Shown: positions 1 through 42,050 of the stretch, piece after piece
Numbering within the stretch: position 1 is the stretch's first letter
Layout of the letters: each line of letters starts with the position of its first letter
Assembly (NCBI GenBank): GCA_011390735.1
Contig: JAABRV010000003.1
Coordinates: 1-42,050, forward strand
Direction: 5' to 3'
Origin: Trueperaceae bacterium
GTDB taxonomy: Bacteria > Deinococcota > Deinococci > Deinococcales > Trueperaceae
DNA: 42,050 nucleotides
The notes under the pieces: generated by a model
What the model was told of the DNA's origin: nothing
The model's input: the letters and a program-made list of their open reading frames with translations, nothing else
Databases searched by the model: none
Translations under genes and position numbers: made by a program

Positions 1-177
1 CCAATGAGCGCGGTCGGTCCCTTCTCCGGGCTCGAGGAGACCACGATGAACCACGTGGGGAAGATGATGTTCAAGTGGGCCTACTGGCACCTGCTGCTGC
101 GGGGGCGCGACCTGCCGCTCCCGTCGGGAACGCCCCGCTCGGACGACGAGCGACGGCTCGAAGGGGCGGGGTCGTGA
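1..177 (+). CDS. Sulfide:quinone oxidoreductase-like flavoprotein, C-terminal end (partial)
   Basis: Only the last 58 codons are in the window; the 5' part lies upstream. The visible end carries the pattern of sulfide:quinone oxidoreductase and related NADH-dehydrogenase-like flavoproteins: an amphipathic stretch with the core MMFKWAYWHLLLRGRDLP, which in that family helps anchor the enzyme to the membrane near the quinone site. Such enzymes oxidise sulfide and pass electrons to the quinone pool. The downstream DUF1641, TusE/DsrC-like and DsrE-like genes on the same strand support a sulfide-oxidation role. The FAD-binding motifs and redox cysteines cannot be checked because they are outside the window, so an alternative type II NADH dehydrogenase-like protein is not excluded. 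Confidence 0.7.
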   Translation, partial: PMSAVGPFSGLEETTMNHVGKMMFKWAYWHLLLRGRDLPLPSGTPRSDDERRLEGAGS

Positions 178-274
178 GCGCCTCGCCACAGCCCGGCGCG
201 AGGCGCCGACCGGCGCGAACGCGCCGACCCCCTCGGCCGCCGACGTCGAGGCGCTGCAGGCGCAGCTGGCGCGC

Positions 275-556
275 ATGGCCGCGCAACTCGACGAGATCGC
301 CGCCGAGAGCCGGCGCTCGCGCGAGCGCTGGGAGGCGATCGACGAGCTGGCGCGCGACCTGACGCCGATCGTGACCCAGGCCATGGAGCGCGCGAATGCC
401 AAGCTCGGCGACCTCGAGGGCCGTGGCTACGGCGAGGTGCTGGGCGCCGGCGCCGGCGTGCTCGACCGCGTCATGCGCACCTTCGACCGCGACGGCGTGA
501 AGAACATCGGGGACACGATCGTGCTGCTCTTGAAGACCCTGCAGAACCTGCGCTGA
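275..556 (+). CDS. DUF1641 family protein
   Basis: This small protein (93 aa from the ATG at 275) resembles DUF1641 proteins, which commonly sit beside sulfide:quinone oxidoreductase genes. A charged N-terminal coil is followed by a segment around GVLDRVMRTFDRDGVKNIG and a short C-terminal helix. No catalytic motif is visible, and the molecular role of the family is unknown to me. The start is uncertain. The same frame continues upstream with plausible coil-forming coding sequence back to about position 230, but has no ATG, GTG or TTG there. A GTG at 174 overlaps the upstream stop as GTGA but is in a different frame. Either translation starts at 275 or a one-base indel near 180-235 has split the true start from the body. 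Confidence 0.7.
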   Translation: MAAQLDEIAAESRRSRERWEAIDELARDLTPIVTQAMERANAKLGDLEGRGYGEVLGAGAGVLDRVMRTFDRDGVKNIGDTIVLLLKTLQNLR

Positions 557-584
557 GGACGGCGCCGAGGGGAGGGGCCGCGAC

Positions 585-896
585 ATGCTCGCCACCATCG
601 CCGGCAAGCCGGTGCACGTCAACGACGAGGGCTTCCTCACCGAGTTCCACGAGTGGGACGAGGACGTGGCCGCCGCCCTGGCGGCCGACATCGGTATCGA
701 ACTCGACGAGGAGCGGCTCACCGTGCTGCGCTTCGTGCGCCGCGACTACCACGAGCGCGGCACCACCCCCACGCTGCGGCGCGTGAGCGCGACGGGCGGG
801 TTCGATACCAAGCGCCTGTTCGTCCTCTTCCCGAAGAAGCCCGCCAAGAAGATGGCGTACGTCGCCGGCGTGCCCAAGCCCGTCGGCTGCGTGTGA
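585..896 (+). CDS. TusE/DsrC family sulfur-carrier protein
   Basis: This 103-residue protein matches the TusE/DsrC/DsvC family over its full length, including the N-terminal G-K-V-DEGFL region and the C-terminal arm ending GVPKPVGCV. The penultimate cysteine (Cys102) is the conserved persulfide-carrying residue of the family. The second arm cysteine of dissimilatory DsrC, eleven residues earlier, is alanine here. The protein therefore looks like a single-cysteine sulfur relay carrier rather than a DsrAB partner. It lies 28 bp after the DUF1641 gene and just before a DsrE-like gene, so the cluster probably moves sulfane sulfur produced by the upstream flavoprotein. The acceptor in the cell is not visible in this window. 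Confidence 0.85.
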   Translation: MLATIAGKPVHVNDEGFLTEFHEWDEDVAAALAADIGIELDEERLTVLRFVRRDYHERGTTPTLRRVSATGGFDTKRLFVLFPKKPAKKMAYVAGVPKPVGCV

Positions 897-913
897 CGCC
901 GCAGGAGGCCCGC

Positions 914-1417
914 ATGACCAGCGATCGCCCCGTGCCGACCTTCGACGACGACGTGGACGGCGGCCGCAAGCTCTGCCTCATCTGCTCCAAGGGTTCGCTC
1001 GACATGGCGTACCCCGGCCTCATCCTGGCCAACGCCGCGCTCGGCGAGGGCATCGAGACGCACCTGTTCTTCACCTTCTGGGGTTACGAGATCATCCGCA
1101 AGAAGACGATGGCGAACCTGCAGTTCACCGCCGTCGGCAACCCCGCCAGCCACATGCCCGCCCTGGCGGCCGCGCTCCCCGGCATGCAGGCGCTGGCGAC
1201 GCGCATGATGCGGCGCCAGATCGCCGACCTCGACGTGCCGACCGTCCCCGAGATGCTCGATCACATCGTCGCCGCCGGCGGGCACCTGTGGGCCTGCCGC
1301 ATGTCGGCCGACATGCTGAAGCTGAAGCTCGAGGACCTCCACGACGGGGTCGAGGGCGTCATCGGCGCGACCGAGTTCATGGAGCTCTCGGCGGGCGCGC
1401 AGACGCTGTTCGTGTGA
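914..1417 (+). CDS. DsrE/DsrF/DrsH-like sulfurtransferase family protein
   Basis: The 167-residue product has the DsrE-like fold signature: a first strand with KLCLICSKGSLDMAYPGLI, a following AxALGxGIETHLFFTF strand-helix and a late HLWACRMSADML segment. The cysteine of the ACRMS motif is the residue that binds persulfide in related DsrE2/DsrE3 proteins; two more cysteines lie in the first strand. The ATG at 914 follows the motif CAGGAGG and was chosen for that reason. Its stop overlaps the GTG of the next gene by four bases, which suggests translational coupling to the flavoenzyme downstream. The likely role is sulfur transfer to or from the TusE-like carrier encoded just upstream. Confidence 0.82.
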   Translation: MTSDRPVPTFDDDVDGGRKLCLICSKGSLDMAYPGLILANAALGEGIETHLFFTFWGYEIIRKKTMANLQFTAVGNPASHMPALAAALPGMQALATRMMRRQIADLDVPTVPEMLDHIVAAGGHLWACRMSADMLKLKLEDLHDGVEGVIGATEFMELSAGAQTLFV

Positions 1418-2790
1418 GCCGGCCCGTGCGCGTCGCCGTCGTCGGCGCGGGGCTCGGGGGCCTGACGGCCGCCCACGCCATCCGGCGCTTCGCCGGTGAG
1501 CGCGGTCGCGCCCTCGAGCTCGAGGTGTGGGACGCCAACGACCGACCCGGCGGGCAGCTGTTCAGCGTGCGCGAGGACGGCTTCGTCGTCGAGTGGGCCG
1601 CGAACGCCTTCCGCACCGGCGTCGGCCCCACCGCCGACCTGCTGGCCCGCCTCGGCCTGCAGGCCGAGCAGGTGCACGCCGACCCCGCTGCCAACCGCCG
1701 CTACGTCTTCCACGGCGGCCGGCTGCACCTGCTGCCGAGCGACCCCATCTCGCTCCTGAACTTCGCGCCCATGTCGCCCGAGGGCCGCCTGCGGGTGCTG
1801 GCCGAGCCCTTCCTGACGTACCGGGCCGGCGAAGAGGAGTCGGTGTTCGACTACGCGGCCCGCCACATGGGGCCCGAGGCCGCGGAGGTGCTGCTCGGCA
1901 CGATGGTGCGCGGCATCTACGGCGGCGACGCCCGCAAGCTCTCCGTCGACGCCGCCTTCCCGATCATGCGCGAGATGGAGCGCGACCACGGCTCGCTGGT
2001 CGTCGCCGGCCTGGCCGGCATGCAGAAGCGCATGCGCGAGCGCAAGACCACCTGGAGCTTCCGCGGCGGCATGCGCACGCTGGTCGACCGCCTCGCCGAG
2101 GAGCTCGGCGGCGCGCTGCGACTGGACACCGCCGCGGCCGTCCTATCGGCGGAGGCGGCCGGCGGCTTCCGGCTGCGCGCCGCCGACGGCGACGAGCGCC
2201 CGTTCGACGCCGTGGTGCTGGCCCTGCATCCCGCGGCGGCCGCCGGCCTGGTGGCGCCCCTCGACACCGAGGCCGCGCGCGAGCTCGCCGGCATCCCCAA
2301 CGCGCCGATCGGCATGGTGGCGATGGCCTTCGCGCGCGACGCGCTGCGCACACCACCCGACGGCTTCGGTTTCCTGGTCGCCCCCAGCGAGGACCTGCGC
2401 GTTCTGGGCATCCTGATCGAGTCCAACGTGTTCCCGGGCCGGGCACCCGACGGCACCGTGCTCGTGCGGGCGATCATGGGCGGCGTCGACGACCCGGGCT
2501 TCGACGACCGCAGCGACGCCGACATCGAGGCCATCGCGCTCGACGCCGTCGACCGCGCGTGGGGCCTCGCGAGCGCCCCGCTGCGCACGTGGGTGGGCCG
2601 TCAGGGGCGCGGCATCCCGCAGTACGTCATCGGGCACCACGCCCGCCTGGCGCGCATCGAGGGGCGCCTGGCCCGCTTCGGCGGCCTGCACCTCGCGGGC
2701 AACGCCTACCGGGGCATCGCCGTCGGCAAGCTGGTGGACGACGCCGAGGTCGTGGCGAGCGCCGTGTGGGAAGCGGCGCCGGCCGGCTGA
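1414..2790 (+). CDS. Protoporphyrinogen/coproporphyrinogen oxidase-type flavoprotein
   Basis: The 458-residue product begins with a Rossmann FAD site (GAGLGGLTAAHAI, about residues 11-23) and a second strand ending in WDANDRPGGQL. It ends with HLAGNAYRGIAVGKLVDDA, the C-terminal FAD-binding motif of HemY/HemG-type oxidases. Central features such as MVRGIYGGDARKLSV and WSFRGGM also match that family. These enzymes oxidise protoporphyrinogen IX or coproporphyrinogen III in heme synthesis. The sequence alone does not tell me which substrate is used. The GTG at 1414 overlaps the upstream DsrE-like stop as GTGA, so the gene is probably co-transcribed with the sulfur genes; this may simply reflect a need for heme in respiratory sulfur oxidation. 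Confidence 0.85.
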   Translation: MSRPVRVAVVGAGLGGLTAAHAIRRFAGERGRALELEVWDANDRPGGQLFSVREDGFVVEWAANAFRTGVGPTADLLARLGLQAEQVHADPAANRRYVFHGGRLHLLPSDPISLLNFAPMSPEGRLRVLAEPFLTYRAGEEESVFDYAARHMGPEAAEVLLGTMVRGIYGGDARKLSVDAAFPIMREMERDHGSLVVAGLAGMQKRMRERKTTWSFRGGMRTLVDRLAEELGGALRLDTAAAVLSAEAAGGFRLRAADGDERPFDAVVLALHPAAAAGLVAPLDTEAARELAGIPNAPIGMVAMAFARDALRTPPDGFGFLVAPSEDLRVLGILIESNVFPGRAPDGTVLVRAIMGGVDDPGFDDRSDADIEAIALDAVDRAWGLASAPLRTWVGRQGRGIPQYVIGHHARLARIEGRLARFGGLHLAGNAYRGIAVGKLVDDAEVVASAVWEAAPAG

Positions 2791-2874
2791 GTCGTCGACG
2801 CCTCGGAGGGCCGACGGCATCCCGTGCAGGCGCTCCCGCCATCGCCGATAATGGCGTGAAGGCGAGGTGGTTTC

Positions 2875-3753
2875 ATGGCACCCGATCCCGCGGACGGCGG
2901 GCCGGCGTTCGACGTCGTGACCGATGGCGGTCTCGACGCCTTTGGCGAACTGCTGAACGACGTCCCTTACGCACCCTTCACGCTCAACTTCGGGCCCGAG
3001 AGCTTCCTGGCGAACGAGCTGCCACGCGACGAGTTCTTCGTCCGCCTGCGGGCGGGCGACCCGCACCCCACCACCAGCCAGCCTTCCCCGGAGGAGTTCG
3101 CCGCGCTGGTTCGGGACGCGAAGCGGCCGCTGCTGGTGATCACGATCTCCAGCGGGCTCTCGGGCAGCATGAACGCCGCCGACCAAGCGCGAGCGCTCGT
3201 GCCGGACGCGCAGATCACCCTGCACGACTGCCGCACGCTGTCGGCCGCCCAAGCCTTCCAGGTGCACGCCGCGATGACCGCGCGCGACCACGGTCTCGAC
3301 CTGGACACCGCGCTCGACTGGATGCGCCGCGTCCACGACGAGACCGAACTCTTCTTCACGATCGACACGCTGGAGTACCTGCGCCGCGGCGGCCGCATCG
3401 GCCGGGTGCAGGCCGCATTGGGCGGCTTGATGAACCTCAAGCCCATCGTCAACGTCGACAAGACCACCGGCACCTACGTCAACGCGGCCCGCGCGCGCTC
3501 GTGGACGAAGGCGATCGACGAGATCGCCGCGCAGGTCACGGCTCGCTACGAGTCGGGGACGCCGCTGCGGGTCGCGCTCGTGTACGGCGAGGCGGAAGAG
3601 GACGCCGAGCGGCTGCTCGAGGCGCTGCGGCGCGAGCACCCCGTGCCCTGGAGCGCCACCGCGCCCGTCGGCGCCGCGCTCGCGGTGCACACGGGGCCGA
3701 AGGCGGTCGGGCTGGCGGTGGCGCCGGCGGCGTGGCCGTGGGAGAGCGGCTGA
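2875..3753 (+). CDS. DegV family fatty-acid-binding protein
   Basis: The 292-residue protein has the DegV layout: an N-terminal domain with [11 protein letters not shown], the serine motif [12 protein letters not shown], and a C-terminal domain with [13 protein letters not shown] and [15 protein letters not shown]. DegV proteins bind a fatty acid. In Firmicutes the FakB members present it to the kinase FakA for phosphorylation. No FakA-like gene is seen in this window. The start at 2875 follows GAGGTGG at normal spacing. A GATAAT hexamer at 2847-2852 is a candidate -10 box. The first residues are less like the family, which usually begins with a strand of the type VTDS; here VTDGG replaces it. 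Confidence 0.85.
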
Positions 3754-3796
3754 CGCCCGGGCAACGTCGCACGATCCGAACTTCACCCATCGCGCC

Positions 3797-5521
3797 TCAA
3801 CGTAGGGCCCGCAGGTACGCCACCACCCCGCCAGCCGCACGCACCGCCTGCTCGTAGGGCGTCGCCGCGGGCACGGGATAGGCCCGCCCGTCGACGATGA
3901 CGCGGCCGGCATCGAGGTCGACCTCGACCACGGCGTCCGGCCCCGCCGCCGCGTAGAAGTCGTCGTCGTCCAGTTCGACGAGCACGAGGCCCTCGTCACG
4001 CGCGCCGGCCGCGTAGAGCGGCGAGGCGCTGCGCGCGACGACGGCCGCGACGCCGGCGAGCCGCAGGGCCCGCACCGCCGAGGCGCGGTTGCTGCCGATG
4101 CCGAAGTCGTGGTCGGCGACGACCACGGCGCCGTGCAGGTCGCGCCCTGCTGCCTCCGGCGCGACGTGGGCCAGGAGCAGCCGGCGCAGCACGGCGGGGT
4201 CCGTGTCGCTGCTGGCGCCGATGCCGGGCACGAACGACGGCGTGAGGTCGTCGGTCGTGACGGTGCCCACGAGGCGCACGACGTTACCGCGGCGCGGCCA
4301 CACGACGTGGGTGCGCGCGTCGCCCGCGCGAGGTGGTCCCGGCGGCGCTGTGCCCATCCCGAGCCAGCCGCTGCGGGCCGCCTCGCCGGCGGTCGCGCCC
4401 GCGGCGAGGTGCACCCGCGACGTCGCCGACCCCATGCGTCCCACGCCGTTGCGGTTCCCCGTGCTGACGGCGACCTCGCCGTCGGCGAGCCGGCCGACGC
4501 CGAAGCCGAAGCACGGGCCGCAACCCGGCGCAAGCAGCTGCACGCCGGCGGCCTCCAGGCGGGCCAGCACGCCGGCGCGGCGCAGGCGCGCCTCGATGGC
4601 GGCGCTGGCCGGCGCCACGATCGTCGGCACCGCCGCCCGCGGGCCGAGGGCGTCGGCGAAGGCCGCGATCTCCTCGAAGGTCCCGCCCGCGCAGCTGCCC
4701 ACGAAGACGCGGTCGACGCGCGTGCGGGGGAGGCTCGCCACGCCGGCGATCTCGCCGCCTGCGGGCGCGACGGTCGGGCGCACCGCGGCCAGGTCGAGCA
4801 CGAGGTCGTCCCCGGACCCGCGCGGCTCGTCGTCGGGGTCGCCGTCGGCCGGGAACGACGCCGTCACCGCGGCCACCTCGGGCGCGACGTTGGCCAGGAC
4901 GGCGCGTTCCGCGATGCTCAGCGACGCGACGCCCGGACCCCCGAACTCGAGCGCGCGGCCGGTGGTGCGAGGAGCGTTCGCCGGCGCGGCGACCCGCCGT
5001 AGCTCGAGGGCGGCGTCGCGCGCCGTCACGCCTGGACCCAGGCGCCCCTCGAGGTGGACGCGCACGGTGTCCGGCACGCGCATGACGATCCTGCCCGTGT
5101 GCATCGCGGCCGCGAGGGTCGTGGGCTGGGCGGCGATGGCGATGGCGCCGGTGGCGCCGAGGGTCGGCGCGTGCGAGTCGTTGCCGAGCACGAGCATGCC
5201 CGGCCGAACCCGACCCAGTTCGAGCAGCACGTGGTGTTGGATGCCGAGGCCCGCGATCACCTCGACGTCGAATCGACGGGCGAAGGCGTCGCGCCGCGCG
5301 CGGAGTGCCTCGACCCGTTCCCGGTCGGCGCCCTGGTACGCGTCCGGCGGCCCGGTGTGGTCGTGCACCAGGACCACGGGCGCGGCCGCGCGCTCGGTCC
5401 CGAGGGCGGCCAGCGGCGCCGCGAGGGCGGGCGTCGTCCAGTCGTCGGTGACGATGAGGTCGACGGCGAGGTCGACCTCCGCACCGGCCGGGGCGCCGAA
5501 CCAGTGCTCGATCCGACTCAC
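3797..5521 (-). CDS. Fused aconitase/isopropylmalate isomerase-like hydratase
   Basis: The 574-residue product joins a catalytic Fe-S domain and a swivel domain of the aconitase superfamily in one chain. Residues 105-130 carry the PGMLVLGNDSHAPTLGATGA signature. The cluster cysteines are Cys277 (VGSCAGG) and Cys334/Cys337 (GCGPC), followed by STGNRNGVGRMGS. The swivel part near 470-490 carries DHDFGIGSNRASAVRAL, like LeuD. Most bacterial isopropylmalate isomerases are two subunits and are larger, so this compact fusion is divergent and its substrate is unknown. The GTG start at 5521 overlaps the stop of the upstream SHMT-like gene (GTGA), a strong sign that the two enzymes act in one pathway. 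No leu or citrate-cycle genes lie nearby. Confidence 0.75.
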   Translation of the reverse strand: MSRIEHWFGAPAGAEVDLAVDLIVTDDWTTPALAAPLAALGTERAAAPVVLVHDHTGPPDAYQGADRERVEALRARRDAFARRFDVEVIAGLGIQHHVLLELGRVRPGMLVLGNDSHAPTLGATGAIAIAAQPTTLAAAMHTGRIVMRVPDTVRVHLEGRLGPGVTARDAALELRRVAAPANAPRTTGRALEFGGPGVASLSIAERAVLANVAPEVAAVTASFPADGDPDDEPRGSGDDLVLDLAAVRPTVAPAGGEIAGVASLPRTRVDRVFVGSCAGGTFEEIAAFADALGPRAAVPTIVAPASAAIEARLRRAGVLARLEAAGVQLLAPGCGPCFGFGVGRLADGEVAVSTGNRNGVGRMGSATSRVHLAAGATAGEAARSGWLGMGTAPPGPPRAGDARTHVVWPRRGNVVRLVGTVTTDDLTPSFVPGIGASSDTDPAVLRRLLLAHVAPEAAGRDLHGAVVVADHDFGIGSNRASAVRALRLAGVAAVVARSASPLYAAGARDEGLVLVELDDDDFYAAAGPDAVVEVDLDAGRVIVDGRAYPVPAATPYEQAVRAAGGVVAYLRALR

Positions 5522-6822
5522 GCCAGGGCGGGCGCCGGCGCGCAGTAGTGCACCTCGCGGAAGCGCCGGGCGATGGTCACGGCCCGCTCCCGGACGCGCT
5601 CGATCGGCTGGCTCGCCGTCAGCGCGGCATGGACCAGGGCCGCCACCTCGCGCATCTCCCCCTCGCGCATGCCGAGGCGCGTGACCTCGGGCGTGCCCAG
5701 CCGTAGGCCCTTCCCGCGCAGCGAGGGGATGAGGTTGACGTTGGCGATGAGGTGGGCCTCGTGCAGCCGGTCGACGGCGGCGTCCGGCGTGGCGTGGGGC
5801 GCCACGTCGAGCCACACCTGGTGCGAGGCCGTCACGCGCGCGCCGCCCTGCACGCGCAGGCCGAGGCGGCCCAGCTCGCTGCCGAGGGCGTGGGCGTTGG
5901 CCAGGGTCTGGCGCGCGTAGTCGCGCCCGTACGCCTGCGCCTCCGCCAGGGTGATCGCGAGCGCGGCCACGTGGTGGAGGTGGAAGTTCGACACGTGCCC
6001 GGGGAAGATCGTCGCCTCGACGCGCGCCGCCACGTCCTCGCGGTTCGTCATGATCACCCCCTTCTGGGGGCCCGGCAGCGACTTGTGGGTGCTGCCCGAG
6101 AGGACGTCGGCGCCCTCGCGCAGCGGGTCCTGGAAGGCGCCCCCGGCGATGAGTCCCAGCACCTGCGAGGCGTCGTAGACGATGATCGCGTCCGGGCCCG
6201 CCAGCTCGCGCAGGGCGGCGACCGGGTGCGGGAAGAGCACCATCGAGGCGTCGAGGTAGATGACGTCGGGCGGCTCGGCCGCGAAGGCGCGGGCGCAGCC
6301 CTCCAGGTCGATCGTGGCGTTCGCGGCGTCGTACGGGAGGCGCCGGCGGCGGTCGGTCAGGCGTCCGGCGACGCTGTGGGCGGCGAAGTGGCCGCCGTCG
6401 TGCATGTCGAGGTGGTAGAAGACGCCGCCGCGCTCGAGGAGCGCGTGGATGACGATGTTCGTGCAGTTCTCGCCCGACAGCGGCCGGACGTTGACGTGGC
6501 GTGCGCCGAACAGCTCCGAGGCGATCTCCTGGGCGGCCGCCTCGACCTCGGAGAGGTGCTTGCCGCCCACGTAGCGCCACTGCGGGTTCTGGAAGAGGTA
6601 GCGGTGCGAGAGGTCGCTGCCGAGGACGCTGCGCGCCAGCGGGCTCAGCAGGTTCTCCGTCGGCACCAGGCCGACGCACGTCTCGCGGTAGGCGGCGTGC
6701 CGCGCGACCGCGTCGAGGACGCGGGCGGTGCCGGCGGTGCGGGCGCGATCGGACGGCGTGGCGGCGAGGATGTTCGGAAGTGGACTTTCGAAACGTAAGT
6801 TGCGAGGCATACTTGAGGTCAT
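5518..6822 (-). CDS. Serine hydroxymethyltransferase-like PLP enzyme
   Basis: The 434-residue protein is a fold-type I PLP enzyme of the SHMT family. It shows VPTENLLSP near residue 53 (the ENxxSP strip of SHMT), RYVGGKH near 83, IVYDASQVLGLIAGG near 213-227 (Asp217 for the PLP nitrogen) and STHKSLPGPQKG at 244-255 with Lys247 as the probable Schiff-base lysine. In housekeeping SHMT the Asp segment reads DMAH-GL; here the histidine is replaced by glutamine, and other core motifs differ. It is thus probably a specialised aldolase or hydroxymethyltransferase. ATG codons at 6822 and 6810 are both possible starts. It is coupled to the aconitase-like gene downstream. Confidence 0.75.
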   Translation of the reverse strand: MTSSMPRNLRFESPLPNILAATPSDRARTAGTARVLDAVARHAAYRETCVGLVPTENLLSPLARSVLGSDLSHRYLFQNPQWRYVGGKHLSEVEAAAQEIASELFGARHVNVRPLSGENCTNIVIHALLERGGVFYHLDMHDGGHFAAHSVAGRLTDRRRRLPYDAANATIDLEGCARAFAAEPPDVIYLDASMVLFPHPVAALRELAGPDAIIVYDASQVLGLIAGGAFQDPLREGADVLSGSTHKSLPGPQKGVIMTNREDVAARVEATIFPGHVSNFHLHHVAALAITLAEAQAYGRDYARQTLANAHALGSELGRLGLRVQGGARVTASHQVWLDVAPHATPDAAVDRLHEAHLIANVNLIPSLRGKGLRLGTPEVTRLGMREGEMREVAALVHAALTASQPIERVRERAVTIARRFREVHYCAPAPALA

Positions 6823-6833
6823 CGGACGAACGT

Positions 6834-6839
6834 ATCATA
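6834..6839 (-). promoter_or_regulatory. Candidate -10 box of the SHMT/aconitase-like operon
   Basis: On the minus strand TATGAT stands 11 bases before the ATG at 6822. No Shine-Dalgarno sequence lies between them, so the transcript would have a very short or no leader if this ATG is used. No convincing -35 hexamer is seen at 17 bp. Confidence 0.45.
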
Positions 6840-7169
6840 AGTCTACGCTGCTGTCACCCGCCGGCACGCGCCGCGCGATCCGGCAACGCGCCGACGCCGG
6901 CGACCCTGCGCGTCGAACGACGGCGCCCTGCTTCGGGTGCCCGCCTGCCGGCGCACGGAAGTGGCCGATGCCACACGACCGCGAACCGTCAGCCTCACGT
7001 CAGGTAGGCCGACTACCGTCTCCCTGGACACCGACGTGTCCGCCTCGGTGGCGACGAAACCCGGCCCGTACGTGGGCGCCTGGACCGGGTCGAGCCAGTG
7101 GCGCAACCGCCCGAGGCAACCTCACCGCATCGCGCGCCCGCAAAGCACCGCCGCCTGGGAGGCACACAC
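6840..7169. other. Intergenic region with two divergent promoters
   Basis: This 330-bp stretch has no convincing gene on either strand. The left end holds the promoter of the minus-strand SHMT-like operon. The part at 6987-7019 holds the direct-repeat promoter of the secreted-protein gene at 7170. The remaining 150 bp would form a long 5' leader for that gene; I see no known riboswitch in it. Confidence 0.5.
6987..7019 (+). promoter_or_regulatory. Direct-repeat promoter of secreted protein 1 (CGTCAG-N5-CGTCAG-N10-TANNNT)
   Basis: CGTCAG at 6987-6992 is repeated at 6998-7003, an 11-bp period. Ten bases later TACCGT (7014-7019) fits the TANNNT -10 pattern. The same arrangement with identical spacings precedes the genes at 13430 (minus) and 15753. 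The repeat covers the place of a -35 box, as in class II promoters activated by OmpR/PhoB-type regulators. The start codon is about 150 bp downstream, at 7170. Confidence 0.7.
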
Positions 7170-7751
7170 ATGAAGCGAATCCTACTCAGCACCCTGTTCT
7201 TGGCCGCGTTCGGCCTGGCCCTGGCGGGGCCGCCTGTGGACTACCAGTTGTACTGCGAAGTCACCGACTCGGAGACTTCGATGACGACGTTCGAGCCCGT
7301 CGGCGTGGCGAGCGAGGTCGAGGGCGAGCGGCACGTGATGCTGGCCGACGGCGCGCTCGCGGGGTGCGACGACGTCGAAGGCTTCGTCACCGTCGACGGG
7401 TACCCGCAGGGCATCGATCCGACTGCTGAGGGTGCAGTAGCCAGCTTCTTCCTGACGTTCGACGACACCTTTACCTTCGTCGCAGACGAGGAACCCCTGT
7501 TCGAGACGACCCTCGACGAAGTGCCGCAGGTCGCCGTCGACGGCAAGCTGGGCGCCATGCAGAACCGCGCCGAGGCCTTCCAGCGGGCCGAAGCGGCCCG
7601 CACGCGCGCCGAGGAGCGTGCCGGCGGCCCGCCCATGGACGTCCCGGGCGAGGGTGATGACGGAGAGACGGAAGACGACGTGGAGATCGAGGACGAGGAG
7701 GACGGCCCCCCCATGGAGCTGCCCGAACCTGCCAAGCGCGGCCGTCCCTGA
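7170..7751 (+). CDS. Secreted protein with acidic, Pro/Gly-rich tail (paralog 1)
   Basis: The product has 193 residues. A signal peptide (MKRILLSTLFLAAFGLALA) is followed by the mature start GPPVDYQLYCE. A middle domain of about 100 residues has two cysteines and ends at EVPQVAVDGKLGAMQ. A helical RAEAFQRAEAARTRAEER stretch and an acidic tail rich in Glu, Asp, Pro and Gly end in RGRP. I do not recognise a known family. It is a clear paralog of the protein encoded at 15753: the mature start, the VPQVA(V/I)DG motif, the helix, a PP-DVP motif and the last residues correspond. The ATG at 7170 follows GGGAGGC. Its promoter has the direct-repeat element shared by all three such genes, so control by the two-component system at 13544-15504 is likely. 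Function unknown. Confidence 0.75.
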   Translation: MKRILLSTLFLAAFGLALAGPPVDYQLYCEVTDSETSMTTFEPVGVASEVEGERHVMLADGALAGCDDVEGFVTVDGYPQGIDPTAEGAVASFFLTFDDTFTFVADEEPLFETTLDEVPQVAVDGKLGAMQNRAEAFQRAEAARTRAEERAGGPPMDVPGEGDDGETEDDVEIEDEEDGPPMELPEPAKRGRP

Positions 7752-7774
7752 CGTTCGTATCACCGTGAACTTCC

Positions 7775-7811
7775 GCGACCGCGGGCCCCGACGAACGGGG
7801 CCCGCGGTCGC
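7775..7811 (+). terminator. Perfect 16-bp hairpin after secreted protein 1
   Basis: Two 16-base arms (7775-7790 and 7796-7811) are exact inverted repeats around a five-base loop, starting 24 bp after the stop. There is no long T run, only CTTCGTCGT, so it would be a T-poor intrinsic terminator or transcript-stabilising hairpin. Confidence 0.7.
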
Positions 7812-7918
7812 CTTCGTCGTGGACGTCAGGTCGAGATCTCGTGGTGCCGGGCCCGGGCGCACGCCATCTGCGGGGCGCAGGGGGCGATGCCGAGCCGCCG
7901 CGCATGCTGCAATGGCCC

Positions 7919-8662
7919 ATGCCCGAGACCGAGCCCCTGGTCGGCTACCCCGACCTCGACGACGCCGAGCGCGTGCGCCGCGCCGAGGCCTTCGAGGCCA
8001 CGATGCGGACGCGCCGCACGGTGCGCCAGTTCGCCGACACGCCCGTCCCCCGGGCGGTGATCGAGAGCGCCATCCGCACCGCCGGGCGGGCGCCATGCGG
8101 CGCCAACCAGCAGCCTTGGACCTTCGTCGCGGTGTCGGACCCCGGCGTCAAGCGCCGCATCCGCGAGGCCGCCGAGGCGGAGGAGCGCGCGTTCTATGGA
8201 GGCCGCGCGCCGCGCGACTGGCTCGACGCCCTGCAGCCGTTCGGCACCGACGCGGACAAGCCCTTCCTGGAGACCGCCCCGTGGCTCATCGCCGTGTTCG
8301 GCCAGGCCCACGGCGTGCGCGCCGACGGCGGTCACGTGAAGCACTACTACGTCAAGGAGTCGGTCGGCCTCGCCACGGGCTTCCTGCTGGCCGCGCTGCA
8401 CCACGCCGGCCTCGCGACGCTCACGCACACGCCGAGCCCGATGGGCTTCCTGCGCGAGGTCCTGGGGCGGCCGGCCCACGAGCAGGCGTTCGTGCTGATC
8501 GTCACCGGCGTGCCGGCCGCTGGCGCGACGGTGCCCCGGATCGACAAGAAGCCGCTCACGGAGATCGCGCGCTTCGTGACCGAGGGCGAGTACGCGGCCG
8601 ACGGCGTGGGCGGCGCGACCGCGGACGCCGGCCCGGCGGCCGGCCGCTCGGGGTGCCCATGA
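7919..8662 (+). CDS. Nitroreductase family flavoprotein
   Basis: The 247-residue product has the FMN-binding nitroreductase pattern: an N-terminal helix with MRTRRTVRQFADTPVP, the GRAPCGANQQPWTFV motif that packs against FMN, and a late region with SVGLATGFLLAALHHAGL. Enzymes of this family use NAD(P)H to reduce nitro compounds, quinones or iodotyrosine-like substrates; the true substrate is not evident. An ATG at 7904 is an alternative start, and neither has a good ribosome site. The gene overlaps the following oxidoreductase by four bases (ATGA), so the two are co-translated and perhaps act on the same compound. Confidence 0.85.
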   Translation: MPETEPLVGYPDLDDAERVRRAEAFEATMRTRRTVRQFADTPVPRAVIESAIRTAGRAPCGANQQPWTFVAVSDPGVKRRIREAAEAEERAFYGGRAPRDWLDALQPFGTDADKPFLETAPWLIAVFGQAHGVRADGGHVKHYYVKESVGLATGFLLAALHHAGLATLTHTPSPMGFLREVLGRPAHEQAFVLIVTGVPAAGATVPRIDKKPLTEIARFVTEGEYAADGVGGATADAGPAAGRSGCP

Positions 8663-9732
8663 CCGTCCGCGTCGGCATCATCGGCAGCGGCTTCGCCCGC
8701 GCCGCCTACCTGCCCGCCCTGCGCCACGTGCCCGAGGCGCGGGTGGTGGCCATCGCCAGCGCCCGGCTCGAGCGCGCCCGCGCCGCGGCCGAGGCGTTCG
8801 GCGTGCCGCACGCCACCGACGACTGGCGAGCCCTGCTGCGCGACCACGAGCTCGACCTGGTGTGCATCGCGACGCCCACCGACCTGCACGCGCCGATGAC
8901 CCTCGCCGCCCTCGACGCCGGTGCCCACGTCCTGTGCGAGAAGCCGACCGCGTTGGACGCGGCCGAGGCGCGGAGCATGCGCGATCGCGCGGCCGAGCTC
9001 GGGCGCATCGGACTCATCGGCCACGAGCTGCGCTTCGACCCCAACCGCCGTCGCGTGGCCGAGTGGATCGCCGCCGGCGCCATCGGCGAGGTGCTGCACG
9101 CCCACGTCACCCACGCCACCCCCGGCTGGGCGGCGCGGGACGGGCGACGCGCCGGCGACTGGAAGGCGGTCACCGAGCGCGGCGGCGGGCTGCTGGGCGC
9201 GCACGGGTCGCACCAGGTCGATCTGCTGCGCTGGTGGTTCGGCCCCGTGTCGGCGACCTTCGCCCGGCTCGAGACGCTGACGCCCGACCGCGTCGACCCG
9301 GACACCGGCGCCGCCTGGACCACCACCGCCGACGACTTCGTGCACCTGCTGACCGAGCACGAGCGCTGCCGCCACGCCGACGTGCGGCTCTCCGCCGTCG
9401 CCCCCGTCGCGCACGAGAACGCCACGGTCGTGCACGGCCGCCAGGGCACGCTGTGTCTGCGCCACGACGACGAGACCCTGCACGTCGCGCGCCCGGGCGG
9501 GGCGTTCGAGGACGTGACCGTGCGCGACCCGAACGCCGACCTGCCGGGGATCGGCCCCGGCGTCTGGCACGTCGCCACCGTCGGCCTGCTGCGCGAGCTG
9601 TGCGCCGCCATCCACGAGGGGCGCCCACCCGCCGCCGGCGCCACCCTCGACGACGGCTGGCGCAACCAGCGGATCCTCGACGCGGCCCGGCTCGCGCACG
9701 CGGAACGCCGCTGGGTGTGCGTCGAGACCTGA
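8659..9732 (+). CDS. Gfo/Idh/MocA family oxidoreductase
   Basis: The 357-residue protein begins with a Rossmann site VGIIGSGFARAAYLPAL (residues 5-21), followed by IATPTDLHAPM and the family motif CEKPTALD near residue 94. The C-terminal half is the mixed sheet substrate domain with GAHGSHQVDLLRWWFG, in which the His of HQVD is a usual active-site residue. Members oxidise or reduce sugars, inositols or related compounds with NAD(P). The ATG overlaps the nitroreductase stop, indicating an operon of two redox enzymes. The substrate is unknown. Confidence 0.88.
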   Translation: MTVRVGIIGSGFARAAYLPALRHVPEARVVAIASARLERARAAAEAFGVPHATDDWRALLRDHELDLVCIATPTDLHAPMTLAALDAGAHVLCEKPTALDAAEARSMRDRAAELGRIGLIGHELRFDPNRRRVAEWIAAGAIGEVLHAHVTHATPGWAARDGRRAGDWKAVTERGGGLLGAHGSHQVDLLRWWFGPVSATFARLETLTPDRVDPDTGAAWTTTADDFVHLLTEHERCRHADVRLSAVAPVAHENATVVHGRQGTLCLRHDDETLHVARPGGAFEDVTVRDPNADLPGIGPGVWHVATVGLLRELCAAIHEGRPPAAGATLDDGWRNQRILDAARLAHAERRWVCVET

Positions 9733-9841
9733 CGGCCGGCGCTGGGTGGACGGAAGCAACTGGACGCGTCCCGCCGCCCCGTCTACCGTCGGGACGGCCG
9801 CCAGCCACCGAGACGCGCGCTGGAGACCGGAGGAGGACCCC

Positions 9842-11320
9842 ATGCGGCGTCCCACGATGCTCCTGATCCTGTTGCTCCTGACGCTCGTCGCGCCGGCCGC
9901 CCAGGCCGCCCCCGACCCCGCAGCCGGCCCCGACCTGGACGCCATCGACGCGTTCGTCGAGGACCGCATGCGGCGGCACGGCATCCCGGGCATCGCCATC
10001 GCGGTCGTGAAGGGCGACGAGGTGATCCACGCCCGCGGCTTCGGCACGGACGGCCGCGGCCGACCGATGACGGCCGACACGCCCCTGTTCATCGGCTCGG
10101 TGTCGAAGTCGTTCACGGGCCTGGCGGTCATGCAGCTGGTGGCGCAGGGGCGGATCGACCGGGACGCCCCGGTCCGCAGCTACCTCCCCTGGTTCGAGGT
10201 CGCCGACCCGGACGCCTCGGCGCGCATCACCGTCCGGCACCTCCTGAGCCACGCGAGCGGCCTCTCCGACCTGCGTTACCTCGAGTCCTCGAGGCTGCCG
10301 GACGACGCCACCATCGAGGAGGCCGTGCGCGACCTGCGCCGGGCAGAGCCCATCGCCCCGCCCGGTAGCGAGTTCCACTACTTCAACCCCAACTACACGG
10401 TGCTCGGGCACCTCGTCGAGGTCGTGTCGGGCCAGCCATACGCCGACTACCTGCGCGAGCACGTGTTCGAGCCGCTCGACATGCGGCGCACGTTCACCGA
10501 TCCGGAGGCGGCCCGCGCCGCGGGACTCGCGCGCGGGCACCTGCAGGCCTTCGGCGTGCCGGTGCCGCGCGAGCAGCCCTTCCGCCAGCACGGCCTGCCG
10601 GCGGGTTACCTGATGTCGACGGCGAACGACATGGCCCACTACCTCATCGCCATGAACGGCGACGGGGCCTACGGCGACCGGCAGGTCCTCTCGCGCTTCG
10701 GGATGATCGAGCTGCACGCCCCCAGCGGACCTGGCCGCTTCTACGCCAACGGGTGGATCGTCGGCGCCCACCGCGGCCACCGCCTGGTCCAGCACGGCGG
10801 AACGAACGAGGCCTTCAAGACGGAGGCCATGCTCCTGCCGGACGACGACCTGGCCCTGGTGCTGCTCGCCAACCAGTCGACGCTGCCCATGGCGCTGTTC
10901 GCCTACGCCGACCTCTCCACGGGCCTGCTCGACCTGCTCATCGGTGCGGCGCCCGCGCCCCCACCCTTCACCATGCGCGGCTTGGGCGCCGTGCTGGGGG
11001 CCGTGTTCCTCATCCAGCTGGCGCTCATCGCACGCAGCGCGGCGCGGCTCCCGCGCTGGCGCGAGCGCGCGCGGACCTGGTCACGGGCGCGCGCCACGCT
11101 GGCGGTCGTGCCGCACTTCGTCGTCGTGCCGGCGATCGCCTTCGGCGTCTTGGCCGCCCTGGAGACCTGGATGGGTCGCGGCATCTCGCTGTGGCAGGCC
11201 TTCGACGGCGTGCCGGACCTGACGCTGATGCTGGCCGTCGGCTTCGCAGCGGACCTGGCGCTGGGCAGCTGGAAGGCGACCGCGCTGGCGCGGGATCGCG
11301 GGCTGGCGCGCGTGGGTTGA
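9842..11320 (+). CDS. Secreted serine hydrolase (class C beta-lactamase family) with membrane tail
   Basis: The 492-residue product has a signal peptide (MRRPTMLLILLLL... ending AQA) and a beta-lactamase/transpeptidase-like domain. Its catalytic motifs are SVSK (SxxK nucleophile), a YFNPNY segment in the YxN position, and HGG in place of the KTG triad. After residue about 375 the chain turns hydrophobic, with about four membrane spans reaching to the C-terminus. This arrangement is known in family members related to peptidoglycan or D-amino peptide processing. ATG 9842 follows GGAGGAGGA, and TACCGT at 9784-9789 is a candidate -10 box. The substrate is not predictable, and resistance to beta-lactams should not be assumed. 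Confidence 0.85.
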   Translation: MRRPTMLLILLLLTLVAPAAQAAPDPAAGPDLDAIDAFVEDRMRRHGIPGIAIAVVKGDEVIHARGFGTDGRGRPMTADTPLFIGSVSKSFTGLAVMQLVAQGRIDRDAPVRSYLPWFEVADPDASARITVRHLLSHASGLSDLRYLESSRLPDDATIEEAVRDLRRAEPIAPPGSEFHYFNPNYTVLGHLVEVVSGQPYADYLREHVFEPLDMRRTFTDPEAARAAGLARGHLQAFGVPVPREQPFRQHGLPAGYLMSTANDMAHYLIAMNGDGAYGDRQVLSRFGMIELHAPSGPGRFYANGWIVGAHRGHRLVQHGGTNEAFKTEAMLLPDDDLALVLLANQSTLPMALFAYADLSTGLLDLLIGAAPAPPPFTMRGLGAVLGAVFLIQLALIARSAARLPRWRERARTWSRARATLAVVPHFVVVPAIAFGVLAALETWMGRGISLWQAFDGVPDLTLMLAVGFAADLALGSWKATALARDRGLARVG

Positions 11321-11334
11321 CCGGCCGGGCGCGC

Positions 11335-11340
11335 TAGGCT
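11335..11340 (+). promoter_or_regulatory. Candidate -10 box before the O-antigen ligase-like gene
   Basis: TAGGCT lies eight bases before the ATG at 11349, with no Shine-Dalgarno sequence between. This is a leaderless-style arrangement seen repeatedly in this window. Confidence 0.45.
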
Positions 11341-11348
11341 CGGTCTCG

Positions 11349-12860
11349 ATGCCCCCGTCCGCCCCAGATGCGCCCGCGGACCCCCCACCCGCGGCGTCCC
11401 GACCTCTCCGCCGCATCGCGCTCGCCGCCGCAGTGGCCTGGCTCCTGCTGGCGACGGCATCCCTCGCCGTCGGCGACACGGCCGGCCCGGTCGCCGCCGG
11501 GGCCGTCCTCGGCACGGTGGTCGCCGCGGTGGCGCTGTCGCGTGGTCGTGCGTTCCGCCTCGCGAGCGCGGCGGCGACCGCGGCGTACCTCGCGGGCCTC
11601 ACGATCGTGACGCTGGTCGCGGGCACGACGCCCGGCGGCGGGGACGCCATGCGCGTCGCGGTCTTCACCGGCAACCCCAACGTGCTCGGCGCGGCCCTGG
11701 TGACGGTGATGGCGTCCTGGGCGGCGATGTCGCCGGGGCGTCGCTGGGTGTGGTGGGCCTGGCCGCTCGTCGGGCTGGCCGTCCTCAACACCGGCTCGCG
11801 CACGTCGGGCGGGGCGCTGCTCGCCGCCGGCACCGCCTGGCTGGTGCTGCTGGCGCTGCGGCTGCCGCGCAGGCGGCTGTTGGCCCCGCTCGCGGCCTTG
11901 CTGGTGGTGGCCGCGGCCGCCTTCGCCTGGCAGCGCGGGGTGGTGGAGCTCACGCCCAACCTGCTCGCGGCGCCGAGCGACCTGACCCACCCGGCGTGGA
12001 CCCCGCTAGGCGAACGCGTCGAGGTCGTCGCCGACGCCGTCCCCGGCCCGTTCGAGGGAACGCGGGCGCAGCGTCTGACGGGTCGCGCCACGCCCACGGG
12101 CCGGAACGTCATCATGCAGAGCATCGGTCGCTCCGAGGACGGGGTCCCGTACGTCGCCTCCGTGTACCTGCGCGCCGACGAGCCGCAGCGGGTGCGGCTC
12201 AGCTCCCATCTCGCGGACGTCACCTGCGAGGTGGAGGCGACCTGGCGCCGCTGCGTCACCCCCGTCGGCTACGGCAACGACGTCAGCCAGCGCCAGCTGC
12301 ACCTGCGGCCGGCCGAGCGCGGCGGAAGCTTCGACGTGTACGTCTTCGGCGCCCAATACGAGCGCGGCGAGGCGGTGACCCCGTTCCTCGACCTGCGCCC
12401 CTCATGGGTGCCGCAGTCGATGGTGAACCGCTACGACCTGCGGCGCATCACGTTCCTGCCCGAGGATCGCGTGGAGATCTGGCGGGCCGGGCTGGCCATC
12501 GCCCGCGGATCGCCCTGGTACGGGGTCGGGCTCGACGCTTCCGCCGACGCCTTCCGCGACCGCACCCGGGAGGTGCTCCGGGGCGACGGCGTGACCTACG
12601 CGCACAACCTTCTCGTTCAGTTGCTGGCCGTCCACGGCGTGGTCGGGCTCGCCGGTGCGCTGCTCTTCGTGGGCGCCCTGCTGAGCACGCTTTCCCGCGC
12701 CGGTTGGGTGCGCCTCGCGCCGCTGCTGCTGGCCGCGGCGCTGCTCAACACCTGGGACCTCACGCTGTTCGAACCCGAGGTCCTGGTACCGGCGGTGCTG
12801 GCGGTGGCGTACTGGAGCGGGCGCTCAGGGACGCCCGTCGGGACCCCTCGGCCCGGGTGA
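11349..12860 (+). CDS. O-antigen ligase/polymerase-like membrane protein with inserted beta domain
   Basis: The 503-residue protein is multi-spanning. Early membrane segments are followed by FTGNPNVLGAALV and VLNTGSRTSGGALLA, which resemble O-antigen ligase (Wzy_C/WaaL-type) cores. A later extracytoplasmic part has GVGLDASADAFRDR and a His-containing AHNLLVQLL segment, as expected for the H-N-xx-L motif of the family. Between them, about residues 205-345, is a soluble insertion ending YVFGAQYERGEAVTPFL. It resembles the jelly-roll modules of tail fibres and carbohydrate-binding proteins, whose repeats often end GAQLE-G---T-YI. Such an insertion in the ligase loop is unusual. The 3' end overlaps the convergent secreted-protein gene by 36 bp. 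The glycan substrate is unknown. Confidence 0.72.
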   Translation: MPPSAPDAPADPPPAASRPLRRIALAAAVAWLLLATASLAVGDTAGPVAAGAVLGTVVAAVALSRGRAFRLASAAATAAYLAGLTIVTLVAGTTPGGGDAMRVAVFTGNPNVLGAALVTVMASWAAMSPGRRWVWWAWPLVGLAVLNTGSRTSGGALLAAGTAWLVLLALRLPRRRLLAPLAALLVVAAAAFAWQRGVVELTPNLLAAPSDLTHPAWTPLGERVEVVADAVPGPFEGTRAQRLTGRATPTGRNVIMQSIGRSEDGVPYVASVYLRADEPQRVRLSSHLADVTCEVEATWRRCVTPVGYGNDVSQRQLHLRPAERGGSFDVYVFGAQYERGEAVTPFLDLRPSWVPQSMVNRYDLRRITFLPEDRVEIWRAGLAIARGSPWYGVGLDASADAFRDRTREVLRGDGVTYAHNLLVQLLAVHGVVGLAGALLFVGALLSTLSRAGWVRLAPLLLAAALLNTWDLTLFEPEVLVPAVLAVAYWSGRSGTPVGTPRPG

Positions 12861-13430
12861 GTCCGGGGCGCCGGGCTCGTCGGGGGCGCCGGGATCCTCC
12901 GGGCCGGCAGGATCGTCAGGTCCGCCGGGATCTTCCCGGCCACCGGGCGCATCGCCCGGCCCGGGCGCATCCGGGGGTCGTTGCGGGCCGGCGGGGCCCT
13001 GCCCTGGGGCATCGCCCACCGTGGGACCGCCGTCGGTTCCCCGCCGCTCGGCCTCGTGGTACGCGACGCCGCCCACCTCGACCGTGAACGCCTCGACGCG
13101 GTCCGTGAGCAACTCGAGCAGGTCGAAGCCGTCGACGAGGACGCCCTCGCCGACCACGACCTCGAGCGCGTCGGTCCGGCCGTCGGGGCGCAGCAGCGTC
13201 AGGCGCGCGGCCCCGACGAAGTCCTCGAGGAGGCGCAGTTCGAACGACGCGCCGGCCACGACCCGCCCGACGCCGACGATGACGCCGCGAGCGTCCGTGA
13301 CGAGGACGTCGGCGTCCCCGGCGGTCAAGGCGGCTACGACCGCCTCGGGTGCCTCGGCGGCGGCCGCCCCCGCCAGGGCGATCGCCGTGAGCCACGCGAG
13401 GAAAACCACGAGAACGCGACGTCGTCGCAT
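12825..13430 (-). CDS. Secreted protein with collagen-like Gly/Pro tail (paralog 3)
   Basis: The 201-residue product has a signal peptide (start MRRRRVLVVFLAWLTAIALA, AAA-type cleavage), a domain of about 110 residues that looks beta-rich (VLVTDARGVIVGVGRV, FELRLLEDFVGAARL) and about 65 residues of collagen-like Gly-Pro-Asp repeats ending GPDGRP. The domain is not clearly alignable to the two other secreted proteins. It shares their plan, their promoter element and the same last nine bases of the gene. It is encoded directly downstream of the histidine kinase on the same strand but has its own promoter. A role at the cell surface or as a ligand of the kinase is possible; function unknown. The ATG at 13430 is preceded by GGGAGT. 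Confidence 0.75.
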   Translation of the reverse strand: MRRRRVLVVFLAWLTAIALAGAAAAEAPEAVVAALTAGDADVLVTDARGVIVGVGRVVAGASFELRLLEDFVGAARLTLLRPDGRTDALEVVVGEGVLVDGFDLLELLTDRVEAFTVEVGGVAYHEAERRGTDGGPTVGDAPGQGPAGPQRPPDAPGPGDAPGGREDPGGPDDPAGPEDPGAPDEPGAPDSPGPRGPDGRP

Positions 13431-13476
13431 GCCGACTCCCTGGGGGCCGCCGCTGCGGGCCGGCCCCGATGCGCAA

Positions 13477-13509
13477 AGCCTAAACGCCGAGCCTGACGGC
13501 TGTCTGACG
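13477..13509 (-). promoter_or_regulatory. Direct-repeat promoter of secreted protein 3
   Basis: Read on the minus strand, CGTCAG at 13509-13504 is repeated at 13498-13493. Ten bases later TAGGCT (13482-13477) forms the -10 box. Spacings (5 and 10 nt) equal those at 6987 and 15610. The start codon lies about 45 bp downstream, at 13430. Confidence 0.72.
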
Positions 13510-13543
13510 GCCGCCGGGCGTCGGGGGTTCGCTCGGCGAAGCA

Positions 13544-14833
13544 TCATGCGCCCGCCTCGGCGTCCGGCGCCTCGACCCGCGACGCCAGGCTCGGCAGCCG
13601 CACCTCGAAGCGCGCGCCGCCAGCGACGCCGGATTTGGCCGTGATGCGCCCGCCGTGCTGCTCCACCAGGTCCTTGCTGATCGTTAGCCCAACGCCGCTG
13701 CCGCTGCCGCGCCGGAATCCGCGTTCGAACACGCGCACCAGCGCCTCGGCGTCGAGCCCGGGACCGTCGTCCTCGACCCGCAGCAGGTGCTCGTCCGTGC
13801 CGGTCTCCAGCGTCACGCGCACGCCCTCCGACCGGCCGGCGGCCTGCACCCCGTTGCGCACGAGGTTCCGGACGACCTGCATGAGGCGGTCGGCGTCGCC
13901 GATCACCGGAGCCGAGTCGGGTGCGCCGCACCGCACCCCCGGGAACTCGCCGGCGACGCGCTCGAGGAGGTCGCGCAGGTCGACGAGGGCGAGGTCGAGC
14001 GGGCGCTCGAGTTCACCGCGGGCGAGCACCAGCAGGTCCTGCGAAGTGTGCAGCAGCTCCTGGGCCGCCTCGGAGGCGGACCGCAACTCGGCGTCCGCCG
14101 GGCGCTCCCGCCGCAGCGCGCCCAGGTGGTAGTTCACCAGGGTCAGCGGCGCGGCGAGTTCGTGGGCGATCTCGAGCAGGAAGGCGCGCTCGCGCCGCGA
14201 GCGCTCGCGGATCGCGGTCAGCGTGGCGTTGAGCGCGTCGGTGAGCGCTCGGACCTCGTGGCTGTGGCCGGCGTAGGGGATCGTCTCCGGGGCCTCCGGG
14301 TCGACGGCCCGGGCGCGCTCGGCAACGAGCTCGAGCGGACGCAGGGAGCGCCGGGCGACCACCAGGGCCACCAGCGTCGACGACAGGAACGCCAGCGCAC
14401 CGCCCCACCCCAGGCTGCGCGCGAGATCGCCACGCGTGCGCATCGCCGCCTCGATGTCGTGCGCCACGCGGATCGTGCCGCCCGCATCGCGCCAGGGCGC
14501 GCTCGCGACCAGGTGTCGGCGTCCGTCCAGGCTCAGCCACGCCGGCTCGGGCGCGAGCGGCAGCGGCTCGTCGCGCCCCCAGGCCAGCACCACGCGCCCG
14601 TCGGCCCCGACGACCTGCACCGCGAAGCCTGGGGTCGCCGGGTCGACGAACGCCGCGCCGAGGACGGGCGCGTCCAGCAGCGCGGCGACCCGGGCGACGT
14701 CCTCGGTCAGCAAGCGGCGCAACTCCACGGACTGCTGGCGCACGAACCAGCCGTACGCGAGCCCGGTCGAGCTGGCGACCACGAGCAGCGCCAGCAGCGC
14801 CACCCCGAGCCCGACCTGGCTTCGGAGGCTCAC
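13544..14833 (-). CDS. Sensor histidine kinase
   Basis: The 429-residue kinase has two N-terminal membrane segments (about residues 5-28 and 140-162) that flank a periplasmic sensor domain of about 110 residues. A HAMP-like linker follows. The H-box reads FLLEIAHELAAPLTL; the usual RT after HEL is AA here. The N-box is QVVRNLVRNGVQAAG, G1 is VEDDGPGLD and G2 is GSGVGLTIS, so the ATP-binding domain is complete. The GTG start at 14833 overlaps the stop of the response regulator (GTGA). The sensor domain has no recognisable ligand motif. Its position between two secreted-protein genes with matching promoters suggests that it controls them, and perhaps senses them or the envelope state. Confidence 0.9.
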   Translation of the reverse strand: MSLRSQVGLGVALLALLVVASSTGLAYGWFVRQQSVELRRLLTEDVARVAALLDAPVLGAAFVDPATPGFAVQVVGADGRVVLAWGRDEPLPLAPEPAWLSLDGRRHLVASAPWRDAGGTIRVAHDIEAAMRTRGDLARSLGWGGALAFLSSTLVALVVARRSLRPLELVAERARAVDPEAPETIPYAGHSHEVRALTDALNATLTAIRERSRRERAFLLEIAHELAAPLTLVNYHLGALRRERPADAELRSASEAAQELLHTSQDLLVLARGELERPLDLALVDLRDLLERVAGEFPGVRCGAPDSAPVIGDADRLMQVVRNLVRNGVQAAGRSEGVRVTLETGTDEHLLRVEDDGPGLDAEALVRVFERGFRRGSGSGVGLTISKDLVEQHGGRITAKSGVAGGARFEVRLPSLASRVEAPDAEAGA

Positions 14834-15504
14834 GTGTCGTCGGGGCGGACCAGGTAGCCGAGACCGCGGATCGTCTCGACCACGGTGCCCGCACCCGCGG
14901 CGTCCAGCTTCTTGCGCACCCGCGACACGACCGCCTCGACGGCGTTCGGACCCACGTCGGCGGTGCCGTAGAGGCGGTCGACGAGGGTGTCCTTCGAGTA
15001 CACGCGGCCCTGGTTCTCCAGCATGAGCTCGAGCAAGTGGAACTCCTGCGCCGACAGGTCGATGCGAACCCCCTGGTAGGCGCACCAGCGCTCCTCGGTC
15101 GCCAGCGTCAACCCGCGGCGCTCGACGAGGCCGGTGTGCGCTCGCGCGCGCGAGCGCATGCGGGCGTAGACGCGCGCCAGCAGCTCCTCCATCTGGAACG
15201 GCTTGCTCAGGTAGTCCGCGGCACCGGCGTACAGGCCGCGCACGCGGCTCGCGAGGTCGCCGCGCGCGGTCAGCATGACGACGTCGGCGTCGTTGCCCTC
15301 GAGCTGCTCCGCGACCTCGATGCCGTCCATGTCGGGGAGGTTGAGGTCGAGCAGCACGAGCGCGAAGGCCTCGGTCTCGGCGCGGACCAACGCCTCGCGG
15401 CCCGTGCCCACCACCACGGTGTCGTAGCCGCGCCCCAACTCACGCGCCAGCACCTCGGCCAGCCGTGCGTCGTCCTCGACGATCAGCACGCGCTCTCGAC
15501 GCAT
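14830..15504 (-). CDS. OmpR/PhoB-type response regulator
   Basis: The 224-residue protein has a receiver domain (VEDDARLAE acidic pocket, LLDLNLPDMDG with the phospho-acceptor Asp near residue 51, VVMLTARG, and Lys in LSKPF) and a C-terminal winged helix with the OmpR signature LSAQEFHLLELMLENQGRV and NAVEAVVSRVRKKLD. Proteins of this type bind head-to-tail sites repeated every 11 bp next to the -10 box. Exactly such sites occur at 6987, 13477 and 15610 in this window. The ATG at 15504 follows GAGGTGAAGG; a GTG at 15513 is an alternative. It is translated together with the kinase. Confidence 0.92.
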   Translation of the reverse strand: MRRERVLIVEDDARLAEVLARELGRGYDTVVVGTGREALVRAETEAFALVLLDLNLPDMDGIEVAEQLEGNDADVVMLTARGDLASRVRGLYAGAADYLSKPFQMEELLARVYARMRSRARAHTGLVERRGLTLATEERWCAYQGVRIDLSAQEFHLLELMLENQGRVYSKDTLVDRLYGTADVGPNAVEAVVSRVRKKLDAAGAGTVVETIRGLGYLVRPDDT

Positions 15505-15609
15505 CGCCTTCACCTCGTGCCGCCGGGCCACCTCCGGGCCGCGGCGGTCCACCGCGATTCTCGGGCCGCGCGTCACCCCGCCGCCACCGATTGCGTCACT
15601 CGTGGGAGC

Positions 15610-15642
15610 CGTCAGGCACGCGTCAGGAACGCGGCCTAGCAT
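15610..15642 (+). promoter_or_regulatory. Direct-repeat promoter of secreted protein 2
   Basis: CGTCAG at 15610-15615 is repeated at 15621-15626 (11-bp period). TAGCAT at 15637-15642 follows after ten bases. The site lies between the divergent response-regulator gene and the secreted-protein gene at 15753 and points toward the latter. The spacing is identical to the two other copies. Confidence 0.72.
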
Positions 15643-15752
15643 TCGCTTGGGCGTCGCTCGTTCGGCTCGGGACCCCCAGCGGACCGGGCGGACGGCGAGA
15701 CCAGGGCCGCGATGCGCGCCATCGACGGTCCCCACGCCGAGGAGGCGATCCC

Positions 15753-16337
15753 ATGCGGAAGATCCTGGCAACCATGTTCGTCCTCGCGCTCGTCGCGGCG
15801 GCGTTCGCCGGACCGCCGATCGACTACGAGTTGAACTGCGAGACGCCGGGTGACCCTGACCCCGTCCAGCAGTTGGTCGGCGTCCTCTCCGTAACCGAGG
15901 GCGGGTTGCACGTGGCGCTGATCGAGGGGGCCGAGAGCTTCGGGTGCGTCCTAGACGAGGGCTCGGTCACGCTCATCCTCGAGGGCGAGCCCACGCTCAC
16001 GGTCGCCATCACCTGGGTCGACGGACAGCCGGTCGTCGAGGTCAAGCAGGGTGATGAACCTCTCCGCATCGACCTCGTCGTGGTCCCTCAGGTCGCCATC
16101 GACGGCATGCTGACCGCGCAGCGCCTGCGGGCCGCGGCGATGGAGATGCGCCGGGAGGCCGCCGAGCGCGGCGAGACCGACCGCGACCGCACCTCGTGGG
16201 ACGACGAGGGCGCGCCGGGCTCTGGCGAGCCCGGGGACCCGCCCGTCGACGTGCCGCCCGGCGACGGCCCCGGGGGTCCGCCGGACGAGACGCCGCGCGG
16301 CGACGGGACCGGCGAGGGGTCTGGCCGGCGTCCCTGA
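15753..16337 (+). CDS. Secreted protein with Gly/Pro/Asp-rich tail (paralog 2)
   Basis: The 194-residue product has a signal peptide (MRKILATMFVLALVAAAFA) and a mature start GPPIDYELNCE almost equal to that of the protein at 7170. A middle domain with two cysteines ends in VVPQVAIDGMLTAQRLR. A charged helix (AAAMEMRREAAERGET) and a Gly/Pro/Asp tail follow, ending GRRP. It is unrelated to any family I recognise. The gene is divergent from the response-regulator/kinase operon and carries the direct-repeat promoter at 15610. ATG 15753 follows GAGGCGATCCC. A terminator lies just downstream. Function unknown; it is exported and probably envelope-associated or released. Confidence 0.77.
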   Translation: MRKILATMFVLALVAAAFAGPPIDYELNCETPGDPDPVQQLVGVLSVTEGGLHVALIEGAESFGCVLDEGSVTLILEGEPTLTVAITWVDGQPVVEVKQGDEPLRIDLVVVPQVAIDGMLTAQRLRAAAMEMRREAAERGETDRDRTSWDDEGAPGSGEPGDPPVDVPPGDGPGGPPDETPRGDGTGEGSGRRP

Positions 16338-16362
16338 GCGCCGGCGAAACCGAACGACACCT

Positions 16363-16396
16363 GATCCCGGGGGGCGCGTTCCGCGCCCCCCGGATC
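16363..16396 (+). terminator. GC-rich hairpin after secreted protein 2
   Basis: Arms GATCCCGGGGGGCGCG and CGCGCCCCCCGGATC pair over 15 bp with a single bulged C and a small loop, 25 bp after the stop. The following GTCATG has no T run. Confidence 0.7.
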
Positions 16397-16416
16397 GTCA
16401 TGAGGCCACGGCGAGG

Positions 16417-16460
16417 GTGGTTGCACCGTGACGGCTTAGTGGTTGCAGCGTGACGGTTTC
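16417..16460 (+). repeat. Two tandem 22-bp direct repeats
   Basis: Units at 16417-16438 and 16439-16460 match at 19 of 22 positions; both read GTGGTTGCA-CGTGACGG with changes at three bases. A 22-bp period places both copies on the same DNA face. The repeat lies between the terminator and the candidate -10 box (TAGGGT, 16486-16491) of the epimerase remnant, so it may be an operator. Confidence 0.65.
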
Positions 16461-16510
16461 CGAGGAAGCAAGGCGCGACCCGCGCTAGGGTCTCGACCAG
16501 GAGGCGTCGC

Positions 16511-17029
16511 ATGAACGACACGGTCCTGGTCACGGGCCTCAGCGGGTACGTCGGACAGCACTGTGCCGCCGAACTCCTGCGGCAGGGGTTCCGCGTGCGC
16601 GGGTCGCTGCGGAACGGGCGTGCGGCGGAGGCGGTCCGCCATGGGATCGCCCGCGAAGCCGATACCGACCAGCTCGAGTTCGTCGAGCTGGACCTCCTCG
16701 CCGACCCCGGCTGGGACGCCGCGATGGCGGGCTGCCGATACGCGCTGCACGTGGCCTCGCCGTACGTATTGGCCGAACCCCGTCAGGCGTCGATGGTCAT
16801 CGGGCCCGCGGTCCAGGGGACGCGCCGGGCGCTCGCGGCGGCGCGGAAGGCCGGCGTCGAACGCGTGGTCGTCACATCGTCGGTGGTCGCGATGAACGGG
16901 CACATGACCAGCGGGACGTTCGGGGCCGACAACGCCGCGACCGTCCGCGACCTCGAGTGGACCCCGATCCCGTTCGAGCAGACCATCCTGGACACGGCCG
17001 CGTCGCTGCAGGCGGTCGTCGAGGCGTAG
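16511..17029 (+). pseudogene. NAD-dependent epimerase/dihydroflavonol-reductase-like gene with internal deletion
   Basis: The open frame encodes 172 residues, about half of the usual 330-340. The N-terminal half is normal, with the nucleotide site VLVTGLSGYVGQHCA, LDLLADPGWDAAMAGC, HVASPY and VVVTSSVVAMNG. It then passes directly into RDLEWTPIPFEQTILDTAASL, which resembles the extreme C-terminus of these reductases. The middle part, including the catalytic YxxxK, is absent, so the product cannot be a normal reductase. An in-frame deletion near 16915-16955 is the simplest explanation. The ribosome site AGGAGGCG and a TAGGGT box are still intact, so it may be a recent lesion. An unusual short family member is less likely. 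Confidence 0.65.
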
Positions 17030-17235
17030 CCGGGCATCGCAGGCGCGGATGAGCGACTGGACGATGTCGAGCGCCCGGGCATGGCGCCGGCGCGTGCGTG
17101 GGCACGTGCGGGTTGCGGGGCGTCGTGGGCCGCCGCGGCGGGCCGGGTACGATCGCGCCAGCGCCATCATCACGAAGCCGTTCGCCACGCGCGCTCAGGC
17201 TCGCTCGCGCGCGGCGCAGGATGGGAGCCGGCAAC

Positions 17236-18696
17236 GTGAACCTACCGCTCGAACACCTGCTCGTCGGGGCCGGCGTGCTCGTCCTCCTGAGCATCGTGGC
17301 GAGCAAGGTCTCCGGGCGCATCGGGCTCCCGGCGCTCATCCTGTTCCTGCTCGTGGGCATGCTCGCCGGGTCGGAGGGCATCGGCGGGATCGAGTTCGAC
17401 GACCCGCTGCTGGCGCAGAGCCTCGGCATCGTCGCGCTGGCGTTCATCCTGTTCTCGGGCGGCCTCGACACGGAGTGGCGCGCCGTGCGGCCGATCCTGG
17501 GGCCCGGGGTGGCGCTCGCGACGGGCGGCGTCGTCCTCACGGCCGTGACCATGGGCGTGGCCAGCATGTGGGTTCTGGGCGTGCCGCTCCTGCACGGGCT
17601 CCTGCTCGGCGCGATCGTGTCCAGCACGGACGCGGCGGCGGTGTTCTCGGTGATGCGGTCGCGCGGCGTCGGGTTGAAGGAACGGCTGCGGCGGGTGCTC
17701 GAGTTGGAGTCGGGAAGCAACGATCCGATGGCGATCTTCCTCACCATCGGACTGATCGCCCTGATCGTGAACCCGTCCGCGTCGGCCGCGGGCCTCGTGC
17801 CGACGTTCCTGCAGCAGATGCTCTTCGGTGCCGCGATCGGGGTCGGCATCGGGTGGCTGGCCGTGGCCGCGATCAACCGTCTCGAACTCGGGTACGACGG
17901 CCTCTACCCCGTGCTCACGCTCGCCCTGGTGGCGGTGGTGTACGGCGTCGCCACGCTCGTCGGCGGCAACGGCTTCCTCGCCGTGTACCTCGCGGGGCTC
18001 GTCATGGGGAACCGCCATTTCATCCACAAGCGCAGCATCATGCGCTTCCACGACGGTCTCGCCTGGCTGATGCAGATCGCCATGTTCCTCACCCTCGGCC
18101 TGCTCGTGTTCCCGAGCGACCTGGTGACGATCGCGCCGGCGGGGTTCGTGCTGGCGCTGGTCCTCATCTTCGTCGCCCGGCCCCTGAGCGTGTTCGCGAC
18201 CCTGTGGTTCTCGCGGCTCACGGCGCGCGAGACCGCCCTGATCTCCTGGGTCGGTCTGCGCGGCGCGGTGCCGATCATCCTCGCCACCTACCCGCTGGTG
18301 AACGGCGTGCCGAACGCCGGGCCCCTGTTCGACGTCGTGTTCTTCATCGTGGTCCTGTCGGTGCTGCTGCAGGGGCCCACCCTGCCACGGGTCGCCAAGC
18401 TGCTCGGCGTCGACGAACCGCAAGCCGCGAAGCTGCGCTACCCACTCGAGTTCGAGCAGACGGCCGACCTCGACAGCAACCTCGTGGAAGTCGTCGTTCC
18501 ACCGGGCTCGCCGGCGGCCGGCAAGATGATCCTCGAGCTTCCCCTGCCCGACAACGTCCTCGTGGTCCTCGTCAGTCGCGAAGGCCGTTTTCTCGTGCCG
18601 CGAGGCGCCACCCATCTCGCCGATGACGACCGTCTCCTGTTGCTCGCGGACGAGTCGAGCGTGGCGCAGGTCGAGCTCCTGCTCCGGGGCCCGTGA
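17236..18696 (+). CDS. CPA1-type cation/proton antiporter (NhaP2/CvrA-like)
   Basis: The product, 486 residues from GTG 17236, has about twelve membrane spans. It carries the core motifs GLPALILFLLVGMLAGSEG, ILFSGGLDTEW, SSTDAAAVFSVM and ELESGSNDPMA, with the two acidic residues of the ion path, and GLRGAVPIILATYP. A soluble C-terminal part from about residue 410 (NLVEVVVPPGSPAAGK ... DDDRLLLLADE) is a TrkA-C/RCK-type regulatory domain. This layout is that of potassium/proton antiporters of the NhaP2/CvrA group. GTG 17236 follows GGAG at proper spacing; ATG 17221 is the alternative. Its stop overlaps the next gene (GTGA). The ion is inferred from family layout only. Confidence 0.87.
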   Translation: MNLPLEHLLVGAGVLVLLSIVASKVSGRIGLPALILFLLVGMLAGSEGIGGIEFDDPLLAQSLGIVALAFILFSGGLDTEWRAVRPILGPGVALATGGVVLTAVTMGVASMWVLGVPLLHGLLLGAIVSSTDAAAVFSVMRSRGVGLKERLRRVLELESGSNDPMAIFLTIGLIALIVNPSASAAGLVPTFLQQMLFGAAIGVGIGWLAVAAINRLELGYDGLYPVLTLALVAVVYGVATLVGGNGFLAVYLAGLVMGNRHFIHKRSIMRFHDGLAWLMQIAMFLTLGLLVFPSDLVTIAPAGFVLALVLIFVARPLSVFATLWFSRLTARETALISWVGLRGAVPIILATYPLVNGVPNAGPLFDVVFFIVVLSVLLQGPTLPRVAKLLGVDEPQAAKLRYPLEFEQTADLDSNLVEVVVPPGSPAAGKMILELPLPDNVLVVLVSREGRFLVPRGATHLADDDRLLLLADESSVAQVELLLRGP

Positions 18697-19937
18697 GGCA
18701 CGGGACATCGGCAGCGCGCGGCACCTTGCTCGAGGTGCTTGCGGTCTTCCTCCGCCTGGGGCTGACCTCCTTCGGCGGTCCCGTCGCCCACCTCGGCTAC
18801 TTCCGCGCCGAGTGCGTCGAGCGTCGCGGGTGGCTCGACGACCGCGCCTACGCCGACCTGGTGGCCCTCTGCCAGTTCCTTCCGGGTCCCGCGTCGTCGC
18901 AGGTGGGCATCGGCCTCGGCTACCGACGGGCCGGCGTACCCGGCGCCTTCGCGGCTTGGCTGGGGTTCACGCTGCCGTCCGCGCTGCTGCTCGCCGGCTT
19001 CGCGTTCGGCGTGCAGGCCATCGGCGACGTGGAGGGCGCGGCGTGGCTGCGTGGCCTGAAGATCGTGGCCGTCGCCGTCGTGGCGCACGCCGTGTGGGGC
19101 ATGGCGACGAGGCTCACGCCGGACGCGCCCAGGATCACGGTGGCGATCGCCGCCGCGATGGCGGCGCTGCTGTGGACGGGGGCCCTGGCGCAGGTGGCGA
19201 TCATCGCCGGCGGCGCTCTCCTGGGCCTCGTCTGGCTGCCCCGCCCTGGGCTCGCCTCCAGCGACCACCGGGGCGCCGCCGACGTTCCCGGCGGCGTGTC
19301 GCGTCGCACGGGCGCCATGCTGCTCGCGGCCTTCGCGTTCCTGCTGCTCGCACTGCCGATCGCCCGCGAGCTGCCGCTCGTGCGCGAGCGGACCGGGGCG
19401 CAGGCGGTGGGCGTCGCAGACGCCTTCTACCGGACGGGCGCGCTGGTGTTCGGCGGCGGCCACGTGGTGCTGCCGCTCATCCAGGCCGAAGTGGTGCGCG
19501 TCGGCTGGGTCGACGACGCCACCTTCATCGCCGGTTACGGGGCTGCGCAGGCGGTGCCGGGGCCGCTCTTCACCTTCTCGGCCTTCCTGGGCGGCTCCAT
19601 GGCGTCGGGTGCAGGCGGCGCCGGCCTGGCGGCGGTGGCGCTACTGGCGGTCTTCGCGCCGTCGTTCCTCCTGCTGCTGGGCGTGCTGCCGTTCTGGGAG
19701 TCCCTGCGGCGGCGCGTGGCCGTGCGCCGCGCACTCGTCGGTGTCAATGCCGCCGTCGTGGGCCTGCTGCTGGCGGCGCTCTACCAACCCGTGTGGACCA
19801 CCGCCGTCGCGGGGCCGCGCGACGTCGCCCTGGTGCTCGCCGCCTACCTGGCGCTGGCCGTGTGGCGCGTGCCGCCGTGGCTGGTCGTCGTCGCGGGCGG
19901 CGCGCTCACGGCGCTGCTCGGCATCCTGGGGTCGTGA
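18693..19937 (+). CDS. Chromate transporter (ChrA/CHR family), two-domain
   Basis: The 414-residue membrane protein contains two CHR domains in tandem. Domain 1 shows FLRLGLTSFGGPVAHLGYFR and LCQFLPGPASSQVGIGLGY. Domain 2 shows FYRTGALVFGGGHVVLPLI and AAQAVPGPLFTFSAFLG. The repeated FGG and QxxPGP motifs are family hallmarks. Long-chain CHR proteins export chromate in proteobacteria, but many homologs have no demonstrated chromate role. The GTG at 18693 overlaps the antiporter stop, so the two ion transporters are translationally coupled. Confidence 0.88.
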   Translation: MRHGTSAARGTLLEVLAVFLRLGLTSFGGPVAHLGYFRAECVERRGWLDDRAYADLVALCQFLPGPASSQVGIGLGYRRAGVPGAFAAWLGFTLPSALLLAGFAFGVQAIGDVEGAAWLRGLKIVAVAVVAHAVWGMATRLTPDAPRITVAIAAAMAALLWTGALAQVAIIAGGALLGLVWLPRPGLASSDHRGAADVPGGVSRRTGAMLLAAFAFLLLALPIARELPLVRERTGAQAVGVADAFYRTGALVFGGGHVVLPLIQAEVVRVGWVDDATFIAGYGAAQAVPGPLFTFSAFLGGSMASGAGGAGLAAVALLAVFAPSFLLLLGVLPFWESLRRRVAVRRALVGVNAAVVGLLLAALYQPVWTTAVAGPRDVALVLAAYLALAVWRVPPWLVVVAGGALTALLGILGS

Positions 19938-19965
19938 GGCGCGGCGGCCTCAGCGGCGGCCCGCG

Positions 19966-20259
19966 TCAGGTGACGTTCGTCTTGTCCTCGCTCGGCAGGC
20001 CCACCCGGTCGTAGATCTCGGCGAGCGCGTCGGCGATGGCGAACGCGTCGGCCGTGTCCTCGGCGCGCGCCCACGCCCGGGCGGCCGCGACGACGTTCTC
20101 GAGCTGGCGCGCCAACTCGTTGCGCAGGGCGATCGGCTCGTAGGTCGCGTGGATGGGGGTCTCCGACACGCCTTCGCCGGAGGGGTAGAGGCCCTCGTCG
20201 TCCTGGAGGCGTGGCTCGTCGGGCACGGGCATCTCGGGACGGTCGCTGCGGTCGGTCAT
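19966..20259 (-). CDS. Small acidic protein of unknown function
   Basis: This 97-residue soluble protein starts at the ATG at 20259 after GGAGGTG. The first 40 residues are rich in Asp, Glu and Pro and look disordered. The rest (ALRNELARQLENVVAAARAW, ADAFAIADALAEIYDRVGLP) forms likely amphipathic helices. I do not recognise a family. It lies convergent to the chromate-transporter gene and downstream of the HTH regulator on the same strand, 150 bp away, so it may belong to that unit or be independent. Confidence 0.6.
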   Translation of the reverse strand: MTDRSDRPEMPVPDEPRLQDDEGLYPSGEGVSETPIHATYEPIALRNELARQLENVVAAARAWARAEDTADAFAIADALAEIYDRVGLPSEDKTNVT

Positions 20260-20409
20260 GCGGCACCTCCGGGGTCGGGGCGCGAGGTCGGTCGCCCGAC
20301 GCCCACGGCGTCGGCGGGAACGGGCACGGTTCCAGGATACGCCGGGGCGGTCGCGATCCGCGTTCACGCCCCGGCGGGCAGGCACCCAAAACCCGCACGC
20401 CCCCCGGGC

Positions 20410-21084
20410 TCAGCGATCGCCTTCGAGCGGGACGCTCGCGAACGTCACCATGCGGTTCGGGGGCCCCTCGTCGGAACGGTCGAGGGCCAGGTAGCGCTCG
20501 ATGAGGGCGACGAACTCGCGGTTCAAACGTTCGGCGTCAGCCCGCGTGAGTCGGAGCTCGACCATGGCGTCCGCCGGCCCCGCAGGGTCGGCCGCCCCGT
20601 CGTATGCGGCGCCATCGGCACGCCCGCCGCGCATCCACAGCTTGCCATCGTCCTCCCGCCGGATGCGGTACCCCGACCACGCCGAGTCGCGCAACGCGCG
20701 GGCGGCCGCCCTGGCCATCACGCGTGCGTTGCTGAGGTGGAGTTCGAGGAACGTCTCCTCGAGATCCGCGTACGGCAGCGCCTCGAAGGGGACGAAGAAG
20801 GCCTCGTACGCGGCGCGGTAGAGCTTCACCGGGCGACCCGCGCGCGGGCGCGTCCCGCTGTGGACGAGCAGGCCCGCGCGGTGCAGCCGCCGCACCCGGT
20901 AGAGCGTGGCGTCGAGGTCGAGGCCCAGCGCCTCGGCGGCCTCGCCGACGCTCCGCTCCCGGCCGATGAAGGCGTCCAGGACGTTGCGGTAACCCTCGTC
21001 GACGAGCAGCCGCGCGGCCTCGGGGTCGTCGACGCGGTGGGTGCCAGCGACGCCGGCGCGCCTACCGGAAACGGGCTGTGTCAT
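20410..21084 (-). CDS. HTH transcriptional regulator (ArsR-like winged helix)
   Basis: The 224-residue protein has a winged-helix domain at about residues 20-90: RNVLDAFIGRERSVGEAAEALGLDLDATLYRVRRLHRAGLL is followed by a wing containing RAGRPVKLYRA. The C-terminal 110 residues are helical with no recognised ligand motif. Upstream it is divergent from a 37-codon gene and an MFS transporter, the usual setting of a regulator and its target exporter. ATG 21084 follows CCGGAG. TAAGCT a few bases upstream is a candidate -10 box. Confidence 0.75.
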   Translation of the reverse strand: MTQPVSGRRAGVAGTHRVDDPEAARLLVDEGYRNVLDAFIGRERSVGEAAEALGLDLDATLYRVRRLHRAGLLVHSGTRPRAGRPVKLYRAAYEAFFVPFEALPYADLEETFLELHLSNARVMARAAARALRDSAWSGYRIRREDDGKLWMRGGRADGAAYDGAADPAGPADAMVELRLTRADAERLNREFVALIERYLALDRSDEGPPNRMVTFASVPLEGDR

Positions 21085-21114
21085 CTCCGGTAGCTTAGCG
21101 CGCACCGTGGGGGC

Positions 21115-21228
21115 ATGACCACGACACCGCTCTTCGCCGCCGAGATCGCCCGCGCCCGCCTCCTCCAGGTCCGCCGCGAGACGCGCAGCCCGAATCTGCC
21201 CAGCCTCGGGCGGCGCGACCCCGCATGA
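21115..21228 (+). CDS. 37-residue small protein overlapping the MFS gene
   Basis: An ATG at 21115 opens a 37-codon frame that starts MTTTPLFAAEIARARLLQ and ends RRDPA. Its stop overlaps the start of the MFS gene as ATGA, a typical coupling arrangement. The peptide is basic and could form one helix. It may be a leader peptide or a small partner of the transporter. Evidence is limited to the overlap and the gap-free placement; no ribosome site is obvious, and the start lies near the divergent promoter. Confidence 0.4.
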   Translation: MTTTPLFAAEIARARLLQVRRETRSPNLPSLGRRDPA

Positions 21229-22538
21229 ACGCGAAGACCCGCGACACGCTCGCCGCCGCCTACCACCGCAGCCTGGCGCTGCGCTGGGCGGCGACGGTGC
21301 TGGCGATGCCCGTGCTGGTCCCGCTACTGCTGGCGCGCGGCCTCGACCTGGCGCAGGTCGCCCTGGTGATGGCCACCTTCGCCGCGGTCGCCGCCATCCT
21401 CGAGGTCCCCACGGGGGGGCTCGCCGACGCCTTCGGCCGCGTCCGCGTGACCCTCGTCGCCGACGCCTCGGCGCTCCTGGCGCACCTCGCGTTCATGCTC
21501 GCCCCAGGCCTCGGCGGGCTGCTGGCTGCCGCCGCGCTCGGGGGCGCGGCGCGGGCCCTGGGCTCCGGCGCGCTCGAGGCGTGGTACGTCGATGCCCGCC
21601 GCGCGCGCGACCCGGACGGCGACCTGCAGGGGCCGCTCGCCCGCGCGGGCACGATCCAGTCGCTCGTGCTCGCGGGCGGCACGCTCGTGGGCGGCGCGCT
21701 GCCGCTCGCCGCGCCGCTCCTCGGCATCGCGGCGCCCGGCGAGGTCGGTGCGCTGCAGCTCGCGTTCGCGGCCTCGGTGGCGCTGGGGTTCGTGTCGCTC
21801 GCGGTCACCTCGCGCCTGCCGGAGGCGCGGGACACCGCGCCCGAGGCGAGGCGCGCCGCCCGCCGCGCCGCGCGCCCCGATCGCGTCGCCCGCGTGGCCG
21901 TCGGCGCCCTCGTGCGCGACCCGGCGCTCGCGCCGCTGCTCGCGATCGGCGTCGCGTTCGGCGCCATCGTCATGAGCTTCGAGGCGTTCCTCCCGGCCGA
22001 GCTCCGCCTGCGTTGGGGGCCGGAGGGCGTGAGCATGGTGCTGGGCGCGGTGATGACCGTCGCGTTCGGCGCGACGGCGGCCGGGCAGGCACTGGCGGCC
22101 CGCTTCGCCTCGGCGACGTCACGTCCGCCACTCACTCGGGTGGCGCAGGGGGCGCTCGTCATCGCGGTCGCTGGGGCCCTCATCGCCCTCGACCTGGCAG
22201 GCTCGGGCGGTCCGATCGCCGCCACTGCCCTCGCCGCCGCCGGCGCCTGGCTCGCCTACCTCGGCCTCGGGTTCGCGGGACCCGCGCTGGGCGCCGCGTT
22301 CCACGCCCGCGTGGCGAGCACCGAGCGGGCGACGATGCTGTCGGTGAACTCGCTGGCGGCGTACCTGGGCGGCGTCGTGGCGACGCTCGCCCTCGGCGCG
22401 GCCGCCGAGGCGTCGGGTCTCGCGGTGGTGTGGATCGTGGTGGCCGCGCTGGGCGGCGGGGTCATCGTCGTGGCGCTCGCCTGGCGGGCGCGGCGTGACG
22501 CTCCGCGAGCGGCGCCGGTGGCGTCCGAGGCGCGCTAG
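21225..22538 (+). CDS. Major facilitator superfamily transporter
   Basis: The 437-residue protein has about twelve hydrophobic segments. The cytoplasmic loop between spans 2 and 3 carries EVPTGGLADAFGRVRV, the MFS motif A (G-x-x-x-D-x-x-G-R). A charged central loop rich in Arg (about residues 200-225) separates the two six-span halves. It resembles drug-exporter-like MFS proteins, with unknown substrate. It starts four bases into the stop of a small upstream gene and is divergent from an HTH regulator. Its stop codon shares a CTAG with the stop of the convergent blh gene. Confidence 0.85.
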   Translation: MNAKTRDTLAAAYHRSLALRWAATVLAMPVLVPLLLARGLDLAQVALVMATFAAVAAILEVPTGGLADAFGRVRVTLVADASALLAHLAFMLAPGLGGLLAAAALGGAARALGSGALEAWYVDARRARDPDGDLQGPLARAGTIQSLVLAGGTLVGGALPLAAPLLGIAAPGEVGALQLAFAASVALGFVSLAVTSRLPEARDTAPEARRAARRAARPDRVARVAVGALVRDPALAPLLAIGVAFGAIVMSFEAFLPAELRLRWGPEGVSMVLGAVMTVAFGATAAGQALAARFASATSRPPLTRVAQGALVIAVAGALIALDLAGSGGPIAATALAAAGAWLAYLGLGFAGPALGAAFHARVASTERATMLSVNSLAAYLGGVVATLALGAAAEASGLAVVWIVVAALGGGVIVVALAWRARRDAPRAAPVASEAR

Positions 22539-23632
22539 CCCGGCCCGGCGTCCATCCACGCGACGACGGCCAGGTGCGGCATCGTCAGGGCACTGATCCA
22601 GACGAGGTAGAGGGCCACGAACCCCTCGACGCCGTCGATCCGCGGGCCCGACCAGGCGGTGAGCGCCACGAGGAAGGCCAGGGCGATCAGCGTGGTCGGG
22701 ATCAGGTCACGCGTGAGCCGCAGCACGGGACCGCGCAGGTCGCCCTCCGCGACGGCGCGGGCCTCGGCGTCGGGCAGCAGCAGCAGGCGCGCGAGGTGGC
22801 GGAGCGAGTGCCACGCGAGGAAATAGGCGCCGATGGCGAGGTAGGCGGGCACCCAGGTGAACAGCACCGCGAGCAGAAACAGCTCGGCGACGTCCATGAA
22901 GCGGCCCCGCCACCCGTGCCAGGCCCGACCCAGCCCGAACAGGTAGGTGGCGAACAGCGCGAACAGGGCGATGCCCAGTCCCCAGATGACGAGCGGCGCG
23001 CGAAGGTCGAGGCCGCCACCGGCGGCTGCGCCCGTGGCGACGGCCGCCGTCGCGAACAGGGCCTCGGCCACGTCGGGCTGCGCGAGCACGGGGACGGTGA
23101 CGGGCAGGGCGCCCCGCAACAGGATCGCGGCGGCGTGACCGAGGCGACCGGCACGGCGGCGTCCGAAGAAGCGCTCGAGAAAGTCGACGTCGCCCTGGCC
23201 CCAGTGCAGGACCGTCGCGACGAGGAAGCCGACGAACGCCGCCGCCGGCGCCACCGTCCACAGCCAGAGGAAGGCAGCGGCGAGCCCGGCGTAACCGGCG
23301 AGGAACAGGGCCAGCGTGGGCGGACGACGCCCCCATGCGGCCCCCATCCGCGCGGGCACGAGGTGATCGAGCGCGCCGTGCGGCAGGCCGAGGAAGACCA
23401 TGCCCAGCAGCAGCGGCACGAACGCGCCGCGCTCGGCCGCCGCCGGCGCGAGCGCCACCCAGGCGATCGCCAGCAGCGCCGAGACGCCGCCGGCGAGCGC
23501 GACGGGCGCCGCCAGTCGCGTGGCCGCGCGCGCGCGGACGCCCGGCGGCGCCGCGGCCTCCCCCCAACCGATGACGTCGGGCCCCGCCAGGTGGCGGGGC
23601 CCGAACGCCCGAGCTTGTCTCGCTGCGATCAA
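22535..23632 (-). CDS. blh: Brp/Blh-type beta-carotene 15,15'-dioxygenase
   Basis: The membrane protein (about 365 residues) has the histidine motifs of Blh/Brp enzymes: GLPHGALDHL, LHWGQGDVDF, AWHSLRHLARL and TMPHLAVVAW, spread over eight or so hydrophobic segments. These iron enzymes cleave beta-carotene into two retinals, the chromophore of the rhodopsin encoded just upstream. The most likely start is TTG 23632, which overlaps the rhodopsin stop as TTGA; no ATG or GTG is available before the conserved region. The first 45 residues are atypical and include a segment coded by a perfect hairpin, so the start remains uncertain. No carotenoid synthesis genes are in the window. Confidence 0.87.
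   Translation of the reverse strand: MIAARQARAFGPRHLAGPDVIGWGEAAAPPGVRARAATRLAAPVALAGGVSALLAIAWVALAPAAAERGAFVPLLLGMVFLGLPHGALDHLVPARMGAAWGRRPPTLALFLAGYAGLAAAFLWLWTVAPAAAFVGFLVATVLHWGQGDVDFLERFFGRRRAGRLGHAAAILLRGALPVTVPVLAQPDVAEALFATAAVATGAAAGGGLDLRAPLVIWGLGIALFALFATYLFGLGRAWHGWRGRFMDVAELFLLAVLFTWVPAYLAIGAYFLAWHSLRHLARLLLLPDAEARAVAEGDLRGPVLRLTRDLIPTTLIALAFLVALTAWSGPRIDGVEGFVALYLVWISALTMPHLAVVAWMDAGPG
23579..23602 (-). terminator. Perfect 10-bp hairpin at the rhodopsin-blh junction
   Basis: Arms GGGCCCCGCC and GGCGGGGCCC flank a four-base loop, 27 bp past the rhodopsin stop on the minus strand and inside the predicted start of blh. It could terminate part of the transcripts, protect the rhodopsin mRNA 3' end, or limit blh expression. 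There is no T run. Confidence 0.5.
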
Positions 23633-24417
23633 GCCTTGGCGGCCGCGACCGCCTTGGCGTCGCTCGGCGACCAGCCGTCGGCGCGCGACTTCTCGATCGC
23701 GATCCACACGATCAGGGCGCCGAAGAAGGGCTTCGCGAGGATGTCGGCGATCGTGTACCCCGTCTGGATCGCGACGACCGCGCCGGCCCCGTCGAAGCCG
23801 AGGACGGGCGCCAGGTACGCGATCGGGTACACGCCCCAGGTCGCCAGCAGCAGCAGGCGCAGGTTGCGCACCAGGACGCGCACCTTCTCAGGCTGCGCCG
23901 CGAGCGAGCGACCGAGTTCGACCCACAGGACGTAGAGGATGTAGATGAACGGGATCGTGCTGATCGTGCCCCACAGCAAGCGGGTGGCCGTGTCGGAGGA
24001 CACCTCGCCGGGGTAGCCGGTGACGATCATGAGGACGGCGGCGGCCGACAGGCGCGCGATCATCCCGCCCGCCCCCTGCTTGAGCCGCAGCACGAGCACG
24101 GCCTCGGTCAGGAGCAGCGGCACGGTGAGCAACCAGTCGACGTAGCGGTACGCGTCGTTGAAGGGCACGCCGGAGGGCACGTACATGCCGCCCTCCAGGA
24201 CGTAGGAGGCCGCCCAGCCCTCGAAGATGCGCAGGTAGTGGTAGAAGGCGATGGCCACGACCAGGGCCGAGACCGTGAGTGCGGTCCGGTAGGCGGGCGC
24301 CACCTGACCACGCGAGAGCACGAAGTAGAGGAACCCCGCGCCCATCGCCGCGACGGCGAGGGAGAAGCCGTTGTAGACCAGTTCGAACTGGCCTGGGGTC
24401 AACACCGGAAGATCCAT
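23629..24417 (-). CDS. Proton-pumping rhodopsin, xanthorhodopsin-like
   Basis: The 262-residue protein has seven membrane helices. Helix C reads RYVDWLLTVPLLLTE: Asp94 (proton acceptor), Thr98 and Glu105 (proton donor) form the DTE motif of proteorhodopsin-type outward proton pumps. Leu102 is at the spectral tuning position where Leu goes with green absorption. His60 on helix B matches the proton-acceptor partner. Lys229 in helix G (ADILAKP) binds retinal, with Asp225 as second counterion. Helix E reads RLLWGTISTIPF. Its Gly150 falls where bacteriorhodopsin has Trp138, the change that makes room for a carotenoid antenna in xanthorhodopsin. ATG 24417 follows GGAGGTG. Retinal supply is by the overlapping blh gene. 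Confidence 0.93.
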   Translation of the reverse strand: MDLPVLTPGQFELVYNGFSLAVAAMGAGFLYFVLSRGQVAPAYRTALTVSALVVAIAFYHYLRIFEGWAASYVLEGGMYVPSGVPFNDAYRYVDWLLTVPLLLTEAVLVLRLKQGAGGMIARLSAAAVLMIVTGYPGEVSSDTATRLLWGTISTIPFIYILYVLWVELGRSLAAQPEKVRVLVRNLRLLLLATWGVYPIAYLAPVLGFDGAGAVVAIQTGYTIADILAKPFFGALIVWIAIEKSRADGWSPSDAKAVAAAKA

Positions 24418-24516
24418 GGTCACCTCCACGCGACCGAACTCCTTGGAGCCGCCCGCGGCCGTGGGACCCGAAGGGTGGTCCCATGCCGATGGGGCTGGCT
24501 CGCCTCTTGCAGGGAG

Positions 24517-24541
24517 AGGATAGGTCGCCAAAGGTTGTACA
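24517..24541 (-). promoter_or_regulatory. Candidate rhodopsin promoter/operator with TGTACA core
   Basis: On the minus strand TATCCT (24522-24517) is a candidate -10 box about 100 bp before the rhodopsin start. TGTACA (24541-24536) lies 13 bases further upstream, between the expected -10 and -35. The 12-mer AAAGGTTGTACA read on the plus strand (24530-24541) recurs exactly at 40931-40942 before a binding-protein gene. TGTACA-type sites are bound by B12-dependent MerR light regulators (CarH/LitR) in other bacteria; no such regulator gene is in this window. Confidence 0.35.
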
Positions 24542-24614
24542 GACTGTGGTCAAGCCCGATGAACCCTCGGCCGGCGCGCGACCCGACCCCGCGACGGGCA
24601 ATGCGTCATCGCGC

Positions 24615-24620
24615 TACCAT
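24615..24620 (+). promoter_or_regulatory. Candidate -10 box of the BTAD regulator
   Basis: TACCAT precedes the ATG at 24633 by 12 bases. No Shine-Dalgarno sequence lies between, so a short-leader transcript is likely. Confidence 0.4.
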
Positions 24621-24632
24621 CGAAAGATCTTT

Positions 24633-26663
24633 ATGCGTTCGGCTTCATCTCCTATCGAGACCCGCGGCCCCGCCGCGGGCTGGACGCTCGTGCTCGGCGA
24701 CGCCGTGGTCCTGCGGCCGCCGACCGGCGACGTGGTGTACCCCGGACGCAAGACGGCCGCCGTGCTGGCGTGGCTGGCGCTGGCCGGCCCGACCCCGCGC
24801 GAACGCCTCGCCGACCTGCTGTGGCCCACGGCGAAGGACCCGCGCAACAGCCTGCGCTACGAGCTTCACGTGCTGCGGCGCCAGGCGCCGGTCCTGACGA
24901 GCGGCGATCCGTTGGCGCTGGCGGATGGCCTGGGGATCGCGCGCGGCGAGGGCGAACTGCTGGCGTCGTTCGACTACTCCGATCTGCCCGAGTTCGACGA
25001 ATGGCTGCTGTTTCAGCGAGAGCGCCGGCGCGAGGACCTCCTGGAGGAGCTCGAGGAGCGCACGGCCTCGCTCGAGCGCGACGGACGCCCCGGCGAGGCG
25101 CTCGAAGCCGCGCGCCAGGCGCTCTCGCTCGACCCCCTGTCGGAGGCCGCCTGCCGCCGGCTGATGCGCCTGGCGTACCTCACGGGCGACCGGGCCGGCG
25201 CGCTGGACGTCTTCCGGCGCTTCGAGGAGCGCCTCGCGCGCGAGCTGGGGGTGCGACCGCTGCCCGAGACGGCGGCGCTGGCGCGTGACATCGCCCGCGC
25301 CGCGGTCGACCGCGCCACCGACGTCCGCCGGGCGATCCCGGTCGCCGTCGACCGCCCCCCGCTGCTGGCGGGACGCGAGCGCGAATGGGCGCGCATGGAG
25401 GAGGCCTGGACCCACGGCCAGGTGATCTACCTCTCCGGGCCGCCCGGCGTCGGCAAGACCCGGTTGATGCACGAGTTCGCGGCCTCGAAGGTGCCGAGGC
25501 AGCGCTGGAACGTGTTCACCGCGCGACCCGGCGACATGACCGCGCCGTACGCGAGCCAGGCCCGCGCCTTCCGCGCGGTGCTCGACGGCTGCCCGGGCAT
25601 CGAGCTGACGCCGGTGATGCGCCGCGAGCTCTCCCGACTGCTGCCCGACCTCGCTGACGAGACGCCGCCCCCGATGGCGACGCTGGCCGAGAAGAACTAC
25701 TTCTACGCCACCCTCGCGGAGGTCCTCATCCGCAGCGGCGCGTGGCTCGACTGTTGGGTCGCCGACGACTGGCAGTTCATCGATCCCCCGAGCCTCGAGA
25801 TGGCGAACTACATGTTCGCCAACGTGACCCCGGTAGCGACGGAGCGCAAGGGTCAACGCGCGATCTGCACCTTCCGCACCGCCGAGGTGGGCGACGCGTT
25901 CCACGCCTTCTTGGCGGACCTGGTGCGCGGTGGCATCGCCATCCACATCGAGCTGCCGCCGCTCGACGCGCCGGCCGTCGGCAGGCTGCTGGCGTCCACC
26001 GAGGTCGCGGGCGCCGCGGGGCTCGCCGAGCCGATGCACCGCTTCACCGGCGGCAACCCGCTCTTCGTGGTCGAGACGCTCAAGAGCCTGCTCGAGTCCG
26101 AGGAGGGCGCGCTCGACGCGGCCTCGCTCCGCGACCTCTGGCCCGAGCGCGTCGCCCAGGTGTTCGAGGAGCGCTTCCGGCGCCTCGACGCGCGCGAGCT
26201 CCTCCTCCTGAGGCTGCTGGCCATCGCACAGACGGACGCCACGCCGCGGCTGGCGGCGGCCGCCCTCGAGATGGACGAGGCCCGCGTGGCGACCACCCAG
26301 GCCGCCCTGGAGCGGGCACGCCTGCTCGACGGCCTGGCGTTCAGCCACGACCTCGTGTACGAGGCGGCGTCCCGCGCGACGCCGCCCGCCGTGCGCACGC
26401 ACCTGCACCGTAGCGTCGCGGCGGCGCTCGGCCAGCTCGACGGCCCGGCCGCGCGCATCGCCTACCACCACGAGCAGGCGGGCGACCTCGAGCGCGCGCT
26501 CCCGCACTACCTGGACGCCGCCGAGGAAGCCCTGGTGCGCGGCGCCTTCGCCGCAGCGGCGGATTGGTTCGCGCGCGTCCGCGACCACGACGCGGACCCC
26601 AGGCGCGCGGAACGGGCGCGGCGGGCGCTGGAGGCGGTCGCGCCGCTGGTCGAAAGCGGCTGA
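24633..26663 (+). CDS. BTAD-domain AAA ATPase transcriptional regulator
   Basis: The 676-residue protein starts with a winged-helix-like region (about residues 15-95: LGDAVVLRPPTGDVVYPGRKTAAVLAWLAL, RNSLRYELHVLRR). A bacterial transcriptional activation domain follows at about 118-215 (FDEWLLFQRERRREDLLEELEER ... RFEERLARELGVRPLPET). A STAND-type ATPase comes next, with Walker A GPPGVGKT at 269-276, a Walker-B-like CWVADDWQFID and a sensor-like FTGGNPLFVVETL. The C-terminus is helical, TPR-like. These proteins (SARP/AfsR/MalT-like) activate genes when a ligand or partner triggers ATPase-driven oligomerisation. The gene is divergent from rhodopsin, with a 215-bp shared intergenic region, so rhodopsin/blh are plausible targets. 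That role is inferred from position only. Confidence 0.85.
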   Translation: MRSASSPIETRGPAAGWTLVLGDAVVLRPPTGDVVYPGRKTAAVLAWLALAGPTPRERLADLLWPTAKDPRNSLRYELHVLRRQAPVLTSGDPLALADGLGIARGEGELLASFDYSDLPEFDEWLLFQRERRREDLLEELEERTASLERDGRPGEALEAARQALSLDPLSEAACRRLMRLAYLTGDRAGALDVFRRFEERLARELGVRPLPETAALARDIARAAVDRATDVRRAIPVAVDRPPLLAGREREWARMEEAWTHGQVIYLSGPPGVGKTRLMHEFAASKVPRQRWNVFTARPGDMTAPYASQARAFRAVLDGCPGIELTPVMRRELSRLLPDLADETPPPMATLAEKNYFYATLAEVLIRSGAWLDCWVADDWQFIDPPSLEMANYMFANVTPVATERKGQRAICTFRTAEVGDAFHAFLADLVRGGIAIHIELPPLDAPAVGRLLASTEVAGAAGLAEPMHRFTGGNPLFVVETLKSLLESEEGALDAASLRDLWPERVAQVFEERFRRLDARELLLLRLLAIAQTDATPRLAAAALEMDEARVATTQAALERARLLDGLAFSHDLVYEAASRATPPAVRTHLHRSVAAALGQLDGPAARIAYHHEQAGDLERALPHYLDAAEEALVRGAFAAAADWFARVRDHDADPRRAERARRALEAVAPLVESG

Positions 26664-26967
26664 GCACGCGCTCACTTCGTCGCCGAGCGCCTGCCCGCAG
26701 GCCGGTGCCGCGTCGGTACCGGTGGCGCCGACGGGGATCGAGACCATGCGGGCACGGTCGATCCGCGTACGGTCGTGCGACTGCCAGGCGTCCGGCAGGC
26801 ACAGGAGGTTGCCAACCACCCGGCCGCCGCGACGGCCTCGCATCCGGTTCGACGGCTTGCTTTTGGTGAGAAGGCGGATCGCCCGTTCGTATCCGCAGCA
26901 CACCCGATCGCCGCACGCCCTGCTAGGGTGAGGCCACACCCCGACTCCTTCCCGAGAGGAGGAATCC
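26664..26967. other. Intergenic region upstream of DUF1328 gene
   Basis: I see no supported gene in these 304 bases. TAGGGT at 26924-26929 is a candidate -10 box for the small membrane protein gene at 26968. The middle part (about 26850-26900) is less GC-rich than its surroundings and may hold control sites, but no repeat or palindrome stands out. Confidence 0.4.
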
Positions 26968-27129
26968 ATGCTTCGCTGGTCCATCGCGTTCTTCCTGATC
27001 GCGCTCGTCGCAGCGTTCTTCGGGTTCGGCGGGATCGCCGCAGGCGCGGTCACGATCGCACGCATGCTGTTCTACGTGTTCTTCGTCCTGTTCCTGCTGT
27101 CGCTGATCGTCCGGCTCGTTTCGAGGTAG
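26968..27129 (+). CDS. DUF1328 (UPF0391) small membrane protein
   Basis: This 53-residue protein has two hydrophobic helices with the DUF1328 pattern: [32 protein letters not shown], then a second span ending in a basic VRLVSR. The family is small, membrane-bound and often induced by stress. ATG 26968 is preceded by GAGAGGAGG. It is followed 88 bp later by a CsbD-family gene, a pairing common in stress-responsive loci of many bacteria. Confidence 0.88.
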
Positions 27130-27217
27130 CGAGAGGAACCCATTCCACGACTCGTCACCGTCGGGATCGTGCTGACGATCGTCGGCGCCGCGCGCCGACC
27201 ATGAGAGGACGTGCCAC

Positions 27218-27415
27218 ATGACCTGGGAAGAACTCACCGGACGTTGGGAGCAGTTCACGGGCAACATCAAGACCCAGTGGGGTCGCCTCACGGACGACGA
27301 CGTGGCGCAGGTCGAGGGGCGACGCGACCAACTCGTCGGCAAGATTCGCGAGCGCTATGCGATCGCGCAGGAGGAGGCGGAGCGCCAGGTCGACGAATGG
27401 CTCGACCGGCTCTGA
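27218..27415 (+). CDS. CsbD family stress protein
   Basis: The 65-residue protein shows the CsbD pattern: LTGRWEQFTGNIKTQWGRLTDDD, then VEGRRDQLVGKIRERYAIAQEEAERQVDEWL. The family consists of small hydrophilic, helical proteins linked to general stress in Bacillus; their mechanism is unknown. ATG 27218 follows GAGAGGACGTGCC. A fragment of a serine-hydrolase gene on the other strand ends next to its stop. Confidence 0.92.
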   Translation: MTWEELTGRWEQFTGNIKTQWGRLTDDDVAQVEGRRDQLVGKIRERYAIAQEEAERQVDEWLDRL

Positions 27416-27705
27416 GTCGCCAGGGCGATCGGGGCGGAGAGTTGGACCTCGTCGCGTTCGACGAGCTGGAACACCGTCGGGGCGATGAAGAGCTTGGTGA
27501 CGCTGGCGATGACGAACGGCGTGGCCGGCATCATCAGCGGTCCATCGGGTCGCGCTCGACCGCTCGTGTAGCCGGGAGGCGCCCCGTCGCCGCCCTGCGC
27601 GATCGCCACGAGCGCGTGGTGGGCGCCCTTGCCGGCCGTAAGGTCGTCCGCGAGCCGTTGGATGGCCCCATCGTCGACCTCTGGCCGCATCTTGGCGACC
27701 TGCAT
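27416..27705 (-). pseudogene. N-terminal fragment of a class C beta-lactamase-type serine hydrolase
   Basis: On the minus strand an ATG at 27705, preceded by GAGGTGAGAGGGG, opens a frame of about 95 family-like residues. It includes VIASVTKLFIAPTVFQLVERDEVQL, which carries the SxxK catalytic motif (SVTK) and the following helix of serine hydrolases. The similarity ends near 27420, exactly beside the stop of the CsbD gene on the other strand. The rest of the hydrolase (YxN and KTG/HGG regions) is not found beyond the DUF1328/CsbD pair. It looks like a 5' remnant cut off by a rearrangement, perhaps the insertion of the two stress genes. Confidence 0.6.
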
Positions 27706-27875
27706 GTGCCCCTCTCACCTCACGTCGATCCATCATCACTGACTCGAATCGCCAGGTTCGAGGGCGATCTGGCACGGGTCGCTCACCGCATCACGCCCGC
27801 GTAACGCCACGCTCTCCAGACTGTCGTCAGCGCCGTGGCCAAGAACGCCACGGCCGCGTGAACGAAGGAGGGCCC

Positions 27876-28820
27876 ATGCACCACCACCTCGTCCGATCGA
27901 TCCCGCTCCTCGGCATCGTAGCGCTGCTCGCGAGCTGCAGCCCTCCCCCGGTGCTCGACGCATGCCTTCCAGAACAGGGCGCCACCGGGGTCTTCGTCTC
28001 GGGATCGGGCAACGACGCTTCGGGCGACGGGAGCCTCACCGCTCCATACCGCAGCCTCACCCAAGCCCTGGTCGAGGCGCCGCTGGGCGCGACGATCCGC
28101 GTCCTGTGCGGGACCTTCAGCGACGCCAGCGGCGAGGCGTTTCCCCTCGACCTGTCGGGGCGCAGCGTCGTGGGCCTCGGGGCGGACCTGACGTCCCTCG
28201 CCTACGAGAGCACCGCACCGGGCGTCGCCGCCCTCGTGGTCTTCGACGGCACCGCGACGGTGAAGGGGCTGGAGCTGACCGGGTTCACGGGCGACGCGAT
28301 CGACCTCCGTGGCGGAACGACGACGATCGAGGACGTGCAGGTCATCGGCGCAGGCGACGGGAGCATCGTGCGGGCCAGCGGCGGCGCCGTGGTGGAGTTG
28401 CTGCGCGTCGACCTCTCCGACGCCGGCGACGAGGGCGTGTATGTGCGGGACACCGCCTCCATCCGGGTCGTGGACAGCGTGATCCGCGACAGTGGGAACG
28501 ACGGGATCGACGTCGAGCACGCCGCCACCCTGTTCGTCCGGGGCACCCGCATCACCGGTAGCGCCTCGGCCGGCATCGAGACCAGCAGCTCGGGCACCAT
28601 CGACCTCGGCACGGTGGACGATCCCGGCGGCAACACGATCACCGGGAACGCCGAGTGGCAGATCCAGGATCGCCGCGACCCGACCGTCGGCCCGACCCTC
28701 ATGGCGATCGGCAACGACTTCGGCGCGCCGGTCAGCGGCATCCAGACGGGACCGTCGTCGCTGGTCCCCGTCTGGGAGATCGTCAACGCGGGCAACCAGA
28801 TCGACTTCGGCGCCCCCTGA
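27876..28820 (+). CDS. Lipoprotein with right-handed parallel beta-helix (DUF1565-like)
   Basis: The 314-residue product has a lipoprotein signal (PLLGIVALLASC, lipobox LASC with Cys21). It then has FVSGSGNDASGDGSLTAPYRSLTQAL, which is the DUF1565 start of parallel beta-helix proteins. About ten short repeats of hydrophobic strands with Gly/Asp turns follow (GDAIDLRGGTTTIEDVQVIG, DEGVYVRDTASIRVVDSVI, NDGIDVEHAATLFVRG), as in pectate-lyase-like helices. No clear catalytic residues can be assigned. It probably sits at the outer envelope and binds or cleaves polysaccharide. ATG 27876 follows AAGGAGG. Confidence 0.8.
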   Translation: MHHHLVRSIPLLGIVALLASCSPPPVLDACLPEQGATGVFVSGSGNDASGDGSLTAPYRSLTQALVEAPLGATIRVLCGTFSDASGEAFPLDLSGRSVVGLGADLTSLAYESTAPGVAALVVFDGTATVKGLELTGFTGDAIDLRGGTTTIEDVQVIGAGDGSIVRASGGAVVELLRVDLSDAGDEGVYVRDTASIRVVDSVIRDSGNDGIDVEHAATLFVRGTRITGSASAGIETSSSGTIDLGTVDDPGGNTITGNAEWQIQDRRDPTVGPTLMAIGNDFGAPVSGIQTGPSSLVPVWEIVNAGNQIDFGAP

Positions 28821-28894
28821 CCGCCACCGCAGTTCCGCTCTGCCGAACGCATGTTCATGCGCTACGACCGCGGCGAGATCGGGTAGGATCGCGC

Positions 28895-29476
28895 ATGCTG
28901 CCAACATCGATTCACCCCCGTCTCTGGCTCCGCACCATCGCCTCGGTCGTCCTCGTCCTCGCTCTCGCGGCCTGCGGCTCCGGCGCCCCGTCGGGAGGGG
29001 GCGAGGACGGGGGCGACGACGGCTCCGCGAGCGACTACCGCTGGAGCTTGGTCATCCCCGCCACCTTCGACGAGATCAAGGGCACCACGTCGACGATCTC
29101 CGGCACTGCGATCACGGGGACCGCCAGCGTGCCGGCCGGCTGGTCGCTCGAGATGTCGCGGCCGGGTGGGTTCGTGGATGTGGGCACGTATGCCTCGTAC
29201 GACGACCCCGACAGCGGCGTGACCGCCGACCTCACCGTCACGATCACGGCCCCCGGCGGGGCGACCTGCACGGTCGGGCCGGCGCAGACCACCGTCTCCG
29301 AGGGCGGGCCCGAACTGGGCGACACCTACGCGCAGGCCACCTACTTCGGAACGGACCCGACGGACGACCGCCCGATCGTGAGCCCCGGATTCTTGGTGGG
29401 CGCGTGTGGCGCCCTGCCAGGCGCCTCCGGCGCGGGCAATGTGGACACCTGGCTGTTCGGCTTCGGCTCGCCCTGA
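28895..29476 (+). CDS. Lipoprotein of unknown function
   Basis: The 193-residue product has a signal peptide with lipobox LAAC (about residue 27), an acidic Gly/Ser linker (GGGEDGGDDGS) and a beta-rich domain of about 150 residues with two cysteines. I do not recognise the domain. TAGGAT at 28884-28889 is five bases before the ATG, without a Shine-Dalgarno site, so translation may be leaderless. It follows the beta-helix lipoprotein on the same strand but probably has its own promoter. Confidence 0.72.
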   Translation: MLPTSIHPRLWLRTIASVVLVLALAACGSGAPSGGGEDGGDDGSASDYRWSLVIPATFDEIKGTTSTISGTAITGTASVPAGWSLEMSRPGGFVDVGTYASYDDPDSGVTADLTVTITAPGGATCTVGPAQTTVSEGGPELGDTYAQATYFGTDPTDDRPIVSPGFLVGACGALPGASGAGNVDTWLFGFGSP

Positions 29477-29534
29477 GGCCGCGGCGTCGTCGGCGACGCG
29501 TCCACCGCCAGCCACCTAAGCGCGCATCTGGCCT

Positions 29535-30365
29535 TCAGCGTCGTCGCTGCGCCGGCACCAAGGGCTCGAAGCCGGCAGCCGCCAGCGCCTCCGCGACCTG
29601 TTCCACGCCCTCGGCGTTCAGGTGCTCACCGTCGCTCAACACCCAGCCGAGCTCGACCAGGTCGCGGTCGTGCTCCGGGCCGTTCAGCGCGTCGAACACC
29701 GACACCATGAGCACGCCGTGCGCCTCTGCGGCCGCGCGGACCTGGTCCGACATCGTCTCCCACTCGCGCGTGCACTCGGCCAGGACGCCGCCCGCCTCCC
29801 ACTGACCGAGCACCGGCGCGTACATGTCCACGGCGTGGAACACGGTCGGCTTCCCGTCACGCAGTTCCCAGATTCGGTCGAAGACGCTGCCGAGGACCTC
29901 CCGGTAGGCGGCCCAGTCGGCCGTCTCCGAACGCGCCGGCGGTGGCCGGACGTACGACGACGTCGACACGCACGTCTCGATGTCCGGAGCGGGGAGTTCG
30001 ATTCCCGACCCCACCGGGTTGCCGAACACCACGATGATCTCTGCTTCCGCAAAATCCTCGGCATAGAGCGCGATGTCGAGCAACTCGCGCATGCGAACGG
30101 CGCTGAGCCCCCCCTTGGTGAGGTCGTGGATTCGTACCTCGACCCCGAGCGCTTCCTCGGCAAGCTGGCCGTAGGCCGCTGCGACCCCCCAGCCGGTCGA
30201 ATCGGTCATGTAGACGAGATCCCACGGCTCCCCAGGGCTCGGCAGTCCCTCCCCGTGGGCTTGCGCTGCCGCCCCCCCTCCGGTCGAGCCCGTGCCGAGT
30301 GCGCCGGGACCGAACGCGAGGCTCGCCACGAACCCCAAGACGAGCCACCATGCGAACCAGCGCAT
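29535..30365 (-). CDS. Secreted SGNH/GDSL-like hydrolase family protein
   Basis: The 276-residue product starts with a signal peptide (MRWFAWWLVLGFVASLAFG). The mature part begins DLVYMTDSTGWGVAAAYG, where the TDST segment stands in the place of the GDS nucleophile block. It ends with VLSDGEHLNAEGVEQVAEAL, matching the D-x-x-H block of SGNH hydrolases; an FGNPVG segment may be block III (GxN). The block I serine is Ser in TDST, so an esterase activity is plausible. ATG 30365 follows GGGAGG, and a good promoter lies at 30397-30426. Substrate unknown. Confidence 0.7.
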   Translation of the reverse strand: MRWFAWWLVLGFVASLAFGPGALGTGSTGGGAAAQAHGEGLPSPGEPWDLVYMTDSTGWGVAAAYGQLAEEALGVEVRIHDLTKGGLSAVRMRELLDIALYAEDFAEAEIIVVFGNPVGSGIELPAPDIETCVSTSSYVRPPPARSETADWAAYREVLGSVFDRIWELRDGKPTVFHAVDMYAPVLGQWEAGGVLAECTREWETMSDQVRAAAEAHGVLMVSVFDALNGPEHDRDLVELGWVLSDGEHLNAEGVEQVAEALAAAGFEPLVPAQRRR

Positions 30366-30396
30366 CGGTCGCCTCCCTTCTCGCAGCCCGTAGTCC

Positions 30397-30426
30397 CGTA
30401 TAGCGCTCGGTCCACCCAAGGTGCAA
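30397..30426 (-). promoter_or_regulatory. Sigma-70-type promoter of the SGNH-like gene
   Basis: On the minus strand TTGCAC (30426-30421) and TATACG (30402-30397) are separated by 18 bp. The -10 box lies about 30 bp before the start codon at 30365. Confidence 0.6.
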
Positions 30427-30656
30427 GGGAGATAACACCGACGCCATGTGTAGGAGATCGAACCACCGTGGGCTCGACACAACCCGTTCACAGCGGTGAG
30501 AAGAGCGACCCGCGGCCGATGAAGGAAGCGTCGTCCGTCGACGCAGGGCCACGAACCAGCCTCGGGGCGTGCTGGGTGCCGGCTCGAACATCCCCCGCCG
30601 ACCCGTCCCGGAGAAGGCGCGCCGGCGGCCGCCTGCTCACCGCCGGCGCGCGCCAG

Positions 30657-31265
30657 TCACCTGCGAGCTGCGCGAACCGGCGGTGCCTCGTGGCGCACGT
30701 ACGTCCGCACGCCACGGTCGATCGCCTCGAGCATCCTGTCGACCGTCGCCGCGCGGTCCGCGGGCAGCTCGAAGCCGCCTGCGGACTCCAGGGCCGCGAA
30801 GCCGTGCAGGGCGCTGCGGACGAACCGTGCCGCGTGCACCGCGTCGTCCCCGTCCAGGCCGTAGCCGCGCAGGACGTCGAAGGTGGTGGCCAGGATGCGG
30901 TCGGCCGAGGCGTGCGCGCGTTCATCGTCGCGCTCGCCGGCGACCGCCAGCGTCACGGCGTAGAGGCCGGGGTGTTTGCGAGCGAACGTCAGGTAGGCGT
31001 GCGCCACGGCCTCGAGCGCGTCCCGCTCCGCGCGTCCCGACGCGGCGTCGCGCAGCGCCTCGGACAGCAGTTCGAGCCCGTGGACGCGGAGCGCCCCCTT
31101 CAGCCCTGCGAGCCCCTGTACGTGGTGGTAGAGCGACGGCGTCCGCACGCACAACCGGGCGGCCACCGCCGACAGCGTCACCGCGTCGAGGCCCTGGTCG
31201 TCGGCCAACGAGGCGGCCACCTCGACGATGCGTTCGCGCGTCAGGCGGGCGTCACGCGACGGCAC
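30657..31265 (-). CDS. TetR family transcriptional regulator
   Basis: The 202-residue protein has an N-terminal HTH (RERIVEVAASLADDQGLDAVTLSAVAARLCVRTPSLYHHV, with the recognition helix ending SLYHHV). Its C-terminal ligand domain is of the TetR_C_33/WHG type (HPGLYAVTLA, AARFVRSALHGFAALESAGGF). The GTG start at 31265 overlaps the upstream alpha/beta hydrolase gene by 14 bp, so the regulator is co-expressed with it and probably represses the operon. A palindromic TATACCCTATA at 32140-32150 before the hydrolase gene is a candidate operator. Confidence 0.88.
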   Translation of the reverse strand: MPSRDARLTRERIVEVAASLADDQGLDAVTLSAVAARLCVRTPSLYHHVQGLAGLKGALRVHGLELLSEALRDAASGRAERDALEAVAHAYLTFARKHPGLYAVTLAVAGERDDERAHASADRILATTFDVLRGYGLDGDDAVHAARFVRSALHGFAALESAGGFELPADRAATVDRMLEAIDRGVRTYVRHEAPPVRAARR

Positions 31266-32103
31266 GGGCGTCCGGCCTCAGCGTCGCGAGGAACGACGCG
31301 ATGGCGGCATGCGCCTCGTCGGGGCGCTCGACGTGCGGGTAGTGTCCGGCGCCCTCGACCACGATCGCGGTGCCTTGGGTCGCGTCCGCGATGACGCGTG
31401 CCTCCGCAGCGGCATCGGGGAAATCCGGATCCGCGCCGCCCATCACGACCAGTACCGGGGCCGAAACCCGGGAAAGCCGGGCCTCGATGGCCGCGTCGCT
31501 TCGGAGCATCATGGCGCGCACCGCCTCGAAGCGGCCGGGTTCGGCGAGGTTGGCACGGATCGCTCGGCGGTGCTCGTCGTGGTCCGGAGGGGTTCCTCCC
31601 TTGTGGAGCGACGCGTAAAACGCGTCCCACGCGCGGACCTTCCACGGACCCGACATCGCGAGCCGAATCGCCGCTCGCTGCCAGGCCGGCATGCCGTGGT
31701 CGCGCACGAACGGTCCGATCAACACCAGCCCGGCCACCAGATCGGGCCGCTCCGCCGCGGCCCACACGGCGGGCGCGGCGCCGAACGAACTGCCGATGAC
31801 GACGGCGGGCCCGTCACCGACCTTCTCGAGGAGGGCGACGAGGTCCTCCCCGGCCGCTTCGGATCCGTAGTCGGGCCAACCGACGCTCGATCCGCCGTGG
31901 CCGCGCAGATCGGCCGTCACCGTCCGGAAGCCGTCGCCGCGCAACTTGGGGGCGAGGAACCGGTACTGGGACCTGAGGTCGCCGAGGCCCGGCAGCATGA
32001 CGATCGGTCGTCCACGCCCAGCGTCGTCGTAGGCGATGGACCCGTCGGGTCGAACGAGGGTTCGTGGGGCTTCGGCGCTGTCTTGGTTGGGTCGTGTCGG
32101 CAT
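31252..32103 (-). CDS. Alpha/beta hydrolase
   Basis: The 283-residue protein has the alpha/beta hydrolase fold: MLPGLGDLRSQYRFLAPKL (oxyanion region), the nucleophile elbow VVIGSSFGAAP (second Ser), the acid in VVMGGADPDFPD and the base His in VEGAGHYPHVERP. It may hydrolyse esters or lactones; the substrate is unknown. The ATG at 32103 follows AAGGGAGACCCAC. It is the first gene of a two-gene unit with a TetR regulator, under an unusually AT-rich promoter. Confidence 0.87.
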   Translation of the reverse strand: MPTRPNQDSAEAPRTLVRPDGSIAYDDAGRGRPIVMLPGLGDLRSQYRFLAPKLRGDGFRTVTADLRGHGGSSVGWPDYGSEAAGEDLVALLEKVGDGPAVVIGSSFGAAPAVWAAAERPDLVAGLVLIGPFVRDHGMPAWQRAAIRLAMSGPWKVRAWDAFYASLHKGGTPPDHDEHRRAIRANLAEPGRFEAVRAMMLRSDAAIEARLSRVSAPVLVVMGGADPDFPDAAAEARVIADATQGTAIVVEGAGHYPHVERPDEAHAAIASFLATLRPDARAVA

Positions 32104-32139
32104 GTGGGTCTCCCTTGGCGCTGTCTAAGGCGATTAGGC

Positions 32140-32150
32140 TATACCCTATA
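32140..32150 (-). promoter_or_regulatory. Palindromic promoter/operator TATA-CCC-TATA
   Basis: TATACCCTATA is an inverted repeat lying in an AT-rich patch about 40 bp before the hydrolase start at 32103. It overlaps possible -10 sequences on the minus strand. This is the expected place for a TetR-type operator; the arms visible are short. Confidence 0.4.
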
Positions 32151-32231
32151 CTTCTTAGCGTCAAGTCCACGCCGCAGGAGCGACGCCCCGAGGCACGAAC
32201 CGCCGAACGGCCCTAGGGGTAGGCACGGTAC

Positions 32232-32253
32232 GACCCGGGCCGCCTCCCGGGTC
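32232..32253 (+). terminator. 8-bp GC hairpin upstream of the DUF192 gene
   Basis: GACCCGGG (32232-32239) and CCCGGGTC (32246-32253) pair around a six-base loop. It lies in the leader of the gene at 32271, so it may act in the mRNA leader rather than as a terminator. Confidence 0.35.
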
Positions 32254-32270
32254 CGCGAACGGAGGCGCCC

Positions 32271-32942
32271 ATGCTCCCGCCACCCCAGCGCATCGCGACC
32301 CTTCCCGGGACGTGGCCCCGGCTCGCCCCGTGGGCCGACCGGCAGCGTCGGCGCCGCTACGCATTCGGCGCGTTGCTGAGCGTCGTCCTCGCGATGACCC
32401 CCGCATTCGCCCAGCCATGCGCCACCGGAGGGCTTCGCGCCGGACGCGGTCGATCCCAGCGCTTGGACCGACCTCCTCGCGCAGATCAGCGACCCGGCGG
32501 CCATCGCCGGCGGGGCGTCGCTGGAGTCGCTCCTGCGCGACGTCGTGGCCGGCCGCGCCGGCATCCCGAGGCCGCTGCACGGCCTGGCGTTGCGCGACCT
32601 AGAGATCGACGGTCGGCGCTGGCGGCTGGCCGTGGCCGATACCCCCGAGGCATGGGGCCAGGGTTTGCGCGACGTCACGAACCTCGGTGCGATCGACGGC
32701 ATCGGGTTCGTCTTCCCCGAGGACGTCGACGCGGCGTTCTGGATGCGGGGCGCCCGCCTGCCGCTCGACATCGCCTTTCTGGACGCCGACGGCGAGCGCC
32801 TGGCGACGTTCCGCATCCACCGACGGGTAGAACCGCACGGTCGGACCGGCCGAGACGTCCATCGAGGCGATCGGCCCCGATACCGAGCGACTACCAGGAA
32901 ACTGCGGCGGCTTCCGGGGGCCTGCAGCCCCACCTGCGATGA
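32271..32942 (+). pseudogene. Secreted DUF192 family gene, apparently frameshifted
   Basis: An ATG at 32271 after GGAGGCGCCC opens a frame with a signal peptide (YAFGALLSVVLAMTPAFA). The DUF192 domain itself is in the next frame, from about 32430 to 32840. It contains RRWRLAVADTPEAWGQGLRD, DGIGFVFPEDVDAAFWMRGARLPLDIAFLDADGERL, the typical FWM-LPLDI core. After about 32840 family-like sequence again seems to continue only in the third frame (GPAETSIEAIGPDTERLPG). Two single-base shifts would rebuild one exported protein of about 210 residues. The gene is either a decaying pseudogene or affected by sequence errors. The frame read from 32271 does not encode the domain. Confidence 0.6.
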
Positions 32943-32979
32943 CCCAGAATCGGCGTCGAGCACGGCTCACGAGAAGAAG

Positions 32980-33056
32980 TGGTGGGCCCTGCGGGGCTCG
33001 AACCCGCGACCGAGCGATTATGAGTCGCCTGCTCTGACCGACTGAGCTAAGGGCCC
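32980..33056 (-). tRNA. tRNA-Ile (CAU anticodon, lysidine type)
   Basis: On the minus strand GGGCCCT pairs with AGGGCCC as acceptor stem. The D-arm is GCTC/GAGC, the anticodon loop is CTCATAA with anticodon CAT, the T-arm is GCGGG-TTCGAGC-CCCGC, and CCA is encoded at the end. The GGGCCC acceptor and the GGCGACTCATAATCGCT arm match bacterial tRNA-Ile2, whose C34 is changed to lysidine by TilS, rather than elongator or initiator Met tRNAs. The gene stands alone. Confidence 0.92.
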
Positions 33057-33122
33057 GCGCCGGGGGTCATGGTAGCGCGTGACCGTGCGGCAGCCGCGGC
33101 CGTGGACCGCACCGGCGGCAGG

Positions 33123-33644
33123 TCACGGGGGTGGCCAGGCGCCGAGCAGGCGCCGCACGAGCACGATCTGGCCCACGTGGTACGCCTCGTGGTCGAGCGC
33201 CACCAGGATCGTGCGCAGGTACGTGTGTTCGCCGCCCCAGGGGATCGTCGCCGTCGGGTCGGGCAGGTCGCGCAGCAGCGCCTTGAGGCGTTCGCGACCC
33301 GCGACCACCGCGGCGACGGCCTCGTCCCACGCGGTGTCGCTGGGCGGCGCCGGCGTCGGCGGCCAGTAACCGTCGGGCCACGCGGGCGCGCGGTAGCCGG
33401 GGTCCTCGAGGTAAGCGAGCAGGTCGGCCTGGGCGATGCGCACGTGCTCGAGCAGCTCCCACGGCGAGTGCGGCAGTCCGGCGGGGCGGCGGCCGCAGAG
33501 ATCGGTCCCCAGGCCGGCCGTGGCGCGCTCGAGGGTGACGTGCGCCTCGCGGGCGTCGAGTGCGTCGGCGACGACGCCACGCCACGGAGCGTGGCGATCG
33601 CCACGCTCCGGACGCTGGCTGCCGCCCTCTGTGCGTTCGTCCAT
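33123..33644 (-). CDS. DinB-like family protein
   Basis: The 173-residue protein has the four-helix DinB/YfiT pattern. The metal-ligand histidines appear in HSPWELLEHVRIAQADLL and in VALDHEAYHVGQIVLVRRLLG, the family's last helix. Such proteins bind a divalent metal; some are thiol-dependent transferases, most are uncharacterised. The first 35 residues are a poorly conserved charged extension. ATG 33644 follows GGAGG. The gene is divergent from the diacylglycerol-kinase-like gene. Confidence 0.85.
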   Translation of the reverse strand: MDERTEGGSQRPERGDRHAPWRGVVADALDAREAHVTLERATAGLGTDLCGRRPAGLPHSPWELLEHVRIAQADLLAYLEDPGYRAPAWPDGYWPPTPAPPSDTAWDEAVAAVVAGRERLKALLRDLPDPTATIPWGGEHTYLRTILVALDHEAYHVGQIVLVRRLLGAWPPP

Positions 33645-33713
33645 GTCGCTACCTCCACCGGTACGGTCGATCCCCTCAAGGCTACCTTGGGGCACGGAGG
33701 TGGCGCTGCTACG

Positions 33714-34700
33714 ATGGGCCAGTGCCCCTCCGCCGCCCCTGAAGGAACCTCCGGCCACCGACTGGCGGTCCTGAGCAACGGCGAGAGCCGCGGCAACCGC
33801 GGCGGCCGCTGGGCGCGCCTGCCGCTCGCCGGGCTGGGCGGCCCGTCGCTCCTGACCCGCGACCTGCACGAACTGCCGGCGGCGCTCGACACGATCCTCG
33901 AGGCGCGACCGGACGCGCTCGCCGTCAACGGCGGCGACGGCACGCTGCAGACGCTGCTGGCCGAGTGCGCGCGCCGCGGCGTGCTGGGCGATCTCCCACC
34001 CATCGCCGTGCTGCCAGGCGGCACCACCAACATGTGCGCCCACGACCTCAGCGGCGCCTGGAACCTGCGGCGGGCGCTGCGCGCCTACGCCGCCCTGCGC
34101 GACCGGCCGCGCGAGGACTGGCCCGTCGTGCGACGCCCGATCCTGCGCATCGAGACGGGAGCCGGCCCCACGGCGGGGACGTTCGTCGGCCTCGGCGCGG
34201 TCGTGCGCGGCGTCGAGTACTGGCAGCACACGCTGCGCCGCCGCGCACGCGGGGGCGATCTCGGGGTGGCGTGGGCGGTCGCCCGAAGCCTGTGGCGCCT
34301 CGCGCGACGCAAGCCGCCGTTCGATCGGCCCACGCCCGTCGGGCTCGGCTTCGACGGCACGGCACCGGTGTCCACCGAGGTCTCCGCGCTCGCCATGACC
34401 ACGCTCCACCGCCTGCCGCTCGGCATGCGGCCCTACTGGGGCGACCACCGCGGACCGATGGTCGCGACGTGGATGGACGCCCGCCCGCGGCAACCGCTTC
34501 GCCACCTGCCGCCGCTGCTGTGGGGTCACGTGCGCGGTCTCCCCGAAGAGGGCGGCTACCACAGCCGGCGTGCCGCCAGCGCCGTACTGGACGTTCGCGA
34601 GACCTGGTTGCTCGACGGCGAGCTGCAGGACGCGCCGGGTCCGCTGGTCGTCAGCGCCGGCGGGCCGCTGGCCTTCCTCGACCTACGGCGGAAACCGTGA
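33714..34700 (+). CDS. Diacylglycerol/lipid kinase family protein
   Basis: The product has up to 328 residues. It contains the nucleotide-binding NGGDGTLQTLL and LPGGTTNMCAHDL motifs of the DAGK catalytic domain, followed by a beta-rich C-terminal half. The usual N-terminal start of the domain is LAVLSNGESRGNRGG, where NP-SG-G is more common. These enzymes phosphorylate diacylglycerol, ceramide or related lipids. The start is uncertain: ATG 33714 overlaps a TACGAT hexamer (33710-33715) that would be the -10 box of a leaderless gene, so initiation might be at a later non-ATG codon. Its stop overlaps the next gene (GTGA), a Tam41-like protein. Confidence 0.8.
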   Translation: MGQCPSAAPEGTSGHRLAVLSNGESRGNRGGRWARLPLAGLGGPSLLTRDLHELPAALDTILEARPDALAVNGGDGTLQTLLAECARRGVLGDLPPIAVLPGGTTNMCAHDLSGAWNLRRALRAYAALRDRPREDWPVVRRPILRIETGAGPTAGTFVGLGAVVRGVEYWQHTLRRRARGGDLGVAWAVARSLWRLARRKPPFDRPTPVGLGFDGTAPVSTEVSALAMTTLHRLPLGMRPYWGDHRGPMVATWMDARPRQPLRHLPPLLWGHVRGLPEEGGYHSRRAASAVLDVRETWLLDGELQDAPGPLVVSAGGPLAFLDLRRKP

Positions 34701-35665
34701 GCGGCGGCCGCTTCGACGCGGCCCAGCGCGCGCGGGTGCGGGCCGTCGTCCGTGCGGAGGCGCTGCGGCCCGCGCCCCCCGAGGTGATGGCGCTCGTCGA
34801 GGCGGCGCGGCAGCGCTTCGGTCGTGCGATCGTCGCGGCGCTCTTCTACGGCTCCTGCCGCCAGCGAGGCACCGCCGAGGGCGTCATCGACCTGCACCTG
34901 CTGGTCGACGACCTCGACGCGGCGCTGGGGCGCGGGGGGGCGTGGTGGTGCCGGCTGCTGCCCCCGAGCGTCTTCTACCTCGAGGCGAGCGCCCGCGGCG
35001 AAGGTGACGCCGGCAGCGCAGGCGCTGAAGCCGCCGTCGGCGGCGCCGGCGATGAGGGCGACACCGTCCGCGGCAAGGTCGCCGTGCTGTCGCTGCGGCA
35101 GTTCCGCCGTGGCGTCTCGCGCGCGGCCTTCCACTCCTACTTCTGGGGGCGCTACGCCCAGCCGCTGACGATCGTCGGCGCCGCCGATCCCGAGCCGCTC
35201 GTCGACGCGCTGGTCGAGGCCGTGGAGACGCTCGCCTGGCGCGCCTGGCCGCGCCTGGGCGGGCCTCCCGACCCCATCGCGTACTGGACGGGCGCATTGC
35301 GGCTGAGCTACCGGGCCGAGCTGCGGCCCGAGGGCCAGGACCGGCCAGCGGCGCTCGTCGCCGCCTACCCGGCGTACTTCCGGGCGACGGGCGAGGCGGT
35401 GCTGGCGACGCACGCCGCCCTGACCCGACCCACGGCCTGGTCGCGCGCCGACTGGGCCCTGCGCAGCGCGTGGGGCAAGCTGCTCTCGCTGCTGCGTCTG
35501 CTGAAGGGGCTGGCCACGTTCGAGGGCGGCCTCGACTACGTCGCCTGGAAGCTCGAGCGCCACACCGGGCGGCGCGTGGAGATCCCGCCGCACGTTCGCC
35601 GCCGTCCGTGGCTGTACGTCTGGCCGCTGGTGTGGCGCCACTGGCGCAGGGGCACCTTCCGCTGA
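34697..35665 (+). CDS. Tam41-like nucleotidyltransferase (possible CDP-DAG synthase)
   Basis: The 322-residue soluble protein has IVAALFYGSCRQRGTAEGVIDLHLLVDD, a nucleotidyltransferase-type G-S-x(n)-D-x-H site. This is followed by a segment with RGKVAVLSLRQFRRG and FWGRYAQPLTIV that resembles the mitochondrial CDP-diacylglycerol synthase Tam41 (family pattern K-Y-G-V-x-x-x-x-L and LYxAGRxxKP). Tam41 makes CDP-diacylglycerol from phosphatidate and CTP. The upstream lipid kinase, coupled by a GTGA overlap, could supply phosphatidate, so the two genes may form a two-step route from diacylglycerol to CDP-diacylglycerol. The similarity is judged by eye, and another nucleotidyl transfer reaction is possible. 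Confidence 0.6.
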   Translation: MSGGRFDAAQRARVRAVVRAEALRPAPPEVMALVEAARQRFGRAIVAALFYGSCRQRGTAEGVIDLHLLVDDLDAALGRGGAWWCRLLPPSVFYLEASARGEGDAGSAGAEAAVGGAGDEGDTVRGKVAVLSLRQFRRGVSRAAFHSYFWGRYAQPLTIVGAADPEPLVDALVEAVETLAWRAWPRLGGPPDPIAYWTGALRLSYRAELRPEGQDRPAALVAAYPAYFRATGEAVLATHAALTRPTAWSRADWALRSAWGKLLSLLRLLKGLATFEGGLDYVAWKLERHTGRRVEIPPHVRRRPWLYVWPLVWRHWRRGTFR

Positions 35666-35703
35666 GCGCACTCCGGCGCACGTCCGGTGCCCGCCGCTTG
35701 CGC

Positions 35704-36501
35704 CTACCCCTGTGCGTCGAGCCCGCGCGCCTCCAGCGCGGCGCGCACCAGCGCGAGCTGCTCGGGCTTGTCGACGTCCATCGCCATCTCCGCGTAGGGG
35801 CTGACGAGGACGCTCAGCTCGAGATCGAGCCGCGCGTTGAGCGCCTTCAGGGCCTGCGCCAGCGTCAGCCGGCCGGCCATCAGCGAGGCCAGGGTGCCGG
35901 GGCCGACGATGGCGGCGATCTGCCAGGGGTGCTTGCGCGCGCGCACCAGCCGCTCGGCGAGCTCGACGCCGCGGTCCGCGATGGCGAGCCGGAAGGCGGC
36001 GACGTCGCCGCCGCACAGCTCCGCATCACGCAGCCGAACGTAGGTGCGCCCGGAGCCCGCGAAGCGCGCCTCCATCAGCGACCGCTCGACGGCCGTGATC
36101 GTGACGTCGGCACCGCCGTCGAGCGCACGCTCGCGCATCCAGTCGAGCATCTCGCCGGTCACGAGCGGGGCGTCGGCCGAGACGACGAGGGCCTGCGCCC
36201 GGTCCGCATCGGCGCCGGCCGCCCCCGGGGCGAGCCGAGCGGCGGCGGCCTGCAGGCTGCGGATCATGTCGCTCTCCGCGGGCATGACCTCGAGCGGATG
36301 GCTGCAATCCAGCGGCGTCTCGGGCGGTACGCCGATCACGATCACGCGCGCGATGCCACGCGCGGCCGATAGCGCGTCGAGCGACCGCTGCAGCATCGTG
36401 CGGCCACCCACCTCCTGCAGGCACTTGAGGCCGCCGGGCGCGGCGGCGCTCGCCGGGTCTTCGGGCGGCAACCGGCCGCCGGCCAACACGATCGCGTCCA
36501 T
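35704..36501 (-). CDS. NTP transferase family protein (GT-A fold)
   Basis: The 265-residue protein begins MDAIVLAGGRLP and has GGLKCLQEVGGRTMLQRSLDAL, the nucleotide-binding start of MobA/IspD/sugar-nucleotidyltransferase-like enzymes. LVVSADAPLVTGEML contains the metal-binding Asp. The signature loop after LAGG is longer than in MobA and lacks the R-M-G-x-D-K form, so a molybdopterin role is not supported. The ATG at 36501 follows GGAGGCGAGGA. It converges on the lipid-kinase/Tam41-like pair with a 38-bp gap. The substrate is unknown; a lipid headgroup or sugar nucleotide is possible. Confidence 0.75.
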   Translation of the reverse strand: MDAIVLAGGRLPPEDPASAAAPGGLKCLQEVGGRTMLQRSLDALSAARGIARVIVIGVPPETPLDCSHPLEVMPAESDMIRSLQAAAARLAPGAAGADADRAQALVVSADAPLVTGEMLDWMRERALDGGADVTITAVERSLMEARFAGSGRTYVRLRDAELCGGDVAAFRLAIADRGVELAERLVRARKHPWQIAAIVGPGTLASLMAGRLTLAQALKALNARLDLELSVLVSPYAEMAMDVDKPEQLALVRAALEARGLDAQG

Positions 36502-36572
36502 GTCCTCGCCTCCGGGTGTCCGTCGCCGCGTGCGGCGCGCGGTGGGTTCGTCTCAGCGGTGCGGCGGCGGGC

Positions 36573-37181
36573 TCAGCCCCCGGCGGCCCACCCGTCGAGG
36601 TGCGCGTGGTCGTTCACCGTGATCAGCGTGGTGCCGCGATGATCGAAGCCGAGCCGGGTGATGCTGGTGTTGGCGATCTCGAGCCGCCAGACGCCCTGCA
36701 CGGGCTGGCCGAGGGCGAGGTAGAGGGCGGCGCGGATGGCGCCGCCGTGACTGAACGCGACCACGCGGCCGCGCTCGGGGAGCTCGGCGCGGAAGGCCGC
36801 GATGCGCGCCTGCAGGTCGGCGTACGACTCGCCGCCCGGGATGCGCCGCCCGTAGCGGTCCTCGTGCCAGTGACGCGCCTCGATCGCCTCGTCGGCGTCC
36901 AGCGTCGCCCACGACTTGCCCTCGAAGATGCCGTAGGCCAGCTCGCGCAGGCGCGGCTCGAGGCACACCTCGGCCCCAGGCAGCGCCGTCTCCGCCGTGA
37001 CGCGGGCGCGTCCGAGATCCGAGGCGTAGACGGCGTCGAAGTGAACGGTGGCCAGGCGCGGGGCCAGCCGCCGTGCCTGCTCCAGGCCGACGGCGTTGAG
37101 CGCCACGTCCGACGACCCCTGGATGCGGTCCTGCACGTTCCAGTCGGTCTCGCCGTGGCGGATGAGCCAGAGTTCGAGCAC
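36573..37181 (-). CDS. Histidine phosphatase family protein
   Basis: The 202-residue protein has LWLIRHGETDWN near the start, the RHG motif with the phospho-accepting His. VYASDLGRARVTAETAL, LRELAYGIFEGKSW (catalytic Glu) and VVAFSHGGAIRAAL with the second catalytic His follow. This is the cobC/phosphoglycerate-mutase-like phosphatase pattern. Possible substrates include alpha-ribazole phosphate, sugar phosphates or phosphoglycerate. The GTG at 37181 is chosen because it follows GAGGAGGACC. TAGCAT at 37224-37219 is a candidate -10 box. Confidence 0.88.
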   Translation of the reverse strand: MLELWLIRHGETDWNVQDRIQGSSDVALNAVGLEQARRLAPRLATVHFDAVYASDLGRARVTAETALPGAEVCLEPRLRELAYGIFEGKSWATLDADEAIEARHWHEDRYGRRIPGGESYADLQARIAAFRAELPERGRVVAFSHGGAIRAALYLALGQPVQGVWRLEIANTSITRLGFDHRGTTLITVNDHAHLDGWAAGG

Positions 37182-37346
37182 GGTCCTCCTCGCGCCGCCC
37201 CAAGGACGGCCAAACGCCATGCTACCCGCGGTCCTCCGGCGAACGTCCCGCCAGGCCGTGCGGCGAGCGACACGCCGGCAGGCCCGCCCGGGTCGGGGCA
37301 CCCATGTCGCCGCCGGCCCCACCGCGTGCCATACTCCGCAGCAGCC

Positions 37347-38297
37347 ATGTTCGTCTTCCTCGGCCGCCGCATCCTGCTCACGCTCCCCGCGCTGTTCGGC
37401 GTGGCGCTGGTCGTGTTCCTGCTCATGCGGGCGATCCCGGGCGACGTGGTCAGCCAGCTGGTCGGCCCGGAACAGGAGATCAGCCCCGAGCGGATGGAGG
37501 AGCTGCGCCGCATCTTCGGGCTCGACCTGCCCATCCACGTGCAGTTCGGCCGGTGGCTCTCGGCGGCGCTGCAGGGGGACCTCGGCACCTCGCTGCGCAC
37601 CGGCCGCTCCATCTCCGGCGACCTGGCGCTGCGCTTCCCCGCGACCCTCCAGCTCGCGCTCATGAGCCTCGCGATCGCGCTGGCGATGGCCGTGCCGATC
37701 GGCATCGTCGCCGCGCTGAACCGCGGACGCTGGCCCGACTACCTCGGCAGCGCGTTCGTCCTCGTGGGGTTGTCGGTGCCCAGCTTCTTCCTCGGCATCC
37801 TGCTGATCCTGCTCTTCTCGCTGCGTCTCGGCTGGCTGCCGCCCGCGGGCTTCGTCCCCTTCCTCGAGGACCCGCTGGAGAGCACGCGCCGCATGCTGCT
37901 GCCGTCGCTGTCGCTGGGGCTCATCCTGGCCGCGGCCACCACCCGCATCATGCGTTCGGCCATGCTGGAGATCCTCAGCCGCGACTTCGTGCGCACCGCG
38001 CGGGCCAAGGGCCTCTCGGAGCGCAAGGTCACGCTCGACCACGCCCTGCGCAACGCGCTCATCCCCGTCATCACCGTCGTGGGCCTGCAGTTCGGCTCGC
38101 TCCTCGGCGGCACCGTCATCATCGAGCAGGTGTTCAGCATCCCGGGCGTCGGGCGCTTCGCCCTCGAGGGCATCAACCTGCGCGACTACCCGGTGGTGCA
38201 GGGCGCGGTGCTGGTGATCGCCGGCGCCTTCGTGTTCGTCAACCTCGTCGTCGACATCCTCTACGCCTTCATCGACCCGCGGGTGCGCTATGGCTGA
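37347..38297 (+). CDS. Peptide/nickel-type ABC transporter permease (DppB-like)
   Basis: The 316-residue protein has six membrane helices. The DppB start is [32 protein letters not shown], the periplasmic loop holds [22 protein letters not shown], and the EAA loop reads [29 protein letters not shown]. The end [14 protein letters not shown] is also typical. It forms the membrane channel with the DppC-like protein encoded by the next gene, which it overlaps by 8 bp. The ATP-binding subunits are not in the window. CATACT at 37330-37335 is a candidate -10 box 11 bases before the ATG. Confidence 0.93.
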   Translation: [316 protein letters not shown]

Positions 38298-39198
38298 CCG
38301 GGCCGCCGCCGCGCCGCCCCCCGGGCCGATCGTCGGCGCCCGGCTCATGCCCGGCGGCGGCCGTCGCGGCAAGGCGCTGCGGCTGTTCCTGTTCCGCAGC
38401 GCCGGCGGCCTGGGTCTCGTGCTGGTGCTGGCGGCCGTGCTCGGCGCGACGTTCGCGCCCGTGCTCACCCCCTACGACGCGATCACGCTGAACCCGCCCT
38501 CGCGCCTGCAGGGGCCGAGCGCGGAGCACTGGCTCGGCACCGACCAGCTCGGGCGCGACACCTTCACGCGCATCCTCTACGGCGGGCGCGTGTCCCTCGC
38601 GGTGGCCGGCGCCGCGGTCGCGTTCGCGCTGCTGGTGGGCGGCGCGCTCGGGGTGGTCGCCGGCTACTACCGCGGCTGGCTCGACAGCGTCATCATGCGC
38701 TTCACCGACGTGCTGCTGTCGTTCCCGGCCGTGCTGCTGGCGATCGCGCTCATCGCCTTCCTGGGCGCGGGCTTCACCAACCTGGTGCTGGCGATCGGCA
38801 TCGTCTACGTCGGTCCGTTCGCGCGGGTGGCGCGCGCCGCGGTCCTGACCGTGCGCGAGGAACTGTTCGTCGAGGCGTCGCGCGCGCTCGGCGCCCGCGA
38901 CCCGCGGATCGTGTGGCTCGCGGTGCTGCCCAGCGCCGCCGGCCCGTTGATCGTCGAGGTGACGCTGCGGCTGGCGTACGCGATCCTGGCGGAGGCCTCG
39001 CTGTCGTTCCTCGGGCTCGGCACCCAGCCGCCCACGCCCAGCTGGGGGATGATGGTCGCCGAAGGCCGCCGCTTCCTGGCGCTCGCGCCCTGGGCGACGG
39101 TCGCGCCGGGCCTGGCGATCATGCTCATCGTCCTCGGTTTCAACCTGCTCGGCGACGGCCTGCGCGACGCGCTCGACCCGCGCCTGAAGACCCGCTGA
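38290..39198 (+). CDS. Peptide/nickel-type ABC transporter permease (DppC-like)
   Basis: The 302-residue protein begins with a variable Gly/Pro-rich tail. A first helix then precedes HWLGTDQLGRDTFTRILYGGRVSLAVA, the DppC hallmark. The EAA loop is LFVEASRALGARDPRIVWLAVLPSAAGPLI, and the end is SWGMMVAEGRRFL ... GDGLRDALDPRLK. It pairs with the DppB-like permease, whose gene it overlaps. Two binding-protein genes follow, so one permease pair may serve two binding proteins. Confidence 0.93.
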   Translation: MADRAAAAPPPGPIVGARLMPGGGRRGKALRLFLFRSAGGLGLVLVLAAVLGATFAPVLTPYDAITLNPPSRLQGPSAEHWLGTDQLGRDTFTRILYGGRVSLAVAGAAVAFALLVGGALGVVAGYYRGWLDSVIMRFTDVLLSFPAVLLAIALIAFLGAGFTNLVLAIGIVYVGPFARVARAAVLTVREELFVEASRALGARDPRIVWLAVLPSAAGPLIVEVTLRLAYAILAEASLSFLGLGTQPPTPSWGMMVAEGRRFLALAPWATVAPGLAIMLIVLGFNLLGDGLRDALDPRLKTR

Positions 39199-39219
39199 AG
39201 GCACTAACACGAAAGCGGC

Positions 39220-39249
39220 ATGACGAATGCCCCGGCTCCGTCGTAGCAT
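39220..39249 (+). promoter_or_regulatory. Promoter before the first binding-protein gene
   Basis: ATGACG (39220-39225) and TAGCAT (39244-39249) are 18 bp apart and lie just after the permease operon. A ribosome site GGGAGGA at 39284-39290 follows before the ATG at 39294. The binding protein can thus be made in excess over the permeases. Confidence 0.5.
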
Positions 39250-39293
39250 GGCCGCCAGGCTGCTACGTCTCGATCACGGCCTTGGGAGGAACG

Positions 39294-40814
39294 ATGAAGC
39301 GAACCTGGATCCTCGTGCTGGCGCTGGCGCTCGGCTTCGCGCTGGCGCAGCCGCAGTACGGCGGCACCCTGCGCGTGGGCATGCAGACCGACCCGGTCGG
39401 CCTCGACATGCACCTGAGCAGCGCCACCGCCACCCGCAACATGCTCGAGAACACCTACGAGACGCTCGTCATGTTCAGCCCCAGCCTCGAGATCATCCCG
39501 GGCCTGGCCGAGTCGTGGGAGGCCTCCGAGGATCTGCTGCAGTGGACCTTCCACCTGCGCGAGGCGCTGTGGCACGACGGCACCCCCGTCACGGCCCAGG
39601 ACGTCAAGTTCTCCATCGAGCGCATCAAGGACCCCGAGGTCGCCAGCCCGCGCGCCGCCAACTTCGCGGTGGTGGATCGGATCGACGCCATCGACGACCG
39701 CACCGTCGTCATGACCCTCTCGGAGCCCTTCACCCCGCTGTTGGCGTTCCTCGGCATGAGCATGAACGTCATCGTCCCGCAGCACGTGGTGGAGGCGAAC
39801 GGCGACCTGCAGAACGTCGTCGTCGGCAGCGGCCCGTTCCGCTTCGTCGAGTACGTCCCGCAGACCCGGCTGGTGCTCGAGCGCTTCGACCAGCACTGGG
39901 GCCGCGACGAGGCCGGCAACCAGCTCCCCTACCTCGACGGCATCACCTTCACCTTCTACCCTGACCCCACCGCCCGCACCACCGCCGTCCTGACCAACAA
40001 CGTCGACTGGATCGAGTACGTCCCGGCCGTCGACGTGCCCGCGCTGCAGGCCGATCCCAGCGTCGTCATCGCCGGCGGCGTCACCTCGAACTTCCGCAGC
40101 GTGCAGTTCAACACCACCCGCGAGCCGTTCGACGACTACCGCGTCCGTCAGGCCTTCGCCTACGCCATCGACAAGCAGGCCGTCGTCGACCTGGCGCTCT
40201 TCGGCACCGGCGGCGTCGTGGCCACCGGCACGACGATCCCGGCCGGCAACTACTACGCCGTCGAGGACTCGCCGTACAACGTCCGCGACGTCGAGAAGGC
40301 CCGCGCGCTGCTCGCCGAGGCCGGGCTGGCGGACGGCTTCGAGTTCGAGTTCTACATCACCAGCACCTACGACTTCCTGCGCGACCCGGCCGAGATCATC
40401 CAGGCCAACCTCGCCGAGATCGGCGTCACCGCCAACATCAAGCTCGAGGACTGGTCGATCTTCCTGCCCAACTACGTGGCCGGCGACTTCACCGTCCTGG
40501 TGAGCGGCTCCTCGGGCCAGACCGATCCCGACGCCTTCCTGCACACGCCGTTCTTCAGCGAGGCCTCGACGAACTTCGGCAAGTTCGCCGACGCGCGCGT
40601 CGACGAGCTGCTGCTCGCCGGCCGCCAGGAGCCCGACCCCGAGGTGCGCCGCGAGATCTACCGCGAGGCGCAGGACCGCATCCTCGAGCTCTCGCCCCAC
40701 GTCTTCCTCTTCCACTCCGCGCAGTACGCGGCGCACACGCCCGCCGTGCAGGGCTACGACTTCTTCCCCAACGGCAGCTACATCGGCTTCCGCCACATCT
40801 CGCTCGACAACTGA
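39294..40814 (+). CDS. ABC transporter substrate-binding protein (SBP family 5, Sec-exported)
   Basis: The 506-residue protein has a Sec signal peptide ([18 protein letters not shown]) and the family 5 start [20 protein letters not shown]. Typical segments are [72 protein letters not shown], and ETAG-like [18 protein letters not shown]. Such proteins deliver peptides, nickel chelates or other solutes to Dpp/Opp-type permeases. There is no lipobox; the mature form would be free in the envelope space or bound otherwise. A strong terminator follows. Confidence 0.93.
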   Translation: [506 protein letters not shown]

Positions 40815-40855
40815 GCCCTGCTTGACGCCCGCGGCCCTGCGCCGCGGTATGCAAC

Positions 40856-40891
40856 GCCCCCCGGGTCCGCAACGGCCCGGGGGCTGCCTTT
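40856..40891 (+). terminator. Rho-independent terminator after the first binding protein
   Basis: GCCCCCCGGG (40856-40865) pairs with CCCGGGGGC (40876-40884) around a ten-base loop that can extend the stem by CCG/CGG. It is followed by CTGCCTTT, a weak T tract. Confidence 0.8.
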
Positions 40892-40935
40892 GGGGGGCTC
40901 GGGACACGCGTACCTGGCGCGCCGTCCCCGAAAGG

Positions 40936-40966
40936 TTGTACACGGGGCGCGCCGAACCGCTATCAT
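40936..40966 (+). promoter_or_regulatory. Promoter of the second binding-protein gene
   Basis: TATCAT (40961-40966) is a good -10 box. TTGTAC (40936-40941) lies 19 bp upstream and is part of AAAGGTTGTACA (40931-40942), which also occurs before the rhodopsin gene. The start codon is at 41028. Confidence 0.5.
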
Positions 40967-41027
40967 CCCCCATGCGAGGGTGCGCGTCCCCGGGCGCATC
41001 GCCACGGCCCTCGTGCGGAGGTAAGCG

Positions 41028-42050
41028 ATGTCCGACAACAAGCTAGCCCGTCTGATGGCTCGCCGGATCAGCCGCCGCCAGTTCCTGCGCTACAGCGCCG
41101 CCACCGGCGTCGGCGTCTACCTCGGCGCGGGCACGATGAGCGCCTGGGCGCAGGGCGTCCAAGGGGGCACCCTCACCTGGCTCGGGCACCAGGAGGTCGC
41201 CGGCCTCGGACCGAACGACATCGGCGCCGACGTCCAGGCGGCCGTGATCTTCAACATCCTCAACCCGCTCGTCCACGTCGACTACATGGCGCAGACCGTG
41301 CCGGTCCTGGCGCGCTCGTGGCAGCTCGGCGAGGACAACCTCTCGTACACGTTCCAACTGCACGAGGGCGTCCGCTTCCACGACGGCAGCGAGCTCACCG
41401 CCGAGGACGTCAAGTACACCTTCGAGACCTACTCGCAGCCCGGCAACACCGTCGCCAGCCGCTTCAACGGCATGCGCGACGTCACCGTCATCGACCGCTA
41501 CACCGTGCGCGTCAACATGGACGCCGTCAACGCGTCGTTCCTGCGCAGCGCGTGCGAGGTGCCGATCGTCCCGAAGACCTACCACGAGTCCGTCGGCATC
41601 GACGGCTTCAGCGTCGCCCCCATCGGCACCGGCGCGTTCCGCATCGGCGAGTGGAACCCGGCGCAGTCCACCGAGCTCATCGCCTTCCCCGACCACTTCC
41701 GCGGCGCCCCGCAGGTCGACCGCATCGTCCTCGAGGTCGTGCCGGAGCCGTCCGTGCGCTACATCGCGCTGCTGACCGGCGATGCCGACGCCGCCGTGTG
41801 GCCGATCGCCGTCGAGGACGCGCTCGAGCTCGAGAACGACCCGAACTTCCTGGTCGTCCGCACCAACTGGAACTCCCCGCGCTTCATCCCGCTCAACAAC
41901 GAGCTCCCGCAGCTCTCCGACCGCCGCGTGCGCCAGGCGATGATGTTCGCGCTCGACCGCCAGCGCATCCTCGACGACCTCGAGAGCGGCATCGGCGTGG
42001 TGGGCACCTCGCACCTGGCGCCCCACAACCCCTACTACAACCCGAACGTC
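41028..42050 (+). CDS. ABC transporter substrate-binding protein (SBP family 5, Tat-exported), partial
   Basis: The first 341 codons are present and the gene runs off the window end. The N-terminus has a twin-arginine signal (ISRRQFLRYSAA followed by a hydrophobic stretch and AWA), so the protein is exported folded by Tat, unlike the Sec-exported one upstream. The mature part shows family 5 features: GGTLTWLGHQEVAGLGP, LARSWQLGEDNLSYTFQLHEGVRFHDGSELTAEDVKYTF, GTGAFRIGEW and DRRVRQAMMFALDRQRIL. ATG 41028 follows GGAGG. It has its own promoter. Ligand unknown; the Tat route might suggest a cofactor or metal complex, but this is only inference. Confidence 0.92.
   Translation, partial: MSDNKLARLMARRISRRQFLRYSAATGVGVYLGAGTMSAWAQGVQGGTLTWLGHQEVAGLGPNDIGADVQAAVIFNILNPLVHVDYMAQTVPVLARSWQLGEDNLSYTFQLHEGVRFHDGSELTAEDVKYTFETYSQPGNTVASRFNGMRDVTVIDRYTVRVNMDAVNASFLRSACEVPIVPKTYHESVGIDGFSVAPIGTGAFRIGEWNPAQSTELIAFPDHFRGAPQVDRIVLEVVPEPSVRYIALLTGDADAAVWPIAVEDALELENDPNFLVVRTNWNSPRFIPLNNELPQLSDRRVRQAMMFALDRQRILDDLESGIGVVGTSHLAPHNPYYNPNV

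Follow-up and report, generated by a model that had tools for sequence, protein, structure and literature searches.

Can a rhodopsin from the family Trueperaceae use a carotenoid as a second, light-harvesting pigment? This question is raised by a window of 42,050 nucleotides (contig JAABRV010000003.1, positions 1 to 42,050; contig C196 in our numbering) from a Trueperaceae bacterium, whose genome assembly amounts to 2.58 Mb and is 81% complete. An earlier note on this DNA had placed a glycine of the encoded rhodopsin, Gly150, at the position of Trp138 in bacteriorhodopsin (BR) and had raised the possibility of an antenna pigment. The same note had suggested a phylogenetic placement against xanthorhodopsins and a genome search for carotenoid hydroxylases or ketolases, and had considered that another side chain blocking the fenestration would speak against the idea. 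Within the phylum, xanthorhodopsin-like genes have been reported earlier for Truepera radiovictrix (PMC3587595) and for Deinococcus marmoris (PMC5364210); no antenna claim for a Trueperaceae rhodopsin was found in the searchable literature, which covers few subscription papers.

In our opinion, the protein is a subgroup I proton pump that is supplied with retinal via blh and would carry a 4-keto carotenoid of its host as an antenna at Gly150, from which energy would pass to retinal. We give this reading a probability of about 0.6. It is built on what we established directly, namely the sequence and its homology, the phylogenetic and fold placement, the conservation of the site and the gene content. 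The most useful new point is, we think, that a single genome combines a keto-type pocket with a keto-carotenoid pathway, both of them predicted. If the reading is true, carotenoid-antenna phototrophy extends to Trueperaceae, and the pairing of predicted keto pocket and predicted keto pathway allows direct testing of a proposed rule by which two residues near the end of helix F separate keto from hydroxy carotenoids. If it is not true, the protein is one more glycine-bearing xanthorhodopsin.

The rhodopsin gene and its family

The gene for the xanthorhodopsin-type proton-pumping rhodopsin occupies 23629..24417 on the minus strand, the coordinates given in the earlier note, with its ATG at 24417, its stop codon at 23631-23629 and a product of 262 amino acids. 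We regard the open reading frame as a real gene because it matches Pfam Bac_rhodopsin (PF01036, E=2.3e-41), its dN/dS against five Trueperaceae homologues is 0.04-0.17, and GGAGGTGACC stands immediately upstream of the ATG. The dN/dS values mean that the gene is under strong purifying selection. The pump triad is complete (D94, T98, E105), the retinal lysine is K229 in the alignment, and Leu102 is invariant in the 82 homologues collected (82/82); the triad and Leu102 stand exactly where the earlier note had located them.

By sequence (phmmer), the nearest solved proteins are psXR, GR, Kin4B8 and XR, and the identity to these four structures (56-61%) is, as homology, beyond chance. The same four are the best fold matches of the AlphaFold model (pLDDT 91, pTM 0.88), with TM values of 0.89-0.92. 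The first by sequence is psXR (9wfa, 61%), which has the same glycine and slot but differs in having Ala in place of Thr151 and Phe in place of A192, and which the tree places in a cyanobacterial lineage of Pseudanabaena type; the first by fold is GR (6nwd, 60%). In the IQ-TREE phylogeny, the window rhodopsin is grouped with three other Trueperaceae proteins (support 99/94), and this group adjoins actinobacterial homologues of Ilumatobacter type (98/97) inside the XR-type set, with the deeper order unsettled. The outgroup branches are long, the placement of GPR and of the sodium-pump-like Trueperaceae rows is not to be trusted given their very long branches, and in helix E of the alignment the GPR row is shifted by a few residues. 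The tree and the fold thus answer the question of placement posed by the earlier note by locating the protein among GR, XR, psXR and Kin4B8. It is a subgroup I xanthorhodopsin, a well-formed and ordinary member.

The Trueperaceae clade departs from nearly all of the 79 other XR-type sequences at F58, T219, V237 and V205. Of these, F58, two positions before His60 of the counterion complex, stands in place of Ala, Gly or Cys, all of them small, and might affect the spectrum or a pKa. The window rhodopsin is the single one found across its own assembly. Three differing copies (L004, L005 and L013, two of them cut by contig ends) are present in the related metagenome bin S08.Bin162 (G014, ~6% contamination), which probably reflects mixed strains or species within one bin. 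In a single-contig Trueperaceae genome (L129, G036:C1:195283-196926), the rhodopsin is a partial open frame of 182 amino acids and the adjoining blh is split over two frames; the pair is either decayed or affected by sequencing errors.

The probable carotenoid slot

The codon of the fenestration glycine, Gly150, lies at 23968..23970 on the minus strand. The phmmer and MAFFT alignments of helix E bear out the gap-free match with BR Trp138 (R-x-x-W-W-A-I-S-T in BR) that had been made by eye, and they also align Gly150 with XR G156, GR G178 and Kin4B8 G153. This position is Gly in 76 of the 82 homologues in the MAFFT alignment, Ala in 4, Tyr in 1 and Phe in 1, so that the glycine is the norm of the clade and is not striking on its own. 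Nor is it sufficient for an antenna, since Octadecabacter xanthorhodopsins have the glycine and leave salinixanthin unbound (PMC3646047). The better evidence for an antenna is provided by the remainder of the slot in helices E and F and by the keto-carotenoid genes of the host, both of which lend support to the proposal of the earlier note.

The lack of binding in Octadecabacter has been ascribed by its authors to changes at T160, L194, L197, A198, G201 and I205 of XR (PMC3646047), and all six residues are identical in the window protein. A wider comparison is given by ten named salinixanthin contacts of XR, which we took from PMC3587595 and PMC3646047. The window protein retains 9 of the 10, GR 8, Kin4B8 7 and TR 6. 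GR is a proven carotenoid binder. Thermus TR (5azd) resembles the window protein in its fenestration glycine, its phylum and 51% of its sequence, but matches XR at just those six contacts, and we know of no carotenoid bound to it despite the same glycine. The sole named contact that is altered in the window protein is M211 of XR, replaced by V205; a methionine at this position (XR 211, GR 233) is, to our knowledge, not known to be essential. The named contact residues vary little over the Trueperaceae clade.

The comparison with GR leads in the same direction. Its locking motif (G178, T179, T182, F185) and aligning motif (P226, I227), which were defined by mutation (PMC9151804), are all conserved in the window protein, together with S181 and a hydrophobic Leu at the ring end. 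The differences are L188 and A192, which are Trp and Leu in GR and at which the window protein is XR-like, V205 in place of M233, and the presence of blh next to the rhodopsin gene. Compared with Salinibacter XR with salinixanthin (3ddl, 56% identity), the window protein has Thr in place of F157, lacks a three-residue insert in helix E, and has a carotenoid site that is a predicted one. Examination of the pocket positions by sequence revealed no side chain whose bulk exceeds that in each of the four XR-type structures, so the blocking residue that the earlier note had envisaged was not encountered. Judging from these residues, binding of an antenna carotenoid is likely.

The glycine and the slot might nevertheless be a mere inheritance in a proton pump of the xanthorhodopsin family whose only pigment is retinal, the keto carotenoids of the host serving just for protection from oxidation or radiation. 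The prevalence of the glycine (76/82), the glycine-bearing xanthorhodopsins without salinixanthin binding (PMC3646047), the replacement of Met211 by Val and the presence of the carotenoid cluster in rhodopsin-less Trueperaceae are all compatible with such a pump. It is less easily reconciled with the retention of nine of the ten contacts, among them every one that the known non-binder has lost, and with the small variation of the slot residues over the clade, and for this reason we consider it rather unlikely.

Carotenoid genes of the host and the probable type of antenna

A pump with a 4-keto antenna, the reading that we prefer, needs a host that makes such a carotenoid. A contig of the same genome (C184) holds a CrtO-like gene, a fusion of a lycopene-cyclase domain (of CarR type) with CruF, an acyltransferase, a family-2 glycosyltransferase for which CruG is the second-best model, and a CrtD/CrtI-like desaturase. 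The best NCBIfam model of the CrtO-like gene is NF045689 (beta-carotene ketolase), with 244-308 bits that are far under the curated cut-off of 1000, so we speak of a putative ketolase. In Deinococcus radiodurans, gamma-carotene derivatives receive a 4-keto group from CrtO (PMC11306087). For Rhodothermus marinus, a related set of genes has been put forward as the source of salinixanthin (PMC5822342). The cluster of the window's host resembles the gene sets for salinixanthin or deinoxanthin. Elsewhere in the genome (contig C202, L118:9871-12383), a CrtD-like desaturase gene adjoins a gene for a CarH-like B12-dependent photoreceptor/repressor, an arrangement that points to light control of part of the carotenoid pathway.

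Phytoene synthase (crtB) was not found in the host assembly, which is 81% complete. The contig ends inside crtO; crtB is the next gene at that place in three congeners and is present in all four. The absence is therefore most likely an assembly gap, and we rejected the notion of a missing carotenoid pathway. Two other candidates were also discarded: the FA_desaturase matches as CrtW or CrtR, given that the best, weak match of the full-length relative is a fatty-acid desaturase, and the amino-oxidase gene at 1444-2787 of the window, which was identified as protoporphyrinogen oxidase.

The presence of crtO is not specific to rhodopsin carriers: all 10 Trueperaceae genomes with a rhodopsin have it, as do 17 of the 29 without one (Fisher p=0.017, kinship ignored). 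Judging from these counts, production of the carotenoid probably does not depend on rhodopsin, yet the carotenoid would be available wherever rhodopsin is found.

Which carotenoid would fit the slot can be considered from two residues near the ring end. In Kin4B8, the 3-hydroxyl of the carotenoid is held by Ser208 and Tyr209, and Ser208 is needed for zeaxanthin binding, whereas XR (Met/Ala) and GR (Met/Leu), which both use 4-keto carotenoids, have other residues there (PMC12308411). The alignment assigns V205 and L206 of the window protein to these positions, a hydrophobic pattern of keto type, and the polar residues of the 3-hydroxy-binding type (Kin4B8, KR1) are absent. The pocket residues and the host genes together suggest a 4-keto carotenoid as the second pigment, and the predicted antenna is salinixanthin-like rather than zeaxanthin or lutein.

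The antenna of a two-pigment pump could also be a hydroxylated carotenoid (of the zeaxanthin, lutein or nostoxanthin type), for which Kin4B8 and Sphingomonas provide examples. Kin4B8 with zeaxanthin (8i2z, 7ytb) is 57% identical to the window protein and has the same glycine, and its Thr157, Tyr204 and Asn188 have equivalents there, the last two as Tyr201 and Asn185. Four P450 matches of unassigned function were found in the host genome, one of which could hydroxylate the ring in the manner of CYP287A1 of Deinococcus, which acts at C-2 (PMC11306087); a search of the four for a carotenoid-specific match gave none. Such an antenna is difficult to combine with Val and Leu in place of the polar pair Ser208/Tyr209 of Kin4B8 (PMC12308411) and with the result of the genome search suggested in the earlier note, in which a putative CrtO-type ketolase gene was present and no CrtZ-type hydroxylase (FA_hydroxylase, PF04116) appeared in five genomes of the genus. 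We think that a hydroxylated antenna is improbable here.

Proposed light harvesting

The 4-keto antenna reading can be put together as follows, where we infer pumping and energy transfer as well as the binding of a carotenoid and its identity. Retinal, supplied by the product of the adjacent blh gene, would be isomerised by light on K229; its Schiff-base proton would pass to the acceptor Asp94, and reprotonation would proceed via the donor Glu105, resulting in outward pumping. These photochemical steps are established for the family and would hold for the window protein by extension. Gly150 would open a gap between helices E and F next to the retinal ring. A 4-keto carotenoid of salinixanthin or deinoxanthin type, produced by the CrtO/CruF/glycosyltransferase/acyltransferase cluster, would seat its ring end in this gap, with the chain following helix F, and the energy of blue-green excitation would be passed to retinal. 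A more specific version, in which a protective deinoxanthin- or salinixanthin-like 4-keto carotenoid of the Deinococcota lineage doubles as antenna in a V205 pocket without the methionine that XR and GR use as a contact, has in our view an even chance of being correct.

Gene neighbourhood

The blh gene, encoding a beta-carotene 15,15'-dioxygenase for retinal synthesis, is found at 22535..23575 on the minus strand (PF15461, E=9e-54; TIGR03753, 178.6 bits against a cut-off of 95.25). Its probable GTG start at 23575, chosen by eye, is located 54 bases past the rhodopsin stop codon on the same strand, and the order of rhodopsin followed by blh is repeated in a congener (L004/L126). With a Brp/Blh-type dioxygenase gene adjoining the rhodopsin gene, retinal can be made. 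Between the two genes, ~28 bases past the rhodopsin stop codon and ahead of blh, sequence and RNA folding reveal a strong hairpin with 10-bp arms (23579..23602, minus strand). At the corresponding place, the congener also has a hairpin, though with another sequence (L004, after 6790), and two further loci also have one downstream of rhodopsin (L002, after 1906, and L003). The hairpin may terminate or attenuate transcription, giving more opsin than Blh, or may protect the mRNA.

On the other side, a large gene for a BTAD/AAA-type (SARP-like) regulator at 24633-26663 on the plus strand diverges from the rhodopsin gene across ~215 bases. A relative (L005/L127) keeps this gene in the same position, with 89% identity, beside a rhodopsin that is 99% identical, and the regulator could control the rhodopsin. 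Such a conserved neighbour might suit a light sensor, but we find this alternative to a pump hardly credible in view of the complete D/T/E triad, of closest relatives by sequence and fold that are pumps, and of the fact that no transducer or kinase gene was seen adjoining the rhodopsin. A few kilobases from the proton pump, the plus strand carries at 17098-19934 a potassium/proton antiporter gene, above its NCBIfam cut-off, with a chromate-transporter gene directly next to it.
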